A DNA stretch of 64,000 nt. Origin: Candidatus Altimarinota bacterium (GTDB taxonomy: Bacteria > Patescibacteriota > Gracilibacteria > UBA4473). The stretch spans positions 62,001 to 126,000 of the forward strand of contig JAGLIF010000003.1 in NCBI GenBank assembly GCA_023143095.1, read 5' to 3'. The notes beneath the pieces are model-generated. The model saw only the letters and a program-made list of their open reading frames with translations. It was not told the origin of the DNA and made no database searches. Positions 1 through 64,000 of this stretch are shown here, piece by piece (positions within the stretch are counted from its first letter, which is position 1; every line of letters starts with the position of its first letter). Both the position numbers and the translations under genes were made by a program.

Positions 1-1377
1 ATTGATGAGTTCAATGGAACATGTGAAAAAAAGGATTTATTATTCACTTGCAAGTATGAAAAAGCTGATAAAACTGCATCTATTGAAATTATTGCATCGT
101 TAGATGATAAATCTGCAAATCTTGATTCTTATCCTAATGACATAATTGTTACTTGGGAAAACTATTATCTAAAACAATTTAAGCGTACTTATGCCTGGAT
201 ACCAAAAAAAGATTTTTCTGCTTTATTTTTTGAACCTGAGTTTGCAGATTCTGCATCGGATAATGCAATCGTTCTTCGTTATTTTTTAGAAAAATTTGGA
301 TTCAATGCCGAAAAAATGGAGCCCTATAAAACAGAGAGAACACAACTTCCTTTGATTTATGATGATATGATGCTTCGTTTGGGATATGGAAGTTCAAAAC
401 TTATCTCTGGATTCTATGGAAAAGGACATGATGAAAATACTTTTCAGTTCATCGGCATTGACTATCTTGTTTTGTTTGGAGCGAAGATCAACTTAATTGA
501 ACGCTATATGCGTAAAGAATTATATGGAAAAGGTGTGTTTGCTCCTGCAAGTGTAGATGATTTTCAAATCGCTTGGTTAACAGATGAAAATAAAAACATG
601 GTTACTTTAACCATCTCTAATAAAAAGTCTCTCGATAAAAACACTCAATTGGCAGATATAAAACTAAAAGACTTTATTTCAAAAAAAGACTTTAATTTTT
701 TTCTAAATCTTTTTGATTATTCTGGATGTGATGTTGATCATCCTGGAAAGTGCAAATTCCAACCAGACAAAGTTAGTCCTGAAATGGAAAAAATGTTACA
801 AACATTAGAAACCCTCGCAAAAAAACAGTCAGAAATACGAGCAATTAATAATAAACTATCCGGAAGAGTTTACTCTTTATTCTCTGAAATAAAAACGGCT
901 TCAAGAACTTCTTATGACAATAAAAAATTTCTTTATGATGCTTCTGACAGTGAATTCATGAATTTAAAAACTCTTTTAGAGATTAACTATGAGGATGCTC
1001 CTCAGCCAGTAAATGATATTTGTTATGCAATTGCGATGTCTCAAGGAACCGACCCTTCTAGCGGAGATGATAATACCTTTATTATCGCATCTTGGCAGAA
1101 AGCTATTCCTCCTAAAGATCACAAAGAAGGACACATTACTGTTCAAGGAGAATATAATGAAAAAAGAACCCCTTTGAGCTTAAGTTCGTCAGATTTCCAT
1201 TGTAGCAATATTTCTGCAACTCCAAGAAAACTATTGTCCTTTTTGGGAGGGAAGGGCATTGGTCTTTACATAGATGAAAAAGGAATCCATGAAGCTTTTA
1301 ATGATTTTAGTCAAAAACCAAATAATCCTGAAATAACTGTTAAAAAAGGGATAAGACGAATAAAATCAAATAAATGA
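1..1377 (+). CDS. Hypothetical protein, 5' end outside window
   Basis: The reading frame is open from the first base, so the internal ATG at 316 is not the true start and the gene begins upstream of the window. The visible 458 residues look soluble, with no membrane segment, signal or recognisable motif. A helical, probably coiled-coil stretch lies in the middle (around the run EKMLQTLETLAKKQSEIRA). The gene ends in a TGA that overlaps the ATG of the patatin gene (ATGA), so the two are probably translationally coupled. I do not recognise the family. A role connected with the downstream phospholipase is only a guess from position. Confidence 0.75.
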   Translation: MDEFNGTCEKKDLLFTCKYEKADKTASIEIIASLDDKSANLDSYPNDIIVTWENYYLKQFKRTYAWIPKKDFSALFFEPEFADSASDNAIVLRYFLEKFGFNAEKMEPYKTERTQLPLIYDDMMLRLGYGSSKLISGFYGKGHDENTFQFIGIDYLVLFGAKINLIERYMRKELYGKGVFAPASVDDFQIAWLTDENKNMVTLTISNKKSLDKNTQLADIKLKDFISKKDFNFFLNLFDYSGCDVDHPGKCKFQPDKVSPEMEKMLQTLETLAKKQSEIRAINNKLSGRVYSLFSEIKTASRTSYDNKKFLYDASDSEFMNLKTLLEINYEDAPQPVNDICYAIAMSQGTDPSSGDDNTFIIASWQKAIPPKDHKEGHITVQGEYNEKRTPLSLSSSDFHCSNISATPRKLLSFLGGKGIGLYIDEKGIHEAFNDFSQKPNNPEITVKKGIRRIKSNK

Positions 1378-2285
1378 AAAACTATCCAAATAAAAAAAAA
1401 ATTGGATTAGCTCTCGGAAGTGGAGCTGCCCGAGGCTGTGCTCATATAGGCGTTCTAAAGGCCTTATCTAATATGGGAATAGAACCCGATATTATCTGTG
1501 GTTCTTCAATGGGAACGATTGTTGCAGCTTCTTATGCAGCAGGAAATCTTGAAAAATTAGAAAAAAAATTTTGTTCTTTTACAAAAATGCAAATTGCAAA
1601 GTTTTTACAATTTGATATATCCTTAATAAATTTTGTTAAAAAAAAACAATTAAATACCTTTTTTACAAAATATGTTTGTGATAAAGATAAAAAAATAGAG
1701 GATTTACCAAAAAGTTTTGGAGCAGTTTCAACTCTCTTCAAGACAGGAGATGAAGTATTCTTTTCTGATGGATTAGTTTTTGATGCCATATTCGCCTCTA
1801 TTGCAATGCCAGGACTCTTTGCCCCCTTTAATTACAAAGGAAAATGGCTTATCGATGGAGGACTGGTAAATCCTATTCCTATTTCACTCTGTAAAAAATT
1901 AGGAGCGGATATTGTTATTGCTGTAAATTTAAATTCTGATATTGCAGGAAAACATTTAAATAAAAAGAAAAACTCAATGACTAACAACTATATTGCAAAA
2001 AAGATTTCATCCAAAATTGAACAATATTCTAATAATTTTTTTTCTTCTCAAAAAGATAAGACACCTCCAAATTTCATCAATACTATTTTGAATTCAATTA
2101 ACATTATGCAATACAATATTGCTCTTAATAGAATGAAAATAGACAACCCTGATATAATCCTAAATCCAAAACTTTCACATATTGGATTAATGGAATTCAA
2201 TCGAGCAAAAGAAGCCATTGAAGAAGGAGAAGCTTGTGTAAATCGTATGAATTCTGAAATAAAACAGTTAACTGGAAGTATTTAG
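1374..2285 (+). CDS. Patatin-like phospholipase (RssA/NTE type)
   Basis: A 303-residue patatin-family serine hydrolase, expected to cleave acyl chains from phospholipids or lysophospholipids. The oxyanion-hole motif GSGAARG lies at residues 15-21. The nucleophile elbow GSSMG is at 43-47 with Ser45, and the catalytic Asp sits in DGG at 161-163, so the Ser-Asp dyad is complete. There is no signal peptide, which fits a cytoplasmic RssA-like enzyme. The start overlaps the stop of the preceding gene by 4 nt. The physiological substrate cannot be told from sequence. A phosphatidylserine decarboxylase-like gene lies 3 kb downstream, so two phospholipid-related genes share this segment. Confidence 0.92.
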   Translation: MKNYPNKKKIGLALGSGAARGCAHIGVLKALSNMGIEPDIICGSSMGTIVAASYAAGNLEKLEKKFCSFTKMQIAKFLQFDISLINFVKKKQLNTFFTKYVCDKDKKIEDLPKSFGAVSTLFKTGDEVFFSDGLVFDAIFASIAMPGLFAPFNYKGKWLIDGGLVNPIPISLCKKLGADIVIAVNLNSDIAGKHLNKKKNSMTNNYIAKKISSKIEQYSNNFFSSQKDKTPPNFINTILNSINIMQYNIALNRMKIDNPDIILNPKLSHIGLMEFNRAKEAIEEGEACVNRMNSEIKQLTGSI

Positions 2286-2326
2286 AACATCCATTAGACA
2301 ATACTTTAACGAAACCATTGAAAGTT

Positions 2327-2355
2327 TTGCAAAAAAAATTTGCAACTAAGTTGCG
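2327..2355 (+). promoter_or_regulatory. Candidate Fur-family operator upstream of the regulator
   Basis: Two overlapping inverted repeats lie 34-62 nt before the regulator's ATG. The first is TTGCAAA-N5-TTTGCAA (2327-2345). The second is TGCAACT-A-AGTTGCG (2341-2355), which has the 7-1-7 architecture usual for Fur/Zur/PerR boxes. A possible -10, TAGAAT, lies at 2368-2373, so bound protein would cover the -35 region. Autoregulation by the adjacent gene is an inference. Confidence 0.5.
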
Positions 2356-2388
2356 TTAATTCGTTTTTAGAATAAAGTTTTTTTAATT

Positions 2389-2775
2389 ATGAAAAATACA
2401 CCACTCAAAACCACTGTAATAGATATCCTGTCTAGCCAACGCAAACCTGTGTCTGTTCCAATCTTAATGAAGCTTCTATCTTCAAAAAAATACACGCCAA
2501 ACAAAACTACTCTCTACCGACTTCTTGGAAAAATGAAAAAAGAATCCTTAGTAGAAGAAATCTTACTGGACAGTAATCTCTCATTTTACGAACTCAAATC
2601 ACACAATCACCACCATCATTTCATGTGTGAAAAATGTAAAGCGATTCATTGTGTAATCGACAAACCATTAGAAAAAATTGTTAACCAATTGGAACATAAG
2701 CTCAAAAATAAAGGGCTGCAAATACAGTCACATCAATTTTCTTTTTCTGGATACTGTAAAAATTGCATTTCATAA
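2389..2775 (+). CDS. Fur-family metalloregulator, probably Zur-like
   Basis: A 128-residue Fur-superfamily repressor. The N-terminal half (about 8-65) is the winged helix. The dimerisation domain follows, with a His-rich metal site at 72-77 and two CxxC pairs (C80/C83 and C123/C126) that form the structural zinc site of this family. It stands 15 nt upstream of znuA and co-directional with znuACB, so zinc is the most likely co-repressor, though Fur, PerR and Zur cannot be separated from sequence alone. Palindromes in its promoter suggest autoregulation. There is no Shine-Dalgarno sequence before the ATG (tttttaattATG). Confidence 0.88.
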   Translation: MKNTPLKTTVIDILSSQRKPVSVPILMKLLSSKKYTPNKTTLYRLLGKMKKESLVEEILLDSNLSFYELKSHNHHHHFMCEKCKAIHCVIDKPLEKIVNQLEHKLKNKGLQIQSHQFSFSGYCKNCIS

Positions 2776-2790
2776 CCCTCTTTTTCCATC

Positions 2791-3738
2791 ATGAAAAAAT
2801 TTCAAATAATTTTTCTCTTCTCTTTTTTCTTAACTCTGGTTGGTTGTCAAAACTCTCCTCATAAAACAACAATTTCTGATACAACCAAATCAGAAAAAAT
2901 TTCAGTTGTAACAAGTTTCTATCCACTAGCTTTTATAACAAAACAAATTGTTGGTGAAAAAGGAGAAATTGTAAATCTTTCTGGAAGTACTGATATTCAC
3001 AAATATCGTCCAAGTCCTCAAGATATAATCAAACTCAATAAAGCTGACCTTGTGGTTATTCAAGGATCTGGACTTGAACCATGGGCGGAAGATATTTTAC
3101 CAATACTGAAGCAAAAAAATAAACACATACTCGAAATTAATCATAATCTGTCTCTTCAAAAAATGGAAAAACCAAAACATCACGATGAAAAACATGAGGA
3201 ACACCATCATGAAGGATTTGATCCCCACACTTGGCTTGATCCTGTACTTGCCCAAAATATAGTTGATATTATTACTCAGTCACTCAAAAACATTGATCCA
3301 AAAAACAAGACATATTATCGAAATAACGCAGAAAATATTAAACAACAATTTAAAGCACTCGATACAGCTTATCAAAAAACATTGTCTTCTTGTGAAAGAA
3401 ATGAGATTATTACTTCTCATGATGCCTTTGGATATCTTGCGCGACGATATGGATTCAAGGCATATTCTATCGCTGGACTTTCTACTCATGATGAACCCTC
3501 CGCTCACACATTGGCAGAATTGAAAAACGAAGCAAAGGAAGGAATTACACATATTCTTACGGAACAAAACAATATTACGCGTTTTGCAGAAACTCTTTCT
3601 GATGAAACTGGATTGCAAATGCTTCCGCTCAACACACTTGGCAGGGGAACCCTTGATCTGGAAAAAGATTTTTTTGATATTATGAACGATAATCTTCAAA
3701 CACTTAAAACCGCCCTCGGATGTCAATCATCAAAGTAA
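2791..3738 (+). CDS. znuA: Zinc ABC transporter substrate-binding lipoprotein ZnuA
   Basis: A 315-residue cluster A-I metal-binding protein. Residues 1-18 are a lipoprotein signal with the lipobox LVGC, giving lipidated Cys19. A His/Glu-rich loop at about 129-140 (KHHDEKHEEHHH) is typical of zinc-specific members. His70 and His146 (in DPHTWLDP) match known metal-ligand positions. The 3' end overlaps znuC by 19 nt, so the three transport genes form one unit behind the Fur-family regulator. A manganese role is less likely given the His-rich loop. Confidence 0.93.
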   Translation: MKKFQIIFLFSFFLTLVGCQNSPHKTTISDTTKSEKISVVTSFYPLAFITKQIVGEKGEIVNLSGSTDIHKYRPSPQDIIKLNKADLVVIQGSGLEPWAEDILPILKQKNKHILEINHNLSLQKMEKPKHHDEKHEEHHHEGFDPHTWLDPVLAQNIVDIITQSLKNIDPKNKTYYRNNAENIKQQFKALDTAYQKTLSSCERNEIITSHDAFGYLARRYGFKAYSIAGLSTHDEPSAHTLAELKNEAKEGITHILTEQNNITRFAETLSDETGLQMLPLNTLGRGTLDLEKDFFDIMNDNLQTLKTALGCQSSK

Positions 3739-4427
3739 AAAATGTCTCTGTTATTATTGAAGGAAATCTTATTCTTGACGATATTTCTTTTTCTTTGAAT
3801 AAAGGAGATTATGTAGGACTTATTGGTCCCAATGGAGCTGGGAAAACGACGCTTATAAAAACAATCCTAGGAAAAATAAAATACTCACAAGGAAGTATTC
3901 ATATCAAATCTGGTACAAAAATCGGGTATGTTCCACAAAATTATAAACTTTCTCAAGTAGTTCCTATTTCTGTCCGTGAAGTTCTTCTCATGGGCAAAAA
4001 TGCAGAATCAAAATACAGCGAAGAAGATGTTCTCAAGTTGGTAGGACTAGAAAAAGAGTTCCTTCAAAAAAACTTCCACGATCTTTCGGGAGGGCAAGCT
4101 CAAAGAGTAATTATTGCTAGATCTCTCTTTGGAAATCCAGATGTATTATTCTTTGATGAACCTTTAACTGGTGTTGATTTTGAAACAAAACTCAAACTGC
4201 ACGAGCTTCTTTCCCATCTAAACAAAACACAAGGACTAACTATTCTTTTCGTTTCTCATGAAGTGGAACACATAATTCACGCCTGCCATAAAATTTTATG
4301 TCTTCATAAAAAATTACATGAAGGCTGTCATCCCATTGATTTTATAAAAGGAAAAATAAAATGTCCTGTGATAGAAACGACCTTTAAAATGTGTCCCGTA
4401 CATCATCATCATAAAACTCAATCATGA
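3720..4427 (+). CDS. znuC: Zinc ABC transporter ATPase ZnuC
   Basis: A 235-residue ABC ATPase of the metal-uptake branch. Walker A GPNGAGKT is at 36-43, the signature LSGGQ at 122-126, and Walker B with catalytic Glu at 142-147 (VLFFDE). A C-terminal tail rich in Cys and His (MCPVHHHH) may sense or buffer zinc, which is an inference. The start lies inside znuA and the stop overlaps znuB by 4 nt (ATGA), indicating translational coupling across the whole transporter. Confidence 0.93.
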   Translation: MSIIKVKNVSVIIEGNLILDDISFSLNKGDYVGLIGPNGAGKTTLIKTILGKIKYSQGSIHIKSGTKIGYVPQNYKLSQVVPISVREVLLMGKNAESKYSEEDVLKLVGLEKEFLQKNFHDLSGGQAQRVIIARSLFGNPDVLFFDEPLTGVDFETKLKLHELLSHLNKTQGLTILFVSHEVEHIIHACHKILCLHKKLHEGCHPIDFIKGKIKCPVIETTFKMCPVHHHHKTQS

Positions 4428-5224
4428 TATTCGACTTATTAACACACGATTTCATGATTCGGGCTCTCCTTGCTGGAATCTTTACTGCTATATCTACAGC
4501 CATATTGGGAAATTTTGTTGTTGCATCTCGACAATCGATTATCTCTGATATGCTCTCTCATACAGCATTGGCAGGAGTTGGACTTGGTATCTTTTTGCAT
4601 TTATCTCCTACTCTTTTTGCCTTTATTGTTACCTTTCTTACCAGTTTTTTACTTTGGTATCTTACTCGCTCGCATAAAAGCGCACCAGAGGCTATCTCTA
4701 TGATGCTCCTCTCTGGAGGACTTGCTCTTGCACTACTATTTTCTCATGCTGCGAAAGATAATCCTATCTCTCTCGAAACCTATCTTTTTGGATCGATTTT
4801 GACTATTACACAAAACGAACTTTATTTTTTCATCATTGTGAATCTTTTTATTATTGGATTTATTACTTTTTTTTGGCGGCAACTTTTAACTCTTGTTTTT
4901 GATAAAGATTTTTTCAAAACAAAAAATCCCCACGCTGCTATTTTAGAAATTAGTTTCATGCTCCTTATTGCATCTATCGTAGGAATAGGCATGAAAATCA
5001 TCGGAGGACTTCTGATTGGTGCAATGCTAGTTATTCCAGTTTTGACAGCTCAAACCTTTTCACGCAATTTTTTTCAAAATGTAGTTTGGAGCATTATTAT
5101 AAATATATTTGGAGTTATTCTGGGAATTTTTAGTTCATTCTATTTTGATATCCCAACCAGCAGTGGAATTGTATTAAGTCTAATTTTTTTCTTTCTGTGT
5201 TCCCGTTTGTGGAAAAGAAAATAG
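4424..5224 (+). CDS. znuB: Zinc ABC transporter permease ZnuB
   Basis: A 266-residue, almost entirely hydrophobic ABC-3 family permease with about 7-8 transmembrane helices. The segment ISDMLSHTALAGVGLG is the characteristic ZnuB/MntB cytoplasmic coupling region, and the late GGLLIGAMLVIPVLTA motif is also typical. It completes znuACB as the membrane channel. The gene overlaps znuC by 4 nt and is followed by an inverted repeat that may end the operon. Confidence 0.93.
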   Translation: MIFDLLTHDFMIRALLAGIFTAISTAILGNFVVASRQSIISDMLSHTALAGVGLGIFLHLSPTLFAFIVTFLTSFLLWYLTRSHKSAPEAISMMLLSGGLALALLFSHAAKDNPISLETYLFGSILTITQNELYFFIIVNLFIIGFITFFWRQLLTLVFDKDFFKTKNPHAAILEISFMLLIASIVGIGMKIIGGLLIGAMLVIPVLTAQTFSRNFFQNVVWSIIINIFGVILGIFSSFYFDIPTSSGIVLSLIFFFLCSRLWKRK

Positions 5225-5234
5225 TATTTTTGAA

Positions 5235-5262
5235 TTCGAACTTTAAGCGCCCCAAGTTCGAA
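5235..5262 (+). terminator. Inverted repeat after znuB, possible terminator
   Basis: The 9-bp arms TTCGAACTT and AAGTTCGAA are separated by 10 nt and begin 10 nt after the znuB stop. The following bases are T-rich but broken by C, so termination efficiency is uncertain. A related sequence (TCCGAACTT...) recurs near 14570 and 28143, so it may instead belong to the dispersed repeats. Confidence 0.4.
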
Positions 5263-5360
5263 CTCTTTTTCTCAATCCTCATTTCTGCTCTCACCACTTC
5301 ATCCACTACTTTCTTCTTCATCCCTGCTCCTTCCCCTCATTCCTGCTCTCTTCTCCCTCA

Positions 5361-5378
5361 TTCCTGCGAAGGCAGGAA
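5361..5378 (+). repeat. Dispersed palindrome family A, copy 1
   Basis: Perfect hairpin TTCCTGC-GAAG-GCAGGAA in the spacer between znuB and the psd-like gene. The same 18-bp palindrome recurs at 12889-12906 and, inverted, at 35162-35179, with a variant at 14525-14542. All copies are intergenic. Confidence 0.8.
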
Positions 5379-5404
5379 CCCATTTCCCATAATTAAAAAA
5401 ATCT

Positions 5405-6451
5405 ATGGAAAAATCACAAGATTTAAAATTACAGAGCTTGGAAACTGGTAAAATCAAAGAAATGCCATTTGATGATGTTGGTCCTTTGGTAGATAATTCA
5501 AAAAAAGCCGAATTACTTCGTCAATATTTTTTACAACAATATATTTCAAAATTTTCTGGTTTTATGCTTGGGAATGACTCTATTTCAACTATTCTTTATA
5601 AAACAGGAGTTGCCAAAAAAATAAATGAGAAAATTACTGAAACTTATAAAAAGTTTGAATACTCTAATCTAAATAAAGCTTTTCATCATCGATACAACAG
5701 AGAAATTTATCCTGGAGAAAGTGAAATAGATGATCAATTTGCACAAAAAATGCTTTGTTCTCCAGCGGATTCATATTTCAATATTCGTGAAATTCAAGAC
5801 GGAAAAATAGAACTTTATTCAAAATTAGTTTTAGATTTATCTAAAATGATTGGTTCAGACAATGCTGAACTATTTTGTGACGGTGGAAAATTTTTACTTT
5901 TTACATTAAAACCTTTTCATGATCATACTATGGATTATCCTTTCAATTCATGTGTTCTTTCTGAATCAGAAGATCTTGATACCAATCGAAAAATAGTAAA
6001 TTCAACAGATTTAAATTTTACAAAATTTATTTCATCGAAAGGTCAGACAACTTTTGATGAAAATCACAGAGTCGTAACGCGTCTTTTGGCAGAAGATTTT
6101 GATGAGCAATATTTCTATGTTGAAGTTGGTGCAATAAATGTAAATTCGATAGAACAAGATAATTGCAAACTTAACGAGAAATATAACCGTGGAACTCAAA
6201 AATCTCATTTTAATTTCGGTTCTACTATCATTCTCCTATTACCCCCAAAGTTAGCTGATCAACTTTGTTTTCCATATGCATCTTTAGATGACGATACTAG
6301 CATAGAAATTCAGCGTGGAAATGTTGTTGCCATTCCTAAAAATTGTCCTACTGATAAAATCTTTTCAATTGCTAATAAAGTAGATTTGGTACTACAAGGA
6401 GAAAATAAAATTGCAAAAATCCATCGAAGGAAACACGAGAAGGATTATTAA
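5405..6451 (+). CDS. psd: Phosphatidylserine decarboxylase-like proenzyme
   Basis: A 348-residue protein whose C-terminal half matches the PSD family pattern. It shows SPAD at 119-122 (family SPaDG), an HDH cluster at 171-173 where the family has its catalytic His region, NHR near 219-221 (family NER), VEVGAINVNSI at 238-248 (family VGA..VGSI), and the self-cleavage site FGST at 270-273 with Ser272 as pyruvoyl precursor. The enzyme would form phosphatidylethanolamine. The glycine of the SPaDG motif is absent and overall divergence is high, so activity on phosphatidylserine is not certain. A phosphatidylserine synthase is not seen in the window. Confidence 0.72.
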   Translation: MEKSQDLKLQSLETGKIKEMPFDDVGPLVDNSKKAELLRQYFLQQYISKFSGFMLGNDSISTILYKTGVAKKINEKITETYKKFEYSNLNKAFHHRYNREIYPGESEIDDQFAQKMLCSPADSYFNIREIQDGKIELYSKLVLDLSKMIGSDNAELFCDGGKFLLFTLKPFHDHTMDYPFNSCVLSESEDLDTNRKIVNSTDLNFTKFISSKGQTTFDENHRVVTRLLAEDFDEQYFYVEVGAINVNSIEQDNCKLNEKYNRGTQKSHFNFGSTIILLLPPKLADQLCFPYASLDDDTSIEIQRGNVVAIPKNCPTDKIFSIANKVDLVLQGENKIAKIHRRKHEKDY

Positions 6452-6509
6452 GATTTTGAAAATAGTTTACATAGAAAGACTTCAATTCCTTTCGCAAATA
6501 CTCGTAAGC

Positions 6510-6543
6510 AAAAAACTACCCAGATAAATCTGTGTACTTTTTT
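6510..6543 (+). terminator. Bidirectional terminator between convergent genes
   Basis: A run of six A, a 10-nt arm ACTACCCAGA, loop TAAA, arm TCTGTGTACT (8 of 10 pair) and a run of six T. It lies between the psd-like gene (+) and rloB-like gene (-) and would serve both. Confidence 0.6.
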
Positions 6544-6611
6544 GCTAGCAGGACTTAGTGACCTTTATCCGAACATACTTTTTAGATAGAAAAAGTCAAA
6601 TATGAGTAGAT

Positions 6612-7292
6612 TTAAACAATCTTTAAACTATTTAAACTTTCAACTAAGTGATAAACCTTTGTTATCGGCTTTTGTTTCGCATAAACCATTTCTCCATCAG
6701 CTTTCCAATATTTTTCTAATTTCATTGCTCCTTCTGTAGCTTTTTTTTGAAAAGGCTTTAGTAGCTTATATAAATCAAGACTTTTTCCTTGTTGTTCATA
6801 GCTTTCTATTTGAAGAGCTGGGTCCAGTTTGTTTAAGTACATTGTTAATTCTTTATAGTAGTTCTTTCGTCCTACTGAACTAGTTGAATATCTGAAATGC
6901 AAAAGATACCACAACTCAAAACACTCATTTGAGTATGCAACATTAAAAGAACATTCCATACCTTTTTTCTGATTAAAAGCTTTCGCTTTATAGATTGCGT
7001 TATCAAAATTTCCATTTTCACGAGTGTCTTCATCAAAAACTACCCAAACCTCATCTCCTTCATTTTTATCTATCCCATCCTCTTTAACTTTCTTTATAGC
7101 GTAATTAACCAAACTAATTGTATTCGCACCAGTTCCTTCAATAACGATAGCTGCTTCTTTTCTACGAATCTCTTCTTCAATTTCTTGCTTGAATCCTCGA
7201 AAATAAAGAGGTTCCGTAGATTCGCCTTCACAAAAAATATAAATCTTTTTAAATTCATCTCTTGCTTCTCTTTTTCTGATAAATTTTCCCAT
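6612..7292 (-). CDS. RloB-like TOPRIM protein (AbiL-type, second component)
   Basis: A 226-residue RloB-family protein. The N-terminal CEGESTEPLYF (21-31) and the later VVFDEDTRE supply the conserved Glu and DxD of a TOPRIM-type metal site. The partner gene lies 2 nt upstream and encodes an AAA-type ATPase. This two-gene arrangement matches the RloA/RloB or AbiLi/AbiLii pairs found in restriction and phage-defence islands. The expected role is nucleic-acid cleavage triggered by the ATPase, causing abortive infection. That role is inferred from the family. Confidence 0.85.
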   Translation of the reverse strand: MGKFIRKREARDEFKKIYIFCEGESTEPLYFRGFKQEIEEEIRRKEAAIVIEGTGANTISLVNYAIKKVKEDGIDKNEGDEVWVVFDEDTRENGNFDNAIYKAKAFNQKKGMECSFNVAYSNECFELWYLLHFRYSTSSVGRKNYYKELTMYLNKLDPALQIESYEQQGKSLDLYKLLKPFQKKATEGAMKLEKYWKADGEMVYAKQKPITKVYHLVESLNSLKIV

Positions 7293-7294
7293 AT

Positions 7295-8560
7295 TTATTG
7301 TTCTGAAAAGGAATTATTAATAAAGGGCAATGCACCGTATCGTCCAGACAAATAGCGTGTTTGAAAATCACTCCCCTTTCTCTCTTTAAACTCTGCCAAA
7401 GAAAATAGACTAGCTACTCCGTATTTATCTCTTTGAGTAAACCAAAATTGATCTCTATCAATATCCTTTTCTGCCAATAATGTTACATCGTGTGTTGTAA
7501 ATATTAATTGAGCATTGTATGGATTCGTTTCTTTGGAATGAAATAAGTTAACTATAAATTTACATAAATTTGGGTGAAGGTGTTTATTTAACTCATCAAT
7601 AATTAAAATCGTTCCGTTTGTTAACGCATTAATAATTGGATACAATCCTCCAAAGAAATGAAGAGTCCCGTCAGATTCATCATCTGGTAGGAGTTTAACC
7701 GTATTAAGTACTTCCTTTTTTTTATTATATTTAAGATGAGAAAAAAGAACTGTTCTAATAAAGGGATCACTAATTTCAATACTCTTATTTTTTTTCAGTA
7801 ATTGCTTTAATTCTTCTGGTATTTTTTCTTTCTTAATTTCAAAATCAGTAATACAAAAATCGGCACGCCTAAGATAATCTATAACTTTTTCCTTAAAATC
7901 ATTATTTTTAATGGCAGTTTCTGCCGTACTAGGAATATGTCTTGCTAAAGAATCCCCATTAATAACACTGAACCCTTTTTTAAAAAAATAAACAATCTTT
8001 TCATCAACCTCTTCATTCCATTGACTAACAACGGATAAAAATAGGTATGATTTAGAAGTTCGATCTTTTAATGCTTCGTCATTTATAAAATTAGAATCAA
8101 CTTCAATAGATTGTTTCTCTCTTGAAAAAAGAACTTTTTCTGTAGTTCCCGAAAGATCAAAAAAGTTTTCTTTATCAATGGTATTATCAGCAAAAATAGA
8201 AAAATTATATCTGTAAATTTTTTCGTTTATAGAAAAAATTATTTCAAAAAAACTTGGTTTTTTTTCAAACCCCTCCTCCATTAGAAATGGACTAGCTTTT
8301 AATTTCTCTGTAACTTCAGTATTTGTAGATTTTCGTATTTTTAAATCCACGAATTTCATTGCTCTGAGCAATGTTGACTTTCCACTTGCATTTGGACCGT
8401 AAATAATTGTGGATTTCAAAAGATAATCTTCTGTTTTTTTGAGATTAAAATTATTTTGAGCATCCTTTCTTGTAGACATATGAAAATCTACCCTCTCTCT
8501 AAAACAACCAAAATTAGCCACAGAAAATTTTATAAAAGCGACATTGAGATTTTTTTTCAT
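7295..8560 (-). CDS. RloA/AbiLi-like AAA ATPase
   Basis: An SMC/OLD-like AAA_15/AAA_21 ATPase of about 421 residues. Walker A GPNASGKST is at 55-63, and the C-terminal TILIIDELNKHLHP contains Walker B followed by the D-loop-type helix of this group. I start it at 8560 (MKKNLNVAF). An in-frame ATG also exists at 8581, and a possible -10 TACAAT at 8588-8583 lies close upstream. It pairs with the RloB-like gene 2 nt downstream as a likely defence operon. The divergent membrane/MBL operon starts 90 bp away, with an 11-bp inverted repeat between them. Confidence 0.85.
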   Translation of the reverse strand: MKKNLNVAFIKFSVANFGCFRERVDFHMSTRKDAQNNFNLKKTEDYLLKSTIIYGPNASGKSTLLRAMKFVDLKIRKSTNTEVTEKLKASPFLMEEGFEKKPSFFEIIFSINEKIYRYNFSIFADNTIDKENFFDLSGTTEKVLFSREKQSIEVDSNFINDEALKDRTSKSYLFLSVVSQWNEEVDEKIVYFFKKGFSVINGDSLARHIPSTAETAIKNNDFKEKVIDYLRRADFCITDFEIKKEKIPEELKQLLKKNKSIEISDPFIRTVLFSHLKYNKKKEVLNTVKLLPDDESDGTLHFFGGLYPIINALTNGTILIIDELNKHLHPNLCKFIVNLFHSKETNPYNAQLIFTTHDVTLLAEKDIDRDQFWFTQRDKYGVASLFSLAEFKERKGSDFQTRYLSGRYGALPFINNSFSEQ

Positions 8561-8611
8561 TTTTTTAGTAATATTTATCATTATTGTACACGAAGTCACC
8601 AGAAAACAAAA

Positions 8612-8638
8612 GAAAATTGCAAAAAAATTGCAATTTTC
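8612..8638. promoter_or_regulatory. 11-bp perfect inverted repeat between divergent operons
   Basis: GAAAATTGCAA-N5-TTGCAATTTTC forms a perfect 11-bp dyad in the 90-nt gap between the RloA-like gene (-) and the membrane protein gene (+). It sits 12 nt before the ATG at 8651 and just upstream of the opposite promoter, so it could be a shared operator or a hairpin in the mRNA leader. No adjacent intact regulator is visible. Confidence 0.55.
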
Positions 8639-8650
8639 ACAAAAAAGACT

Positions 8651-9328
8651 ATGGTAAAAAATATGATTACACCGAAAATTACTCTCAATCAGTTTCTTAT
8701 CTCAGTTCTGCCAGGAGGATTCGTTGTATCCATTATTTTAATAACAGTTATCTATTCCAATCCATATTTTGCAAAAACAATACAGGGAATTGATTTTTTG
8801 ATGACATTTATGTTTGTTTGCCTTTCTTTTATTTTTGGAGAAGTTCTTCAAACTATTGCTCGTGGCTGTGAAAAAACAATAGACTGGTTATTTTTTCGAG
8901 GATATAGACCTTCTGATATTTTCTTGCTAAGAAATAACCCAGTTCTCAAAGATGAAAAAATAAAAGAGGAAGTAATTAAAAAATTAAAACTGACAAAGGA
9001 AGAAAAGGAAGAACTTATCGAGTACTCAGAAGCACCTTTTGCCTTTTGGAAGAAAAAATCAAAATTTGTAGGACTTAATAAAAAGAACTTTTGGAAGATT
9101 TATTCCAAATCACGCGAAGCAGAAAATATAAAAGAATCAAATGCACGATATCTTTTTACTCGGGTGATGTTCGTTATTTTCGTATTCTTGATTCTGTGGT
9201 TTTCAATTTTAGAATCTTGGATTTTTGTAAAAGTTAGTTCTATTTTTATGGTTCTATTCTTATGGCGAGCTAGAGGGTGTGCCAGAGGCTTGGTTTTTTC
9301 TTCTGTTAATAAATATTTAAGCGAATGA
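8651..9328 (+). CDS. Membrane protein of unknown function, linked to MBL gene
   Basis: A protein of about 225 residues with two N-terminal transmembrane segments (about 14-34 and 44-66), a charged cytoplasmic middle of about 100 residues, and one or two C-terminal helices around 175-205. I chose ATG 8651 because the longer reading would run through the intergenic inverted repeat. The stop overlaps the start of the metallo-beta-lactamase gene (ATGA), so they are probably coupled. I do not recognise the family. Position beside RloA/RloB suggests a defence role, which is an inference. Confidence 0.7.
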   Translation: MVKNMITPKITLNQFLISVLPGGFVVSIILITVIYSNPYFAKTIQGIDFLMTFMFVCLSFIFGEVLQTIARGCEKTIDWLFFRGYRPSDIFLLRNNPVLKDEKIKEEVIKKLKLTKEEKEELIEYSEAPFAFWKKKSKFVGLNKKNFWKIYSKSREAENIKESNARYLFTRVMFVIFVFLILWFSILESWIFVKVSSIFMVLFLWRARGCARGLVFSSVNKYLSE

Positions 9329-10209
9329 AAGTAACTATTTTTGACATTTCCAATGGTGATTGCAGTTTGGCGGTATGTTCAAATGGTTATGGTTTAATGA
9401 TAGATTGTGGGAATAACTCGGACAAGCTCTGTCCTGTAGACATAATAGAAGAAAATAAATTTGGCTTAGGTAATTGGTCTGGATTTAAACATTATGGAGA
9501 TGGATATAAACTTACTTTATTACACATAACCCATCCAGATTATGACCATATAAAAAATGCCGAAAAAGTTGTGGAAAAACTCAAACCAAAATTAATGCAC
9601 AAAAGAGATTACGATATAGCGTTTCCTCTTGATATTCAGAAAGATATTGATGATGGATATAAAAAGAATGTCTGCAAGCAGTATCGAAATACAAAACACA
9701 ACACACGCCCCGAATGGGGATTCGATTTTAACCAACCTTATGAAATCCCTATGAATGAAATTCTTAAAAATGAGAACTTATCAGAAAGCCCTAAAAATAA
9801 TTCTAGCATTCTAAGAATCATTGGTTACGGAGGGAAAAGAATGTTATTTGGTGGTGATATAGAAACGAATGGATGGTTATGGCTACTCAATAACGACAAA
9901 GATTTTAAGGAGAAAATTTCAAAAGGCATTGATGTGTTTTTAGCACCTCATCACGGACATAAATCTGGATTCTGCAAAGATTTATTCGAAATAATGGGTA
10001 GACCACACACAATACTATCCAAAGGAAGTGAAGCAGAAAAGGAGGGTACTGATGTTTCTGCGCAATATTCTGCCCTATCTTCTCCGCTTAACTATAATAC
10101 TTTGAATAAAGATTCACGAACAGCAAACATTCTAACGACAAGGCAGAATGGACATATTTTTATTGAAATTGACTCAGAAGGAACTATCTATTTTCAAACT
10201 GAGAAATAG
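9325..10209 (+). CDS. ComEC/Rec2-like metallo-beta-lactamase-fold hydrolase
   Basis: A 294-residue stand-alone MBL-fold protein. The metal motif THPDYDH (69-75) has the D-x-D-H form seen in ComEC-type domains. Later landmarks are MLFGGDIE (metal-bridging Asp) and DVFLAPHHGHKSG, the 'APHHGS' element of this group. There is no membrane segment, so membrane contact would come from the upstream partner, with which it overlaps by 4 nt. Such proteins probably cleave nucleic acids or nucleotide-like substrates, but the substrate here is unknown. Confidence 0.85.
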   Translation: MKVTIFDISNGDCSLAVCSNGYGLMIDCGNNSDKLCPVDIIEENKFGLGNWSGFKHYGDGYKLTLLHITHPDYDHIKNAEKVVEKLKPKLMHKRDYDIAFPLDIQKDIDDGYKKNVCKQYRNTKHNTRPEWGFDFNQPYEIPMNEILKNENLSESPKNNSSILRIIGYGGKRMLFGGDIETNGWLWLLNNDKDFKEKISKGIDVFLAPHHGHKSGFCKDLFEIMGRPHTILSKGSEAEKEGTDVSAQYSALSSPLNYNTLNKDSRTANILTTRQNGHIFIEIDSEGTIYFQTEK

Positions 10210-10299
10210 ATTAATTATCTTAACATTAATAGATCTCAGCAATAATCCTTGTTTTCTTCTTATCGCTATTTCTCCTACAGAAGTTTTTTGAATCTTTTT

Positions 10300-10519
10300 T
10301 CATTTGCCAATTGAGAGCCAAATCTCCGAAATCTTAATCTCCAAACAATTAGCTATCTTCTCAAGATTCTTGATAGTTATGTTTTTTTCTCCACGCTCTA
10401 CTGACCCAACATAAGTCCGATGAAGATATAACTTGGCGACAAAGCTTTCTTGAAAATAGCTTTTTTTTTCTTAGTTTGCGTATGTGTTCGCTAAATTTCT
10501 TGAGAAGTGAATTGGTCAT
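10300..10519 (-). pseudogene. XRE-family HTH regulator, frameshifted
   Basis: The minus strand starts MTNSLLKKFSEHIRKLR, then loses frame in a nine-base homopolymer (T on the plus strand, 10461-10469). It continues in another frame with SYFQESFVAKLYLHRTYVG and an NLEKIA...LEIKISEIW ending at TGA. Joined, this is a complete XRE/Cro helix-turn-helix of about 73 residues. It is either a pseudogene, a phase-variable gene or an assembly error in the homopolymer. An inverted repeat TCATTC...GAATGA just upstream could be its operator. It may once have regulated the neighbouring defence-like genes. Confidence 0.7.
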
Positions 10520-10660
10520 TTTTGAGATAATATCATTCGTTCACACTGTAAAAATGAATGACCTACTGATTTTAAAATGCAAGCTTATTGTGAAAAAAAC
10601 TGAAGCAATTAAAACACTTGAGGGAATTCTATAAGTATTTCAGAAGATGAAATTAACGTT

Positions 10661-10679
10661 TGGCAGGGACTGAAGGAAT
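10661..10679 (-). repeat. Detached copy of tRNA-Trp 3' end
   Basis: The 19 nt from TGGCAGGGAC onward are identical to the 3' end of the tRNA-Trp gene (10859-10877), in the same orientation, 198 bp further downstream in the tRNA's direction. This looks like an att-type duplication. The bases 10680-10815 between the copies contain no ORF that I can support. Confidence 0.75.
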
Positions 10680-10815
10680 ACCGTCCCTTCATTCTTTCGC
10701 TTTCGCTCCAGAATTCGGTAGGTGAAACAGCTAAAAATCTGTAGCTCTCTTCGGTCGCCAGATTTTGGCTTTATTTTCGAACCTGGGTTCAATTCCACAG
10801 TGCTTCGCACAGAGT

Positions 10816-10856
10816 AAAAAAGAGACTATGTCCCTTTGGGACTCACTCTCTTTTTT
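10816..10856 (-). terminator. Terminator after tRNA-Trp
   Basis: AAAAAAGAGA and TCTCTTTTTT form the base. An inner GTCCC-TTT-GGGAC stem extends the hairpin. It begins 3 nt past the tRNA CCA and is symmetric, so it can act in both directions. Its outer stem matches the terminators at 41418 and 44889. Confidence 0.8.
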
Positions 10857-10858
10857 AC

Positions 10859-10932
10859 TGGCAGGGACTGAAGGAATCGAACCCTCGACCTCGGTTTTGG
10901 AGACCGATGTTATACCACTTAACTAAGTCCCT
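10859..10932 (-). tRNA. tRNA-Trp (CCA anticodon)
   Basis: A 74-nt cloverleaf on the minus strand. The acceptor stem AGGGACT/AGTCCCT is intact, the anticodon loop CTCCAAA gives anticodon CCA, the T loop is GGTTCGATTCC, and the discriminator is G with an encoded 3' CCA. Codon UGG is used normally as Trp in surrounding genes. Confidence 0.95.
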
Positions 10933-11023
10933 TTTTTAGAGCTTGTGAATTTTAATGCGAGGAAACAAAAAATCAATTTAAAAAATAAAGGGAACACGGA
11001 GAAAAACAAAAAATATTGTAGAT

Positions 11024-11040
11024 CCCGGATCAAGTCCGGG
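11024..11040 (-). repeat. Dispersed palindrome family B, copy 1
   Basis: CCCGGA-TCAAG-TCCGGG flanked by AGAT and AAGAC. The inverted form at 28091-28107 carries the same arms and flanks (GTCTTCCCGGA...). Degenerate relatives are at 12930, 14211, 14467 and 17212. The position is just beyond the 3' end of deaD. Confidence 0.75.
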
Positions 11041-11070
11041 AAGACATTTTTTACTAATAAACAAAAGTCC

Positions 11071-12801
11071 TTATTTCCTTCTCTTCGTAAAACCACCCGC
11101 CCTCGGTTTCCCACGACTAGAACTCTTTCTTGAACCTCCTCTGCCCTTTCCTCCTCCTTTTTTACCTTGTGATGCTCTTTCTACTCGTACAGGAGCGAAC
11201 TTTCCTTTTTTCTTCATTGTATGAAACGCATCCAAAATCGCTTCAGCTTGTGAAAAAGGTACCGAAATAAACGAATATGAATCCATAATATCAATTTCCC
11301 CAACAGCGTTTCCAGAAACTCCAAAATCTTTTTCTATCATTCGCAGAATTTTTGGAACCGTTGCCCCATCTTGTTTTCCAGTTGTGAGAAACAACCGAGT
11401 CGTACCAAATTTGCCAGAAATTGGTCTTCCAACATCTTCTCGACGACCGCCTCTCTCTGACCTTTGTCCACCCCTCCCTTGTTGAATAGTTTTATATGAA
11501 GCTTCATCTAGTTTCTCAGAAAAACTATATTTTAATAACGCGGCAATGATCGCTTGCGGCTCTTTGTCTTTAAACATTTCTATCCCCAATTTTTCATATT
11601 TTTTAAGCAATTGGGATTCAACCAAAATCGATTCCATGTCACGGATAATTTTACATTTATTCAACTCTACCATCTCCGATGCGCCAGGAATTGCTTTCTT
11701 TTGAATTTCAGCCTTAGCATGATGTTCAAACATTCTCAATTTGCGAAACTCTGAAGGTGTTACCAAGGTGATTGCTTTTCCGGTTTTCCCAGCTCTTCCA
11801 GTCCGTCCAATCCGATGTACATAAGATTCTGAATTTTGTGGCAAAGCGTAATTGATTACATGTGTAAGATCGCTCACATCAATTCCACGAGCAGCTACAT
11901 CTGTCGCCACTAAAATCTCCGTTTTCCTTCGACGAAAATTTCCCAAAATTTGCTCGCGCCTATCTTGTGTAATATCTCCATGAAAAGCTTCTGCACGATA
12001 CCCTCGATCCCCCAATTGTTTACTGACTCCATCACTATCATTTTTAGTTCTACAAAAAATAATACCGTAAAACTCTTCTTCCATATCAATAATCCGACAC
12101 AATGTTTCAAACTTATCTCGCATTGAAACTTCAAAATAAATTTGATCCACTGCATTGTTGGCAATCCGATCCTTTTCCGTTTTGATACTCACAGGATTCT
12201 TCATATATTTCTTCGCCAACCCAGCAATCCTTGCCGGCATGGTCGCGGAAAAAAGAAGCATCTGTCGATCTTTTTTCACATACTCTAAAATCGTTTCAAT
12301 ATCTTCAATAAATCCCATGTTCAACATCTCATCCGCTTCATCGAGGACAAAATATTCTATTTTATCGAGTTTCAATGTTCCCTTTTCAAGATGATCCATC
12401 ACTCTACCTGGAGTTCCCACGACAATATCAACTCCTACTTGCAAATGTTTTCGTTGCATCCCCCAAGACTGTCCACCGTAGATTGGCACAATCGAAAAGT
12501 TTTTTGACCCTTTTAGAGAATTGAGTTCTTCGGCCACCTGTACCGCAAGTTCTCGTGTCGGAGCTAACACAATCGCTTGTGGCGCTTTCGATTTTCTAGG
12601 AGTTAATTTATCAGCAAAAACCAAACCAAAGGTTGCGGTTTTCCCCGTTCCCGTTTGCGCTTGTGCAATAACATCCTGATTAGATTTGAGGAGCAACGGA
12701 ATAGTTTTTATTTGAATTTCAGTAGGTTCCTCAAAACCCTTTTTACGAATAGCTTCAAGTGCCATGGCAGAAAGCCCGAGATCAGCGAAAGATTGTGTCA
12801 T
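11071..12801 (-). CDS. deaD: DEAD-box RNA helicase (DeaD/CsdA type)
   Basis: A 576-residue ATP-dependent RNA helicase. In order it shows the Q motif near 24-31, motif I AQTGTGKT at 48-55, PTRELA at 81-86, TPGR at 130-133, DEAD at 154-157, SAT, ARGID and HRIGRTGRAG. A DbpA-type RNA-binding domain follows at roughly 470-545, and the C-terminus is a Gly/Arg/Lys/Ser-rich tail. This is the architecture of CsdA/DbpA helicases that act in ribosome assembly and cold-stress RNA unwinding. It is transcribed alone toward the tRNA-Trp gene. Confidence 0.95.
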   Translation of the reverse strand: MTQSFADLGLSAMALEAIRKKGFEEPTEIQIKTIPLLLKSNQDVIAQAQTGTGKTATFGLVFADKLTPRKSKAPQAIVLAPTRELAVQVAEELNSLKGSKNFSIVPIYGGQSWGMQRKHLQVGVDIVVGTPGRVMDHLEKGTLKLDKIEYFVLDEADEMLNMGFIEDIETILEYVKKDRQMLLFSATMPARIAGLAKKYMKNPVSIKTEKDRIANNAVDQIYFEVSMRDKFETLCRIIDMEEEFYGIIFCRTKNDSDGVSKQLGDRGYRAEAFHGDITQDRREQILGNFRRRKTEILVATDVAARGIDVSDLTHVINYALPQNSESYVHRIGRTGRAGKTGKAITLVTPSEFRKLRMFEHHAKAEIQKKAIPGASEMVELNKCKIIRDMESILVESQLLKKYEKLGIEMFKDKEPQAIIAALLKYSFSEKLDEASYKTIQQGRGGQRSERGGRREDVGRPISGKFGTTRLFLTTGKQDGATVPKILRMIEKDFGVSGNAVGEIDIMDSYSFISVPFSQAEAILDAFHTMKKKGKFAPVRVERASQGKKGGGKGRGGSRKSSSRGKPRAGGFTKRRK

Positions 12802-12888
12802 AAGAACGACACCATAATAAAAAAGTCAATATAAGCAAGAAAACTCTAATTTAATAAACTCATTGTTAACTCTTTTCCCACTCCCTCA

Positions 12889-12906
12889 TTCCTGCGAAGG
12901 CAGGAA
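12889..12906 (+). repeat. Dispersed palindrome family A, copy 2
   Basis: TTCCTGC-GAAG-GCAGGAA, identical to the copy at 5361-5378 and extended by shared flanks (CTCA before, CC after). Confidence 0.8.
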
Positions 12907-13079
12907 TCCATGTGATTTTATAAAAATTGTCTTCCCATTCTTGAAACGGAATCTGCAATATTTTACCTTCCTTGTTACGAAAAAAAGACAAAGATTCTGA
13001 AAGACTGTTTTTTTCAGTGTTTTCTTAAGCGATTGATGAAAAAATATATTATTTGGAAAAAGAGTTTTTTTTAGTTAGA

Positions 13080-13105
13080 GTTTATTTATCAGAGATTCCT
13101 GTACT
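13080..13105 (+). promoter_or_regulatory. Promoter-like element in front of mnmH
   Basis: GTTTATTTATCAGAGATTCC is followed by TGTACT, 9 nt before the ATG. The first 20 nt recur almost unchanged at 26279 and 48651, and related forms precede valS, aspS, htpX, the TRM11-like gene and the DinG-like gene. An alternative reading is -35 TTGGAA with -10 TAGAGT just upstream. Confidence 0.5.
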
Positions 13106-13114
13106 AGAGAACGA

Positions 13115-14227
13115 ATGAAAAAAGATTTCCCTATCATAAATGATTATCTCAACCTATTTATTGAAGACCTTCCTCTTTTGGATGTCCGCGCAAGTGTAGA
13201 ATTTGAAAAAGGAGCATTCCCTTGTGCAGAAAACCACCCAATTCTCAATAATGAAGAACGAGAAATCATTGGCACCCGTTATAAAGAAAAAGGAAACGAA
13301 GCGGCCGTAAAGCTTGGCTCAGAACTTATAAGTGGAAAAGTGAAAGACGAAAGAGTTTCCGCTTGGAAAAAGTTCATAAAAGCCTGTCCAAATGGTGCCC
13401 TCTACTGCTTCCGCGGAGGAATGCGATCACGAACCGCTCAGCAATGGATTTTCGAAGAAACTGGAATAAAATACCCACTCATTGAAGGAGGTTATAAATC
13501 CATGCGGACTTTTTTAACGGAAACCCTCAATAACTGTGAGAAATGGATCAACCCAATTCGCATCGGCGGACGAACTGGATCAGGAAAAACCCAGCTACTC
13601 GCACAACTCAAAAATGTCATTGATCTTGAAGGACTCGCTCATCATCGAGGATCGTCTTTTGGAAATTATGCAGACACACAGCCCGCGCAGATTGATTTTG
13701 AAAACACTTTAGCCATTGAACTGCTCAAACATCAAGCAAAAGGAAATCCGCCACTCATCCTAGAAGACGAAGGCAATAACATTGGACGAGTACATATTCC
13801 CAATAAATGTTATGAAGCTTTTCGTTCTGGACCATTGATCGTTTTGGAAACATCCATTGAAGAACGAATTGAACTAACTCTTCAAGAATACATCGTCGAA
13901 TCTCTTCAAGAGTATCAAGAAAAGTATGGAAAATTAGGTTTTGCTCATTGGAAAAACACCGTTGAAAACCAATTTGCCCGTATCAAAAATCGTCTCGGCG
14001 ACGAACGATATAGAAATATGAGCTCCGAAATAGAAACCGCGATGAAAACACATCAAGAAAATGGAAAAACAGATCTATACAGACCATGGATAAAAAAACT
14101 TTTAACGGATTATTATGACCCAATGTATGACTATCACATTGCGAAAAGTGATAACAAAGTAATCTTCCGGGGAACGGGAAAAGAAATAAAAGTGTTTCTT
14201 GAAAAAAAAATGTCTTCCCGTTCTTGA
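13115..14227 (+). CDS. mnmH: tRNA 2-selenouridine synthase MnmH/SelU
   Basis: A 370-residue enzyme close to the usual length (364 in E. coli). The N-terminal rhodanese domain (1-140) carries the catalytic Cys98 in YCFRGGMRS, and a P-loop domain follows with Walker A GRTGSGKT at 152-159. It replaces sulfur by selenium at wobble 2-thiouridine through a geranylated intermediate, using selenophosphate. SelD is not in the window. The final residues and stop (MSSRS, TGA) are supplied by a family B palindromic repeat, so the C-terminus was reshaped by repeat insertion. There is no Shine-Dalgarno sequence. Confidence 0.93.
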   Translation: MKKDFPIINDYLNLFIEDLPLLDVRASVEFEKGAFPCAENHPILNNEEREIIGTRYKEKGNEAAVKLGSELISGKVKDERVSAWKKFIKACPNGALYCFRGGMRSRTAQQWIFEETGIKYPLIEGGYKSMRTFLTETLNNCEKWINPIRIGGRTGSGKTQLLAQLKNVIDLEGLAHHRGSSFGNYADTQPAQIDFENTLAIELLKHQAKGNPPLILEDEGNNIGRVHIPNKCYEAFRSGPLIVLETSIEERIELTLQEYIVESLQEYQEKYGKLGFAHWKNTVENQFARIKNRLGDERYRNMSSEIETAMKTHQENGKTDLYRPWIKKLLTDYYDPMYDYHIAKSDNKVIFRGTGKEIKVFLEKKMSSRS

Positions 14228-14240
14228 AACGGGATCTACG
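14211..14240 (+). repeat. Dispersed palindrome family B, copy overlapping mnmH stop
   Basis: TGTCTTCCCG-TTCTTGAAA-CGGGATCTACGATA has the family B flanks with altered arms (CCCG/CGGG). It covers the last codons of mnmH, whose TGA lies in the loop. Confidence 0.7.
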
Positions 14241-14399
14241 ATATTTTTTATTTAGTTTCTATTTTTTCGTTGAAATCACCTTTTATTTTTCTTGTCAGTT
14301 CAACTTTTGCAAGCACTAAAACTATATGGTTATTGTATGGCTAATACTATCACACTAGTGATTTTTCAAACAGTTTCGAAACCAATTTTGTTTTTAATT

Positions 14400-14435
14400 A
14401 TGTACTTATTATAATAATGATTTAAATAAGTACAT
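14400..14435. repeat. 11-bp inverted repeat
   Basis: ATGTACTTATT and AATAAGTACAT pair perfectly around a 14-nt AT loop. It could be a hairpin terminator for mnmH without a good T run, or a protein-binding dyad. No partner is evident. Confidence 0.6.
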
Positions 14436-14524
14436 AAAACTATTAGAAAAGACAAAAAATCGTAGATCCTGAAATAAATTCAGGAAGACATTATGATTGT
14501 TCATAAAGACAAAACACATAGGTA

Positions 14525-14542
14525 TTCCTGCTTTCGCAGGGA
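14525..14542 (+). repeat. Dispersed palindrome family A, variant copy
   Basis: TTCCTGC-TTTC-GCAGGGA, one mismatch in the arm relative to the consensus. Confidence 0.65.
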
Positions 14543-14583
14543 TTAGTATGGAAAAAGAATAATTCAAATCCGAACTTTGTACT

Positions 14584-16086
14584 TCATATCAAACTTTTTC
14601 CTGTCATCTCAAATGGTTTTGAGATATCCAAAACTTCCAAAATTGTTGGAGCAATATCGCCTAAATCACCTTTTTCTCGAAGTTTTTTAGAAGAACCCAC
14701 CCACACAAACGGCACAAGGTTTTTCGTATGCGAAGCATTTGGATCTCCGTTTTCCAAAAACATTTCATCCGCATTCCCATGGTCAGCTGTAACAAATACC
14801 TCATAACCTTTTCCCCGCAAGAGGGGAATAAGTTTCGCCAAACATTTATCCACTGTTTCAACTGCTTTTTTTGCCGCATCTAAACTTCCTGAGTGTCCCA
14901 CAAGATCCGTATTCGCAAAATTTTGAACTACTAAATTATAATCTTTTTTCAAAATTTCTCTAAGAGCTTCTTCCGTTTGTTCGTATGCCGACATTTCTGG
15001 TTTTTCTGCATAACTCGAACATTTGGGTGATGGAACAAGTATTCGATTTTCCCCTTTAAACGGCTCTTTGCGTTGTCCCGAAAAGAAAAAAGTCACATGA
15101 TTAAATTTCTCGGTTTCTGAAATTCGAAGTTGCGTACCACCTTTTTTCGATACGACTTCCCCAAGCGTGTTGTGTATCGCTTCATCTCCAAAATTAAAAG
15201 GCTCTTTCGCTCCTGGAAAATAAGGTCCAAAAATCCCATAATTTTCTGTGGAAATCTTCACCGAACGAGAAAATTCTGAAAATTCATCATCACAAAATAC
15301 ACTGGAAATCTGCCTCATTCGATCTGTCCGATAATCAAAATTAATTACTATATCGTCAGATTGTATTTGACCTTCTTTTTTGAGTAACACTGGATCTACA
15401 TAATAATCTGATTTATCAGTGTTTTTATCATAAAACTTTAACAAATAATCTTGCCAAGACTGCTTAATCAATTGAGTTTTTTCATCGCAAAAAACTTTGT
15501 AATGAGTTTCAACTCGATCCCAATTGGTATCTCTATCCATCACAAAAAATCGACCTCCCACACTTGCAATGCTCCCAACTCCAATATCTTCTATTTGTTT
15601 CAAATACTCATTAGCTGTTCGCTCTCCCACATCACGACCATCTAAAATCGCATGAATATAAACATTCTTAATCTCAAACTTCTTTGCCATTTGTTGCAAT
15701 CCAAAAAGATGCGGTAAAAAGCTATGAATCCCTCCGTCTGAACACAATCCCATAAAATGAATACGATCTCGTTTTTTCGCTTTTTCAAACAAATCAATCA
15801 AAACTTCGTTTTTAAAAAATTCTCCCGAATCGATTTGATCGTTGATTTTGGTAAGCAAATGTTTCACTCTCCTTCCACTCCCAATCGTAATATGTCCCAC
15901 CTCTGAACCGCCTGTTTGAAACTCTGGCAATCCCACACAATTTCCATGCGTTTTCAGTAACGAGATAGACTCTTGCTGTAAAATTTTATCTAAAAATGGT
16001 TTTTTCGCCTGAAAAATCGCGTCACCCCTGTCATGGTGACCAATTCCAAATCCATCCAAAATAATTAAATAAACTTTTTTTTCCAT
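14584..16086 (-). CDS. gpmI: 2,3-bisphosphoglycerate-independent phosphoglycerate mutase
   Basis: A 500-residue alkaline-phosphatase superfamily enzyme that interconverts 3- and 2-phosphoglycerate in glycolysis using two Mn ions. It begins with the metal-binding LDGFG (10-14) and carries the phosphoserine Ser61 in GGSEVGH, where most relatives have GNSEVGH. The C-terminal TADHGNADEM supplies the second metal site. Length is normal. Its start faces the pseudopilin gene only 31 nt away, so the two promoters overlap. Confidence 0.95.
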   Translation of the reverse strand: MEKKVYLIILDGFGIGHHDRGDAIFQAKKPFLDKILQQESISLLKTHGNCVGLPEFQTGGSEVGHITIGSGRRVKHLLTKINDQIDSGEFFKNEVLIDLFEKAKKRDRIHFMGLCSDGGIHSFLPHLFGLQQMAKKFEIKNVYIHAILDGRDVGERTANEYLKQIEDIGVGSIASVGGRFFVMDRDTNWDRVETHYKVFCDEKTQLIKQSWQDYLLKFYDKNTDKSDYYVDPVLLKKEGQIQSDDIVINFDYRTDRMRQISSVFCDDEFSEFSRSVKISTENYGIFGPYFPGAKEPFNFGDEAIHNTLGEVVSKKGGTQLRISETEKFNHVTFFFSGQRKEPFKGENRILVPSPKCSSYAEKPEMSAYEQTEEALREILKKDYNLVVQNFANTDLVGHSGSLDAAKKAVETVDKCLAKLIPLLRGKGYEVFVTADHGNADEMFLENGDPNASHTKNLVPFVWVGSSKKLREKGDLGDIAPTILEVLDISKPFEMTGKSLI

Positions 16087-16102
16087 TACTATGATTTTAG
16101 GG

Positions 16103-16108
16103 TAAAAT
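16103..16108 (+). promoter_or_regulatory. -10 element TAAAAT directly before pseudopilin start
   Basis: TAAAAT ends 9 nt before the ATG at 16118, which predicts a leaderless or nearly leaderless transcript. The same 31-nt gap must also hold the gpmI promoter on the other strand. Confidence 0.5.
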
Positions 16109-16117
16109 ACTCATTGA

Positions 16118-17203
16118 ATGAAATATTTTTTCACAAAATCTCCAAAAAACCCTGGAATTTCATTGCTCATTGTTCTGGGAACCTCTCTTTTTGTTCTTAG
16201 TGGAGCCATGTTGACAATAAACTCTGTCAGCCAATCTCTTGAACAAGCTTCAAACATAGAACGATCAACACAGTTTTTCTTTGCTGCCGAATCGGGCATT
16301 GAATCTGCTTTTTTTCATCACAATGCTCGCGGACCAGGAACACAGTTCGAAAATGAAACTGAATCCAGCCAAAAAATAAATCATCCTGAAACCTCCGCTC
16401 AAACCACTTGGACAATCAAAAGCCGAACAAATCCTGTTATTGGACTTCTTCATGAAGGAACCTCTGTTCAAATCCCTCTTTTCGGAGATAGTAGTACCAA
16501 TCCAACAAACACTAACACTCCAACAGCTGTCCTCAACTTTTTAACAGAAACTCTCTCTTTTTCCTTTTACCCAAGCTCTGCTACTCTCCCCGAAAACCCA
16601 AGTGTGGCAGGAGATATCGAAGATACTTTTATAAATAACTTTGGTGAAATCGCTAACATTTCCATTGATTTTGGAAACATAAACAATGAAGTTTTAATCG
16701 ATTGGTCATTTTCTCGAGAAAATTCTAATAAAGGTATTCAAACTTTTTCTCCTACAGAAAATAATGATTGCTCAAATTCTTCTCCTGATAATATCGATGG
16801 ATTTATTTGTGAAGATCAACTAACTACTGCTACTGAAACATCTTTTCCTAAAATAATCTCTTCTGATCCTATAGATGGAAGAGTTTTGCCTGGAGGAATT
16901 GGTGGTGACGATGATCTAAAAGAATTCCTTGATTGTACAGATTCTATGGTAAGCATAGGCGATACTTGTAAAAATTATACCCTCACTTTTCGCCCACTTC
17001 TCTTGTTTAAAGACAGTCCCACTGACGATAAAATAAAAGGTATCCCTTTTGTCATCAGCAGCAGTAACCTAGCTATCGATCTCCCAAAAGACAAATACAC
17101 AGTAAAATCAACTGTTTCCATGGGAAATTTTGAACAATCTATTTCTCTTGATGTTCCCGAAAAAACCTCTCTCGGAGCGTTTGACTATGTCATTTTTGAT
17201 TAG
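16118..17203 (+). CDS. PilX-like type IV pseudopilin / assembly protein
   Basis: A 361-residue secreted protein. After a short basic leader it has a single hydrophobic helix (about 11-35, GISLLIVLGTSLFVLSGAM) followed by a segment ending FFAAESGIESAFF, which is typical of PilX N-terminal domains. The remaining 300 residues are Ser/Thr/Asn-rich and probably extracellular, with paired cysteines (DCSNSS...FICED, LDCTDS...TCKNY) that could form disulfides. It probably belongs to a type IV pilus, whose other genes are not in the window. Confidence 0.75.
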   Translation: MKYFFTKSPKNPGISLLIVLGTSLFVLSGAMLTINSVSQSLEQASNIERSTQFFFAAESGIESAFFHHNARGPGTQFENETESSQKINHPETSAQTTWTIKSRTNPVIGLLHEGTSVQIPLFGDSSTNPTNTNTPTAVLNFLTETLSFSFYPSSATLPENPSVAGDIEDTFINNFGEIANISIDFGNINNEVLIDWSFSRENSNKGIQTFSPTENNDCSNSSPDNIDGFICEDQLTTATETSFPKIISSDPIDGRVLPGGIGGDDDLKEFLDCTDSMVSIGDTCKNYTLTFRPLLLFKDSPTDDKIKGIPFVISSSNLAIDLPKDKYTVKSTVSMGNFEQSISLDVPEKTSLGAFDYVIFD

Positions 17204-17211
17204 AAAAAACA

Positions 17212-17247
17212 GTCTTTCTGAACGAATTTCAAGAACGGAAAGACAAT
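17212..17247. repeat. Degenerate family B palindrome after the pseudopilin gene
   Basis: GTCTTTC and GAAAGAC form 7-bp arms around a 22-nt interior containing TTTCAAGAACG, which resembles the TTCTTGAAA interior of other family B copies. It lies between convergent genes. Confidence 0.5.
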
Positions 17248-17266
17248 TTTTATAAAATCAGTGTTT

Positions 17267-17980
17267 TTATAGATGAATTTTGGTTCCAATTCTCTCCCCA
17301 AAAACCACTTTCTTGAGATTCCCTTTTTTCATCAACTCAAAAACAATAATCGGCATATTGTTATCTCGACACTGTGCGATTGCCGTTCCATCCATAACTT
17401 TCAAGTCTTTCTCCAGAACTTCGTCGAAAGATACTTCTTTATATTTTTTAGCTTTAACATCAATACGCGGGTCAGCATCATACACTCCATCCACATTGGT
17501 CGCCTTGAGAAGCACATCGCATTCCAACTCCAAACTTCGCAACCCAGCAGCCGAATCCGTCGTAAAATAAGGATTTCCAGTACCTGCAGCACAAATTACC
17601 ACTCGACCTTTTTCCAAGTGACGAACAGCTCTTCGTTTAATATATGGCTCAGCAACACTCGCCATTCCAAGAGCTGAACACACTCTCGTATAAACTCCTA
17701 TCTTTTCCAAATTTGCCTGAAGTGCAACTGAATTCATAACCGTTCCCAACATACCAATATAGTCAGAGGCTACTCGTGGAATACCTGATTCTGCATTTTG
17801 ACTACCTCTCCAAATATTTCCCGCTCCAATCACCACAGCAATTTCTACGCCTATCTCTACCAATTCCTTAATTTCTTCACAAATTTGATGAAGAACATTA
17901 TAATCCACTCCATATTCTTTTTTTCCCAAAAGAGCTTCCCCGGAAAGCTTCAACAAAATTCGATTATATTTCTTTTTCAT
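17267..17980 (-). CDS. pyrH: UMP kinase
   Basis: A 237-residue hexameric bacterial UMP kinase of the amino-acid-kinase fold, making UDP from UMP. KLSGEAL (12-18) binds phosphate, VIGAGNIWRG (about 51-60) is the family P-loop-like glycine motif, and TDSAAGLRSLEL is the conserved uridine-binding region. It ends in the typical short C-terminus. It is often next to tsf/frr, but not here. Confidence 0.95.
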   Translation of the reverse strand: MKKKYNRILLKLSGEALLGKKEYGVDYNVLHQICEEIKELVEIGVEIAVVIGAGNIWRGSQNAESGIPRVASDYIGMLGTVMNSVALQANLEKIGVYTRVCSALGMASVAEPYIKRRAVRHLEKGRVVICAAGTGNPYFTTDSAAGLRSLELECDVLLKATNVDGVYDADPRIDVKAKKYKEVSFDEVLEKDLKVMDGTAIAQCRDNNMPIIVFELMKKGNLKKVVFGERIGTKIHL

Positions 17981-18025
17981 CTTTACTAGTTTAGAAAAAA
18001 TTGCTAAATTTTCAAATGAATAATA

Positions 18026-18844
18026 ATGAAAATCATTTTACTGACTTCCGATTATCACCTAGCTGCAAATATTGCAATCGATACTTTTTTTCAAAAAAGA
18101 ACCTCTAACATAGAAATCTTAGGAATTATCTCAGCTTCTACTTTTTGTTTTGATGAAAGATCTTTTCGTATTTCTTGGAAATTTTTGAAACGGTCTGGAC
18201 TCCGTTTTTTCGTTAAAACTGTGCTAACAAATATTTGGCAAACAATTTTACTTAAGATTGGAAAATATTTTTTTCATGAACAAAAACGAGAATTTTTTGA
18301 AATTGAAGAATTATCAAAAAAAAATAACATTCCATTTTTAAAAGTTTCCAATATTAATTCTAAAAATGTGAAAAATTTTATCAAAAAACATTCCCCCGAT
18401 TATATTGTTTCCTGTCTGCTCCTACAATTAGTGAAAAAAAACATCTTAGAACTTCCTAGAAAAGGTGCTATCAATTTTCATCCAGCACTTTTTGAATTCC
18501 ATCGTGGAGGATTTACGAGTTTTTGGACATTGTTTAAAAACCGAAAAAAATCAGGAGCTACTGTTCATTTTATGACCGAAAAATTAGATGAAGGTAAAAT
18601 CATATTACAAAAAAATTTTTTAGTTAAACAATCCGACAGCATTTTTTGTATAAATCGAAAAAGTGCTCAACTGGGAGGACGATTGCTTGTTAAAGCTCTC
18701 ATAAAACTTGGGAAACGAGAAAAATTAGAAAATTTTCAAAAACGACTTGGAAAAATTTTCACTATGCCAACAAAAAAACAAACTTATCTTTTTCGAAAAA
18801 AAGGAAAAAAAATAATTCATTTGAAAGATCTTTTTCGTGTGTAA
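18026..18844 (+). CDS. Formyltransferase-fold protein (Fmt/PurN-like)
   Basis: A 272-residue protein with the N-terminal formyltransferase fold. The catalytic triad of the family appears as N150-x-H152 in NFHPALFEFHRGG and Asp188 in LDEGK. It lacks a clear Fmt C-terminal tRNA-binding domain, and residues 50-95 are a basic insertion. It could formylate a sugar nucleotide or another amine from 10-formyl-THF rather than Met-tRNA, and the substrate cannot be assigned. It stands between the 5' end of pyrH and the 3' end of the acetyltransferase gene. Confidence 0.75.
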   Translation: MKIILLTSDYHLAANIAIDTFFQKRTSNIEILGIISASTFCFDERSFRISWKFLKRSGLRFFVKTVLTNIWQTILLKIGKYFFHEQKREFFEIEELSKKNNIPFLKVSNINSKNVKNFIKKHSPDYIVSCLLLQLVKKNILELPRKGAINFHPALFEFHRGGFTSFWTLFKNRKKSGATVHFMTEKLDEGKIILQKNFLVKQSDSIFCINRKSAQLGGRLLVKALIKLGKREKLENFQKRLGKIFTMPTKKQTYLFRKKGKKIIHLKDLFRV

Positions 18845-19255
18845 TTATTTTATTTTTTTCCAAAAGAAAAACCATAAAACACGCTTAAACCCATTTTTGA
18901 GATAAAACCGATGTGCCTTATTTCGAAACGGTTTAGATGTAAGAAAAATAAATCGATGATTTGTTTTTTGTGCTTTTTTTTCTAAATTTTCAAGCATTTC
19001 TGTCCCCACTCCTTTTCCTCTCCACTTAGAATCTACCACAAAAAACCTCAAATGAAGCCATCTTAATCCCCAAAAAACAACAGAAGAAATTGCCATTATT
19101 CCCAAAATTTTTTTATTCTTCTCTGCTTGAAAAAAAAATTTAGATTGCTTTTCTTTGTGAAACAATTTCCAAATAGCCCTCAATCCCCATGCTGGAAAAA
19201 TAGCCTTTAAAAATCTTATTGCCGTCTTCTTTTTTTTAAGCGGTTTTAATTTCAT
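18845..19255 (-). CDS. GNAT-family acetyltransferase
   Basis: A protein of about 136 residues. The acetyl-CoA loop appears as WRGKGVGTEMLENLEKKA (family Q/R-x-x-G-x-G/A), with a late RFYLKNGF typical of GNAT motif B. I start at 19255 (MKLKPLKKKK), which overlaps the rdgB 3' end by 20 nt. A longer start inside rdgB is possible. The N-terminal 20 residues are very basic. The substrate is unknown. Confidence 0.75.
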   Translation of the reverse strand: MKLKPLKKKKTAIRFLKAIFPAWGLRAIWKLFHKEKQSKFFFQAEKNKKILGIMAISSVVFWGLRWLHLRFFVVDSKWRGKGVGTEMLENLEKKAQKTNHRFIFLTSKPFRNKAHRFYLKNGFKRVLWFFFWKKIK

Positions 19256-19853
19256 CTCTAAAATTTTGAAATAAAAACATCTCCATCTTCCTTGCTGATT
19301 TTCCTCGATGTGAAATTTCGTTTTTTTCAATTTTACTCATAACAGAAAAAACCGTATCAGCTCCTTCTGGCTGAAACACCGCTGAAACAGGGATACCTTC
19401 CTCTAATCCAACCTCTGGTTGCTGAATAATGACTCCTTCGCACTTTCCCATAAACACTTGCTCCTTCTTTTTTTGCGGATCATAAAAAGCCATGGCCGAA
19501 AAAAAAGCTGCCCCTCTTGATACCTCTCCCTCAAGTAAAAATAAAAACTTTTCCAACCACTCTTCATCCGTATCTGCTTCAATTTCTCGGCGTGTTTTCA
19601 ATCCAAATTTTTCTGGAAACGCATCCAAAACAAGCCCTGCATCTTCCGATATAGTAGGTATTTCAAAAGCTTCTCCAAAATAACGAGCCTTGATAAGTGC
19701 ATTTTCTTCAAAAGTTGATCCATTTTCTTCAGGTTCTTCAATTTCTGGAAAATCCTTAAGTGTTAAGAACTCAAACCTCGGAGAAAGCGTTTCAAAAAAC
19801 TCCAAAATCTCTTTCTTTTTTCCCTCATTTCCAGTGGCAATCAATAAACGCAT
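19236..19853 (-). CDS. rdgB: Non-canonical purine NTP pyrophosphatase (RdgB/HAM1)
   Basis: A 205-residue ITPase/XTPase that removes deaminated purine nucleotides. Family marks are ATGNEGKKKEI (6-16), the metal-binding DAGLVLDAFP (about 70-80) and the C-terminal SHRGKSARKM. Length is normal. It lies between rbfA, which is 12 nt upstream in the same direction, and the GNAT gene, with which it overlaps. Confidence 0.93.
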   Translation of the reverse strand: MRLLIATGNEGKKKEILEFFETLSPRFEFLTLKDFPEIEEPEENGSTFEENALIKARYFGEAFEIPTISEDAGLVLDAFPEKFGLKTRREIEADTDEEWLEKFLFLLEGEVSRGAAFFSAMAFYDPQKKKEQVFMGKCEGVIIQQPEVGLEEGIPVSAVFQPEGADTVFSVMSKIEKNEISHRGKSARKMEMFLFQNFRDEIKTA

Positions 19854-19865
19854 ATTCTAAAAAAT

Positions 19866-20186
19866 TTAATTCATAGATAATAACTTATCATCTAATTTCC
19901 CTGACTTATCAGGCCTGAATCGAACTTGTATAATCCTCCGTGTTTTAACAATCTTAGCCAAATCCTGCGCAATACGCTTTTCTTGTTTTTTAAGTATTTT
20001 TAGATAATCAGCATTTGCTCCCAAGCTTTTGACAAAGACATCACAAATCCCCAAATCTCCAGAGATTTCTACTGCCGTAATGGTCAAGAAACCAACTTCC
20101 TCTGGCGTCACTCTTGATTGTATCAAAAAAGAAATCTGTTCCTCTACCACTCCTGCCAATTTTTTACTTCGTTCTGAAACTTTCAT
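19866..20186 (-). CDS. rbfA: Ribosome-binding factor A
   Basis: A protein of 106 residues with the KH-like RbfA fold, which assists 16S 5'-end maturation of the 30S subunit. It starts MKVSERSKKLAGVVEEQIS and contains the expected VxISxDL...VFV core and the C-terminal VRFRPDKSGKLDDK. An upstream in-frame ATG at 20222 adds 12 hydrophobic residues and overlaps the opposite promoter, so I prefer 20186. Confidence 0.85.
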   Translation of the reverse strand: MKVSERSKKLAGVVEEQISFLIQSRVTPEEVGFLTITAVEISGDLGICDVFVKSLGANADYLKILKKQEKRIAQDLAKIVKTRRIIQVRFRPDKSGKLDDKLLSMN

Positions 20187-20267
20187 CAAAACGATTATTA
20201 ATAAATATGTCAAAAGAAGCAAATTCTAGTTTTGTGCGAAATAGGTTTCTTGTTTTTTCCTTTTTGT

Positions 20268-20289
20268 TTTTTTCAGTGTTTCCTATACT
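20268..20289 (+). promoter_or_regulatory. Promoter element before DinG-like gene
   Basis: TTTTTTTCAGTGTTTCC is followed by the -10 TATACT (20284-20289), 7 nt before the ATG. It belongs to the recurrent T-tract/TCAGNG/TTTCC element and predicts a leaderless mRNA. Confidence 0.55.
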
Positions 20290-20296
20290 TTCAAAT

Positions 20297-22636
20297 ATGA
20301 AAAAACTTTGCTTTTTAGACCTCGAAACCACCGGATTTGATCCTGAAAAAGATTCGATTATTGAAGTTTCTTTTCTAGTCTTTGAGTCAGGAAAAAAAAC
20401 AGAAGAAATCGATCAAGTACTCATTCCAGATAAATCGCCTTTAACAGATTTTATATCCAATCTTACTGGTATTTTTCAAGAAGAAATCGATACTGCTGGA
20501 AAAAATTTTTCCGAAATTAAAGACGAAATCATAGAAAAAATAGGAGATGGAGTTATCGTTGGACACAATATCGATTTTGATATTAATTTTTTAGTGAGCA
20601 ATGGCATTCCAATTGAAAACAATCCACGAATCGATACGCACGAACTTGCCCGAATAATGCTTCCACAAGAAGAAAGTTTTGCTCTTGAGGTTCTAACACA
20701 AAAATACGGATTTGCACATGAATCTGCTCACAGAGCGATGTCAGATGTTCTTGCTAGTAAAAAACTTTTTGAATTTATTTGTGAAAAAATTGATTCCCTT
20801 CCAAAAGAATTTTTGGAACAAATAAAAGAATTTTTGGAAACAAAGACCGATTGGTATGCAAAAACACTCTTCCTCAATAGCATTGGATCTAATGATTTTG
20901 TCTTTGAAAAATCAGCTCCCAAAAAAAATCAAAAAGAAGAACCTCCACCTATTTCAAACAATTTTAAAACAGCATTTAACGCTCTTTCTCCTAAAAACTC
21001 CATTTTCTTAAAAATCGGAGACGCTACACTGTCCGCCAATTTTTGCGAATCCATCACTCAAGAATTTGTTGAAATAGATACTTTTGCTCCAGAAGAAACT
21101 ACCGATGGAACACTCTCTCTCCCTCTTCAAGAAAAAAATATCCAAAAAAACAAATTCCTAATTATCAGTCCAAAACTCGATTTTTTTCCTCGAATTAAAA
21201 AGTTTCCCACACCAGAAGTCCTCTTTGATATTAAAAATTTGGAAAATTTTTTAAAAGAAAGAACTTCTCTTGATTTTGGGGAAACGACATTCTATCTCAA
21301 ATGTAAATTTCGACATTTTTTAGGTTTTCGAGGACTCCATCAATTTGATCTTTTCTTTAAAGAAAACGATTTTTGGTCTGAAATTCACTGCCAAAATACG
21401 GAAAATCCCATCTTTCAAGAAATTCTCGAAGAACGAAAATCCTATAACACGCTTGCTATTACCCCAAATGCCTTTCTGCGATTTCACGATTTAGAGTGTT
21501 TTCAAGATCGAATTCTAATTATTGATGAAGCCGAACTTTTCGCCGAAGAACTGCTCTTTGCTCCCGCAAAAAAATTCTCACTACAAAGATTTCTCAATAC
21601 TTCACAACACACATCAAACCTGTCCAAAGAAGAAAAAGAAAATCTATCGGTAACCACTCAATTTTTTATCACTCATTTTTGTAAAGAAGTTATTGAAACA
21701 AAAATTCAACGACAACTCTCTCGTTTTCCAGAAAAAATACTTTTAAATGAAACCGAAACATTTCCTCAATTTCAAGAAAATCTAGAAACTCTTGCAAAAA
21801 TTGATCCACAGTGGACATTTGTAGCCGAAAACTTTAATCAAAAAACAAAACAAGTCCGATGGGTAAATTATTTCCCTGAATCTGGAAATTTGATGTTTGG
21901 TTTTTGGCATCCCGACGACTGGCGAAAATTAAAAAATAAATTAACTAAATTCCGAAAAATTTTCTGCCACCGTCATGAGATTGTGGGAGAAGACAGACCT
22001 TTCTTCCGAATTTTTGTAGGAGCTAACACTGGAATATCAGTTCAAGAAAACTTGTTTTCATCAAAAAAACTCATTATTCCAAAAGATCTTGTTTCACAAA
22101 ATTCTCCAGAATTTAATGATTTTTGTGCGAAAAAAATAACTACAATCTCCAGAGAATTATTAACTGACCCAAAAAGTGCTCTAGCCGTAAATTTCTCAAG
22201 CCTTGAAACACTTAGAAATATTTTTACTGAAGTTAATACGCCTCTCAAAAAGGAAGGATTTATTGTCTTTGGTGAAAAAGCTTCTGGTGGCGACGGAAAA
22301 GTCCGTGAACTTTTAGAAAAAAATAAAGATAAGCCCTCTATCTTTTTCTATCAAAAAATGTGTCATCCAAACCTAGAACATTTTCAATGGGAAGGTATAT
22401 TGATACAAAAATTTCCTTTCTCTCCCCCTCGTCCATTGCTCAAAAAAATGGAAGAAGTCATCAAATCCTCAGGACAAGACTTCTGGAAACTTTGGATTAT
22501 TCCACAAATTGCCGCCAATCTTTCACGAAGAATTTCTTGTTTTCCTTCCTCCAAAAAAATTATATTTCTCGATCCAAGAGAAAATGCTTCTTGGGGGAAA
22601 AATATTTTAAAATCAGCATTTGGTGGGTATTTATAA
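20297..22636 (+). CDS. DnaQ-type exonuclease fused to degenerate DinG-like helicase
   Basis: A 779-residue protein. Residues 1-170 form a DEDDh 3'-5' exonuclease (D8, E10 in DLETTG, D93 in HNIDFD, H145 and D150 in HRAMSD). The rest has the layout of a DinG/XPD helicase, with a DEAE box near 407-412 (LIIDEAEL) and a C-terminal FLDPRENASWG like DinG motif VI. I cannot find a Walker A P-loop, so ATPase activity is probably lost. The start at 20297 is preferred because the -10 TATACT lies 7 nt upstream and the longer frame crosses the rbfA promoter. Confidence 0.8.
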   Translation: MKKLCFLDLETTGFDPEKDSIIEVSFLVFESGKKTEEIDQVLIPDKSPLTDFISNLTGIFQEEIDTAGKNFSEIKDEIIEKIGDGVIVGHNIDFDINFLVSNGIPIENNPRIDTHELARIMLPQEESFALEVLTQKYGFAHESAHRAMSDVLASKKLFEFICEKIDSLPKEFLEQIKEFLETKTDWYAKTLFLNSIGSNDFVFEKSAPKKNQKEEPPPISNNFKTAFNALSPKNSIFLKIGDATLSANFCESITQEFVEIDTFAPEETTDGTLSLPLQEKNIQKNKFLIISPKLDFFPRIKKFPTPEVLFDIKNLENFLKERTSLDFGETTFYLKCKFRHFLGFRGLHQFDLFFKENDFWSEIHCQNTENPIFQEILEERKSYNTLAITPNAFLRFHDLECFQDRILIIDEAELFAEELLFAPAKKFSLQRFLNTSQHTSNLSKEEKENLSVTTQFFITHFCKEVIETKIQRQLSRFPEKILLNETETFPQFQENLETLAKIDPQWTFVAENFNQKTKQVRWVNYFPESGNLMFGFWHPDDWRKLKNKLTKFRKIFCHRHEIVGEDRPFFRIFVGANTGISVQENLFSSKKLIIPKDLVSQNSPEFNDFCAKKITTISRELLTDPKSALAVNFSSLETLRNIFTEVNTPLKKEGFIVFGEKASGGDGKVRELLEKNKDKPSIFFYQKMCHPNLEHFQWEGILIQKFPFSPPRPLLKKMEEVIKSSGQDFWKLWIIPQIAANLSRRISCFPSSKKIIFLDPRENASWGKNILKSAFGGYL

Positions 22637-22742
22637 AATTAAAATAAACTCTGAATCTTAGAAAACATTTTAATTTGACAGAAAAGCCTTTTTCTTTAAA
22701 CTCGCGCCTGAATTTGTATGTTTTAACTTAAAATTTATTTCT

Positions 22743-23087
22743 ATGCTTATTATCAGATTGGCTCGTCGCGGACGAAAAAAACAAGCTTTTTATGACATTG
22801 TTGTCGCAGAAAAAGCTCGAGCAGTTCAGAAAAAATATATAGCAAAGTTAGGATATTTCAATCCTTTGTCAGAAAACGGAAAAGGGAAAATTGTTATCGA
22901 CAAACAACTCGTTGAAAAATATATCAAAAATGGAGCACAGCTTTCACAAGCCATCGCTCGTCTTTTAACGAAAAATGGCATAAATGCCGCTGAGAAATTT
23001 ATTATAAAACGAGCAACTAAACCAAAGAAGGTATCCACAAAGACTACTGTCACAGAACCCCCTGTTGAAGAAGCCACCAAAGAATAG
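22743..23087 (+). CDS. rpsP: 30S ribosomal protein S16
   Basis: A 114-residue S16 protein. The first 80 residues match the family (RLARRGRKKQAFYDIVVAE, YIAKLGYFNPL). The extension rich in Lys, Thr and Pro after residue 85 is longer than in E. coli (82 residues) but common in low-GC lineages. It is followed 34 nt later by the KH-domain gene, the conserved rpsP-khpA order. Confidence 0.95.
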   Translation: MLIIRLARRGRKKQAFYDIVVAEKARAVQKKYIAKLGYFNPLSENGKGKIVIDKQLVEKYIKNGAQLSQAIARLLTKNGINAAEKFIIKRATKPKKVSTKTTVTEPPVEEATKE

Positions 23088-23121
23088 ATTTTTACTCTTT
23101 AGTTTTTTAATCTTTTTTAAA

Positions 23122-23379
23122 ATGTCTGCTAGCAAACAAGCTCTCGAATTTGTAAAATATATTTTAGATCAAATCTGTGAAACCAAAGAGGCGATTGAAC
23201 TTAATCAAACAAAAGATGAAATGGGTGTTTTAATTTCTATAAAAGTTGCAGAATCAGATATGGGAAAACTTATAGGAAAACAAGGACAAACTATTTCTGC
23301 AATACGAACTCTCGTTCGAATCATGGGAGCAAGAGAAAATGAAAGAATTAACTTGAAAGTTCTAGAGCCTTCCAAGTAG
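23122..23379 (+). CDS. khpA: KH-domain RNA-binding protein KhpA
   Basis: An 85-residue single type II KH domain with the GxxG loop in LIGKQGQTI (50-58). KhpA acts with KhpB/Jag as an RNA chaperone affecting cell division and elongation in Gram-positives. I use ATG 23122 (MSASKQ), not the longer frame overlapping rpsP, because it gives the usual family length. Its position behind rpsP is conserved across bacteria. Confidence 0.92.
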   Translation: MSASKQALEFVKYILDQICETKEAIELNQTKDEMGVLISIKVAESDMGKLIGKQGQTISAIRTLVRIMGARENERINLKVLEPSK

Positions 23380-23409
23380 AATAGAATTGTTTATTATTTT
23401 TTAAATAAA

Positions 23410-23907
23410 ATGGCAAAAATTGTGCCGGCTGTTTCAAGTGATTATACTTTTCCTTCTGAGGTAGAATTCTTAAATGATACCCCAGCCGTTACAACACAAC
23501 CAGTCGTTGATCACTATTCCGAAATTCCCACAACAAGTGCATTTGATTCTAGTTTTACTACTGAAAGTCTCCAGCAAATGGATTTGATGAGCTTGGTCCA
23601 AATGTTTGTGGTTTATGCATTCCTCATAGCAGCTGCTCTTAGTGCAGTTTTTATTTTCGTAGGTGGTATGAGTTTTATTTTGTCTGGAGGAAGCGACGAA
23701 AAAATTAAACAAGCAATAAACACCATTCGATATGCAATAATTGGTCTTATCGTAACAATTTTAAGTTTTACATTCGTTACTATCGTTGGAAGAATGTTCG
23801 GATTGAATTTCCTCGATTATCTTTCTTACGGTCAAATAAAAGATTCTATTAATCGACTTATTTCTACAGGAGAAAAACCTATTCGCACCTTTGAAATACG
23901 ACAATAA
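23410..23907 (+). CDS. Two-helix membrane protein, T4SS pilin-like (paralogue 1)
   Basis: A 165-residue protein with a 50-residue Ser/Thr-rich N-terminus and two hydrophobic helices (about 66-92 and 104-130). They are joined by a short polar loop GGSDEKIKQAIN, the organisation of CPR 'T4SS pilin'/TrbC-like proteins. A paralogue at 56708 shares the core LVQMFxxYAF and GxxEKIKxAxN. No other secretion genes are nearby, so function is unknown. There is no conventional signal peptide, and the N-terminus could be outside or processed. Confidence 0.7.
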   Translation: MAKIVPAVSSDYTFPSEVEFLNDTPAVTTQPVVDHYSEIPTTSAFDSSFTTESLQQMDLMSLVQMFVVYAFLIAAALSAVFIFVGGMSFILSGGSDEKIKQAINTIRYAIIGLIVTILSFTFVTIVGRMFGLNFLDYLSYGQIKDSINRLISTGEKPIRTFEIRQ

Positions 23908-24059
23908 AAAGGGAAATAGAAGAAAATCAATAAGAGGAAATTAATACATGTTTGTTTATCAATATTTCCTTAAGCGAAAATGAAGACGCTCTCTTTTTTT
24001 AAGAAAGTTTTGTGTTTACGATAAAATCAAGTCTAATTTTTTCTGTTTTTTATTGGAAA

Positions 24060-24719
24060 ATGAAGTTTTTTTTATCAAATATAAACACTCTTTGGATATG
24101 GTTTATTGAAGCCCTTTTTCCACAAAAGTGTCTTATCTGCCGAAAAGAAGGAGCTTATCTCTGCACAAAACACAAAACATTTCAGCCCGCTCCTCCAAAC
24201 CAAGTACGCTTTCGTTATTTAGACAAATGCTTAGCAAGTACAAAGTATTTTTCACAACCTTCAGACAAGGTTGTAGAATTTTTTAAATTTAAAGGATTTA
24301 AAATTTTGGGCGATATTATGGCAAAAGAAATGATAAAAAACATAAGCCCTAACTCTCTCCAAAAAGCCATCTTTGTTCCAATTCCCTTACATTGGACACG
24401 ATTGCTTTGGAGAGGATTTAATCAATCCAATGTCCTCGTTCTCGCACTTCAAAAACAATATCCTCCTCTTCAAATTTGTTATGATCTCAAACGAGTAAAA
24501 CGAACGAACCAACAAGCGAGACTTTCAAAAAAACATCGTGCTCAAAACTTAGAAAAAGCCTTTCGTTGGAAAAGCTCTAAGTTTCCCTCTCAAAAAATAA
24601 TCCTTATTGATGATGTTGTAGCTAGTGGAAAAACCCTTGATGAAGCAGCTAAAACACTCAAAAAATTAGGCGCAATAAAAGTGGTCGGAATTGTTTTTGC
24701 ACGAGGTGGAAAAAGTTAG
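24060..24719 (+). CDS. comF: ComF-family phosphoribosyltransferase-like protein
   Basis: A 219-residue ComF/GntX protein. A zinc-binding CLIC...C cluster (C24, C27, C35) precedes the PRTase domain, whose PRPP loop ILIDDVVASGKT lies at about 181-192. Members are needed for DNA uptake in competent bacteria through an undefined role. I use ATG 24060 since a GTG 16 codons earlier adds only a hydrophobic stretch. A recurrent T-tract element lies upstream at 23951-23975. Confidence 0.88.
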   Translation: MKFFLSNINTLWIWFIEALFPQKCLICRKEGAYLCTKHKTFQPAPPNQVRFRYLDKCLASTKYFSQPSDKVVEFFKFKGFKILGDIMAKEMIKNISPNSLQKAIFVPIPLHWTRLLWRGFNQSNVLVLALQKQYPPLQICYDLKRVKRTNQQARLSKKHRAQNLEKAFRWKSSKFPSQKIILIDDVVASGKTLDEAAKTLKKLGAIKVVGIVFARGGKS

Positions 24720-24738
24720 ATTATTTTCCTTTTTTATG

Positions 24739-24747
24739 ATACAATGC
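24739..24747 (+). promoter_or_regulatory. Promoter -10 before beta-CASP hydrolase gene
   Basis: TACAAT in the context GATACAATGC, about 24 nt before the ATG at 24768. No clear -35. The 48-nt gap after comF suggests independent initiation. Confidence 0.4.
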
Positions 24748-24767
24748 AGGGAAATTAACATACAAAA

Positions 24768-26249
24768 ATGAAAATAGAATTTGCTGGTGCAACTAAAGAA
24801 GTAACTGGATCAAAACATCTTCTCCATATAAACGGAAAGAAAATTCTTTTAGACTGTGGTCTTTTTCAAGGAAGACGAAAAGAATCCATCAATAAAAATA
24901 TACATTTCCCTTTCGACGCAAGCTCTATAGATACATTGGTACTTTCTCATGCCCACATTGACCATAGTGGATCTATTCCACTTTTGGTAAAAAATGGATT
25001 CACAGGACCTATTTACTGTACACACGCAACTCGAGATTTATGTTCAATTATGCTCAGAGATTCCGCCTATATTCAAGAGAGAGAAGCAAAATGGTTACAA
25101 AAAAAGAACAAAAATGAAATTATTGAACCACTTTATACTATTAAAGACGCTGAAAAGGCTATTTCTCTTTTTCGTTCCGTTTCTTACCATCAAAAAATTC
25201 GTATTACACAAGATATTAATGTTACTTTTCATGATGCAGGACATATTTTAGGATCTTCCATTGAGGAATGGGAAATTTTTGACCATGATACCAAACAAAA
25301 AATACGATTGGGCTTTACTGGAGATTTAGGACGAAAAACACTGCCAATTTTAAAAGATCGAGAACAATTAGAAAATCTAGATGTACTATTATCAGAATCC
25401 ACATATGGAGACCGTCTTCATGATGAAATTTTAAAGGTGGAAGATAAGTTAGCAAAAGAGATTAATGAAACCTACGAACGCGGCGGAAAAATTTTGATTC
25501 CAGCATTTGCCGTTGAACGAACACAAGAAATTTTGTTTGTACTTCGTTATTTAAGACATAAAAATAAGATTCCAGTCTTTCCTATTTTTATCGACTCTCC
25601 ATTGGCAGTAAATGCCACTGAGATTTTTCAACTTCACCCAGAATGCTTTGATGAAGAAATGAATAAACTCCTAGAGGAGGGAAAAGATCCATTTGCTGAC
25701 AACAATGGCGTTCAATTTATTCAAAGCGTTGAAGAATCCAAGGCCCTCAATAAATTCCCTGGATCCGCTATTATTATTTCGGCCTCTGGTATGTGCGAAT
25801 TTGGACGAATTCGTCATCACCTTGCCAATAATATTTCAGATGAGAAAAATCTCCTCCTCATCGTCGGATGGATGGCACAAAATACGCTTGGAAGAAAACT
25901 TCTTGAAGGAGAAAATCCAATTAATCTTTTTGGAAAATCTCACAATGTAAAAATTGAAACACAGATTTATAATGCTTTTTCTGGTCATGCCGACCAAAAA
26001 GGTTTGTTAGATTTTGCTCAAAATACAGGAACTCCCAAAAATGTTTTTCTTGTTCACGGAGAAATCTCTCAACAAAATGTACTAAAACAAAAAATGAAAG
26101 ACCTCGAAAACATGAAAAATACAGAAATTATAATTCCTGAATTTGGCGATATTTATGAACTAAATACTGATGGAAAATTCTTTCGTTCTCACGAAGTAAA
26201 TCATATCTGTAAAGAACTAGTTAAGGAACCTCTGAAAAAGAAACTCTAA
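24768..26249 (+). CDS. Metallo-beta-lactamase/beta-CASP RNA hydrolase
   Basis: A 493-residue enzyme of the RNA-processing MBL group related to CPSF-73/Ysh1. It carries HAHIDHSG (61-68, motif 2), HDAGHILGSS (motif 3), FTGDLG (motif 4), and the beta-CASP and RMM regions with ISASGMCEFGR and AFSGHADQ. The protein is probably an endo- or exoribonuclease of mRNA or tRNA metabolism. The cellular target cannot be told. It is convergent with the DUF4012 gene. Confidence 0.9.
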   Translation: MKIEFAGATKEVTGSKHLLHINGKKILLDCGLFQGRRKESINKNIHFPFDASSIDTLVLSHAHIDHSGSIPLLVKNGFTGPIYCTHATRDLCSIMLRDSAYIQEREAKWLQKKNKNEIIEPLYTIKDAEKAISLFRSVSYHQKIRITQDINVTFHDAGHILGSSIEEWEIFDHDTKQKIRLGFTGDLGRKTLPILKDREQLENLDVLLSESTYGDRLHDEILKVEDKLAKEINETYERGGKILIPAFAVERTQEILFVLRYLRHKNKIPVFPIFIDSPLAVNATEIFQLHPECFDEEMNKLLEEGKDPFADNNGVQFIQSVEESKALNKFPGSAIIISASGMCEFGRIRHHLANNISDEKNLLLIVGWMAQNTLGRKLLEGENPINLFGKSHNVKIETQIYNAFSGHADQKGLLDFAQNTGTPKNVFLVHGEISQQNVLKQKMKDLENMKNTEIIIPEFGDIYELNTDGKFFRSHEVNHICKELVKEPLKKKL

Positions 26250-26278
26250 CAAAAAATAATTAATTTTATAGAAATAAA

Positions 26279-26298
26279 GTTTATTTATCAGAGAAACT
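26279..26298 (+). repeat. Orphan copy of GTTTATTTATCAGAG element
   Basis: GTTTATTTATCAGAGAAACT repeats the first 15 nt of the elements at 13080 and 48651, but here lies between two convergent 3' ends, where a promoter would have no downstream gene on this strand. It argues that the element can also occur as a dispersed repeat. Confidence 0.6.
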
Positions 26299-26299
26299 T

Positions 26300-27859
26300 C
26301 TAGCGAGGAATAAGCGTTCTTTTTTGTGTTAGGTATTGATTTCCAAACAAATCTTCTATTCCAAAAAGCTGTAAATAGAATCTTTCATTTAGTTGTTTCA
26401 CCTCTTGTGAAAAACCAATGATCAAAGTTTTATTATCCGATAACAGCTTGTAAGTCTTGAGTTGCGGATGTTCCGTAATTTTCGTGTTTTCAAAATCTCG
26501 ATCAAAAAGTATCGCCGAAAAAGAAGGTTTTAACACTACTTTTTCATTGAAATGAATTTCTGCCAAAAAAGAACTTTCATTAAAAATATTTTTCAAATCT
26601 TTGGTTAACCCTTCCTTCTTTATAACTTCATGTAATGTAACAAATGGTGCATTTTGATCTAGCTTTTCTGTCCAAGCAAATATCTTCCTAACCTCCTCTA
26701 ATTCTGAAAAGAAATGTCCAAGACCATCTCTTGTCTCAAAAGTCGCTTTTTCAAACACTTTTTCTGGAAAAAGTGCTATCGAAACATCTAGAAAAAGCTT
26801 TTGTCCTCTTGGACGAAAAATAGAAAAAGAAACTTCTGACAAATCACCTATATATTTTTCCCGAAAGGTTTTCTGAAATTTTTCTCCAGGTTTTAAAGAA
26901 TGTTCCACGAAAAAATTTTGTCCTCCCAGAAACGATGGAAATTGTATTTCAAATCCTCCTTTCCAAAATTGCGAAATCGGTTCATTTTCCCCTCCCTGAT
27001 GCTCTACTAAAAAATCTACAACAATCTCCCACTCACCCAAACTCTCTTCCCTTGCTGAAATTTTAAAGTTTTTCTTAAGAACTCGAGAACTTTTTCCCCC
27101 ACCAAGATTCCATTCCGTAACAGAAAAATCATTCGCTTGTTTCTCAATGTTCGGCGAAATATCTTCCATAAAAAGAGCTCCTTTCTCCAAGCGATCTCGA
27201 ATCAATCGTGTTATTTCTAGTAAAACAAGAGGATTTCTCAATCCTTTTTTTATAAGAGTTTTGCCAACATTTGCAGCCACTTTTTTCCGATTATCCAAAG
27301 CCGTTTCATCATGTCGATCAATATTGGCAGCTTTCCGAGACAATAATGAAAAAAGCGCTCTCCCTTGTACAGATTCTCCCTCTATATCAAAAGTCCCCAA
27401 AAGAGTAGCAACCGCTTCAATTGTTTCAAAATCAACCAATATAACATTTTTCACATCCAAATCTGTTACTTCTTCGTATGCCATCTGAAATTTTTTAGCA
27501 CACATTGATAAATTTGAAGTTGTTCCCAAATCCCAAAACTTCATTGTTGGAGCAACTTTACTCAAAGGAAATTCCGTCTTTCCAAAAGAAGGTTTTTCAA
27601 AGTGATAAACATTTTTAAGTTCAAACTCAAAAGGAAAAAGAGAAACAGTACCAAAAGCAGTCAAAAATCCTCCACAAGGACGTGCTTCATTTTCATTGGT
27701 AAACAAAATAAGTTGATTCCCTGTCAAAAGTTTGGGAATAACCGTCTTTATAGGCCAAAGAACAACTATCCCATACAAAAAAATAAAAACCACTATATAC
27801 AACAAAACTCGTATTATTTTTTTAAAAAAACATTTTTCTTTCTTTTTAACTTTCTTCAT
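26300..27859 (-). CDS. DUF4012-domain membrane-anchored protein
   Basis: A protein of about 519 residues. One transmembrane helix (about 15-40) follows a Lys-rich start. The extracellular DUF4012 region begins at QLILFTNENEARPCGGFL, the hallmark of the family, and includes DVKNVILVDFETIE. I start at ATG 27859 (MKKVKKKEKC), which gives a normal positively charged anchor. DUF4012 proteins are common in CPR and Actinobacteria and probably concern surface polymer chemistry. Their reaction is unknown. Confidence 0.85.
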   Translation of the reverse strand: MKKVKKKEKCFFKKIIRVLLYIVVFIFLYGIVVLWPIKTVIPKLLTGNQLILFTNENEARPCGGFLTAFGTVSLFPFEFELKNVYHFEKPSFGKTEFPLSKVAPTMKFWDLGTTSNLSMCAKKFQMAYEEVTDLDVKNVILVDFETIEAVATLLGTFDIEGESVQGRALFSLLSRKAANIDRHDETALDNRKKVAANVGKTLIKKGLRNPLVLLEITRLIRDRLEKGALFMEDISPNIEKQANDFSVTEWNLGGGKSSRVLKKNFKISAREESLGEWEIVVDFLVEHQGGENEPISQFWKGGFEIQFPSFLGGQNFFVEHSLKPGEKFQKTFREKYIGDLSEVSFSIFRPRGQKLFLDVSIALFPEKVFEKATFETRDGLGHFFSELEEVRKIFAWTEKLDQNAPFVTLHEVIKKEGLTKDLKNIFNESSFLAEIHFNEKVVLKPSFSAILFDRDFENTKITEHPQLKTYKLLSDNKTLIIGFSQEVKQLNERFYLQLFGIEDLFGNQYLTQKRTLIPR

Positions 27860-27954
27860 CAAAACCAATTTTGACACAAATAAAAAAAATCTCAACTGCT
27901 CTTGTTATTATAAATAAATTTATCAAAAATACCATTCCCCCTCCTTCCCAACAA

Positions 27955-28095
27955 TAGGCAGGATTTATTTTTTTCGCATAAAAAATAATTGTCTTCCCTT
28001 CTTTCCAAAAATAAGCAGGATTTATTTTTTCGCATAAAAATAATTGTCTTCTTGGATAAATAATTGTCTTCCTGGATAAATAATTGTCTTCCCGG
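27955..28095. repeat. Short tandem repeats containing TAATTGTCTTC
   Basis: Two units built on GGATTTATTTTTT-CGCATAAAAA-TAATTGTCTTC are followed by three units of GATAAATAATTGTCTTC(C/T). Every unit ends with GTCTTC, the outer flank of family B, so the array seems to have grown by duplication of one end of that palindrome. No spacers of constant length, so it is not a CRISPR. Confidence 0.7.
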
Positions 28096-28107
28096 ACTTG
28101 ATCCGGG
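28091..28107 (+). repeat. Dispersed palindrome family B, complete copy
   Basis: CCCGGA-CTTGA-TCCGGG with flanks GTCTT and ATCTACGATATT. Inverted relative to the copy at 11024 but identical in the arms and loop. Confidence 0.78.
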
Positions 28108-28325
28108 ATCTACGATATTTCAAGTCCGGACTTTATAGAGTCCGAACTTAGTGCTTCAAGCATAAGCTATTCAACAACCAAACAATTTTAGTTACTCAAA
28201 AGTAAAAATATCGAAAAAAAAGAAAGAAATTATAAAAAAAATCCCTTTTTTAAACTTCCAACCTCACTTACTTTCCGCTAAAATCAGACAAGACAAACTC
28301 AAGAAAACACTGATAAAAAACAAAA

Positions 28326-29708
28326 ATGATTCTAAATCCTAAAATATTTCGAGCCTATGATATTCGCGGAGAAGCCTTTGTAGACTTTGATGAAGACGGA
28401 TTTTTCGTCACTGCACAAGCCTTTGGTCAATACATCAGCCAAAAATTTTTCATTAAAAAACCAAAAATTTTTGTCTCTGGAGATGGACGACTCTCTATGC
28501 CACAACTCCACCCAGCAGTGATCGCAGGACTAGAAGCAGCAAACTGCAGTGTCACTTGGGGTGGCACTATTCCAACTCCTCTTAACTATTTTGCTTTTCA
28601 CGAAGGAGGCTTTGATGCTTCTATTCAGATTTCCGCTTCACACAATCCAGCACAGGATAACGGACTGAAATTAACCGATAAAAAAGGCGCTGTCTGTGGA
28701 GAAGAAATTCAGAAAATTCAAGCCATGACTCAATGTATTGACTGTCATGGAACTAATGATTTTGGTGAATGCTTAAAAGACTGTGAAACCATTGATTTTT
28801 CAAAAAAATATACTAAGAAATTACTCAGTATAACATCTGCTCAAGCACCAAAAAAAATAGTAGTAGATGCTGGAAATGGAGTATCCGGATCTTTTTATCC
28901 ATATATCTTTCGAGCATTTGGTCATGAAGTCGTAGAACTTTTCTGTGATCTTGATGGAAACTTTCCTAATCACCAACCCGATCCTGAACGAATAGAAAAC
29001 CTAAAAGATGCTCGTAAAAAAGTACTTGAAACAAACTCTGATTTTGGCTTTGTTTTTGATGGAGACGGAGACAGGGTAGGCATTGTTTTGCATGACAATA
29101 CAATACTAAGCGCAGATAAAATACTTTATGTTTTAGCTACAGATTTTTTGTCTCGAAACCCGAATGAAAAAATCATAATTGATGCTATGAGCTCACAAAT
29201 CCTGATCGAAAAATTAAGGGAAATTGGAGGTGTTCCAATTTTATCTAAAACAGGACATTCCTACATCGAAGAAGCCATGAAAGAACACTCTGCCCTTTTT
29301 GGAGGTGAACAAAGTGGCCACTTTATGTTTGGCGAAAACTTTTATGGTCACGATGATGCTGCTCTTGCATGTCTACGATCTTTAGAAGCCATAGAAAACA
29401 ATCCTACTTTAATCACGGAAATCACGAAAGGATGGCCAAAACTTTTCGAATTTTCTGAAAAGATTACTACCGCAGATGAAGAAAAGTTTAAAATACTAGA
29501 AAAAATTAAAATAGCTCTCCTCGAAATATTTCCCAAAGAAAAACTAAACTTCATTGATGGAGTTCGCATTGATTATGATGATGGAGACTGGGGCATCATC
29601 AGGTGTTCCAATACTTCTCCCAAGATTTCTATTCGAATTGAAGCAAAAGAAAAGGTCTTATTAGAAACTAGAAAAAAAATGCTTATCTCTCTCCTTGAAG
29701 CGAACTAA
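28326..29708 (+). CDS. Phosphomannomutase/phosphoglucomutase
   Basis: A 460-residue alpha-D-phosphohexomutase that interconverts hexose 1- and 6-phosphates for polysaccharide or nucleotide-sugar synthesis. It has the phosphoserine loop ISASHNP with Ser105, the metal loop DGDGDR near 243-248, the sugar-specificity loop GGEQSGH near 327-333, and the phosphate-binding RCSNTSPK near the end. GEQSG is usual in bifunctional PMM/PGM enzymes. The 3' end overlaps the convergent HD gene by 26 nt. Confidence 0.93.
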   Translation: MILNPKIFRAYDIRGEAFVDFDEDGFFVTAQAFGQYISQKFFIKKPKIFVSGDGRLSMPQLHPAVIAGLEAANCSVTWGGTIPTPLNYFAFHEGGFDASIQISASHNPAQDNGLKLTDKKGAVCGEEIQKIQAMTQCIDCHGTNDFGECLKDCETIDFSKKYTKKLLSITSAQAPKKIVVDAGNGVSGSFYPYIFRAFGHEVVELFCDLDGNFPNHQPDPERIENLKDARKKVLETNSDFGFVFDGDGDRVGIVLHDNTILSADKILYVLATDFLSRNPNEKIIIDAMSSQILIEKLREIGGVPILSKTGHSYIEEAMKEHSALFGGEQSGHFMFGENFYGHDDAALACLRSLEAIENNPTLITEITKGWPKLFEFSEKITTADEEKFKILEKIKIALLEIFPKEKLNFIDGVRIDYDDGDWGIIRCSNTSPKISIRIEAKEKVLLETRKKMLISLLEAN

Positions 29709-30678
29709 TCTCGTTCGCTTTTATTTCAACTTTTGCTACTTCAATTTGTACTAATTGTTTAGGAGTAAATGAAAGACTTTCTTTTAAAGAAGTTTCAAGA
29801 TAAGGATTAGCCAATAAAATCCTCGCCCAGTTTTTAGACCTTACAAATCCTGCTAAATTTTCAAAAAAAGGCAGAAGTTCTTTTGTATATTGTATATTTT
29901 TATCCTGTCGCAATTTATTCTTTTCTGGTGTTTTTTCTGGATCTTCATGGGAAGAATGTCCGTTATTTAAAAAATCTGCCAATTTTATAAACCAAGCTAA
30001 CGGATTTTGTTTTATTTTTTCCAAATAACTGTCCAAAGATTCTTCTTCTTTTCGTGTTAACAATTCTACTACCTCTAATACTTCCTTAATTTGAGGGGCA
30101 ATTAATTCTGTCGAAGAAACTAGGAATTCTTCTATATCCTCCAATGTTCCCATCCCATCTTCCACAAAATCATGAAAAAGAGATATAGAAGTGATAAGTT
30201 CTATTTTTTTAAAAAAAATTTGAACCCTCTCTTTTTCTTCAGAGGAAAGGAGTTCCTCAGAAGCCTTCAAAATAGCATCCAATATCTTCAGTGCTAGATT
30301 AGCCGTACCAATCAAATGATATTCAATGGGAGCCTTTTTTCCTGAAACTTTTCCATTCTCACTGTGCCGTTTTTTTTCTCCATATTTTTTTTCTATAAAA
30401 TGACAAGTATGCAAAGCATACCCCCAATCCTGACAAAAGTGATCCAATATCCAAACTAATTCTTTTTTCTTTACAAGTATATCTCCTCCCTTTCCTCCCA
30501 CAGTTAAAAAAGCATTCAATTCACAACTTTCCACTTCTTCGAATTCCAATGTTCGTTCCCTCCACGGCGTATCAAATAATCGGGAATCATTTTCTTCTGC
30601 ATTTTCACCAAATACAAATTCATTGTCACCACTAAAAAATTCCAAATCCTCAGTCTTTTCATCTAAATACTCTCCCAT
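29683..30678 (-). CDS. HD-domain protein resembling SpoT-type hydrolase
   Basis: A 331-residue protein with an acidic, poorly conserved N-terminus. From about residue 120 it shows HD-like elements: YHLIGTANLAL, FHDFVED (family HDxxED) and FIKLADFLNNGHS (family KxADxxxN). This pattern resembles the (p)ppGpp hydrolase domain of RelA/SpoT but no synthetase or TGS domain is present. It could hydrolyse alarmones or other nucleotides. Function is unproven. The gene overlaps the convergent phosphohexomutase gene by 26 nt. Confidence 0.65.
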   Translation of the reverse strand: MGEYLDEKTEDLEFFSGDNEFVFGENAEENDSRLFDTPWRERTLEFEEVESCELNAFLTVGGKGGDILVKKKELVWILDHFCQDWGYALHTCHFIEKKYGEKKRHSENGKVSGKKAPIEYHLIGTANLALKILDAILKASEELLSSEEKERVQIFFKKIELITSISLFHDFVEDGMGTLEDIEEFLVSSTELIAPQIKEVLEVVELLTRKEEESLDSYLEKIKQNPLAWFIKLADFLNNGHSSHEDPEKTPEKNKLRQDKNIQYTKELLPFFENLAGFVRSKNWARILLANPYLETSLKESLSFTPKQLVQIEVAKVEIKANEISSLQGER

Positions 30679-30856
30679 TCTTAAACTTTATTACTTCTCT
30701 AATTAAATAGAACAATAAAATAATAGGGTCAATATTTTCTCCACCCTTAATTTTAAAAAATACCAATAAAATTGTTACAAGCTTATTAAATCAGTCTTTT
30801 TGCAAACAACAGAAGAAAAAATAAATTTTCTGGAAAAAGAATTATTTTTTGTTAGA

Positions 30857-30882
30857 ATTTATTTATTAAATTTTCCTTAAAT
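30857..30882 (+). promoter_or_regulatory. Promoter-like element before aspS
   Basis: ATTTATTTATTAAATTTTCC plus TTAAAT (30877-30882), 5 nt before the ATG. The same sequence also offers -35 CTGGAA and -10 TAGAAT with 17 nt between them, mirroring the mnmH upstream region over some 45 nt. Confidence 0.5.
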
Positions 30883-30887
30883 ATCTT

Positions 30888-32654
30888 ATGCTTAGAACTC
30901 ATCACTGTAATCAGCTCCGGGAAGAAAACCAAAAAGAACATGTAGTCCTTTGTGGATGGGTTTTTCACCGACGAGATCACGGCGGTATAATTTTTGTAGA
31001 CTTACGCGATCACTATGGCATAACTCAAATTGTTTTTGATCCAGAAATAGCCCCACAAGCACACAAACTAGCCGAACGAGTGCGTTCTGAGTGGGTGCTA
31101 AAAGTCACAGGATTTGTTCGAAGCAGAGGAAAAGATCTTACAAATCCAAATTTAGACACTGGAGCGATTGAAATAGTGGCCGAAAAATTAGAAATTTTAA
31201 ATCAATCCAAAACACCTCCCTTTGAAATAGGAAGCGAAGTACAAAATGAAAACATTCGTTTAGAATATCGATATCTCGATCTTCGACGAGAAAAAATGCA
31301 AAAAAATCTACAATTGCGTCACAAAATGACAAAAACCATCCGAGATTTTTTCGACCAAAAAGATTTTTTAGAAATTGAAACACCTATCTTGATCAAAGGA
31401 ACCCCTGAAGGAAGTCGTGAGTTTTTAGTCCCAAATCGAATACATCATGGGAAATTTTATGTTCTTCCACAGTCCCCTCAACAACTCAAACAACTTTTGG
31501 TACTTTCGGGTATTGATAAATATTTTCAAATTGCGCGATGTTTTAGAGACGAAGATTTGAGAGGAGATCGTCAACCAGAATTTACACAATTCGAAATTGA
31601 AATGGCATTTCCAGAACAAGATGATATTTTAAAAATTATGGAGGAATGTTTTGTGAATCTCACTGAAAAATGCGCCCCTCAGAAAAAGTATAAAAAGTTT
31701 CTCAAAAATGGGAAAATCAAAAAAATCACCTGGCAAGAAGCCATGGAAAAATACGGATCAGATAAGCCAGATATTCGATTTGGATTAGAATTTATCAATA
31801 TTTCAAAAGAAGCAAAAACTTCCGGTTTTGGTATTTTTGAAAAATCTAAACATGTTTTTGCCCTGTCGGTTCCTAAAAACCTCGGAGAATTTTCTCGAAA
31901 AGACATTGAAGACCTCACTTCCGTAGCTCAGTCTCACGGAGCAGGTGGATTGGCATGGATTAGAAAAGGAGAAGACTCTGGACCAGTAGCTAAAAACTCA
32001 ACACCTGAATTTCTCTCATCGCTATTTGAAAAAACTGGTGCCAATGATGGCGACATTGTTTTCTTTGGAGCTGGAGAATTTCATAAATCAGTCGAACCTC
32101 TTGGACAAGTCCGCCTCGAAATTGGAAAACGAATCGGTCTCCAAAATCCAGATGAATTCGCCTACCTTTGGATAATCGACTTCCCACTTTTTGAACAAAA
32201 AGAGGATGGAAGTATGGGCGCTTGCCACCATCCATTTACAAGCCCTAAGGCGGAAGACTTTGCACTGCTAAAGACCGAACCGTTAAAAGTACGATCAAAT
32301 GCATATGACCTTGTTCTCAATGGATCAGAACTAGGAGGCGGATCTGTTCGAATCCATGATCCAAAATTACAACACGAAATATTCGAAATACTCGGTATGA
32401 AGGAAAAAGAAATCCAACTTAAGTTTGGACACTTGCTCAAAGCTTTTGAGTACGGCGTACCTCCTCATGGAGGGATTGCCATGGGACTTGACCGAACGGT
32501 AATGCTCTTTGCAGACGAGCCAAATATCCGAGAAGTGATAGCATTCCCAAAAAACCAATCAGGACAAGATCTCATGCTTGGCGCTCCTTCAACTATGCCA
32601 GAAAAAGAAATTGAAGAACAAAATATTCAAATTCTAGACATCGACGAAAAATAA
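30888..32654 (+). CDS. aspS: Aspartyl-tRNA synthetase
   Basis: A 588-residue class II synthetase of bacterial type. The N-terminal OB-fold (1-110) binds the anticodon. Motif 2 FRDEDLRGDRQPEF lies near 222-235, an inserted GAD domain occupies about 290-420, and motif 3 GIAMGLDR is near 530. Length is normal for the bacterial type. Whether it is discriminating or also charges tRNA-Asn cannot be decided, although a tRNA-Asn gene is present in the window. PH-like gene follows 16 nt downstream. Confidence 0.95.
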   Translation: MLRTHHCNQLREENQKEHVVLCGWVFHRRDHGGIIFVDLRDHYGITQIVFDPEIAPQAHKLAERVRSEWVLKVTGFVRSRGKDLTNPNLDTGAIEIVAEKLEILNQSKTPPFEIGSEVQNENIRLEYRYLDLRREKMQKNLQLRHKMTKTIRDFFDQKDFLEIETPILIKGTPEGSREFLVPNRIHHGKFYVLPQSPQQLKQLLVLSGIDKYFQIARCFRDEDLRGDRQPEFTQFEIEMAFPEQDDILKIMEECFVNLTEKCAPQKKYKKFLKNGKIKKITWQEAMEKYGSDKPDIRFGLEFINISKEAKTSGFGIFEKSKHVFALSVPKNLGEFSRKDIEDLTSVAQSHGAGGLAWIRKGEDSGPVAKNSTPEFLSSLFEKTGANDGDIVFFGAGEFHKSVEPLGQVRLEIGKRIGLQNPDEFAYLWIIDFPLFEQKEDGSMGACHHPFTSPKAEDFALLKTEPLKVRSNAYDLVLNGSELGGGSVRIHDPKLQHEIFEILGMKEKEIQLKFGHLLKAFEYGVPPHGGIAMGLDRTVMLFADEPNIREVIAFPKNQSGQDLMLGAPSTMPEKEIEEQNIQILDIDEK

Positions 32655-32670
32655 ACTTCTTAAGAAGTCA

Positions 32671-33141
32671 TTGAAAAAAACAAAAATGAGTCTCAAAAAG
32701 CACATTGGTCATGGTGAAACAATACAACTAAAATTTGGAATTGGGGAAGTGTATTTAGTACTCATGTTTTTGTTTTGGAGTCTAATTTTTGGTGGGATAA
32801 TCTATTTTTTCCGAAATAACTCTTTCCTTTTTATTCCACCGCTTATTGCTTGGGGACTTCTTTGTATTTATCTTTTAACGATTTACTTCACAACTCATTA
32901 TTTTGTCACAGAGAAAAAGATTTATAGAAAAACTGGTGTTTTTTGGAAAAAAATAATAGACGCAAAAAAGGATCAAATATCTGATATCAGCGTTGTACAA
33001 GGTTTTCTTGATCGTTATTTTTTTTACACAGGAACTATTAAAATTAATACGGCAGGGGGACCTTCTATTGAAATTATTCTAGAAAAAGTCCAACGACCAT
33101 ACTTTATCCGAAAAGAAATCAGCAGAATTTGGCATTCTTAA
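32671..33141 (+). CDS. PH-domain (YdbS/bPH2-like) membrane protein
   Basis: A 156-residue protein with two transmembrane helices (about 27-48 and 53-75) followed by a bacterial PH-like domain. The marks are YFVTEKKIYRKTGVFWKK and a later DISVVQGFLDRYFFYTGTI, characteristic of the DUF304/bPH2 family. The function is unknown. An alternative start MSLKKH lies 5 codons in. It follows aspS closely and may be cotranscribed. Confidence 0.8.
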   Translation: MKKTKMSLKKHIGHGETIQLKFGIGEVYLVLMFLFWSLIFGGIIYFFRNNSFLFIPPLIAWGLLCIYLLTIYFTTHYFVTEKKIYRKTGVFWKKIIDAKKDQISDISVVQGFLDRYFFYTGTIKINTAGGPSIEIILEKVQRPYFIRKEISRIWHS

Positions 33142-33180
33142 AAAAAAGACGAAGCATTTTTATACCTCGTCCAATTTTTT
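33142..33180. terminator. Bidirectional terminator between convergent genes
   Basis: A-run, GACGA, 14-nt loop, TCGTC, then CCAA and eight T. It separates the PH-domain gene from the four-helix membrane protein gene. Confidence 0.55.
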
Positions 33181-33196
33181 TTAAACAATTTTTTAC

Positions 33197-33580
33197 CTAT
33201 ATCCCAAATCCGTAATATCCTAAAACAAGCCCTAAAACAATACAAACTGTACCCATAATCCCAAGTTTTTTGCATTTCATCATCGGAGTAAAAAGCTTCA
33301 ACGCAAATTCTGGAAGAACAAGAAGCAAAATCCCTTTAAGAAGAGCACCCCAACCGATAATCGTTACCAACACCGTCCAATCCATCTCCCAAATATTATG
33401 ATTTTTCACCAAAAGAAACCCTACCACGAGTGCTAACGCTCCACCAAGATACATCGTTCCTTTCTCCGAAATCATTGCATCAAAAACCTTTCGATAATAA
33501 TCTCCATTCAAAAGTAATCCCACCCCAATAGAGATATAAACCACTGCCACAATCTGCGCAACCAGTATGGAAAGTTCCAT
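33197..33580 (-). CDS. Four-helix integral membrane protein, unknown
   Basis: A 127-residue protein with four predicted transmembrane helices (about 3-23, 43-60, 68-88 and 106-125) and a short Cys/Lys loop MMKCKKLG before the last. I do not recognise the family. Its upstream region is unusually informative: a good -35 TTGACA (33637-33632) and -10 TATAAT (33616-33611), preceded by two Fur-like 7-1-7 palindromes. This suggests metal-dependent control, which makes a role in metal homeostasis plausible but unproven. Confidence 0.7.
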   Translation of the reverse strand: MELSILVAQIVAVVYISIGVGLLLNGDYYRKVFDAMISEKGTMYLGGALALVVGFLLVKNHNIWEMDWTVLVTIIGWGALLKGILLLVLPEFALKLFTPMMKCKKLGIMGTVCIVLGLVLGYYGFGI

Positions 33581-33610
33581 GTGATATATTAGTTAGTAAA
33601 TATAATTCTT

Positions 33611-33637
33611 ATTATAGAGCCTTTTTCTACATGTCAA
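33611..33637 (-). promoter_or_regulatory. Promoter of the four-helix membrane protein gene
   Basis: On the minus strand TTGACA (33637-33632) and TATAAT (33616-33611), both perfect consensus hexamers, with a short 15-nt spacer. The non-optimal spacer is compatible with a regulated promoter. Confidence 0.55.
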
Positions 33638-33649
33638 AGAATTTTTTAA

Positions 33650-33664
33650 TGCAATACTATTGCA
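33650..33664. promoter_or_regulatory. Fur-type 7-1-7 box, proximal copy
   Basis: Perfect palindrome TGCAATA-C-TATTGCA located 13 nt upstream of the -35 hexamer of the membrane-protein gene. Confidence 0.6.
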
Positions 33665-33701
33665 AAAACTAATACAACACATTCACAGAAAAGAAATCGC
33701 T

Positions 33702-33720
33702 AATGCAATAGTATTGCATT
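33702..33720. promoter_or_regulatory. Fur-type 7-1-7 box, distal copy
   Basis: Perfect 19-bp palindrome AATGCAATA-G-TATTGCATT, whose 15-bp core starts 54 bp from the start of the proximal core. Shares TGCAA-N5-TTGC with the palindrome upstream of the Fur-family gene at 2341. Confidence 0.6.
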
Positions 33721-33765
33721 AAACCTTTTTCATTACTATATTTCCACGCACATTCAGTTTAAAAC

Positions 33766-33800
33766 ATAAAAAAAACGCTAGAAAAAATAATTTCCTAGCG
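33766..33800 (-). terminator. Terminator of the cold-shock gene
   Basis: On the minus strand CGCTAG, 13-nt loop and CTAGCG are followed by an eight-base T run. It starts 25 nt past the cold-shock stop codon. Confidence 0.75.
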
Positions 33801-33824
33801 ATATTTTTGAGTACACTTATTTGC

Positions 33825-34025
33825 CTATTCAGCAGCAAGTGCAACCATTTCTGCTTTTGGTCCTTTATCGGATGTTCCCATCTCAAAAGTAACAAGATCA
33901 CCTTCTTTCAAATCTTCAAAAACAACTCCTTCTAAATCGTTGGCGTGAAAGAATACATCTTTTGCGCCTCCCTCTGGAGTGATGAATCCAAATCCGTTCA
34001 AGATTTTTTTGATTGAACCTTTCAT
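33825..34025 (-). CDS. cspA: Cold-shock domain protein
   Basis: A 66-residue CSD nucleic-acid chaperone. RNP1 is GFGFITP and RNP2 is DVFFHANDL, in a protein of normal length. I start at MKGSIKKI (34025). The longer frame upstream would be the mRNA leader. About 215 nt separate it from the divergent TauE gene, room for a structured leader as is common for csp genes. Its monocistronic unit ends at a clear hairpin. Confidence 0.93.
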
Positions 34026-34220
34026 TATAAAATGAGGATAAAAAATAAATTCCACAAGTTTTGTAGTGTAGGAATTTCTTTTAACCCCTCTAAAACACGA
34101 CCAATGGACATTAACCATAACAAAGCAAAGAAAAAAAGCAAAAGAAAATTTTAAAGACGAAAATCTCAAGAAAAACTCTGGAAAAAAAAGCGAGATGGTT
34201 TGTTTTAAAACAAAAAAAAT

Positions 34221-34229
34221 GATACAATA
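34221..34229 (+). promoter_or_regulatory. Promoter -10 before TauE-like gene
   Basis: GATACAATA contains TACAAT about 13 nt before the ATG at 34242. The preceding TGTTTTAAAACA is a 12-bp perfect palindrome at about 34200-34211. Confidence 0.45.
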
Positions 34230-34241
34230 ACAAGAATAAAA

Positions 34242-35147
34242 ATGGAATCATTTTTTATATTTGTCCTCGAACAACAATACTCTACATTATTTCTATTTAT
34301 TCTTGTAGGATTTATTGCTCAAGTTATTGATGGTGGAATAGGAATGGGATTTGGATTAATTTCTAATATAATTCTCATAAGCATGGGATTCCCTCCAGTA
34401 GTTTCCAGTGCAAGCGTTCATACTGCTGAGGTATTTACCACTGGATTCTCATCTTTCTTTCATCTCCGTGCAAAAAACATAAAAAAAGATTTGTTTGTTC
34501 CTCTTGTAACAACAGGCGTAATAGGCGGTGTTTTGGGAGCCTATTTATTGAGTAGTTTAGAAGGAAAATACATAAAACCATTCATTGTAATATATTTATT
34601 AATTATGGGAATTGCGATTATTCACAAAGCATTACAAAAAATGGAAAGAATTGAAATTGAAAAAAGAGTTTTTCCTTTGGGAATAATTTCAAAAACATTC
34701 TTGAAACTCGTCTATTTTCGCCATTCTAGTCAAAAAGTATTGTCTAAAAAACAACTTAGCGGACTAGGCTTAGTTGGTGGTTTCTTGGACTCAATTGGTG
34801 GTGGCGGATGGGGACCCGTTGTTACTTCTACATTAGTTGCAAAAAACCATCACCCTCGATATAGCATCGGCTCTACAAGTGCGGCAGAATTTTTTGTAAC
34901 ATTCGCCACTTCGTTAACATTTTTTACAGTTATTGGATTGAGAAATTGGCAAATAATAGCAGGACTTCTTATTGGTGGAATGATTGCAGCACCTCTTTCA
35001 GCTTTCTTGTGTCGAGCAATTGTTCCTAGAGTTTTAATGTTAATAATTGGAACACTGGTTATACTCTTGAGTTTTGTTTCATTTCATTTAGTTTTGAATG
35101 AATTATTCCCATCATTCTCATTATTCTTTTCCAATAAGTTTTCTTAA
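34242..35147 (+). CDS. TauE/SafE-family membrane transporter
   Basis: A 301-residue permease with 8-9 hydrophobic segments. The first repeat starts [18 protein letters not shown] and the second [19 protein letters not shown], the duplicated G/D-rich motifs of the TauE/SafE (DUF81) family. Members export sulfite, sulfoacetate or related organic anions. Substrate unknown here. A cytoplasmic loop around 130-165 is basic. Confidence 0.88.
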
Positions 35148-35161
35148 AAAAATAAAATAGG

Positions 35162-35179
35162 TTCCTGCCTTCGCAGGAA
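35162..35179 (-). repeat. Dispersed palindrome family A, inverted copy
   Basis: Reverse complement of TTCCTGCGAAGGCAGGAA, located between convergent TauE-like and EAL genes. Confidence 0.8.
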
Positions 35180-35233
35180 TGAGAAAGAATAAATAAGGAA
35201 AGAGGACAAATTAAGAGCAGGAATGAAGGTGGT

Positions 35234-37249
35234 TTATTTATTATACCACCCAATTGGATTTTTTTTTGATTCTTGTAATAAATTAAGTGCTTTGTCCAAA
35301 GGCACTGGTCGACTATAATAAAATCCTTGAACTAAATCTGTTCCTGCTTTTGTCACAGCATCTAATTCCGATTCTTCTTCTACTCCTTCTGTCACTACAG
35401 TATGAACCTTCGCTCTTACTAAATCTATAAGAGATTTAAGAATTATAAAATTTGTAAAACCCTCTTCTTCATTAAATTCTTTTCCCCTAATGAACACCTG
35501 ATCTATTTTTCCTGTGTCAAACGAGGTCATTTGTATCAATCGTTTAGGACTGGCATATCCTGTTCCAAAATCATCCATTCCCAAATGGATACCCAGATCT
35601 CTTAGACATTGAAGTAATTTTTTCACTGCTCCCTTATCGCTTGGTAAAACTCCAGACTCTGTTATCTCTAATTCAAGAATTGTTTCATCCAAATTTGTTT
35701 CTTTCAATATATTCTCAACTAGTTCTGGAAATCTTATATTTTCTAGCTGTTGTGAATCTACATTGACAGACACTCCAACTCCTGGATATGCTGATTGCCA
35801 TGATTTCGCATCTTGACAGGCTTTTTTAAGCACCCACTCTCCTAATGGAACAATCAGTCCCGTTTCTTCTGCTAAAGGAAGAAATTTCCCTGGAGAAAGT
35901 CTTCCTTCCTTTGGATGATCCCAGCGAACAAGCGATTCGAAGCTTTTAATTTCACCTGTATATGGATTCACTTTAGGTTGATAAAACAACATCAAACCAC
36001 CCCCTTCTGGAGATTCTATAGCTTCCCGAAGTTCATTTTCCAATTTTTGACGCTGAAAAATAGCTTGGTTTTCTTCTTCTTTAAAAAAATGAAATCTCGC
36101 ATGTGTTCCATATGAAAAATCAATCGCATTTTCAGCATTTTGAAGAGGATCTCCTTCGTTTTGGGGATAAAAACTAACTCCGCAAGAAAAATCTAAATCA
36201 ACATCAAAAACCTTCTCAATGATATCCATAAAAATGAGCATTTTTTCCTGCTCAAATTTACCCAATAAGAAAAACTTATTTCTATCTCGAGCGATAGTTA
36301 TATCTCGTTTTAAAAACTCCTTTTGCAAATTATTAGATATTTTTATTATAAATTCATCTCCGCACTTTCTTCCTTTGTCTGGATTATAATTTATCTCCTT
36401 CAACCCTTCTACTTTCAAAACAATTATAGTTATATTTTCTTTTTCACTTTCTGTTTTGTCTTCAAAATGTCTTATTTCATCCTTTAGCTGTGCTTTGAAG
36501 AATCTACGATTAGGAAGTCCCGTCAAACGATCATAGTTAACTTCTCGAAGAAATTCTTGGTGTAATCGATACCCACGATGTAAAGCTGATAAAGCGTTCG
36601 CTATAATGAGCGCAAACGATTTTTGCTGTTTATTTTCGTCTTTTTCATCATCTTCATCATCTTGATCTGCTTCCATATATAAATTTACAATATAGAGCAA
36701 TTTACTGTCAGGATTTCCCGGTTCTTTTCGAACTTTAATAAGAAAATTCCCATGAGGAGATGTCATTTCTCTTAAATCACTAGAATTGGTTTCATAATAA
36801 TTGTCTAATTTGGATATAAATTGCACCTCTAAATCATTTTCTAAAAAGTTCTCGCAGATACATTGATTAACGCCAAATTCGTCACACGAGCCTTGTTGTT
36901 TTTCTGAGAAATTTTTATCAACTAACAAATGAAGTTGATCTGCTGTTTCTGATACTTCAAAAATACATCCTTTGTCCAATTTTCCAGCTCGTTCAATATT
37001 TAAGATTATATCTAACGCTTCCTGAAAAACCTTTCTTAAAGAAAGATCTCTATTAGCAAGTTTTGTTATCTCATATTGTTTTTTGAGTAAATATGTAAAT
37101 TCACCTTCCTGCATGGTAATAGCATCGCTAACCATGCGCCTTAACTTTATTTTGAATTCTTCTATGAGATGACTTGCTTTAGCATGAAATGTTTCTCTTG
37201 TTACTCCTATTTCCAATTCATCTTTCTCTCTTTTTAATTCTTCTTCCAT
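35234..37249 (-). CDS. GAF-like, degenerate GGDEF and EAL protein
   Basis: A 671-residue cytoplasmic protein. Residues 40-220 look like a GAF-type sensor with several Cys (NQCICENF, CDEFG). A GGDEF domain follows, starting at GLPNRR near 243. At the active-site loop it reads RDRNKFF near 320 instead of RxGGDEF, so cyclase activity should be absent. The EAL domain keeps ESLVRW (437), ELEITES, DDFGTGYAS (556), KIDQVF and TEGVEEE, all catalytic residues. It is thus a likely c-di-GMP phosphodiesterase. No cyclase or effector is in the window. Confidence 0.88.
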   Translation of the reverse strand: MEEELKREKDELEIGVTRETFHAKASHLIEEFKIKLRRMVSDAITMQEGEFTYLLKKQYEITKLANRDLSLRKVFQEALDIILNIERAGKLDKGCIFEVSETADQLHLLVDKNFSEKQQGSCDEFGVNQCICENFLENDLEVQFISKLDNYYETNSSDLREMTSPHGNFLIKVRKEPGNPDSKLLYIVNLYMEADQDDEDDEKDENKQQKSFALIIANALSALHRGYRLHQEFLREVNYDRLTGLPNRRFFKAQLKDEIRHFEDKTESEKENITIIVLKVEGLKEINYNPDKGRKCGDEFIIKISNNLQKEFLKRDITIARDRNKFFLLGKFEQEKMLIFMDIIEKVFDVDLDFSCGVSFYPQNEGDPLQNAENAIDFSYGTHARFHFFKEEENQAIFQRQKLENELREAIESPEGGGLMLFYQPKVNPYTGEIKSFESLVRWDHPKEGRLSPGKFLPLAEETGLIVPLGEWVLKKACQDAKSWQSAYPGVGVSVNVDSQQLENIRFPELVENILKETNLDETILELEITESGVLPSDKGAVKKLLQCLRDLGIHLGMDDFGTGYASPKRLIQMTSFDTGKIDQVFIRGKEFNEEEGFTNFIILKSLIDLVRAKVHTVVTEGVEEESELDAVTKAGTDLVQGFYYSRPVPLDKALNLLQESKKNPIGWYNK

Positions 37250-37465
37250 ATTAATCTATAATTTAGTAAACCTTCTTTTCCCCAAAAATCCCTTTCTCAA
37301 TCCAATTTATTTTTCTAAATTGAGTGAAAAGGATATTTTTATTTTTTTTAATTTCCGTAAAGACTTTTTGCACAGTATAACTAGTTCTTTGATGAATAAA
37401 AGTTTTTTTTCATTATTTTTTGAATGAAAAAGAAAAACTAAAATTCAATTTTCAGCCACTCTCTT

Positions 37466-37873
37466 TCAATTCCCTCTCGAATATCTACTCTTAGGCTTAA
37501 ACTTTTCGTAAAAGCCCATAGAGACTATACGAGCATGAATTAAGCAAATTTTAAAACCAAGTTTTTTACCTTCACTTAGGACGGAGTGAACCAATTTTGT
37601 GCCAACTCCTAGATGTCTGAAATCTGGATGAACAGCCATATTTCTTAGCTCAACAATATTTTTTTCTTCAGATCTTCTTAAAGCAATAGAGCCTATGATC
37701 TTTGCATTTTCTGTATAAGCCATAAATCCTAAAAAATTCTCCTCTAGTTTAGAATAAGAGAGAATTGGAATACTTGTTCCTGTATGTAATTGTTCAAATA
37801 CAAATTGAGCAAAGACTTTCCATTCCTTACTTGAATCAATTTTTGAGATAAAAATTCTGGATTTTGTAATCAT
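37466..37873 (-). CDS. GNAT-family N-acetyltransferase
   Basis: A 135-residue GNAT protein. NMAVHPDFRHLGVGTKLV contains the acetyl-CoA loop (R-x-x-G-V-G). The end SMGFYEKFKPKSRY resembles motif B. Substrate unknown. It lies 20 nt downstream of the Fic gene in the same direction, so the two are probably cotranscribed, as seen for some toxin-antitoxin-like pairs of GNAT or Fic genes. That link is only positional. Confidence 0.8.
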   Translation of the reverse strand: MITKSRIFISKIDSSKEWKVFAQFVFEQLHTGTSIPILSYSKLEENFLGFMAYTENAKIIGSIALRRSEEKNIVELRNMAVHPDFRHLGVGTKLVHSVLSEGKKLGFKICLIHARIVSMGFYEKFKPKSRYSRGN

Positions 37874-37893
37874 TGTTATTGAAAAAACCTGAT

Positions 37894-39219
37894 CTAATTG
37901 GAAAAAATATTTTGAATTTCCTCCTGATTTGCAAAGAATACATACTTATGCCCTACTTTTTTAGCAATTAGTATTTTTAGACTCTCTAGTTTTTGTAAAT
38001 CTATTCTTGCCGTCAAATGAGATATTTGATGATGACTCTGATGAATTTTAAAAGTAGTCATCCCTTCGGGTTTTATTAAAAAATAAATTAACAATTTTGC
38101 TTGTCTCTCATTAAACCCCCTTTTAAGCAATTTAGCTAAATGATTATTTTCCTTGCGAACCCTCTTAATGGTTGCTGCAAAATCCTCCATAGCCATAGAA
38201 ATTTGCTTAATATTATATTCAAAAAAGTAGTTAAAATCATTTTCTACTTGCTCAGTCAACAAAAATGAGTCTCGATATTGTCCAGGAGATTTTATAATTT
38301 TGCCTGATATCGGAAGAAATGGAATTGCCCAATATCCATTTTTGAGTAGATACCAATAAAATATTGAACGAGCCACTCTCCCATTCCCATCTACAAAGGG
38401 ATGCAAATATCCAATCCAAAAGTGCAAAGCAATCGCTTTTACCAGTGGATGAAAATAATTTGATTCTTCTTTGTTTTCATCGTTTGCGAATGCTAATAGA
38501 TTTGAAATATTCTCCACAAGAAACTTATTAGAAGGTGGGATGTGTGCAATCTCTCCTTCTGTATTAGAAACAACAACTTTGTCTGAATCTTCCCGTAGTC
38601 TTCCTATTTTTTCTGTAGCAATATCAGTATTTCTTGCAATAGAAGTATGTATCTCCATTAAAACCTCTAGTGAAAGTGGCGAATCTTTCCAGTCAGTTCT
38701 AATTTTTAGCATAGTTTCATAATTGTTTTGTATCATTTGTTCATCTTTATTTTTGGGCTTTATTTTATCCCGAATCATTCTCTTTGCGTCCGATATCGTT
38801 GTTACTGCCCCCTCCAATTTTGACGAATAAATAGATTCTTCAAGTTCTCCATTCTGTATAAAAGTTGTCTTGTGCATAGGTTCATCTGATAAGAGTTGTC
38901 CGCAACACAAAGAATCAAAATCATGGTAAAGTTTTCTATATCTAGGCAAATCCCAAAAAAAGAAGGGAGTATTTTCTTCATCTTTCATGGCCATTGGAAT
39001 TTTTTCATTTCGATGAAAAACGAGTCCCATCCAAACTTCTTTTGCTGTAAAACCATCAAATTGCTTATGCTTTATATCTTTCCAAGAAGCATAGCGCTTA
39101 AGACAGAATTCTTTTTTTATTTCTTGAAAAAACTCTTGTCCTTTTTCGGCTTTAAAAAATTTAGCGAGAACCTCCATAACTTCTTTCTTTTTATATTGAG
39201 GTTGTTCAATTTCAATCAT
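37894..39219 (-). CDS. Fic-domain AMP-transferase with winged helix
   Basis: A 441-residue class II-like Fic protein. The inhibitory helix motif SSKLEG is near 131-136 and the active site HPFVDGNGRVAR near 272-283, so both AMP-transfer and self-inhibition are predicted. The C-terminal 90 residues form a winged-helix domain, as in many Fic regulators. A 14-bp inverted repeat sits 16 nt upstream of the start and could be its operator. The target protein is unknown. Confidence 0.92.
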   Translation of the reverse strand: MIEIEQPQYKKKEVMEVLAKFFKAEKGQEFFQEIKKEFCLKRYASWKDIKHKQFDGFTAKEVWMGLVFHRNEKIPMAMKDEENTPFFFWDLPRYRKLYHDFDSLCCGQLLSDEPMHKTTFIQNGELEESIYSSKLEGAVTTISDAKRMIRDKIKPKNKDEQMIQNNYETMLKIRTDWKDSPLSLEVLMEIHTSIARNTDIATEKIGRLREDSDKVVVSNTEGEIAHIPPSNKFLVENISNLLAFANDENKEESNYFHPLVKAIALHFWIGYLHPFVDGNGRVARSIFYWYLLKNGYWAIPFLPISGKIIKSPGQYRDSFLLTEQVENDFNYFFEYNIKQISMAMEDFAATIKRVRKENNHLAKLLKRGFNERQAKLLIYFLIKPEGMTTFKIHQSHHQISHLTARIDLQKLESLKILIAKKVGHKYVFFANQEEIQNIFSN

Positions 39220-39234
39220 TTTTTATACTATTAG

Positions 39235-39268
39235 TAACTATATAGTTTATATACAAACTATACAGTTA
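39235..39268. promoter_or_regulatory. 14-bp inverted repeat upstream of fic
   Basis: TAACTATATAGTTT and AAACTATACAGTTA pair at 13 of 14 positions around ATATAC. It lies directly upstream of the Fic gene start at 39219, in the promoter position. Confidence 0.6.
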
Positions 39269-39368
39269 GTTTATACATAAGTGCAAGTTTTTTTTATAGA
39301 AAAATGTATAAAAAAAGAACAATATTTTCCTTTTTCTAAATTAGAACCGTTAAATTCTAGCATAATTA

Positions 39369-40226
39369 CTAAATTATACTTCTAACCCTTTCTTTATTTT
39401 TATTTGTTTGATTTATCAAAGGAAATAAATATTTTTGTATGTCAGGATGAATCTGTTGAGTTTCCAAATCTTTTAAATCAAGCATCCTTGCAAATCTTAA
39501 AGTAACATCATGAGATGGATGCAATTGAGAAGAAGAGACGACATTTACAGCTTCTTCGTCACTAACTGTATCCAACTGTCTTTCTTTACATGCTTTAACA
39601 AGATCCTCTCTAGACTGAGGCGGCGGTTTGTTTCGAAATCGCGGCATATAATAAATGCCTCCTCGAAACAGTCTATGCTCGTGTTCATCAAAAACAAAGG
39701 TCATGTCTTTTAATGCAATTAAACCAACTTTTTGCTTTATTTTACGAGTCTTTGGTTCTTCCCAGTCATACATCCTCATTAAAAATGACACTGAAACATC
39801 ATTATCAAGCGATATTTCAACCGGCATAAATGTTACAGGCTTATCGGGTTCGTACATACTTACTTCCACCATATCGCAAAAAGGAACTAAAGTTGATTCA
39901 TCTAATACGACAATTTTTTTTGCATCTTCCGTAAGGGCTACTTTTTCTGGCGTCACTAGATTAAAAATAGCTCTTGAAACATCACATCTTCTCAATAATG
40001 CCCCGGCAAAATTACAGTCAACAAAGTGTCCTGTAAATAAACATTCTTTAAAAATATTTCCTCTAAAATCCATATGAACAGCAGGTCCCTTGATATTTTG
40101 CCCATTATGAACCAACCCTTCATCAGTCTGTTCCAGCTCTCTTTGACATCTCTCAAATGCTCCAGCATCATCGATGTCACAATCACTATTCCAACATCGA
40201 CTATCAAGAAATGATTCAAACTCCAT
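39369..40226 (-). CDS. Hypothetical protein with pentapeptide-like segment
   Basis: A 285-residue soluble protein of unknown family. Residues 50-90 (FRGNIFKECLFTGHFVDCNF...) have the spacing of a few pentapeptide repeats. The rest is a mixed alpha/beta region without known motif, with Cys residues in the first 40 positions (RCWNSDCDI). Its GC content and codon use look slightly higher than the AT-rich flanks. It is flanked by two Fic-type genes, but no function follows from that. Confidence 0.6.
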   Translation of the reverse strand: MEFESFLDSRCWNSDCDIDDAGAFERCQRELEQTDEGLVHNGQNIKGPAVHMDFRGNIFKECLFTGHFVDCNFAGALLRRCDVSRAIFNLVTPEKVALTEDAKKIVVLDESTLVPFCDMVEVSMYEPDKPVTFMPVEISLDNDVSVSFLMRMYDWEEPKTRKIKQKVGLIALKDMTFVFDEHEHRLFRGGIYYMPRFRNKPPPQSREDLVKACKERQLDTVSDEEAVNVVSSSQLHPSHDVTLRFARMLDLKDLETQQIHPDIQKYLFPLINQTNKNKERVRSII

Positions 40227-40434
40227 AAGATAAATTTAGATTGTTTTTAGGAAATGTCAATCATCCAAACACAAAATATTCACTCGCTTTTTTATATGAC
40301 TCAGCATTCCGTTCTTATTCAAAACTCGATGTCATAAAGAAATTTTGAGGTTTGGGAAAATTTTGAAAAAGTATTTAATTAGAAAAAATAAAAATACTCT
40401 TTATTATGAGATAGATAGAATTTAAATTATTTTT

Positions 40435-41400
40435 ATGAAAAAAGAACTAAAAGAGTTGGCAATTTATCAAACGAAAGAAGGGGCAATTCGTTTGAAAGAA
40501 GATGTTAAAAATGAGACGGTTTGGGCAAGCTTAGATCAAATCGCCAATATTTTAGGGAGAGATAAGTCTGTAATTTCAAGACATATTAAAAATATTTTTA
40601 AAGAAAATGAGTTAATACAAAAATCAGTTGTTGCATTTTTTGCAACAACCGCCAGTGATGGAAAAACATATCAGGTAGAATATTTTAATCTTGATGTAAT
40701 TATTTCTGTTGGATACCGAGTTAATTCAAAAATTGCTACTAAATTTCGCAAATGGGCTACAAAAATTTTAAAAAAACATGTTACAAAAGGCTTTACTATC
40801 AACAAGTATCAACTTAAAAATAATTATCAAGAATTCCTACAAGCAGTTGATAATGTAAAACTTTTGGCAAAGAATAATTCAAAAGTTCAAACAGAAAACA
40901 TTTTGGAATTAATTAAGACTTTTTCCAGTACATGGTTTTCCTTGGAAAGTTATGACAAACAAAAGTTTCCAAAAAATGGGAATACTCAATCTATAATAGA
41001 CATTGAAGCAAAGGATTTGTATGCAGATATTAAACTGTTAAAAAAAGAGCTTCTTATAAAAAAAGAGGCAACTGAACTTTTTGCACAAGAAAAAGAAAGA
41101 GGTCTCTTGAAAGGAATTTTGGGAAATGTTTTCCAATCTGTTTTTGGAAAAGACGCCTATCTAACCATTGAGGAGAAATCTGCTCATTTGCTTTATTTCA
41201 TAATAAAAAACCATCCATTTAATGATGGCAACAAGCGAACGGGTGCGTTTGCCTTTATCTGGTTTTTACAGAAATCAGGGTTTGAATTTCAAAAAAAAAT
41301 CTCACCAGAAACCCTCACTACATTAGCTCTTTTAATCGCAGAATCAGATCCAAAAGAAAAAGAAAAAATTGTCGGATTAGTTTTGTTGATTTTGAGATAA
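40435..41400 (+). CDS. RhuM-Fic/Doc fusion protein
   Basis: A 321-residue protein with an N-terminal RhuM-like domain (about 1-130, DKSVISRHIKNIFKENEL, DGKTYQVEYFNLDVIISVGYRV). The C-terminal Doc-type Fic domain has the active site HPFNDGNKRTG near 259-269. The NKR variant resembles Doc, which phosphorylates EF-Tu, more than AMP-transferases. No Phd-type antitoxin gene is adjacent. A -10 TAGAAT lies about 15 nt before the ATG. Likely part of the accessory region. Confidence 0.9.
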   Translation: MKKELKELAIYQTKEGAIRLKEDVKNETVWASLDQIANILGRDKSVISRHIKNIFKENELIQKSVVAFFATTASDGKTYQVEYFNLDVIISVGYRVNSKIATKFRKWATKILKKHVTKGFTINKYQLKNNYQEFLQAVDNVKLLAKNNSKVQTENILELIKTFSSTWFSLESYDKQKFPKNGNTQSIIDIEAKDLYADIKLLKKELLIKKEATELFAQEKERGLLKGILGNVFQSVFGKDAYLTIEEKSAHLLYFIIKNHPFNDGNKRTGAFAFIWFLQKSGFEFQKKISPETLTTLALLIAESDPKEKEKIVGLVLLILR

Positions 41401-41776
41401 AAACATCCATCAAACACAAAAAAAGAGACTGAATACTTTGTATCCACTCTCTTTTTTTTGGCTCCCTAGTTACTTTTCACCTCCGAACCGTACTAACCAC
41501 TTACAACAAAAACCGAAAACACTTTATTGTTCCCTTGGAGAATCATACTAGCTGGAAAGAGAGGCAACGGCAATTGAGGTCAATAAGCTTTTTAAACTTA
41601 TCATTGGCTAGGAAGGATTGGTCTCTCCTAATTTCTAGGAAGATGTGACTTGCGTATTGCACAAGGAATTCAAAAGAGATCGTGGCTGTTAAATTCTTTT
41701 TTCTCAATTATACTTTTCTTCTTAAATTTAGTAGATTATAGTCGAATCAAAAAAATTATATTTTACAAAAATTGCT
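41401..41776. other. Spacer with terminator and possible att site
   Basis: 376 nt without a supported ORF. It begins with the terminator/tRNA-end repeat (41418-41466). The remainder includes TATAGT near 41732, which may be the -10 of the following gene, and otherwise nothing I recognise. Confidence 0.6.
41418..41466 (-). repeat. 49-bp direct repeat, distal copy (candidate att)
   Basis: Identical over 49 nt to 44890-44938. Holds a strong terminator hairpin (AAAAGAGA...TCTCTTTT with eight T) plus GGCTCCC, the acceptor end of the tRNA-Asn gene, but no tRNA follows here. Confidence 0.8.
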
Positions 41777-42175
41777 ATGTCCAATCAGGAAGCACAAGGT
41801 GAACATATTAGTATCCGTACCAAGGTTATAGAAAAAATACGGAAGAGCTTATCTAGTCGATTTCGTGTGTTTGATAACACTGGGGCAGACAAAAAAATAA
41901 TCGCTGGACAATTTCCTGATGTTATTTTATTTAAAAAAGAACCACCCCAAAACGACGAAATCTTATTTGTTCTAAAAATAGAAAATGGTGGTAAATTATT
42001 AGACAGTCTTCCTTTGTGGAAGGAGCTTGGAAGTGCCCCAAGTGCCTTTTACATTGTCGTAGCTAAAGAAAAATTAGATGAAGCAAAGAAACTTGTAAGT
42101 GTTGCGGGAGTACGGGCAAGGTTTGCTTGGTATGAAGTAGTAAATGACAATGTAACCCAGGTCCATTATGAGTAA
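41777..42175 (+). CDS. Orphan protein, possible nuclease-like fold
   Basis: A 132-residue soluble protein. FPDVILF followed after a turn by ILFVLKIENG gives a weak PD...(D/E)xK-like pattern, but the key residues do not align cleanly, so nuclease function is only a possibility. It overlaps the next gene by 8 nt, so both are probably one unit. It lies within the candidate islet. Confidence 0.6.
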   Translation: MSNQEAQGEHISIRTKVIEKIRKSLSSRFRVFDNTGADKKIIAGQFPDVILFKKEPPQNDEILFVLKIENGGKLLDSLPLWKELGSAPSAFYIVVAKEKLDEAKKLVSVAGVRARFAWYEVVNDNVTQVHYE

Positions 42176-42632
42176 TGATGCATTGTTTCTGATTTTTGGT
42201 GCCCTTCTTGCTATTAGTGGAGGATGGATTAGTGACGAAATACGTGCATGGAGAGAGCGTGCGCGCGAGTTAAAATCAATAAAAATCGCTATCTGTGATG
42301 AACTTAGTGAAATAAAGTCCACAATCCAAAATATGCACGAAGTTTGGACACAGGCAACCATCATAGCTCCTTCCTATGTCGATAGCCTCCTTTCTAATAC
42401 AACCGCCTTCGACAATCTGCGAACGCGACTTTTTTTAATTAAAGATGAAATAATCCGTAAAAAAATTGTTTCCTTCTACAAAAAACTGAAAGATAAAGCG
42501 AAAAAATCTAATGGAATGCTCGGAAGCCTATCAGATACTCCTGAGTCTAGGACTGAACAGACTACCTTCGATAGTGACTTTCAATTAATTTCTACTGAGG
42601 CTGAAGCACTCCGAACAGATCTCGAAAAATAA
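42168..42632 (+). CDS. Membrane-anchored orphan protein
   Basis: A 154-residue protein with one N-terminal hydrophobic helix (about 4-22, ALFLIFGALLAISGGWI) and a charged helical cytoplasmic part (WRERARELKSIKIAICDELSEIKS). It resembles small anchored partners seen beside defence or toxin genes, but I do not recognise a family. The start overlaps the previous gene. Confidence 0.6.
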   Translation: MSNDALFLIFGALLAISGGWISDEIRAWRERARELKSIKIAICDELSEIKSTIQNMHEVWTQATIIAPSYVDSLLSNTTAFDNLRTRLFLIKDEIIRKKIVSFYKKLKDKAKKSNGMLGSLSDTPESRTEQTTFDSDFQLISTEAEALRTDLEK

Positions 42633-43122
42633 ACCTTAAGGTTAACTTCTCCTTCTAAGACGTACCTGGTCAACACTCATATATAGAAAGCCGACAACCC
42701 CAAAATCGATTTGCGCCCTGTTCCATAGGAATTTTATCAATTCATAGCAGGAAGATCCCCCACAGATTTGCTTCTTGGAGATTTGGCAAAAAACGAAGGG
42801 AAAACACCCCCTCGAATATGGTATAGTAAAACTTCGAATTTACCGCTTATTCAATAGGGTAGGAGATTTTCAAGCCTTCTCTCAAAAAGGGCAAAAACTT
42901 GACATCTACTGAGTGAAAAACCAAAAAAAGCACAAAGGTCGATTTTTTAGCTCAGTGAAAAGGTTTTCTTACTATTTAGGGGTGTGGGTTCATTTAACAC
43001 AATGTGCATTGTACAAAGTAACCCTGCAATAGATTAGAAATCCCCCCCCCTCCCACTTTTCTTTTGGAGGAAGTTATATTTATATAGAAACAAATTAACA
43101 CAGGATTGGGAAAAAACTATTT
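42633..43122. other. 490-nt spacer without recognised gene
   Basis: Between convergent genes. A short minus-strand open stretch (about 42660-42790) has no start and no recognised similarity, and may be gene debris. There is a TATAGT at about 42822, a run of nine C at about 43043, and a small palindrome ACAATG-TG-CATTGT near 42999. I see no RNA gene. Confidence 0.5.
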
Positions 43123-43953
43123 TTAGTGTAAAAAAATAGCAATCAAGACAATAATAATCGTAATAATCCAAACTAATGTTTTTGTAGAATTTTCGTTTTT
43201 TTGAATTTCTTTTTTTATTTTAGGACTTATAGAACAATTTATGGGATTTTTCAGTGAATCTATTTCGATTAATATTCCTTTTCGATCATCTAAATCAGAA
43301 GCAAGATTTAGTAGATAGTTTAATTCTTTTTGATACAAGTTTTTATCTATGGATAATAATTTTCTAATAGTTGGGGTGATGACAAATACAATTTGATCTC
43401 TTATCCAATTACCGAAATGAGACTCGAAAAAAGGACTATTCTTAAAAGTTTGAGTGTTTTTTTCTAACTCATCAAGAACTTCTTTAACTTGAGAAAAGAA
43501 TTTTTTGTTCAAAATATTTTCAATTGATTCCAATTTTCTTACAGAATTTTGTAAAGGTTTTATAGATTTTACAATTTCCTCAATTTCTTTTTTATTGTAT
43601 TCATCTTTTAATTCATCAATGTTTGGGGCGTTTAATATATGATAAAGATTAAAACTCCTCAACCTCCCCTCACGCATTTTTTCATCAAGATGCCAAGACC
43701 AAGTTGACTCTTCCAACTTATCTAATAAATCAAACTCATCAGTATATTCTAAAACAATTTTATGCATAAGGTTTAATGCCCCAAATTTTAAATCTTGTTT
43801 ATATAAAACTTGAATTTTTAGTACTTTGGCTAGTAATGAGTTAGGAAATTCAGCAAGAATTTGATTGATTGTCTCATTGCAATAATCATATTTTTCCTCA
43901 TAAAGTGCATTTTCAGCAAGTTCGAGTAAGAAGGTAATTTTTTCTTCTGACAT
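43123..43953 (-). CDS. TPR-like protein with C-terminal anchor
   Basis: A protein of about 276 residues. The first 90 residues are helix pairs resembling tetratricopeptide repeats (LLELAENALYEEKYDYCNETINQ). A coiled-coil-like middle follows, and a single C-terminal transmembrane helix (about 257-275) forms a tail anchor. I start at MSEEKITF (43953), since the longer reading to 44010 runs through a terminator hairpin. The gene begins 4 nt after that terminator's T run, so expression may depend on read-through. Function unknown. Confidence 0.65.
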   Translation of the reverse strand: MSEEKITFLLELAENALYEEKYDYCNETINQILAEFPNSLLAKVLKIQVLYKQDLKFGALNLMHKIVLEYTDEFDLLDKLEESTWSWHLDEKMREGRLRSFNLYHILNAPNIDELKDEYNKKEIEEIVKSIKPLQNSVRKLESIENILNKKFFSQVKEVLDELEKNTQTFKNSPFFESHFGNWIRDQIVFVITPTIRKLLSIDKNLYQKELNYLLNLASDLDDRKGILIEIDSLKNPINCSISPKIKKEIQKNENSTKTLVWIITIIIVLIAIFLH

Positions 43954-43957
43954 TTTC

Positions 43958-43987
43958 AAAAAAGGGGTGCCTTTCGTTGCACCCTTT
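43958..43987 (-). terminator. Intrinsic terminator abutting a start codon
   Basis: On the minus strand GGGTGC, loop AACGAAAG, GCACCC and a T-rich tail (C then six T). It ends 4 nt before the ATG at 43953 and closes the structured RNA described at 43958-44185. Confidence 0.75.
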
Positions 43988-44185
43988 GTTATCAGCCTCA
44001 GAAGAGACATCTGCTAGGACGAGAAGTCGCCCCATCTCTACAGACGCCAATTACACATTCAAAAAATGTGTCCTGAGAATAAATTTCCGATAACAAAGAG
44101 TGCCTGAGGAAAGTACCTCCAATACTATTTTTCGTCAAGATTTTCAGAGCTATTAGGAAGTATTTCTGTATAGCAAAAATCCTAT
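43958..44185 (-). ncRNA. Candidate structured RNA leader or small RNA
   Basis: A -10 TATAAT at 44197-44192 would start an RNA of about 230 nt. It can fold into hairpin 1 (44151-44160 with 44116-44124), then a 15-bp long-range stem (44089-44103 with 43979-43993, one U-G pair). That stem closes a multibranch with a 5-bp stem (44073-44077 with 43997-44001), a 7-bp hairpin (44053-44071) and a 6-bp hairpin (44017-44032). The 3' arm of the long stem overlaps the terminator's 5' arm, so the two are mutually exclusive. No known riboswitch class fits. Confidence 0.55.
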
Positions 44186-44391
44186 AATTAAATTATATCC
44201 CAAAACAACAAGCTCATTGTTTTTGCAATGTTTTTTTTCTTTAAAAAGAAAGGGTAGTTAAAAACAGGGAATAGTAGCTGTATTACATTTTCATTTTTTT
44301 AAAAACGACACCGCTATTCTAGTATAGCTTTTGTGCCTGAAATGAGTCATAGACTTGTATTTCTGGATTTCATTCAGATAGTAGTAAGTTT

Positions 44392-44642
44392 ATGTTGGCT
44401 ACAAAAAATAAAGTTCAAACAACCTCAAATTGTCTAAAAAAGGACGAGAGGAAAGTTGAACTTGAAAAACAATTGAAACCCTTTAAAAATCGAGCAAAGA
44501 TTCTGATGAAAAAAGTCAGAAGTTTTCTTTGGAACAACAGGAAAAAGACATTGAAATTATATGGCAACGACTTCAAATTTTGAGAGATGCAAAGGAAATT
44601 TTGAACAACAAAACTGAGTTCGAACCTAAAAATTTATCCTGA
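44392..44642 (+). pseudogene. Frameshifted orphan remnant
   Basis: The first frame reads MLATKNKVQ...EKQLKPFKNR. A shift near 44494 leads to a second frame, SKDSDEKSQKFSLEQQEKD...EPKNLS and TGA at 44640. Joined, this is a charged, coiled-coil-like protein of about 83 residues. A further open stretch without start follows (about 44640-44760). It may be the C-terminal debris of a larger gene. The family is not recognised. Confidence 0.5.
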
Positions 44643-44748
44643 TAAAATAGAGGTCGAATGGAAAGAGTCTTTTTATAGACTAGCTCAAAGCAGTGCTTCA
44701 AATATTATCGAACATCAAAAAAACGGCGTTAAACACCATCTTAATGAA

Positions 44749-44767
44749 TTTGGCTCCCGGGGTCGGG
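44749..44767 (-). repeat. Detached copy of tRNA-Asn 3' end
   Basis: TTTGGCTCCCGGGGTCGGG is identical to the terminator-proximal 3' part of the tRNA-Asn gene (44929-44947) and lies about 180 bp downstream in the tRNA's orientation. Similar to the tRNA-Trp case at 10661. Confidence 0.75.
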
Positions 44768-44888
44768 GACTCTCCTAACGACTCACTTCGTTTGTCTCCT
44801 TGAGGGCTCAAATAATCGTCGTTTCGCTAAGCGAAACTTCTCATTTTTTGCCTCGAACCTTCGGTTCTAACCATGTCCTTCAGACAAT

Positions 44889-44930
44889 AAAAAAAAGAGA
44901 CTGAATACTTTGTATCCACTCTCTTTTTTT
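44889..44930 (-). terminator. Terminator after tRNA-Asn
   Basis: On the minus strand AAAAGAGAGTGGATAC, loop AAA and a pairing arm GTATTCAGTCTCTTTT (14 of 16 pair), with an eight-base T run. It begins directly after the tRNA CCA. The whole unit is duplicated at 41418. Confidence 0.85.
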
Positions 44931-45005
44931 TGGCTCCCGGGGTCGGGTTCGAACCGACGGCCAATTGGTTAACAGCCAATTGCTCTACCGCTGAGCTACC
45001 CGGGA
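44931..45005 (-). tRNA. tRNA-Asn (GTT anticodon)
   Basis: A 75-nt cloverleaf including encoded CCA. Acceptor TCCCGGG/CCCGGGA, D arm AGCTCAGCGGTAGAGC, anticodon loop CTGTTAA giving GTT, T arm CGGGTTCGAACCCG, discriminator G. It is the integration-like boundary of the islet described above. Confidence 0.96.
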
Positions 45006-45046
45006 TTATCATCAATAATGCAACAGCCTCCTTTTCCTTATAAATT

Positions 45047-46219
45047 CTACTTCCTTTCCATCACACAAATCTCTCGTCCTACGAAAGTTTTGTCTCGTTC
45101 GTATATAAAAGTCTTCTGTCTAGCAAAAAGAGCCTGAGGAATATAAAAATTTTTAGGTATTTTGGCAAATAATTTTTCAGCAATCGAGTGTTTTTTGCCT
45201 CGAAAATTCCAACAAGGCAGACAAAAAACTACTTTTCGAATCTGAGAAACTCCTAAGTTTTCAAAAATCTTTATCCATATATCCAGCACTTTTCGTTCTT
45301 CATTAGCAATTTCTCTTGGTGTAACTCGATGATTACTATCAAAGTTTTCTCCTAAAAATCCTTCTGTGCAGATTACACCTGATTGGTCTTTCCAGTCTAT
45401 CTTCTTAGCATCCTTAGTCTCAAAAACGCCTCCCTCCACCTCATACCGAAACTTCTGAGCCATTTGCTCAAAGTTTTTTATAGCACCCTCCACAAATTCA
45501 GGATTGATATCCGAACCAATCGTTTTATACCCTGTAACCGCTGCCTCGATATTCACTGTTCCACTTCCACAAAAAGGATCAATAACAGTTTCTTCAAAAG
45601 AAGGATTCGCTAGATTAATCATGATTTGTCCTAGTTTTGGCGGCAACATACCCATTTTAGAATCTCGAAAAACTTTTCGTCGATCTCGAAGAGTATAATT
45701 TCTCAAGTTTTGATTCGCCACAGTTCGTGCAAGCAAAAAAGAGTTTCCCCGTTTCCAAATAATAAACTCCATCCCTTTTTGCAGTAATTTTCGATCAAAA
45801 ATCTGCCCGCTGGTCATATTTTCGCCCTTTGAGTTCTCTATTCTAATTTTTGTGTCTTTTTCTCTCGCATAATCACGAATCCCTTGAAAAATTTCTGGAA
45901 AAAGCTTTTTCCCAGCACCTATAACCGAAAACCCTATTTTATTTTTTTCTTCTTTTTTCAAAAGATTCAACATTGTGTCCAAAAGTTCTTTTTTAGAAAA
46001 GAATTCTCCCAACACCTCCCCAAACCGAATCACTCCTCCCATTCTGTCTAAAAAAATCTGTTCTGGAGTTTTTGGCAACTCCCTTGGGTTCTCAAAACGA
46101 AGATTCTTGGCGATAAAAAGTCCTTTCTCTCTATCAGAAAAAACCTCTTCACAAAAAGGCACAAGCTCCGCTCGCGATAACTCAAAGTTTCGTCCAAGAA
46201 CAAAAAGATAATTTTTCAC
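45047..46219 (-). CDS. TRM11-like RNA/DNA methyltransferase
   Basis: A 390-residue SAM-dependent methyltransferase. The N-terminal 170 residues resemble a THUMP-like substrate domain. The catalytic part starts with DPFCGSGTVNIEA near 219-231 (SAM-binding motif I). Instead of NPPY it shows a TEGFLG-type motif IV, related to the TEPxLG signature of TRM11/UPF0020 proteins that make N2-methylguanosine in tRNA. It starts at GTG 46219, with a -10 TATAGA 8 nt upstream. Target position unknown. Confidence 0.8.
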   Translation of the reverse strand: MKNYLFVLGRNFELSRAELVPFCEEVFSDREKGLFIAKNLRFENPRELPKTPEQIFLDRMGGVIRFGEVLGEFFSKKELLDTMLNLLKKEEKNKIGFSVIGAGKKLFPEIFQGIRDYAREKDTKIRIENSKGENMTSGQIFDRKLLQKGMEFIIWKRGNSFLLARTVANQNLRNYTLRDRRKVFRDSKMGMLPPKLGQIMINLANPSFEETVIDPFCGSGTVNIEAAVTGYKTIGSDINPEFVEGAIKNFEQMAQKFRYEVEGGVFETKDAKKIDWKDQSGVICTEGFLGENFDSNHRVTPREIANEERKVLDIWIKIFENLGVSQIRKVVFCLPCWNFRGKKHSIAEKLFAKIPKNFYIPQALFARQKTFIYERDKTFVGREICVMERK

Positions 46220-46227
46220 AATGACAG

Positions 46228-46257
46228 TCTATAGGAAACTCCGATAAAAAACTATGA
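46228..46257 (-). promoter_or_regulatory. Promoter element before TRM11-like gene
   Basis: Minus-strand GTTTTTTATCGGAGTTTCC followed by TATAGA (46233-46228), 8 nt before the GTG start. One of the clearest members of the recurrent element. Confidence 0.6.
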
Positions 46258-46307
46258 ATAAAAATAAGTACGAATGATACATCTTTTCGCTTCTTCAAAA
46301 TACATAT

Positions 46308-46333
46308 TGTTTTTTTTTAAAGTTTCCCTAAAT
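46308..46333 (+). promoter_or_regulatory. Promoter-like element before htpX
   Basis: A T tract followed by AAAGTTTCC and CTAAAT (46328-46333), 29 nt before the ATG at 46363. Weaker member of the recurrent element. Confidence 0.4.
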
Positions 46334-46362
46334 TCTAAGTGTTAATTTTAATTTTGTTCATA

Positions 46363-47259
46363 ATGACTGCTTTTAAACGAATTTTCTTTTGGTTTTTGAT
46401 TAATGCTGCAGTAATTGCAGTAATTATGACGATTGTTTCCGTTTTTGGTTTGGATATTCACTATCTCAAACCTTACGGACTAGATCTCAAGTCACTCGCT
46501 ATATTGTCCCTTCTCTGGGGTTTTGCAGGGAGTTTTATTTCATTATGTCTCTCCAAATTTCTGGCAAAACGCATGCTTGGAGTAAAAATCATCGATCAAC
46601 CACAAAATCATGATGAAATCTTTCTTACTGAAATCATTGGACGACTCGCTTCTCAAGGAGGCTTCAAAACACCTGAAATTGGTATCTACGCTTCTCCCGA
46701 AGTAAATGCCTTTGCAACAGGCGCAACCAAAAACTCCTCGCTTGTAGCAGTCTCTCAAGGACTTTTAAATGAAATGGATAAAGATGAAATAGAAGGCGTA
46801 ATTGCTCATGAAATGGCTCATATTCAAAATGGCGATATGGTAACCATGGCACTCCTTCAGGGCGTTATCAATGCTTTTGTAATCTTTTTTGCACGCGTTG
46901 CGGCTTACGCTGTCCAAACAGCTTTGGGAAAAAGTGGTGATGAGATTGGAGGACTTGCTTATTGGGTTACTTCTATCTTATTTGAAATTCTTTTTTCCGC
47001 ATTGGCTTCTGTCATTGTTTTTGCTTTCTCCAGATGGAGAGAATACCGAGCAGACTTTGGCGGAGCTAGCTTCGTTGGTAAACAAAAAATGATCGCCGCT
47101 CTAAAAAGACTCCAAAATACGCAAAACAAAATTGATTCACGACAAAAATCTTTATCAACTATGAAAATCGCAAACAAAGCTTCTTTTGCTCGGTTTTTCT
47201 CAACACATCCCAGGCTTGATGACCGAATCAAACGATTACAACAGGCTCCTATTTCATAA
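46363..47259 (+). CDS. htpX: HtpX-type membrane zinc protease
   Basis: A protein of about 298 residues. Two N-terminal transmembrane helices (about 5-27 and 42-62) precede the M48 catalytic motif HEMAH at 149-153, with the third zinc ligand in SRWREYRAD. Two further helices follow the active site, as in E. coli HtpX. It degrades damaged membrane proteins at the cytoplasmic face. I prefer ATG 46363 over one 8 codons earlier. A tRNA-Arg gene starts 3 nt after its stop. Confidence 0.93.
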   Translation: MTAFKRIFFWFLINAAVIAVIMTIVSVFGLDIHYLKPYGLDLKSLAILSLLWGFAGSFISLCLSKFLAKRMLGVKIIDQPQNHDEIFLTEIIGRLASQGGFKTPEIGIYASPEVNAFATGATKNSSLVAVSQGLLNEMDKDEIEGVIAHEMAHIQNGDMVTMALLQGVINAFVIFFARVAAYAVQTALGKSGDEIGGLAYWVTSILFEILFSALASVIVFAFSRWREYRADFGGASFVGKQKMIAALKRLQNTQNKIDSRQKSLSTMKIANKASFARFFSTHPRLDDRIKRLQQAPIS

Positions 47260-47262
47260 AAT

Positions 47263-47336
47263 GTCCTCGTAGTTTAATGGAAAAACATCGGCTTGCGGAG
47301 CCGGCGATCCAGGTTCAATCCCTGACGAGGACACCA
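47263..47336 (+). tRNA. tRNA-Arg (GCG anticodon)
   Basis: A 74-nt cloverleaf with acceptor GTCCTCG/CGAGGAC, anticodon loop TTGCGGA giving GCG, T arm containing GGTTCAATCC, discriminator A and encoded CCA. GCG reads CGC and CGU. Most bacteria use an inosine-modified ACG instead, so this is a mildly unusual choice. It follows htpX by 3 nt and may be cotranscribed. Confidence 0.9.
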
Positions 47337-47374
47337 TTTGGGCTTTTTTTAAGGAAAATCTATAAATAGAAATT

Positions 47375-48547
47375 TTATTTTTTAATCCTGCCGAATTTTC
47401 GCTTCCCAACTTTCAACACCATCTCCCCTGAAATTTTTACAATATATTTTGGATCAGTAATATTTTCCCCATCGATAGAAACAGCGTTTCCAGCAATGAG
47501 CTGCCGTGCTTCTGAATTCGAGTTTGCAAACTTACAAATTTTTGAAATCAAGGTCAAAATTCCAATTTCATCTTCTTCAACCAAAAAATCTGGCATTTGA
47601 TCCGGCACTTCTTTCTTCACAAACTTCTGAACAAAATCTCTTTCCGCTTCGTCCGCAGATTTTTCATTATGCAACCAAGAAACGATTGCTTTTGCTAGTT
47701 TCACTTTAGCATTCCGAGGGTTTTCCAAAATAAGATTTTTTGCTTCTTCTAAATCAATTTCTGTAAAAATTTCAAAATACATCATCATTTCTTCGTCTTT
47801 TGTCGACATTATTTTTCCAAATATTTCGTTTGCCTCATCCGTCAATGCAATAAAATTACCGTAGGATTTGCTCATTTTTCGTCCATCTGTTCCATTTATA
47901 ATTGGTACTGAAAGTATCCATTTTTCTCGTTTCTTATAATTTTTGAGCAATGTTCTACCCATTAGCATGTTAAAAGTTTGATCTGTTCCTCCCAGTTCAA
48001 GATCTACTTCCATAGCTACTGAATCATATCCTTGCAATAAAGGGTAAATTATTTCGTGTCCGAAAATAGGTTGTCCTTTTTTTATGCGTTCCTGAAACAT
48101 ATCTCGTTCTAACAACTGTTGAATCGTCACATTTCCTAGTAACTTAACCATGTCAATATAGTTGAGTTTCTCCAACCAATCTCCATTGTATTTAATCGTA
48201 ATTTTGGAAAAATCCAGAATTTTTTCTGCCTGTGATTTCCAATCTTGAAAGTTCTTACGAATTTCTTCGTCCGTGAGCACAGGGCGCGTCGAGTCTCTTC
48301 CCGTAGGATCTCCAATTCGTACCGTTCCATTCCCAATAAGCAAAATCACATCATGTCCAGCATCAGCAAACTGTTGTAGTTTCTTTAAAACGACAGCATG
48401 TCCCAATGTCAAAAAAGCACCTGTAGGATCTATCCCCAAGTATAATCGGATTTTCCTTTTTTGCATCAGTTCAGTCAGTGTTTTAGCACTTGGCAATACT
48501 TGTGCTACTCCACGCGTAAGGATTGAATCGATTCCGTTTGAAGACAT
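47375..48547 (-). CDS. tyrS: Tyrosyl-tRNA synthetase
   Basis: A 390-residue class I synthetase. The HIGH-equivalent is PTGAFLTLGHA near 42-52, and GGTDQTFNMLMGR near 193-205 binds tyrosine. KMSKS is near 226-230 and a C-terminal S4-like domain starts near 325. The long DPTGRDSTRP connection marks the TyrZ-like/TyrRS-B bacterial form. Convergent with tRNA-Arg. Confidence 0.95.
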   Translation of the reverse strand: MSSNGIDSILTRGVAQVLPSAKTLTELMQKRKIRLYLGIDPTGAFLTLGHAVVLKKLQQFADAGHDVILLIGNGTVRIGDPTGRDSTRPVLTDEEIRKNFQDWKSQAEKILDFSKITIKYNGDWLEKLNYIDMVKLLGNVTIQQLLERDMFQERIKKGQPIFGHEIIYPLLQGYDSVAMEVDLELGGTDQTFNMLMGRTLLKNYKKREKWILSVPIINGTDGRKMSKSYGNFIALTDEANEIFGKIMSTKDEEMMMYFEIFTEIDLEEAKNLILENPRNAKVKLAKAIVSWLHNEKSADEAERDFVQKFVKKEVPDQMPDFLVEEDEIGILTLISKICKFANSNSEARQLIAGNAVSIDGENITDPKYIVKISGEMVLKVGKRKFGRIKK

Positions 48548-48650
48548 CTTAAATTTTCGTTAAAGGACTAAATCGTCAAAAGTATAGTGAAATTTTTATT
48601 TCTAAGAAATTTTTGATGTAATTTATGATATAGAGGATGGAAAAATACGA

Positions 48651-48687
48651 GTTTATTTATCAGAGTTTCCCTAATTTATGGTATAAT
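48651..48687 (+). promoter_or_regulatory. Promoter region with recurrent element and TATAAT
   Basis: GTTTATTTATCAGAGTTTCC (48651-48670) followed by CTAATT, then a perfect TATAAT at 48682-48687, 27 nt before the next ATG. Confidence 0.55.
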
Positions 48688-48714
48688 CAAAAGGTAGGTC
48701 TCTGTTCCTAAAAT

Positions 48715-49071
48715 ATGAACCAAAACTATAAAATCCAAAATCATCAAAATATAAATCCTGCACTCAAAAAAGTAATGGAAGACAAAAATGAAAACGGGAA
48801 ACCCGATATTTTTGAAAATGTAACAGACCTCCCTAGTCTTTTTTCTGCATTAAAAACAGCTCACCGTTTATACAAAGAAGAAAAAAAGAAGATCAGTCCT
48901 TATTTTCAACAAACCCACTCGCAACAAGGATTTACTTCTTCCGATGGCAATGGATTTCGAACCTTTTTATTTATATTTCTTTTGGTTGGAATTTTAATTG
49001 GAATATATTTTTACTTCAATCCCATAACACAACAAGAACTCTTTTCAATACTAATCAGAAAAGAAAGTTAA
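48715..49071 (+). CDS. Small tail-anchored protein, unknown
   Basis: A 118-residue protein with an Asn/Lys-rich N-terminus containing DKNENGKPDIFENVTDL, a possible single calcium-binding or dockerin-like loop. One C-terminal transmembrane helix lies at about 85-104. Similar 'DxNxNGxPD' proteins are frequent hypotheticals in CPR. It is convergent with valS, overlapping it by 4 nt. Confidence 0.7.
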   Translation: MNQNYKIQNHQNINPALKKVMEDKNENGKPDIFENVTDLPSLFSALKTAHRLYKEEKKKISPYFQQTHSQQGFTSSDGNGFRTFLFIFLLVGILIGIYFYFNPITQQELFSILIRKES

Positions 49072-52000
49072 AAGGTTTTAAGACTTTTTTCTAATTTCTC
49101 CAAATCCTGCTTTGCGTTCTTTAATTGTTCTTTAGTTTGATTTACAAGTGCTTTTGGTGCTTTTTCGATATAACTTTTGTTTGCAAGTCTTCCTTCAAGT
49201 CCAGAAATTTGCTTTTGAATTTGTTCAATTTCCTTGGTAATTCTGTTTTTCTCAGCTTGAGCATCAAATGGAATCTCTACAAAAAGCTCTATCTCTTCCA
49301 CAAAAACCGTTGCACAGTGTTCCGGCTTTTCCATATTTTCCTCCATTTCTAGTGCAGAAAGATTTGCCAAGGATTGGATAACTTTTGTTGAGTCTCGCAA
49401 TGATTGTTCAAATCCTGCTTCCATGCCTTTAGTCTTTATTTTAACTACCACTTTATCTTTTGGATTCAATTTTTTATCCGCTCGAACCTTTCTAATCTCA
49501 AAAACTATGTTTTGAATTTTCTTGAAAAGGTTTTCAGCATCTTTATCTTGAAAAGTAGGCTCAGGATAATAATTACGATCCATTATGCTTTCCTTTTCTC
49601 CCCAAAACCTCTTAAAAATTTTCTCCGTCACAAAAGGACAAAGTGGATGAACCAATGTCAAAATTTCAAAATAAAGCCAAGCGAGAAATTCTGGATTTTG
49701 TTCTACTTTTTGAGTCTCCAAAAACCAATCGCAAAACTCGTTCCACACAAAATGATATATTATCTCTCCCGCCTTGGAAATATCATAAGTTTCAAGGTTT
49801 TTTCGAACCGTTTTCGCTACTTCACTAAACCGACTGGCAATCCATTTGTCCGCTACTGATTTCGCCTCAACCTTTGATTTGTCATTGAAAGTTATCTCTG
49901 CCAAATCAAGCTGCATTTGTACAAATCGTCCAGCATTCCAAAGCTTGTTTACAAAATTTCGGTAACCAGAAATCTTTGCTTCTCCTATCGGAATTTTTTG
50001 TCCTGGTGTTGAACCAATCACAAGTGCGAGTCGTACTGGATCTGCTCCAAACTTTTCAATCATTACTAATGGATCAATCCCATTTCCTTTTGATTTCGAC
50101 ATTTTTTTACCTTTTTCATCAGTCACCATCCCATGCAAATAAGCCGTATGAAATGGATATTTCCCAGTGGCATATCTCCCAAACATAATCATCCGTGCCA
50201 CCCAGAAAAATAAAATATCATGTCCCGTTTCCAATACAGAGTTAGGATAAAATTTTTGAAAATCAGGATCATCTTCGTTCGGCCAACCTAAAATGGAAAA
50301 CGGCCACAAGGCTGAAGAAAACCATGTATCCAATGTATCGGCATCTTGCCGAAGTTCTGATTTTTGCGAAACTAAAATTTCTCCCCAAATACCAAAATCT
50401 GCATTTTCGTTTTTTTTGCGTGTTTTTAAAAACCCCTCAATCCCACTCCCTTCTCGAACAGCATCAATAGCAGAAAAAACTGACCGATGTGCAATCACCA
50501 AAATAGAACCTTCCGATTTTTCGTTCTCTAATTTTTGCCATCCTTTTTCTACTCGATCAAAAACCTGCTGAGAAGTTTCTCCAGTTTCTTTTTCCATAGA
50601 TCTTTCTATTGCAAGCACCCCAGTAACCGCAGAGGTTCCTGTAATCTCTCCAAAATCTATCCCAGAAAATTCATCCCAATATTCTACATTCAAGTTTAGT
50701 TCTTTTGCGATAATTTCAGCCGTTTCCTTTGCCCTTAGATGATGACTCGCAATAATTTTAGTAATTTTTTTATCTTTTACTTCCTCAATAAGCCCTTGGG
50801 CATGCACCCGTCCATTCTCATTTAGACCATCACTTTCTCCCTGTACAATCTTGTTTTTCCCTGCATCTGTTTGTCCATGCCGTGCAAGAATTATTTTTTG
50901 TTCACTCGTTTGTTTTGGCGGATTAAAATGATCAATTGACCGAAAATTACAGTTTTTCAAAACCGTTCCTTGAACAAATTTCGCAAAAGTTTCTCGACTC
51001 AAAGCCTCTCCAAATCGATGCATCGCCAAAATAATTGAAATCGTTATTTCGTGTGAAACCACCAATGTTATACCTTCGTTTTCTGATTTTATTTTTTCTA
51101 AAAAAGTTCGTTTCTGTTCTATAACTGACTCAAATTTTTCACCTTTTTCATTATCAAAAATAAATGAAAGTTCATCCTCTATTTTAATTTCTTGTTTCCC
51201 AAAAACCTCTGTTTTATTCTTTCCCTCCAAATCACCAAAACCCATCTCTCTCAACTCCGTAAAAACTTCTGCTTTCATCCCAAGTCTTTCAGCTATAATT
51301 TGTGCTGTTTCATGTGCGCGTTTCAAATCTGAACACACAATTCTTGAAATTTTTTCTCCTTTTTCTGCAAGTTTTTCTGCCAAATCTTTCGCTTGATTTC
51401 TACCTTTTTGAGAAAGCGAAGTATCCCAACCTGACCCCTGAATAATATCATTCATATTTGCCTCACTTTGACCGTGTCGAACCAACAAAAGTTTTCTCTC
51501 TTCTGGCAAATAAGTTTTTCCATCCTCATCATACCAAACTGGAATCTGGTGCCCCCACCAAATCTGCCGAGAAATACACCAATCGTGTAAATTATCAATC
51601 CACTGAAAATAGGTTTTTTCAAACCGTTCGGGAATAATTTTTACATGCTTATTTCGAACCGCTTCCTGTGTAAGTTTTTTTAGCGTTGTGCATTCTCCTG
51701 TAAATCGACAAGTAAATTCTTTTTCCACAGACACAAACCACTGAGGAGAAACCATTGGTTCTACCACACACTCAGATCTGTAACACAAAGGAACTCGATG
51801 CTCGTATGTTTTATCCTCACCTACAAGCAATCCCTTTTCTTTCATGATTTCTGCCGATTTTTTTCGTGCGACAGCGACTCTCATTCCTTCACAGGCTCCA
51901 GCAATAGCCTTCATTTTCCCTTCAAAATCAATCTTATCAAAAAAGAGATTTTCCAACCCTTTTCGTTTTCCCAATCCATAATCATCCGCCGAATGATTAC

Positions 52001-52943
52001 AAGAAATAGTCATAGCTCCAGTCCCTTTTTCCATATCAATTACCTCATCTGCCATTACATAAAATTTCCGCATCCCCGCATAAGTTTCATATTCAAAAGA
52101 CTTTCCCTCTAATTCTTTTCCTCTCTTGGTTTCCAACAATTCCCAAGTTCCGTTTTTATCCAACAAATTTAAAGTTTTTTCTCGCTGTTCAGTGTTTTCA
52201 AAAAGAAATTGTGAAATAATAAAAATCTCCTCCTTTCCTTTCGAGTCAATAAATTTTGCACGAACATACTTCCCTTCAGGATTTACCACAACAGGACTAT
52301 CCGCACATTTCGTCTCTGATCGCACCGTACCAACAACAAATTCTCCACAACGAATATAATAAAATGGTTCATTTCGGACTTCCCATTCTACCTCGTCATC
52401 AGCAAGTACGCTTTGTGCACCAGCACTCCAATTTATTAGCCGATGTCCACGAACAATCAATCCATCTTCATAGAGTTGTTTAAAAATTTTATTAACTGAA
52501 AAATTTCGTTCTTCATCAAAAGTGTAAGCTTCGCGACTCCAATCAAGCCATGCTCCCATTTTTTTAGTTTGCTTGACGATTGTATCATGTTTTTCTCCCG
52601 CAAACTTGCGGCAATGTTCCAAAAATTCTTCTCGAGAAAATTCTTCTCGAGACTTGGCGCCTAAATGTTTTAACACTACATTTTCAGTAGCAATCGCAGC
52701 ATGATCAGTCCCTGGAATCCAAAGACTTTCATATCCAGACATTTTTTTGTATCTAATCAAAATATCCTCAATCGCCAACATTGCCGCATGCCCCAAGTGC
52801 AACTGTCCAGTCACATTTGGAGGAGGAAGGGGGATTGTAAAAGCTTCGCGAGAAGAAGTATTGTCAGCACGCATTTTTCCAGAATCTTCCCAACTTTTAT
52901 AAATTTTATCTTCCGAAGACAAGTGATCGTAAGCTTTTTTCAT
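49068..52943 (-). CDS. valS: Valyl-tRNA synthetase with two inserted histidine-phosphatase domains
   Basis: A 1291-residue protein; ordinary ValRS has about 860-950. Synthetase parts are complete: HLGH (49-52), editing CP1 region (about 165-300), WCISRQIWWGHQIP (about 455), DTWFSS (872), KMSKS (about 945), anticodon-binding region and C-terminal coiled coil (about 1225-1291). Between PVWYDEDG and LRQDADTLDTW, residues about 484-860 form two tandem histidine-phosphatase domains. The first has RHG 489-491, SDLKRAHETAQ and SHE with His near 630. The second has RHG 688-690, HHLRAKETAE and AHR with His near 819. The frame is uninterrupted, so this is one polypeptide. A -10 TATAAT 9 nt upstream supports the start at 52943. 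Confidence 0.95.
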   Translation of the reverse strand: MKKAYDHLSSEDKIYKSWEDSGKMRADNTSSREAFTIPLPPPNVTGQLHLGHAAMLAIEDILIRYKKMSGYESLWIPGTDHAAIATENVVLKHLGAKSREEFSREEFLEHCRKFAGEKHDTIVKQTKKMGAWLDWSREAYTFDEERNFSVNKIFKQLYEDGLIVRGHRLINWSAGAQSVLADDEVEWEVRNEPFYYIRCGEFVVGTVRSETKCADSPVVVNPEGKYVRAKFIDSKGKEEIFIISQFLFENTEQREKTLNLLDKNGTWELLETKRGKELEGKSFEYETYAGMRKFYVMADEVIDMEKGTGAMTISCNHSADDYGLGKRKGLENLFFDKIDFEGKMKAIAGACEGMRVAVARKKSAEIMKEKGLLVGEDKTYEHRVPLCYRSECVVEPMVSPQWFVSVEKEFTCRFTGECTTLKKLTQEAVRNKHVKIIPERFEKTYFQWIDNLHDWCISRQIWWGHQIPVWYDEDGKTYLPEERKLLLVRHGQSEANMNDIIQGSGWDTSLSQKGRNQAKDLAEKLAEKGEKISRIVCSDLKRAHETAQIIAERLGMKAEVFTELREMGFGDLEGKNKTEVFGKQEIKIEDELSFIFDNEKGEKFESVIEQKRTFLEKIKSENEGITLVVSHEITISIILAMHRFGEALSRETFAKFVQGTVLKNCNFRSIDHFNPPKQTSEQKIILARHGQTDAGKNKIVQGESDGLNENGRVHAQGLIEEVKDKKITKIIASHHLRAKETAEIIAKELNLNVEYWDEFSGIDFGEITGTSAVTGVLAIERSMEKETGETSQQVFDRVEKGWQKLENEKSEGSILVIAHRSVFSAIDAVREGSGIEGFLKTRKKNENADFGIWGEILVSQKSELRQDADTLDTWFSSALWPFSILGWPNEDDPDFQKFYPNSVLETGHDILFFWVARMIMFGRYATGKYPFHTAYLHGMVTDEKGKKMSKSKGNGIDPLVMIEKFGADPVRLALVIGSTPGQKIPIGEAKISGYRNFVNKLWNAGRFVQMQLDLAEITFNDKSKVEAKSVADKWIASRFSEVAKTVRKNLETYDISKAGEIIYHFVWNEFCDWFLETQKVEQNPEFLAWLYFEILTLVHPLCPFVTEKIFKRFWGEKESIMDRNYYPEPTFQDKDAENLFKKIQNIVFEIRKVRADKKLNPKDKVVVKIKTKGMEAGFEQSLRDSTKVIQSLANLSALEMEENMEKPEHCATVFVEEIELFVEIPFDAQAEKNRITKEIEQIQKQISGLEGRLANKSYIEKAPKALVNQTKEQLKNAKQDLEKLEKSLKTF

Positions 52944-52952
52944 ATTAGATAG

Positions 52953-52979
52953 ATTATAAGAACCTCTGATAAAAACAAA
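52953..52979 (-). promoter_or_regulatory. Promoter of valS, leaderless type
   Basis: Minus-strand GTTTTTATCAGAGGTTCT followed by a perfect TATAAT (52958-52953). The start codon comes 9 nt later, so transcription would begin at or within a base or two of the ATG. Confidence 0.65.
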
Positions 52980-53012
52980 ATGATAAAACGATAGAATAGA
53001 ATCTTTTTGCAC

Positions 53013-53037
53013 AAAAAAACTCGCTAACGATGCGAGT
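53013..53037 (-). terminator. Terminator downstream of DUF192 gene
   Basis: Minus-strand ACTCGC, 7-nt loop, GCGAGT and a seven-base T run. It separates the DUF192 transcript from the valS promoter. Confidence 0.7.
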
Positions 53038-53176
53038 CTTATCATCACAAAACCTCGCTTCGTTTTTACGAAATGACTTTTGTGACGATGACGCTATTGA
53101 ATTTTTTCATATTCACAAGAAAACATATCTAGATTGGCAGTTCTTGTCAAAAAATTACAGAGAAGATATGAAGTTC

Positions 53177-53599
53177 CTATTTTCCAATCTTTATCATGTC
53201 TCCAATTTCAAGTGTTTCCAGAACGGATTGATTTACTTCCAAAACCATTTTGGCATTCGATTTCCCCCTATAAGTTTTGCAAGGATTTGCCCTACAAGGT
53301 TCCGCATTTTGTATATCTACCACAATTCCTTCTTCTGAAATCCAAATTATTTTTAGTGGTAGAAGCGTATTTTTCATCCAAAAAGTTTTCAATGTTTCTG
53401 CTTCAAATATGAAGAGCATTCCCTTATCTAAAGGCATGCTTTTTCGAAACATTAACCCATCTCTTCTTTCTTGAGGCGTATCAACTACTTCTACGAGAAA
53501 TGTCTCCCCTCCTATCTCTACCTTTTTTAAATCTTCTAAATTTTGTTCACAACCCCACAAAAAAAGAGTAAAACATATAAGCATAAAAACTTTTTTCAT
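53177..53599 (-). CDS. DUF192 lipoprotein
   Basis: A 140-residue exported protein with signal and lipobox LWGC at about 13-16. The DUF192 core has the family marks ERRDGLMFRKSMPLDKGMLF and FWMKNTLLPLKIIWI. Structures of the family suggest a small ligand-binding fold of unknown role. ATG 53599 is preferred to GTG 53602. The divergent helicase gene starts only 3 nt away at 53603. Confidence 0.88.
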   Translation of the reverse strand: MKKVFMLICFTLFLWGCEQNLEDLKKVEIGGETFLVEVVDTPQERRDGLMFRKSMPLDKGMLFIFEAETLKTFWMKNTLLPLKIIWISEEGIVVDIQNAEPCRANPCKTYRGKSNAKMVLEVNQSVLETLEIGDMIKIGK

Positions 53600-53602
53600 C
53601 AC

Positions 53603-56533
53603 ATGAAAAATACTCCTTTTTTAGAAAAACTAAACCCCCAACAACGAGAAGCTGTCGAAAAAATCTTTGGTCCAGTCCTAGTCATCGCCGGTCCTGGAAC
53701 AGGAAAAACACATCTTTTGACGACTAGAATTAGCCATATTTTGTGTGAAACCGATACACTTCCAGAAAATATTCTGTGTCTAACTTTTACCAATGCCGCG
53801 GCAATTGAAATGCGAGATCGTCTTCAAAAAACAATCGGTCCAGCAGCGTACAAATTGAAAATCTCAACCTTTCATGGTTTTTGTGAAACAATCATGGAAG
53901 AGTTTCCAAGTGAGTTTGAAGCACTGCGTGGATCCCGAGAAATAGCCGATGATCTCCAAAAAGCCCTAGCTTTCCGTGATACTGTTGAAAATCAAAAATG
54001 GAAATTTTTTGGTTCTGTTTTTGATCCTTTTCTCTCCCGAACAGATTTCCTCTCTACTCTTTCGAAACTTAAACGAGAAAATATTTCTCCCAAAGAACTG
54101 AGAGATTTACTTCCATCTGAAAAAGAACGACTTGAAAACAATCCGTCTAATTTTTATAAAAGAAAAACTGGGAATTTTAATATCGGCGATCCAAAACCTG
54201 CTGTGATGCAAAAGATTGAACACAAGATGTCCAAAATGGCAGAATTAGCTGATTTTTGGGAAGTGTATGAGACAAAATTGGCATCTCGAGGAGTTTTTGA
54301 TTTTGATGACCAAATCATGTGGGTCGTAGAAGCATTACAAAAAAATGAAAGTCTTCGTGCTGATCTCCAAGAAAAATATCAGTTCATTTTGGTAGATGAA
54401 TACCAAGACACCAACTCCGCTCAAAACTCAATCTTGTGGGCTCTTACAAGCTTTGATGATGTACCCAATCTTCTCGCAGTAGGAGATGATGATCAATCTA
54501 TCTACCGATTTCAAGGCGCAAGTGTTGAAAATATCCATGAATTTTGCCAAAAATTTCCCAATCGATTAAATATTTCTCTCAAAGCAAATTATAGGTCGGC
54601 ACAAAACATTTTAAATGCAGCTTTTTCTGTCGTAGAAAAAAACCTAGAACGAATTGATCCAGATAAAAATCTTGTCGCAGCTGGAAAAAATAAGTCTTTT
54701 TCTGGCGAAATTTTCAAGGTCGAGTTTGGGTCTACTTACGGAGAAATCAACTTTCTGATTCACAGAATTCAACAAGCCCTTGAAGAAGGAACTCCCCCAG
54801 GAGAAATCGCAATTTTGGTACGAAATAATAAAGAAGTCAAAACTCTTGCCCGAGAACTACCAAAATTTGGTATTCCAATTGCTGCTCAAATTTTTCAAAA
54901 TATTTTTAATGATGAGTTTGTGCGCATCTTAATTGCCATGATGGAAGTAATCTCAACTCCTGCTGCAAATGACAAAGTTTTTGAGGTACTCCATGCTCCT
55001 TTTTGGGATATTTCTGCACAAAAGATTTTGGCACTTTCTCTTAAATTCTCACGCGAAAAAACTAAATCAAAAATAGAATTCCTCATGGAACAATCTGAAG
55101 AATATCCTGAACTAACACCTTTTATCGATTTTTTTGCTGAATCTCGAAAAAACTTTTCACACTGTCGCCCAGGAGTTCTAACTGAAAAATTGTTTTACGA
55201 GTCCGGACTCGCTTCCTTTTTGAGCGACAAATCACTTACCAATAACTTCGCCAAAATTAGAAAATTTTTTGATTTTGTTCGCGAACAAAATGCAGATACT
55301 CTTCCCGAAGTTTTAGAAATTATTGAACTCTATAAAAAACTTGAAATCCCTATCCGACCAGATGAACTCCCTGCAGACCGGCATGCAATCAATATTTTAA
55401 CAGCTCATGGATCAAAAGGCCGTGAATTTGATATTGTCTTTTTGCCTGGATTTGAAGATAAAAAATGGGGAAATCCTCGTGTAAGAAATGGTATGCCTCT
55501 GCCACAAATGTTTGAGGAAAATCACGATGTAAACGAAGATGAACGACGACTTTGTTTTGTCGCCATGACCAGAGCAAGAAAACAAGTTTTTCTTTCTTAC
55601 AGCCAAACAGACATTAGCGGTCGAAAAAAAAATCCTTCCCAGTTTTGGCATGAAATTCCAGAAACCCTTACAAAAACATTGCCTACAGATGAACTGGAAG
55701 AAGAAGTTCAAAAACTTTTGCCTATATTCTTGTCCGGTGAAAAAGAATTTTTACTCACAGAGGAGGAAAAAGATATTTTGCGTACGCGTGTCAAAAACTT
55801 TATTTGGTCAGCATCAAGTCTGCAAAGTTATCTTGATTGTCCACGAAAGTTCCTCTTTCAAAATCTCTATAAGTTTCCCCGAAAACCAAATGCACAAATG
55901 GCTTTTGGTGTTTCTCTTCATGAAGCCTTGGAAAAGTTTTTCCGAACGAAAAACTTTGATGATTTTTCAATACTTCAAACTGAATTTGAGAAGGCTCTTC
56001 GAGGACAAAATTTGGAATTGAGTGAGTTTAAAAAACTGCAAGCACATGGACTTGAAATTTTGAAAAACTACTTTGAGACAAGAAAAGAATCTTTTACTCA
56101 AAATGCCATACTCGAATTTAATCTTGGTAAGTTTTCGCCTTCTGTTGAAGAAATTCGCATTACAGGAAAAGCAGATAAGATTGAGTTTTTAGACGAAAAA
56201 CAAACCATTGCCAAAATTGTGGATTATAAATCTGGAAAACCAAGACCTATCTCAAAAGGAAGTCGTATTTGGCGACAACTGGTTTTCTACGATCTTTTAT
56301 CTCTTCAGGCAAAAGTTCAATGGAAAGTAGAGTCTTGTGCTATTGAATTTCTAACCCCCAATCAAGCAGGAAAGCTTGAAATAAAAGAATATAAAGTAAC
56401 TTCCGAAGACCGAGAAAAAGTCATTCAAGAAATCAAAGATTCTAACGAAAAAATATTAAATCTTCAGTTTCCTTTAGTTCAAAATCCAGATAATGATGCT
56501 GAAATTGAGTTTTGGCAAAATTTTGGGAAGTGA
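53603..56533 (+). CDS. UvrD/PcrA-type helicase with C-terminal PD-(D/E)xK nuclease
   Basis: A 976-residue superfamily 1A DNA helicase. Walker A AGPGTGKT is at 29-36, motif II VDEYQDTN near 264-271, and motifs IV-VI include LTAHGSKGREFD and VAMTRARK. From about residue 740 a RecB/Cas4-like nuclease domain follows with SYLDCPRKF, GKADKIEF and IVDYKSGK (near 872). This matches AddA/AddB-like or 'UvrD plus PDDEXK' repair enzymes. Partner subunits are not in the window. Confidence 0.92.
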   Translation: MKNTPFLEKLNPQQREAVEKIFGPVLVIAGPGTGKTHLLTTRISHILCETDTLPENILCLTFTNAAAIEMRDRLQKTIGPAAYKLKISTFHGFCETIMEEFPSEFEALRGSREIADDLQKALAFRDTVENQKWKFFGSVFDPFLSRTDFLSTLSKLKRENISPKELRDLLPSEKERLENNPSNFYKRKTGNFNIGDPKPAVMQKIEHKMSKMAELADFWEVYETKLASRGVFDFDDQIMWVVEALQKNESLRADLQEKYQFILVDEYQDTNSAQNSILWALTSFDDVPNLLAVGDDDQSIYRFQGASVENIHEFCQKFPNRLNISLKANYRSAQNILNAAFSVVEKNLERIDPDKNLVAAGKNKSFSGEIFKVEFGSTYGEINFLIHRIQQALEEGTPPGEIAILVRNNKEVKTLARELPKFGIPIAAQIFQNIFNDEFVRILIAMMEVISTPAANDKVFEVLHAPFWDISAQKILALSLKFSREKTKSKIEFLMEQSEEYPELTPFIDFFAESRKNFSHCRPGVLTEKLFYESGLASFLSDKSLTNNFAKIRKFFDFVREQNADTLPEVLEIIELYKKLEIPIRPDELPADRHAINILTAHGSKGREFDIVFLPGFEDKKWGNPRVRNGMPLPQMFEENHDVNEDERRLCFVAMTRARKQVFLSYSQTDISGRKKNPSQFWHEIPETLTKTLPTDELEEEVQKLLPIFLSGEKEFLLTEEEKDILRTRVKNFIWSASSLQSYLDCPRKFLFQNLYKFPRKPNAQMAFGVSLHEALEKFFRTKNFDDFSILQTEFEKALRGQNLELSEFKKLQAHGLEILKNYFETRKESFTQNAILEFNLGKFSPSVEEIRITGKADKIEFLDEKQTIAKIVDYKSGKPRPISKGSRIWRQLVFYDLLSLQAKVQWKVESCAIEFLTPNQAGKLEIKEYKVTSEDREKVIQEIKDSNEKILNLQFPLVQNPDNDAEIEFWQNFGK

Positions 56534-56630
56534 TGATAAATTCAAGAATTAAGAAAAAAAGAATTGAGATATTTTCTAGAAAATATATACCCCTTGATTT
56601 ACTTGCATTTTTATATTTTTTGATGTATAT

Positions 56631-56650
56631 TACTTACCAATCGGTAAGTA
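56631..56650. promoter_or_regulatory. TetR-type operator in front of the efflux operon
   Basis: TACTTACCAATCGGTAAGTA has 8-bp perfect arms (TACTTACC/GGTAAGTA) with a 4-nt centre. A -10-like TAATAT follows at 56653-56658, and the operator covers the spacer and part of the -35 region. A TetR gene lies in the same operon 4 kb downstream, so negative autoregulation is a strong inference. Confidence 0.65.
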
Positions 56651-56707
56651 GATAATATAGGACAAATAGCTATTCTCTATCTACTTAATCAAAGATACAA
56701 AATAAAA

Positions 56708-57157
56708 ATGCCATCAAATTTAGTAGAAATATCAAATCTGATTAATACTTCTCAAAGAGGTCTTGAAATTTCACAACCACTCATCTTTTCGGATATGGGA
56801 ACTATTGAACTAGTACAAATGTTTATTACCTATGCGTTTATAATTGTTGCAGGATTGTCGGTTGTTTATATTTTTTTGGGGGGAATACAGTTCATACTTT
56901 CCGCAGGAGATGAAGAAAAGATTAAAAAAGCCGTAAATGGAGTAAGAAACTCTGTCATTGGACTTATCATCGTTCTTTTGAGTTTCACTGGAATATCAAT
57001 CATAGGAAATTCTTTTGGATTTAATTTCATAGGTTATGTTTCTTTTTATCAAATAAGAGATTCCATTAATCAGGTTATTCAATCTCACATCCAATCTGCT
57101 CCAATCAATTCCACTCAACAACAATCAACTTCATCATCTAATTTTTTCCAAAAATGA
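56708..57157 (+). CDS. Two-helix membrane protein, T4SS pilin-like (paralogue 2)
   Basis: A 149-residue protein with two helices (about 38-62 and 74-98) linked by GDEEKIKKAVN. It is a paralogue of the protein at 23410 but has a shorter N-terminus and a Gln/Ser-rich tail. The stop overlaps the adaptor gene (ATGA), so it is cotranslated with an ABC efflux system. The paralogue at 23410 is not in an efflux operon, so this association is specific to this copy. Function unknown. Confidence 0.75.
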   Translation: MPSNLVEISNLINTSQRGLEISQPLIFSDMGTIELVQMFITYAFIIVAGLSVVYIFLGGIQFILSAGDEEKIKKAVNGVRNSVIGLIIVLLSFTGISIIGNSFGFNFIGYVSFYQIRDSINQVIQSHIQSAPINSTQQQSTSSSNFFQK

Positions 57158-58749
57158 TTTTTCAAAGAAAATATGTTATCGCTCTTGTATTTCTTCTCCT
57201 AACGCTCATTGCAGGAAGTTTCATTATATACAATCGAACAAAAATTATTAAAAACTACGACATTATTACCAACGGTTATAAATCTACCAAAGTAAAAAGA
57301 GCAGACATAGAAAAACAGGTATTTGTTACTGGAACATTAGAACCTAAAGAAGACGCAAACCTTGCTTTTGAAATTGGGGGGAAAGTTAAACAAGTTTATG
57401 TACAAGTTGGAGATAAGGTAAAAAAAGGACAAAAATTAATTACATTACATAGTGGAGATTTGTGGACACAAAAATTAGCACAAAGCGCTAGACTTGAAGC
57501 AGAAAAGGCACGATTAGAGGAGATAGAAAGAGGGGCAAGACCCGAAGAACTTAATGTTCAAAAAACTAGATTATATAAAACACAAACAACTATTGGAGAT
57601 TCGGAAAATATAATTATTAACCGTCTTCGAGAGGCCTACACACAATCAGAATATGTAATTTATGACAAAGGAGATATCATCTTTAGTAATCCTTGCTCAA
57701 ACAATGCTCACTTAAATATCCGATCAAATAATTCCAAACTTGAAAGTCAAATTAAGAATGAAAGACTTTATATCGGAAAGATGATGGAAGAATGGCAGAA
57801 AAAAATTATTTCACTTAATTCCAAAAATGATCTTCGTGTTTCTATCTCTGAAACAAGAAAGAACCTTCAACAAATAAAGACCTATTTGGATAAATTAGCA
57901 CTATTTATTACCTCCTTATATCCAAACTCAAATCTTTCACAGTCTACTATTAATACTTTAAAAGTTGATATAGCCATCTCAAGAAACAATATAAATACCA
58001 CCATATCCAATTTATCCATAGCCGAAGGACAATGGAATACTTCAAAATCGGCTTTTCAAATGGAACGCTCACAATTAGATTTATTAGAAGCAGGTTCAAC
58101 CTCACAACAAATAACCGTTTATGGAGCAGGCGTAAAATCAGCCGAAGCACAAATAAGAAATATCAATGTTCAGTTAGCAAAAACGATTCTTTATGCCCCT
58201 ATCAACGGAACAATTACCAAACAAGACATAACCGCAGGAGAAATCATTCCTCCCAACACACTTATTGTTTCCATTATAGGAGATGAATATGAAATTGAAG
58301 CGAATATACCAGAAATAGACATTGCAAAAATTGAAGCAAAAAACACAGTAAAAATTATCTTTGATGCTTTTGAAGATAGAGTCTTTATGGGTGAAATTAT
58401 GGTTATTGAACCAAAGAAGAAAGTCATACAAGGAACAACTTATTATACCGCAAAAATAAAACTTGAAGAAACTGATAAACGATTTTTACCAGGAATGTCT
58501 GTTGATTTATATGTTATTTCCGAAAAACGAGAAAATACGCTTGTTATCCCACAAGAAGCTCTTTTTTACGAAGATAATAACACATTTGTAAAACTTTTAA
58601 AAAAACTAGAAAACGACAAAGACCCAAGAAAATTCCTTACTACAAAAGTAGAAATTCAAACTGGATTAAGAGGAATTGATGGAAATATTGAAGTGTTAGA
58701 AGGACTCACTGAAGAAGATGAAATACTAATTATCAACAATTATGACTAA
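57154..58749 (+). CDS. HlyD/MacA-type membrane fusion (adaptor) protein
   Basis: A 531-residue adaptor with one N-terminal transmembrane helix (about 7-25). The first biotinyl-lipoyl half starts GTLEPKEDANLAFEIGGKV. A long alpha-hairpin coiled coil occupies about 100-330. The second lipoyl half has TILYAPINGTITKQDI, followed by beta-barrel domains. It would connect the inner-membrane transporter to the outside. It overlaps both neighbours, and CPR cells may lack a classical outer membrane, so a TolC-type partner is not required. Confidence 0.88.
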   Translation: MIFQRKYVIALVFLLLTLIAGSFIIYNRTKIIKNYDIITNGYKSTKVKRADIEKQVFVTGTLEPKEDANLAFEIGGKVKQVYVQVGDKVKKGQKLITLHSGDLWTQKLAQSARLEAEKARLEEIERGARPEELNVQKTRLYKTQTTIGDSENIIINRLREAYTQSEYVIYDKGDIIFSNPCSNNAHLNIRSNNSKLESQIKNERLYIGKMMEEWQKKIISLNSKNDLRVSISETRKNLQQIKTYLDKLALFITSLYPNSNLSQSTINTLKVDIAISRNNINTTISNLSIAEGQWNTSKSAFQMERSQLDLLEAGSTSQQITVYGAGVKSAEAQIRNINVQLAKTILYAPINGTITKQDITAGEIIPPNTLIVSIIGDEYEIEANIPEIDIAKIEAKNTVKIIFDAFEDRVFMGEIMVIEPKKKVIQGTTYYTAKIKLEETDKRFLPGMSVDLYVISEKRENTLVIPQEALFYEDNNTFVKLLKKLENDKDPRKFLTTKVEIQTGLRGIDGNIEVLEGLTEEDEILIINNYD

Positions 58750-60028
58750 AGATAAAAAAGGATTTCTCCAAAAAATACAAAGTGCTCAAACAACTCTAAA
58801 TGACTTAAAAGTTGCTACATTTTTGGCGATTAAACAGGTTACACGAAGCAATAAATGGTCATTATTTTTGACCATTTCTATCATGTCATTGGTTTTTCTA
58901 AATATCGCTTTTATTGCAGCACTTATGTCTGGAATGGTTGAAACTATGAATTCTCAAGCTATCGATACACAGTTTTCACATATAAAAATTGAACCACCAG
59001 AAAATGAAATGTTCATAAAAAATGTAAAATCACTTAAAAATAAAATCAACCATCTAAACGGAGTTATCGGAAGTACAGCACACTATAAAACCTATACACA
59101 ATTTACATACGATAAAAGAAAGGACGGACAAGATACAAAAATTGGCAGTTGGATAGTAAGTTCTATGAGTCCTGAAGAAGAAAAAAAAGTAAGCATTTTT
59201 CATAATTCTATTCTTGCAGGAGAATATTTAAATAAAAATGATCGAGATAAAATTTTATTGGGAAAAGATATTTCAGGAGGATATACTTCCAACTTTATTC
59301 ATGAATCTTTAGGAGGATCAAGTGGATTAAAAATAGGAGAAAAAATAACAATTACCTACCCAAACGGCATAAAAAGAGAGTACACCATAAAAGGAATTTT
59401 CGATACAAAAAATCTTTTTGCCGATGCTGGAGCATTCGTAACCGAAAAGGAAATGGAAGACATGCTTCAAGTTTCCAATCAAGCTACGGAAATTTTAGTT
59501 AAAACCAAGAACATAAACAATACTGCCAAATATATTCAAGATTTTCGGTCAATAGGAATCACAAAAGAAAAAATCAATCCATGGACAGAATACACAGGAA
59601 TTATTACAGATATCACTGAAAGTATGTTAATGATAAAGATTCTTTTAACTGGAATTGGATTATTTGTATCAGGTATAACAATCTTTATTATTATTTTTAT
59701 TGGAGTTATTAATAAAAGAAAAGAAATTGGAATACTAAAAGCAATTGGAATGGAAAAACATACCATTGTTATCTCTTACCTTCTTCAGGCTTTATTCTAC
59801 GCCTTATTAGGTATTGGAGGAGGACTATTTATCTTGTACTTTATTTTATCCCCATACTTTGCCATTCACCCCCTCGATTTTCCAATAGGACTTGTTTACT
59901 TGGAGATTCTTACAAAAGATGTAATTATTAATAGTATCGCTCTCATAGTAGCCTCTATTATTTCTGGATTTATCCCCGCATGGGGAGTTTCCAAAAAATC
60001 AATTCTTGATTTAATTTGGGGAGTCTAA
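58742..60028 (+). CDS. MacB/FtsX-type ABC transporter permease
   Basis: A 428-residue permease with four transmembrane helices: one near 42-65, then three C-terminal (about 300-325, 345-370, 395-418). The large extracytoplasmic domain between helices 1 and 2 is MacB-PCD-like. The C-terminal FtsX core carries NKRKEIGILKAIGMEK, the coupling-helix motif. Works with the adaptor upstream and ATPase downstream as a tripartite-like exporter of unknown cargo. Confidence 0.9.
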   Translation: MTKDKKGFLQKIQSAQTTLNDLKVATFLAIKQVTRSNKWSLFLTISIMSLVFLNIAFIAALMSGMVETMNSQAIDTQFSHIKIEPPENEMFIKNVKSLKNKINHLNGVIGSTAHYKTYTQFTYDKRKDGQDTKIGSWIVSSMSPEEEKKVSIFHNSILAGEYLNKNDRDKILLGKDISGGYTSNFIHESLGGSSGLKIGEKITITYPNGIKREYTIKGIFDTKNLFADAGAFVTEKEMEDMLQVSNQATEILVKTKNINNTAKYIQDFRSIGITKEKINPWTEYTGIITDITESMLMIKILLTGIGLFVSGITIFIIIFIGVINKRKEIGILKAIGMEKHTIVISYLLQALFYALLGIGGGLFILYFILSPYFAIHPLDFPIGLVYLEILTKDVIINSIALIVASIISGFIPAWGVSKKSILDLIWGV

Positions 60029-60039
60029 TTTTAAATACC

Positions 60040-60714
60040 ATGATAAAAACTGAAAAATTAACACGAACTTACGGAACAGAAGAACTTCCAGTTTTGGCAT
60101 TAAGAGGGGTATCTATTCATATCAAAAAAGGTGAATTTGTTGGTATTATGGGGAGAAGTGGCTCAGGAAAATCTACACTTCTTCATCAACTAGGACTTTT
60201 AGATACTCCTACAAGTGGAAAATTGATTATTGATAAAAAAAATACAAAAGAATTTTCAAATAAAGAAAAGTCCCTGTTTCGTTTAAAAAATTTAGGATAT
60301 GTATTTCAAGAGTATGCACTTCTTCCTGAATTAACATCAATAGAAGCCGTTTCTTTACCACTCATGATGATAGGATTAAATTCTAATGAATGTAAAATAA
60401 GAGCTACTCAAGCATTAGAAGCTGTTGAACTTGGGGATCGACTTAATCATTTATCCTACGAACTTTCTGGTGGAGAACAACAAAGAGTAGCAATCGCTAG
60501 AGCCATTGTAAATACCCCTAAAATATTATTTGCTGATGAACCATGTGCTAATTTAGACAGTGAATCCTCTGATGTAATTATAAATCTTTTCAAAAAGCTT
60601 AATAAAAAACTTGGACAAACTATTGTTATGGTAAGTCACGAACCAGAAGATAAAAACGAAGTAGACAGAGTTATTTGGCTCAAAGATGGTTTATTGGATA
60701 ATCAACAAAAATGA
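60040..60714 (+). CDS. MacB/LolD-type ABC transporter ATPase
   Basis: A protein of about 224 residues of the LolD/MacB group. Walker A GRSGSGKS is at 38-45, the signature LSGGEQQRVA is near 143-152, and Walker B ILFADEP is near 166-172. Start MIKTEKLTRTYG is preferred to an ATG 8 codons earlier that overlaps the permease gene. The stop overlaps tetR (ATGA). Confidence 0.93.
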   Translation: MIKTEKLTRTYGTEELPVLALRGVSIHIKKGEFVGIMGRSGSGKSTLLHQLGLLDTPTSGKLIIDKKNTKEFSNKEKSLFRLKNLGYVFQEYALLPELTSIEAVSLPLMMIGLNSNECKIRATQALEAVELGDRLNHLSYELSGGEQQRVAIARAIVNTPKILFADEPCANLDSESSDVIINLFKKLNKKLGQTIVMVSHEPEDKNEVDRVIWLKDGLLDNQQK

Positions 60715-61283
60715 AAACAATCACTCCCACCAAAAATCGAATACTAAGAGTTGCTCAAAAAATCCTTTCTAATGAAGGATATGTGGGAACATCTATTAGT
60801 AATATTGCAAAAATAGTTGGGGTAACTAAACCCACTGTTTATCATTTTTTTAAAAACAAAGAAGAACTTTTTAAGGAAGTTTTGATAACAGCTTTCAATG
60901 AACTGAATACCAAATTAAAGAAAGCAAATTCCAAAAAAGAAAGCCTCGATCAAAAATTAGAAAAATTAAGTATCATTTATATAAAATTTGGACTCAAACA
61001 TAAAAATATTTTTACAACCGCACTACAAAAAATACCACATTCAGAAAAAAATCTTATTCATCTTGTTACAGAATTAAGAAAAAAAATTATTACCTATTTT
61101 GAAGAAGTTATTGAAGAAGGGATAACAAAAAATCTTATTCCTACAAACAACTCAATACTTACGGCATATCTTTTGGTAGGAGGACTTGATTCATTCTTAT
61201 TGGAAAAAATCTTTTTTCAGGAAAAGCGTTGGACACCAAAATCAGCCACAGAAGTCTTAACTTCAATTATTTTTAGAAAATAA
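60711..61283 (+). CDS. TetR-family transcriptional regulator
   Basis: A 190-residue TetR repressor. The N-terminal HTH (about 9-55) reads ILRVAQKILSNEGYVGTS...IAKIVGVTKPTVYHFFKNKEELF, a close match to the family. The C-terminal ligand domain is divergent. It is the fifth gene of the unit headed by the palindrome at 56631, so it probably represses its own operon and releases it when the transported compound is present. Confidence 0.92.
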   Translation: MKTITPTKNRILRVAQKILSNEGYVGTSISNIAKIVGVTKPTVYHFFKNKEELFKEVLITAFNELNTKLKKANSKKESLDQKLEKLSIIYIKFGLKHKNIFTTALQKIPHSEKNLIHLVTELRKKIITYFEEVIEEGITKNLIPTNNSILTAYLLVGGLDSFLLEKIFFQEKRWTPKSATEVLTSIIFRK

Positions 61284-61310
61284 AAAAAATTATAAATTAA
61301 AATATATAAA

Positions 61311-61505
61311 ATGAACAACTCACTTTTTAGATTTTGTAGAAACCAATGGACATTTACTAAAGAAAGATGGTATGAATTTGATTCGTGTATTTTAAAAAAT
61401 AAACAAGAACATCAAAATCTAATTGATTTTATTTCTCCATTTCTACTTATTGAAGTTTTGTTTTGAATTGGAATAGCAACTTTAGTCTTTTTATCTCTTT
61501 TATAA
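61311..61505 (+). pseudogene. Small membrane ORF interrupted by in-frame UGA
   Basis: ATG 61311 gives 51 residues (MNNSLFRFCRNQW...IEVLF) and a TGA at 61464-61466. The same frame continues IGIATLVFLSLL to TAA at 61503. The two parts together make one hydrophobic helix broken by the stop, as if a TGG (Trp) codon had mutated or the stop is read through. The TAA lies 12 nt before the next gene. No family recognised. Confidence 0.45.
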
Positions 61506-61517
61506 AAAAATCATCCC

Positions 61518-62246
61518 ATGAAATTTTTCAATCGTCTTCGACAACAGTCAATTGCGAAACAATCAGCTAAGTTGAAAAAGCTGAAAACATTCAGAACATC
61601 AATCATGCAAGACTTTGATGAAACCATTGAAAGACTTATGAAAAAAAAGCTTGAAATTCAAAAAACATATTCAAAAAAACTTCACAAAGATAAACTCCTC
61701 CCTTCTTTAGAAGTTAAAAAAATAACACTTCTCAAACAATTTGATATTCATATCAACAAACTGTCTACAAAGAAAAGCCAAGTACAAAAAGCACTTAATA
61801 GAAAAATTTATGCTAAAAAATTAAAATTCGGTTTATTTCTTCGATATTTAGTTTCCGCTCCGTTTATCTATGCCATGATTATCCCTGCTGTCATAATGCA
61901 CATATTCTTGGAGGTTTATCATCAAATTTGTTTTCCTTTGTATGGATTGCCAAAAGTGAAAGCAAAAGATTATTTTGTATTCGACAGAAGACATCTACCT
62001 TTTTTAACTTTATTTGAAAAAATCAACTGTGTTTATTGTAGTTACTTTAATTGTTTGGTTTCCTACTTAAGAGAAGTATCAGCTAGAACAGAGCGCTATT
62101 GGTGTCCCATCAAACACGCTAATAAACTTAAAGATCAACATTCTCAATACAACCTCTTTTTCGATCCATCAAAACCAGCCAAATACAAAAAAGGAATAAA
62201 CAAAATTAGAACTATCAAAAAAACAAAAGTTCCTATTCTTGATTAA
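61518..62246 (+). CDS. Conserved cysteine-containing membrane-associated protein
   Basis: A 242-residue protein. Residues 1-110 are Lys-rich, likely coiled coil. A hydrophobic segment follows (about 112-138). The C-terminal part has DYFVFDRRHLPFL, NCVYCSYFNCLVSY and ARTERYWCPIKHA, a cysteine pattern I know from hypothetical proteins of several bacterial phyla. The cysteines could bind a metal or heme. It is 9 nt upstream of the UbiB kinase gene, so a joint role in lipid-soluble cofactor biology is possible. Confidence 0.75.
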   Translation: MKFFNRLRQQSIAKQSAKLKKLKTFRTSIMQDFDETIERLMKKKLEIQKTYSKKLHKDKLLPSLEVKKITLLKQFDIHINKLSTKKSQVQKALNRKIYAKKLKFGLFLRYLVSAPFIYAMIIPAVIMHIFLEVYHQICFPLYGLPKVKAKDYFVFDRRHLPFLTLFEKINCVYCSYFNCLVSYLREVSARTERYWCPIKHANKLKDQHSQYNLFFDPSKPAKYKKGINKIRTIKKTKVPILD

Positions 62247-62255
62247 TCTCATCCC

Positions 62256-63911
62256 ATGTCAAAACTAAAACAAAAAATTAAAGACTTAAAACGATTCAAA
62301 AAAATCGTATCCGTATTTGTAAAATATAGATTTGGATTTCTCTTTGATAAAATGGATATCCCGTTGCTTAGCAGAACAAAAGATGTTCATCATAATTCAT
62401 CTGCAGAAAGACTTCGTTTAACCTTTGAAGAACTCGGAACAACTTTTATCAAATTTGGACAAATTATGTCCACTCGACCAGATATTTTTCCTGATGAATA
62501 CATTCAAGAATTAGAAAAATTACAAGATTCTGTTCCTCCTTTTGCCTTTCACGAAGCCAAAGAAATCTTGGAAACGGAATTTAACAGTTCACTTCCCAAA
62601 ATTTTTGCTGAATTTGAACCAAGACCAATTGCTTCCGCTTCTATATCACAAGTACATCGGGCAGTCCTTCATACAGGAGAAATTGTGGCAGTCAAAATTC
62701 AACGACCAAATATACAAGAAACAATAGAAACCGACCTTGATATTTTTTATGCTTTAGCTGGATTTGTTGCTAAAAAAATTCCTAAAGCTAAAAATTATAA
62801 CCCGTCTGAGATTATAAAAGAATTTGATAAATCTATTCATCAAGAACTAAATTTTGTTATTGAAGCGGATAATTTAGAAAAATTTAAAAATAACTTTACC
62901 AATGAAAAACAAATCGATTTTCCGTTTGTTTATCGAGAATTAACGACTGAAAAAGTTCTTACAATGGAATTTATAGAAGGCACAAAAGTTGATTCTATTT
63001 CCAAGCTAAAAAAACTTCACATAGATTTACGATTTACGGCAAAAATAGGAGCAATCGCTTTTATTAAACAAGTGTTTTTAGACGGATTTTTTCATGCAGA
63101 CCCACACGCAGGAAATATTTTTGTTCAACCAAATGGAAAAATTGTTTTTCTTGATTGTGGAATGGTCGGACATATTACAGAAGATACAATGCTTTCCCTT
63201 GCCAATCTTTTTGCAGGTATTGCTGACAAGGATACCGATAAAATCCTTTCTGTTTTTGATGATATGGGAGTTTCTGAAGATGAAAGTTATAGTAAAGAAC
63301 TTCGAAAAGATGTTCAAGATTTTGTAAATCAATACGCAAATTTATCTCTCCAAGAAATTGAATTGGGGGTAGCCTTGCGAAGTGTAATACAGATTATCAC
63401 TTCTCATGAACTGAAAATTCCTGCTAATTTAGCCATTCTTATTAAAGCGGTTATTACGATAGAAGGAGTTGGAAGACAACTTGACCCTGAATTTAATATG
63501 ATTCAAACCATTAAGCCTTTCACCCAAAAGCTTTTTATTCGCCAGTTTGTTCCAAAAAAGATTATGAATACGATTTTAGGCAATATGCAAGAAATACAAA
63601 AATTTATTTCATATTTTCCACACGAACTAAACATCCTTACAAAAAAACTTTGTCGAGGAACAATAAAAATAAATATTGAGCATAAAGGATTAGAAAATAC
63701 TACTAATCAAATACAGAGCTCCCTAAACATCCTTTCTTTTTCTCTCCTTATTTCTGCTCTTATTGTGGGATCTTCTTTGATTGTTACCACGGATATTGGA
63801 AAGAAAATTTGGGAAATTCCAATATTGGGATTGATAGGATTTGGAATTGCCACATTTATGTCTTTGGTATGGCTGATCGTTATTTTACATAAAAAAAGAA
63901 AAAAAATGTGA
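62256..63911 (+). CDS. UbiB/ABC1/ADCK family atypical kinase
   Basis: A 551-residue protein-kinase-like ATPase. The family-specific KxGQ motif appears as FIKFGQIMSTRPD near 67-79, followed by the A-rich loop SASISQVHRA. The catalytic HADPHAGNIF is near 281-290 and the metal DCGMVG near 298-303. Two transmembrane helices close the protein (about 490-512 and 520-545), typical of UbiB. In other bacteria it supports ubiquinone or isoprenoid handling. No quinone pathway is visible here, so the lipid partner is unknown. Confidence 0.92.
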   Translation: MSKLKQKIKDLKRFKKIVSVFVKYRFGFLFDKMDIPLLSRTKDVHHNSSAERLRLTFEELGTTFIKFGQIMSTRPDIFPDEYIQELEKLQDSVPPFAFHEAKEILETEFNSSLPKIFAEFEPRPIASASISQVHRAVLHTGEIVAVKIQRPNIQETIETDLDIFYALAGFVAKKIPKAKNYNPSEIIKEFDKSIHQELNFVIEADNLEKFKNNFTNEKQIDFPFVYRELTTEKVLTMEFIEGTKVDSISKLKKLHIDLRFTAKIGAIAFIKQVFLDGFFHADPHAGNIFVQPNGKIVFLDCGMVGHITEDTMLSLANLFAGIADKDTDKILSVFDDMGVSEDESYSKELRKDVQDFVNQYANLSLQEIELGVALRSVIQIITSHELKIPANLAILIKAVITIEGVGRQLDPEFNMIQTIKPFTQKLFIRQFVPKKIMNTILGNMQEIQKFISYFPHELNILTKKLCRGTIKINIEHKGLENTTNQIQSSLNILSFSLLISALIVGSSLIVTTDIGKKIWEIPILGLIGFGIATFMSLVWLIVILHKKRKKM

Positions 63912-64000
63912 TTTTAATGTTTTTCTTCCCAATATTTTTGAATCTTTATTTTTTTGTACAAAATAGATTTCTTATTTTATTCTTTTTGTTTTTATCATTG

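Follow-up and report, generated by a model that had tools for sequence, protein, structure and literature searches.

Architecture of the valS locus

The window analysed here, a stretch of 64,000 nucleotides from Candidatus Altimarinota bacterium, carries on its minus strand a valS gene that forms a single uninterrupted frame, from the ATG at 52943 to the stop at 49068-49070. The gene and its parts are the following:

49068..52943, minus strand: valS, valyl-tRNA synthetase (ValRS) with a double phosphatase insert, 1291 aa, ATG at 52943 (Pfam and NCBIfam)
51519..52943, minus strand: N-terminal half of the synthetase core, residues 1-475, with HLGH at 49-52 and WCISRQIWWG at 455-464 (Pfam, motifs)
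50340..51518, minus strand: whole insert, residues 476-868, replacing a linker of about 22 residues (about 423-444 in T. thermophilus ValRS) (alignment to 1gax, predicted structure, motifs)
50952..51494, minus strand: phosphatase module 1, about residues 484-664, with R489-H490-G491, R542, E566 and H631, catalytic set complete (Pfam, alignment)
50370..50897, minus strand: phosphatase module 2, about residues 683-858, with R688-H689-G690, R737, G761 replacing Glu, and H819 followed by Arg-Ser (Pfam, alignment)
49071..50339, minus strand: C-terminal half of the synthetase core, residues 869-1291, with DTWFSS at 872, KMSKS at 947, the anticodon-binding domain and the C-terminal tRNA-binding arm (Pfam, motifs)

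The original prediction of a ValRS in one frame with two histidine-phosphatase domains in its catalytic half was borne out by the frame and by Pfam, which places tRNA-synt_1 at residues 13-488 and again past the insert, and recognises Anticodon_1, Val_tRNA-synt_C and two His_Phos_1 stretches (1.2e-63 for the pair). Its landmarks were also recovered, with RHG at 489 and 688, the second histidines at 631 and 819 (expected near 630 and 819), DTWFSS at 872 and KMSKS at 947. The protein keeps the HIGH-type motif (HLGH at 49), KMSKS, Anticodon_1 and the Val_tRNA-synt_C tRNA-binding arm; as a whole it scores 781.6 bits with the NCBIfam valS model TIGR00422 (cutoff 612.1) and 882.4 with NF004349, bacterial valyl-tRNA synthetase (cutoff 704).

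The insert is located between the WWG and DTWFSS motifs, where a short linker is usual in ordinary ValRS, as had been claimed: the aligned T. thermophilus ValRS (1gax) has about 22 residues there (roughly 423-444), against about 390 in the window. An AF2 model of the whole protein had a mean pLDDT of 84.4, with 1gax as the top PDB match (TM 0.77 by target), and the class I synthetase fold is predicted to be intact around the insert, a point that the original prediction had singled out for checking. The host is probably a working valyl-tRNA synthetase, a point that forms part of the best explanation given below, which as a whole has about an even chance.

The window derives from a draft assembly of 11 contigs, and an assembly chimera or a pseudogene was considered. 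The frame is uninterrupted, however, and the identical split architecture, which had been proposed as something to look for in other valS genes of this group, recurs in other Patescibacteria; the IleRS version is also found in single-contig genomes. Since the same architecture occurs in many independently assembled genomes, the ValRS insert is not an assembly chimera, and an artefact of either type has a negligible probability. A removable intron or intein was likewise ruled out, as Rfam detected only two tRNAs and no group I or II intron in the region, and Pfam no Hint or intein domain in the ValRS. Only short, low-identity, chance-like repeats were found at the insert borders, with no target-site repeats standing out.

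The two phosphatase modules

In module 1 all five catalytic residues are in place (R489, H490, R542, E566, H631), as in a branch-1 PF00300 enzyme. Module 2 has R688, H689, R737 and H819 but shows Gly761 at the position of the catalytic Glu (FSGIDFG, against LREMGFG around Glu566 in module 1), and thus lacks the complete PF00300 set. The claim that each module bears its catalytic residues therefore holds for the paired histidines of both and for the full set of module 1, because module 2 is devoid of the catalytic Glu. By profile and predicted fold, module 2 is a member of the histidine phosphatase family, and it is a candidate enzyme.

When modelled alone (pLDDT 68.8, moderate), the insert adopted a fold resembling the CobC, PspA and Rv2419c phosphatases; phosphatases of amino-acid phosphates are among its nearest fold matches, with PspA at 30% identity. 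Both modules stay below the cutoff of every functional histidine phosphatase subfamily tested: module 1 scores 88.4 for CobC (cutoff 162.9), 67.7 for PspA (350), 44.7 for SixA (74.5) and 85.3 for archaeal dPGM (225), and module 2 scores lower than module 1 in these subfamilies. A phmmer search against PDB sequences gave no match for module 2 at 1e-5, although Pfam does recognise it. Origin of the pair by a recent tandem duplication was rejected (AU p = 0.00015).

Distribution of embedded phosphatases and other guests

In the source genome all three His_Phos_1 domains are embedded, two in ValRS and one, at a different site, in IleRS. Embedded copies were found in 40 of 60 relatives, including all 20 genomes of the same family, and in 22 of the 60 every histidine-phosphatase copy is embedded. 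Among 147 sampled genomes of Patescibacteria, 23 or more encode an IleRS with such an insert. Peribacter and many other Patescibacteria have a ValRS without any insert. No histidine-phosphatase insert was present in about 60 ValRS and 37 IleRS from other phyla.

IleRS or ValRS hosts 88 of the 90 embedded copies and LeuRS none; the phosphatase type of the ValRS insert is also found inside AlaRS and UvrB. Three genomes have a stand-alone phosphatase gene, related to the IleRS inserts, in the vicinity of ileS, together with genes for an aminoacyl-tRNA-editing protein (tRNA_edit) and threonine dehydratase. The strong bias towards IleRS and ValRS and the solo genes near ileS hint at a real link between phosphatase and synthetase and count against an independent guest. 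A single origin of all ValRS inserts is possible: a large quick tree grouped them in one clade (SH-aLRT 98), but in a smaller, more careful tree an IleRS and solo group falls among them, and the AU test is borderline (p = 0.034).

Other small enzymes occupy comparable loops. In IleRS, insert loops lie at core positions of about 220, 490, 515, 550 and 677; related phosphatases occupy at least four different sites, and a GNAT or a serine hydrolase is found at 550, a Nudix domain at 220 and DUF559 at 515, the last being an endonuclease-like insert with a repeated SPP-type flank in one IleRS. LeuRS houses two Nudix guests and, like UvrC, a serine hydrolase; UvrB contains phosphatase and serine hydrolase guests, and a UvrD-like helicase a GNAT. 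The guests are thus histidine phosphatases, RBBP9-type serine hydrolases, GNATs and Nudix proteins, and the hosts IleRS, ValRS, LeuRS, AlaRS, UvrB, UvrC and a UvrD-like helicase.

Conservation and co-inheritance

Of the 90 embedded copies, 79 retain the complete R-H-R-E-H set. In the average alignment column of these copies the top residue reaches only 41%, and the difference indicates purifying selection on catalysis. Among the IleRS copies, across the phylum, 61 of 62 are complete. ValRS copies are less well kept, which counts against an independent guest: 17 of 26 retain the full set and nine have lost catalytic residues, suggesting that catalytic function in ValRS may be partly dispensable. 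Module 2 and eight other ValRS copies with incomplete sets still keep the fold and the RHG motif. Distances between phosphatase domains correlate with those between synthetase cores (Mantel r 0.50-0.57, p < 0.0005); guest and host have therefore been inherited together.

Related systems

Several known systems resemble this architecture in part. One annotation model, NF040702 (ileS_w_GNAT, isoleucine--tRNA ligase with N-acetyltransferase domain), also describes a class Ia synthetase with a small internal enzyme domain, but both host and guest differ, the latter being a GNAT and not a phosphatase; with a score of 177.7 against a cutoff of 1999, the window ValRS is not a member. Class I editing domains (CP1 or Edit-LIV, of ValRS, IleRS and LeuRS) are likewise second enzymatic domains nested in the catalytic domain, but they are a standard synthetase part that is still present here, whereas the phosphatase insert comes on top of them and, within the sampling of this analysis, is confined to Patescibacteria.

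The two modules are members of the branch-1 histidine phosphatase superfamily (PF00300: CobC, the phosphoserine phosphatase PspA, PhoE and Rv2419c), but differ from its functional subfamilies in falling below every cutoff and in residing inside a synthetase. A phosphatase is joined to a nucleic-acid or nucleotide enzyme in NF005567 (bifunctional RNase H / acid phosphatase) and NF052459 (mycobacterial MutT1, Nudix plus His-phosphatase). These two, however, are end-to-end fusions and not loop insertions in an essential synthetase, and the window protein scores far below their cutoffs.

Enzymatic inserts in synthetases are thus known in principle, from the editing domains and the annotated IleRS with GNAT, and surveys have named aminoacyl-tRNA synthetases as preferred insertion hosts (PMC13114784). 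The occurrence throughout the phylum of embedded phosphatases with conserved catalytic residues, and of Nudix, GNAT and serine-hydrolase modules in additional hosts, seems not to have been described; no account of an embedded-phosphatase ValRS was found in the open-licence literature searched, in agreement with the novelty originally claimed.

Proposed function and alternative explanations

The best explanation, with roughly even prospects of being correct, is that the ValRS pair represents one case of a Patescibacteria habit, the in-frame insertion of compact enzymes into permissive loops of large housekeeping enzymes, and that the phosphatases are self-contained guests maintained by selection and independent of the host's reaction. 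In this scheme the surface loop between WWG and DTWFSS would host two small enzyme modules. Module 1, a branch-1 histidine phosphatase similar to CobC, PspA and PhoE, would dephosphorylate a small, soluble phosphate ester by way of phospho-His490, with Glu566 or His631 as proton donor, judging from family knowledge. Module 2, a degenerate sister without the acidic residue, probably serves for binding or as a structural partner, or else works as a slow enzyme. The guests would have been inserted in frame into host loops and afterwards inherited along with the host. We infer that the guest is catalytically active in a separate metabolic or housecleaning job, most likely not acting on the synthetase's own reaction, and that it is retained because the host would offer co-expression and protection from gene loss.

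The original prediction instead placed quality control at the synthetase active site, an idea that found partial support. In the version considered as a rival here, the phosphatase would clear a phosphorylated molecule that disturbs Val or Ile charging, such as a phosphorylated amino-acid analogue or a nucleotide by-product, with tethering placing it where needed. The concentration of embedded copies in IleRS and ValRS, the solo relatives in the ileS neighbourhood and the amino-acid phosphate phosphatases among the nearest fold matches speak for such a role. It is weakened because the phosphatases sit at various IleRS sites and also in AlaRS and UvrB, insert regions differ among synthetases, and loops of the same sort house unrelated enzyme families; the nine ValRS copies with lost catalytic residues point in the same direction. 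This synthetase-coupled function is accordingly regarded as a serious but rather less probable alternative. Of the substrates suggested, AMP, PPi, Ap4A or a tRNA end, none was singled out. The source genome encodes its own inorganic pyrophosphatase (PF00719), which also counts against quality control and rules out the lack of such an enzyme as an explanation for the insert.

A mainly structural or sensory insert, serving as linker replacement, tRNA contact or allosteric sensor of a phosphate ligand with incidental catalysis, would agree with the preserved fold and RHG motif of module 2 and the eight other incomplete ValRS copies, and with a position exactly at the short-linker site of other ValRS. 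It is unlikely in view of the nearly invariant catalytic set in IleRS, the complete module 1 and the many Patescibacteria ValRS, including that of Peribacter, that have no insert. Selfish or neutral insertions, mobile or accidental, could be retained because they are seldom excised precisely from an essential gene; the DUF559 insert with its repeated flank and the many guests in many hosts are compatible with this. Unlike neutral passengers, however, the embedded phosphatases preserve their catalytic residues far better than other positions of the domain, even between deeply diverged copies, and target repeats do not stand out at the ValRS borders, making this origin quite improbable.

Significance

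Because embedded copies are the sole family members in many reduced genomes, annotation as synthetase only hides real enzymes. The pattern also opens two questions to direct testing: whether small enzymes are shielded in reduced genomes by being placed within essential genes, and whether an extra metabolite-clearing step accompanies the Ile and Val charging of Patescibacteria. It is possible, although doubtful, that these bacteria systematically house housecleaning enzymes in essential synthetases and repair enzymes and that the phosphatase substrate matters for Ile and Val charging, in which case the proteins would constitute a new class of multifunctional, metabolite-proofreading synthetases.

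Architecture of the ValRS and IleRS of the source genome

The valS gene of the window encodes a protein that scores above the cutoffs of the NCBIfam valS models.

52943-49068, minus strand, valS, 1291 codons

As the original prediction held, two histidine-phosphatase domains lie between the synthetase halves: Pfam splits tRNA-synt_1 in two, with two His_Phos_1 stretches (modules 1 and 2) between, followed by Anticodon_1 and the ValRS C-terminal arm. RHG motifs occur at residues 489 and 688, DTWFSS at 872 and KMSKS at 947; the second histidines, expected near 630 and 819, were located at 631 and 819. In the alignment, residues 476-868 stand where T. thermophilus ValRS (1gax) has a linker of about 22 residues, a zinc-binding knuckle. 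AlphaFold modelling, proposed earlier as a check, predicts that the synthetase fold is kept around the insert, with a mean pLDDT of 84.4 for residues 1-1190 and 1gax as top PDB match in a full-length alignment (TM 0.77 by target). The insert modelled alone gave a weaker model (pLDDT 68.8), yet it matches histidine phosphatases.

Module 1 contains R489, H490, R542, E566, and H631. Module 2 retains R688, H689, R737, and H819, with Arg-Ser directly after the last His, and has Gly761 in place of the acid; the catalytic residues expected in each domain are thus present as paired histidines in both, the acid being missing from module 2. This acid-less type, mostly H-R-S, was seen again in other ValRS copies and in one AlaRS copy.

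L090:3297-6482, plus strand, AlaRS of genome G042 with an acid-less histidine phosphatase akin to the ValRS copies

The two modules are only distantly alike, and their being mutual closest relatives was rejected (AU p = 0.00015), so the pair is no fresh duplication.

In the source genome (1.2 Mb, 97.4% complete) His_Phos_1 occurs exactly three times, twice in ValRS and once in IleRS; the LeuRS is ordinary.

L010:3335-6967, minus strand, contig 8, IleRS with embedded histidine phosphatase

The IleRS module has a full canonical catalytic set. NIDGW and ELDLWILS flank it where the anticodon-binding domain begins, a site different from that in ValRS.

Distribution and descent

His_Phos_1 was found in 58 of 60 relatives, within a frame of at least 550 aa in 40, and exclusively embedded in 22; embedded copies are present in each of the 20 genomes from the family of the source organism. 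Among the loci of relatives, ValRS is entered at core position ~480, sometimes 412, and IleRS at ~490, 515, 550, and 677, with AlaRS and UvrB as hosts once each and up to three copies per host protein. The suggested search for the split architecture in other CPR recovered ValRS inserts in further genomes; of 80 ValRS ORFs taken from genomes with names, only four records have the insert (co234_bin65, DOLZORAL124_38_8, WY2.bin132, and a Sungiibacteriota). In the phylum sample, ValRS frames exceed 1100 aa in 3/130, a lower bound, as the ValRS of L119, L153, and L173 have the insert yet are shorter overall. For IleRS, 26 of 147 genomes have a frame longer than 1100 aa, 23 of them counted with a phosphatase; at the loci of the other three the phosphatase is absent, and the extra segments have no Pfam match.

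L205, L206, L207, IleRS of 1154-1226 aa from three other Patescibacteria genomes, without phosphatase

No IleRS frame above 1103 aa occurred in 37 genomes of other phyla, whereas phosphatases are present in the IleRS of Peribacteria, Kerfeldbacteria, Sungiibacteriota, and WY2.bin132. Separately, dehydrogenase-like proteins (2-hydroxyacid type, judged by eye) carry a C-terminal histidine phosphatase fusion at L022:1483-2913 (minus) and L120:2764-4413 (minus).

The full catalytic set is present in 79 of 90 embedded domains (IleRS 61/62, ValRS 17/26), and the top residue of a typical column reaches only 41%. Domain distances correlate with those of the synthetase cores (Mantel r 0.50-0.57, p < 0.0005). 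Host and site track clades in a 109-domain tree (19 changes versus 65 in shuffles), which has, among further groups, a clade of ValRS copies in which the AlaRS copy is nested, uncertain in a smaller tree; an IleRS-677 clade of 19 members including the copy of the source genome; and IleRS-550 copies grouped with stand-alone (solo) genes. Hosts have likely captured the phosphatase several times independently.

Other guests in other hosts

Comparable IleRS loops hold GNAT or an RBBP9-type serine hydrolase at 550, Nudix at 220, and DUF559 at 515. The serine hydrolase also occurs in LeuRS of three genomes, and further combinations were read; together these cases point to a general guest-in-host pattern.

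L201:2359-5616 and L202:2408-5413, minus strand, LeuRS with RBBP9-type serine hydrolase directly ahead of the editing domain
L204:858-5255, plus strand, the same arrangement, with additional inserts of no assigned family
L203:2359-4899, plus strand, UvrC of genome G026 with embedded RBBP9-type serine hydrolase
L079:3061-6435, plus strand, UvrB of G026 with histidine phosphatase, then RBBP9-type serine hydrolase
L217:1326-4625, plus strand, G026 LeuRS carrying two Nudix domains, running off the contig end
L218:2370-5822, minus strand, UvrD/PDDEXK (UvrD-like) helicase of genome G006 with embedded GNAT
L048:1551-6965, plus strand, IleRS of genome G005, 1805 aa, with GNAT, histidine phosphatase, and an unassigned domain present twice

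GNAT is absent from the similar helicase of the window (53543-56530, plus). In the G005 IleRS, residues 235-442 and 783-1147 stand out, and the two copies of the unassigned domain match MuF_C weakly. The DUF559 endonuclease-like insert of another IleRS (genome G009, L054, residues 332-472) has repeated SPP-type sequence at its borders, as if of mobile-element origin.

Domain insertion in synthetases is already known: editing domains are such a case, as is NF040702, an IleRS whose guest is GNAT rather than a phosphatase. A 2026 survey describes aminoacyl-tRNA synthetases as preferred insertion hosts and does not mention phosphatases (PMC13114784). Our search of the open-licence literature found no paper on histidine phosphatases embedded in synthetases, which there appear to be without published description.

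Possible functions

Branch-1 histidine phosphatases form phospho-His from a terminal phosphate and then release phosphate. In module 1, the terminal phosphate of the substrate would pass to His490 and be freed with the aid of Glu566 and His631. The substrate is not readable from sequence, since no NCBIfam cutoff for a functional phosphatase subfamily was reached and the nearest folds are diverse (CobC, PspA, FMN-type, and glucosyl-3-phosphoglycerate phosphatases). Removal of PPi by the insert is not needed, because the genome has an inorganic pyrophosphatase.

The best evidence of a functional tie comes from ileS.

L056:1584-8669, L068, and L073, ileS neighbourhoods with an aminoacyl-tRNA-editing protein, solo phosphatase, and threonine dehydratase

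Genome G010 has, in this order, ileS, a glyoxalase gene, an aminoacyl-tRNA-editing domain gene (PF04073), the solo phosphatase, and threonine dehydratase, with gene ends mostly touching or overlapping; G016 and G019 likewise have the last three beside ileS. In the source genome ileS is accompanied by an editing-domain gene, a transporter, and threonine dehydratase, and a solo phosphatase gene is absent. The three solos cluster with IleRS-550 inserts; the phosphatase is thus linked to ileS in two ways, as an insert and as a neighbouring gene. This linkage favours quality control coupled to the synthetase, as first proposed for the active site, but the variety of guests and hosts speaks against a mechanism needing a single position there, and we consider such coupling possible though doubtful. 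A structural or sensory role of the insert is unlikely, and a selfish or neutral insertion very improbable. We favour over these three, at about even chance, an independent guest phosphatase that would be active in its own right within its host.
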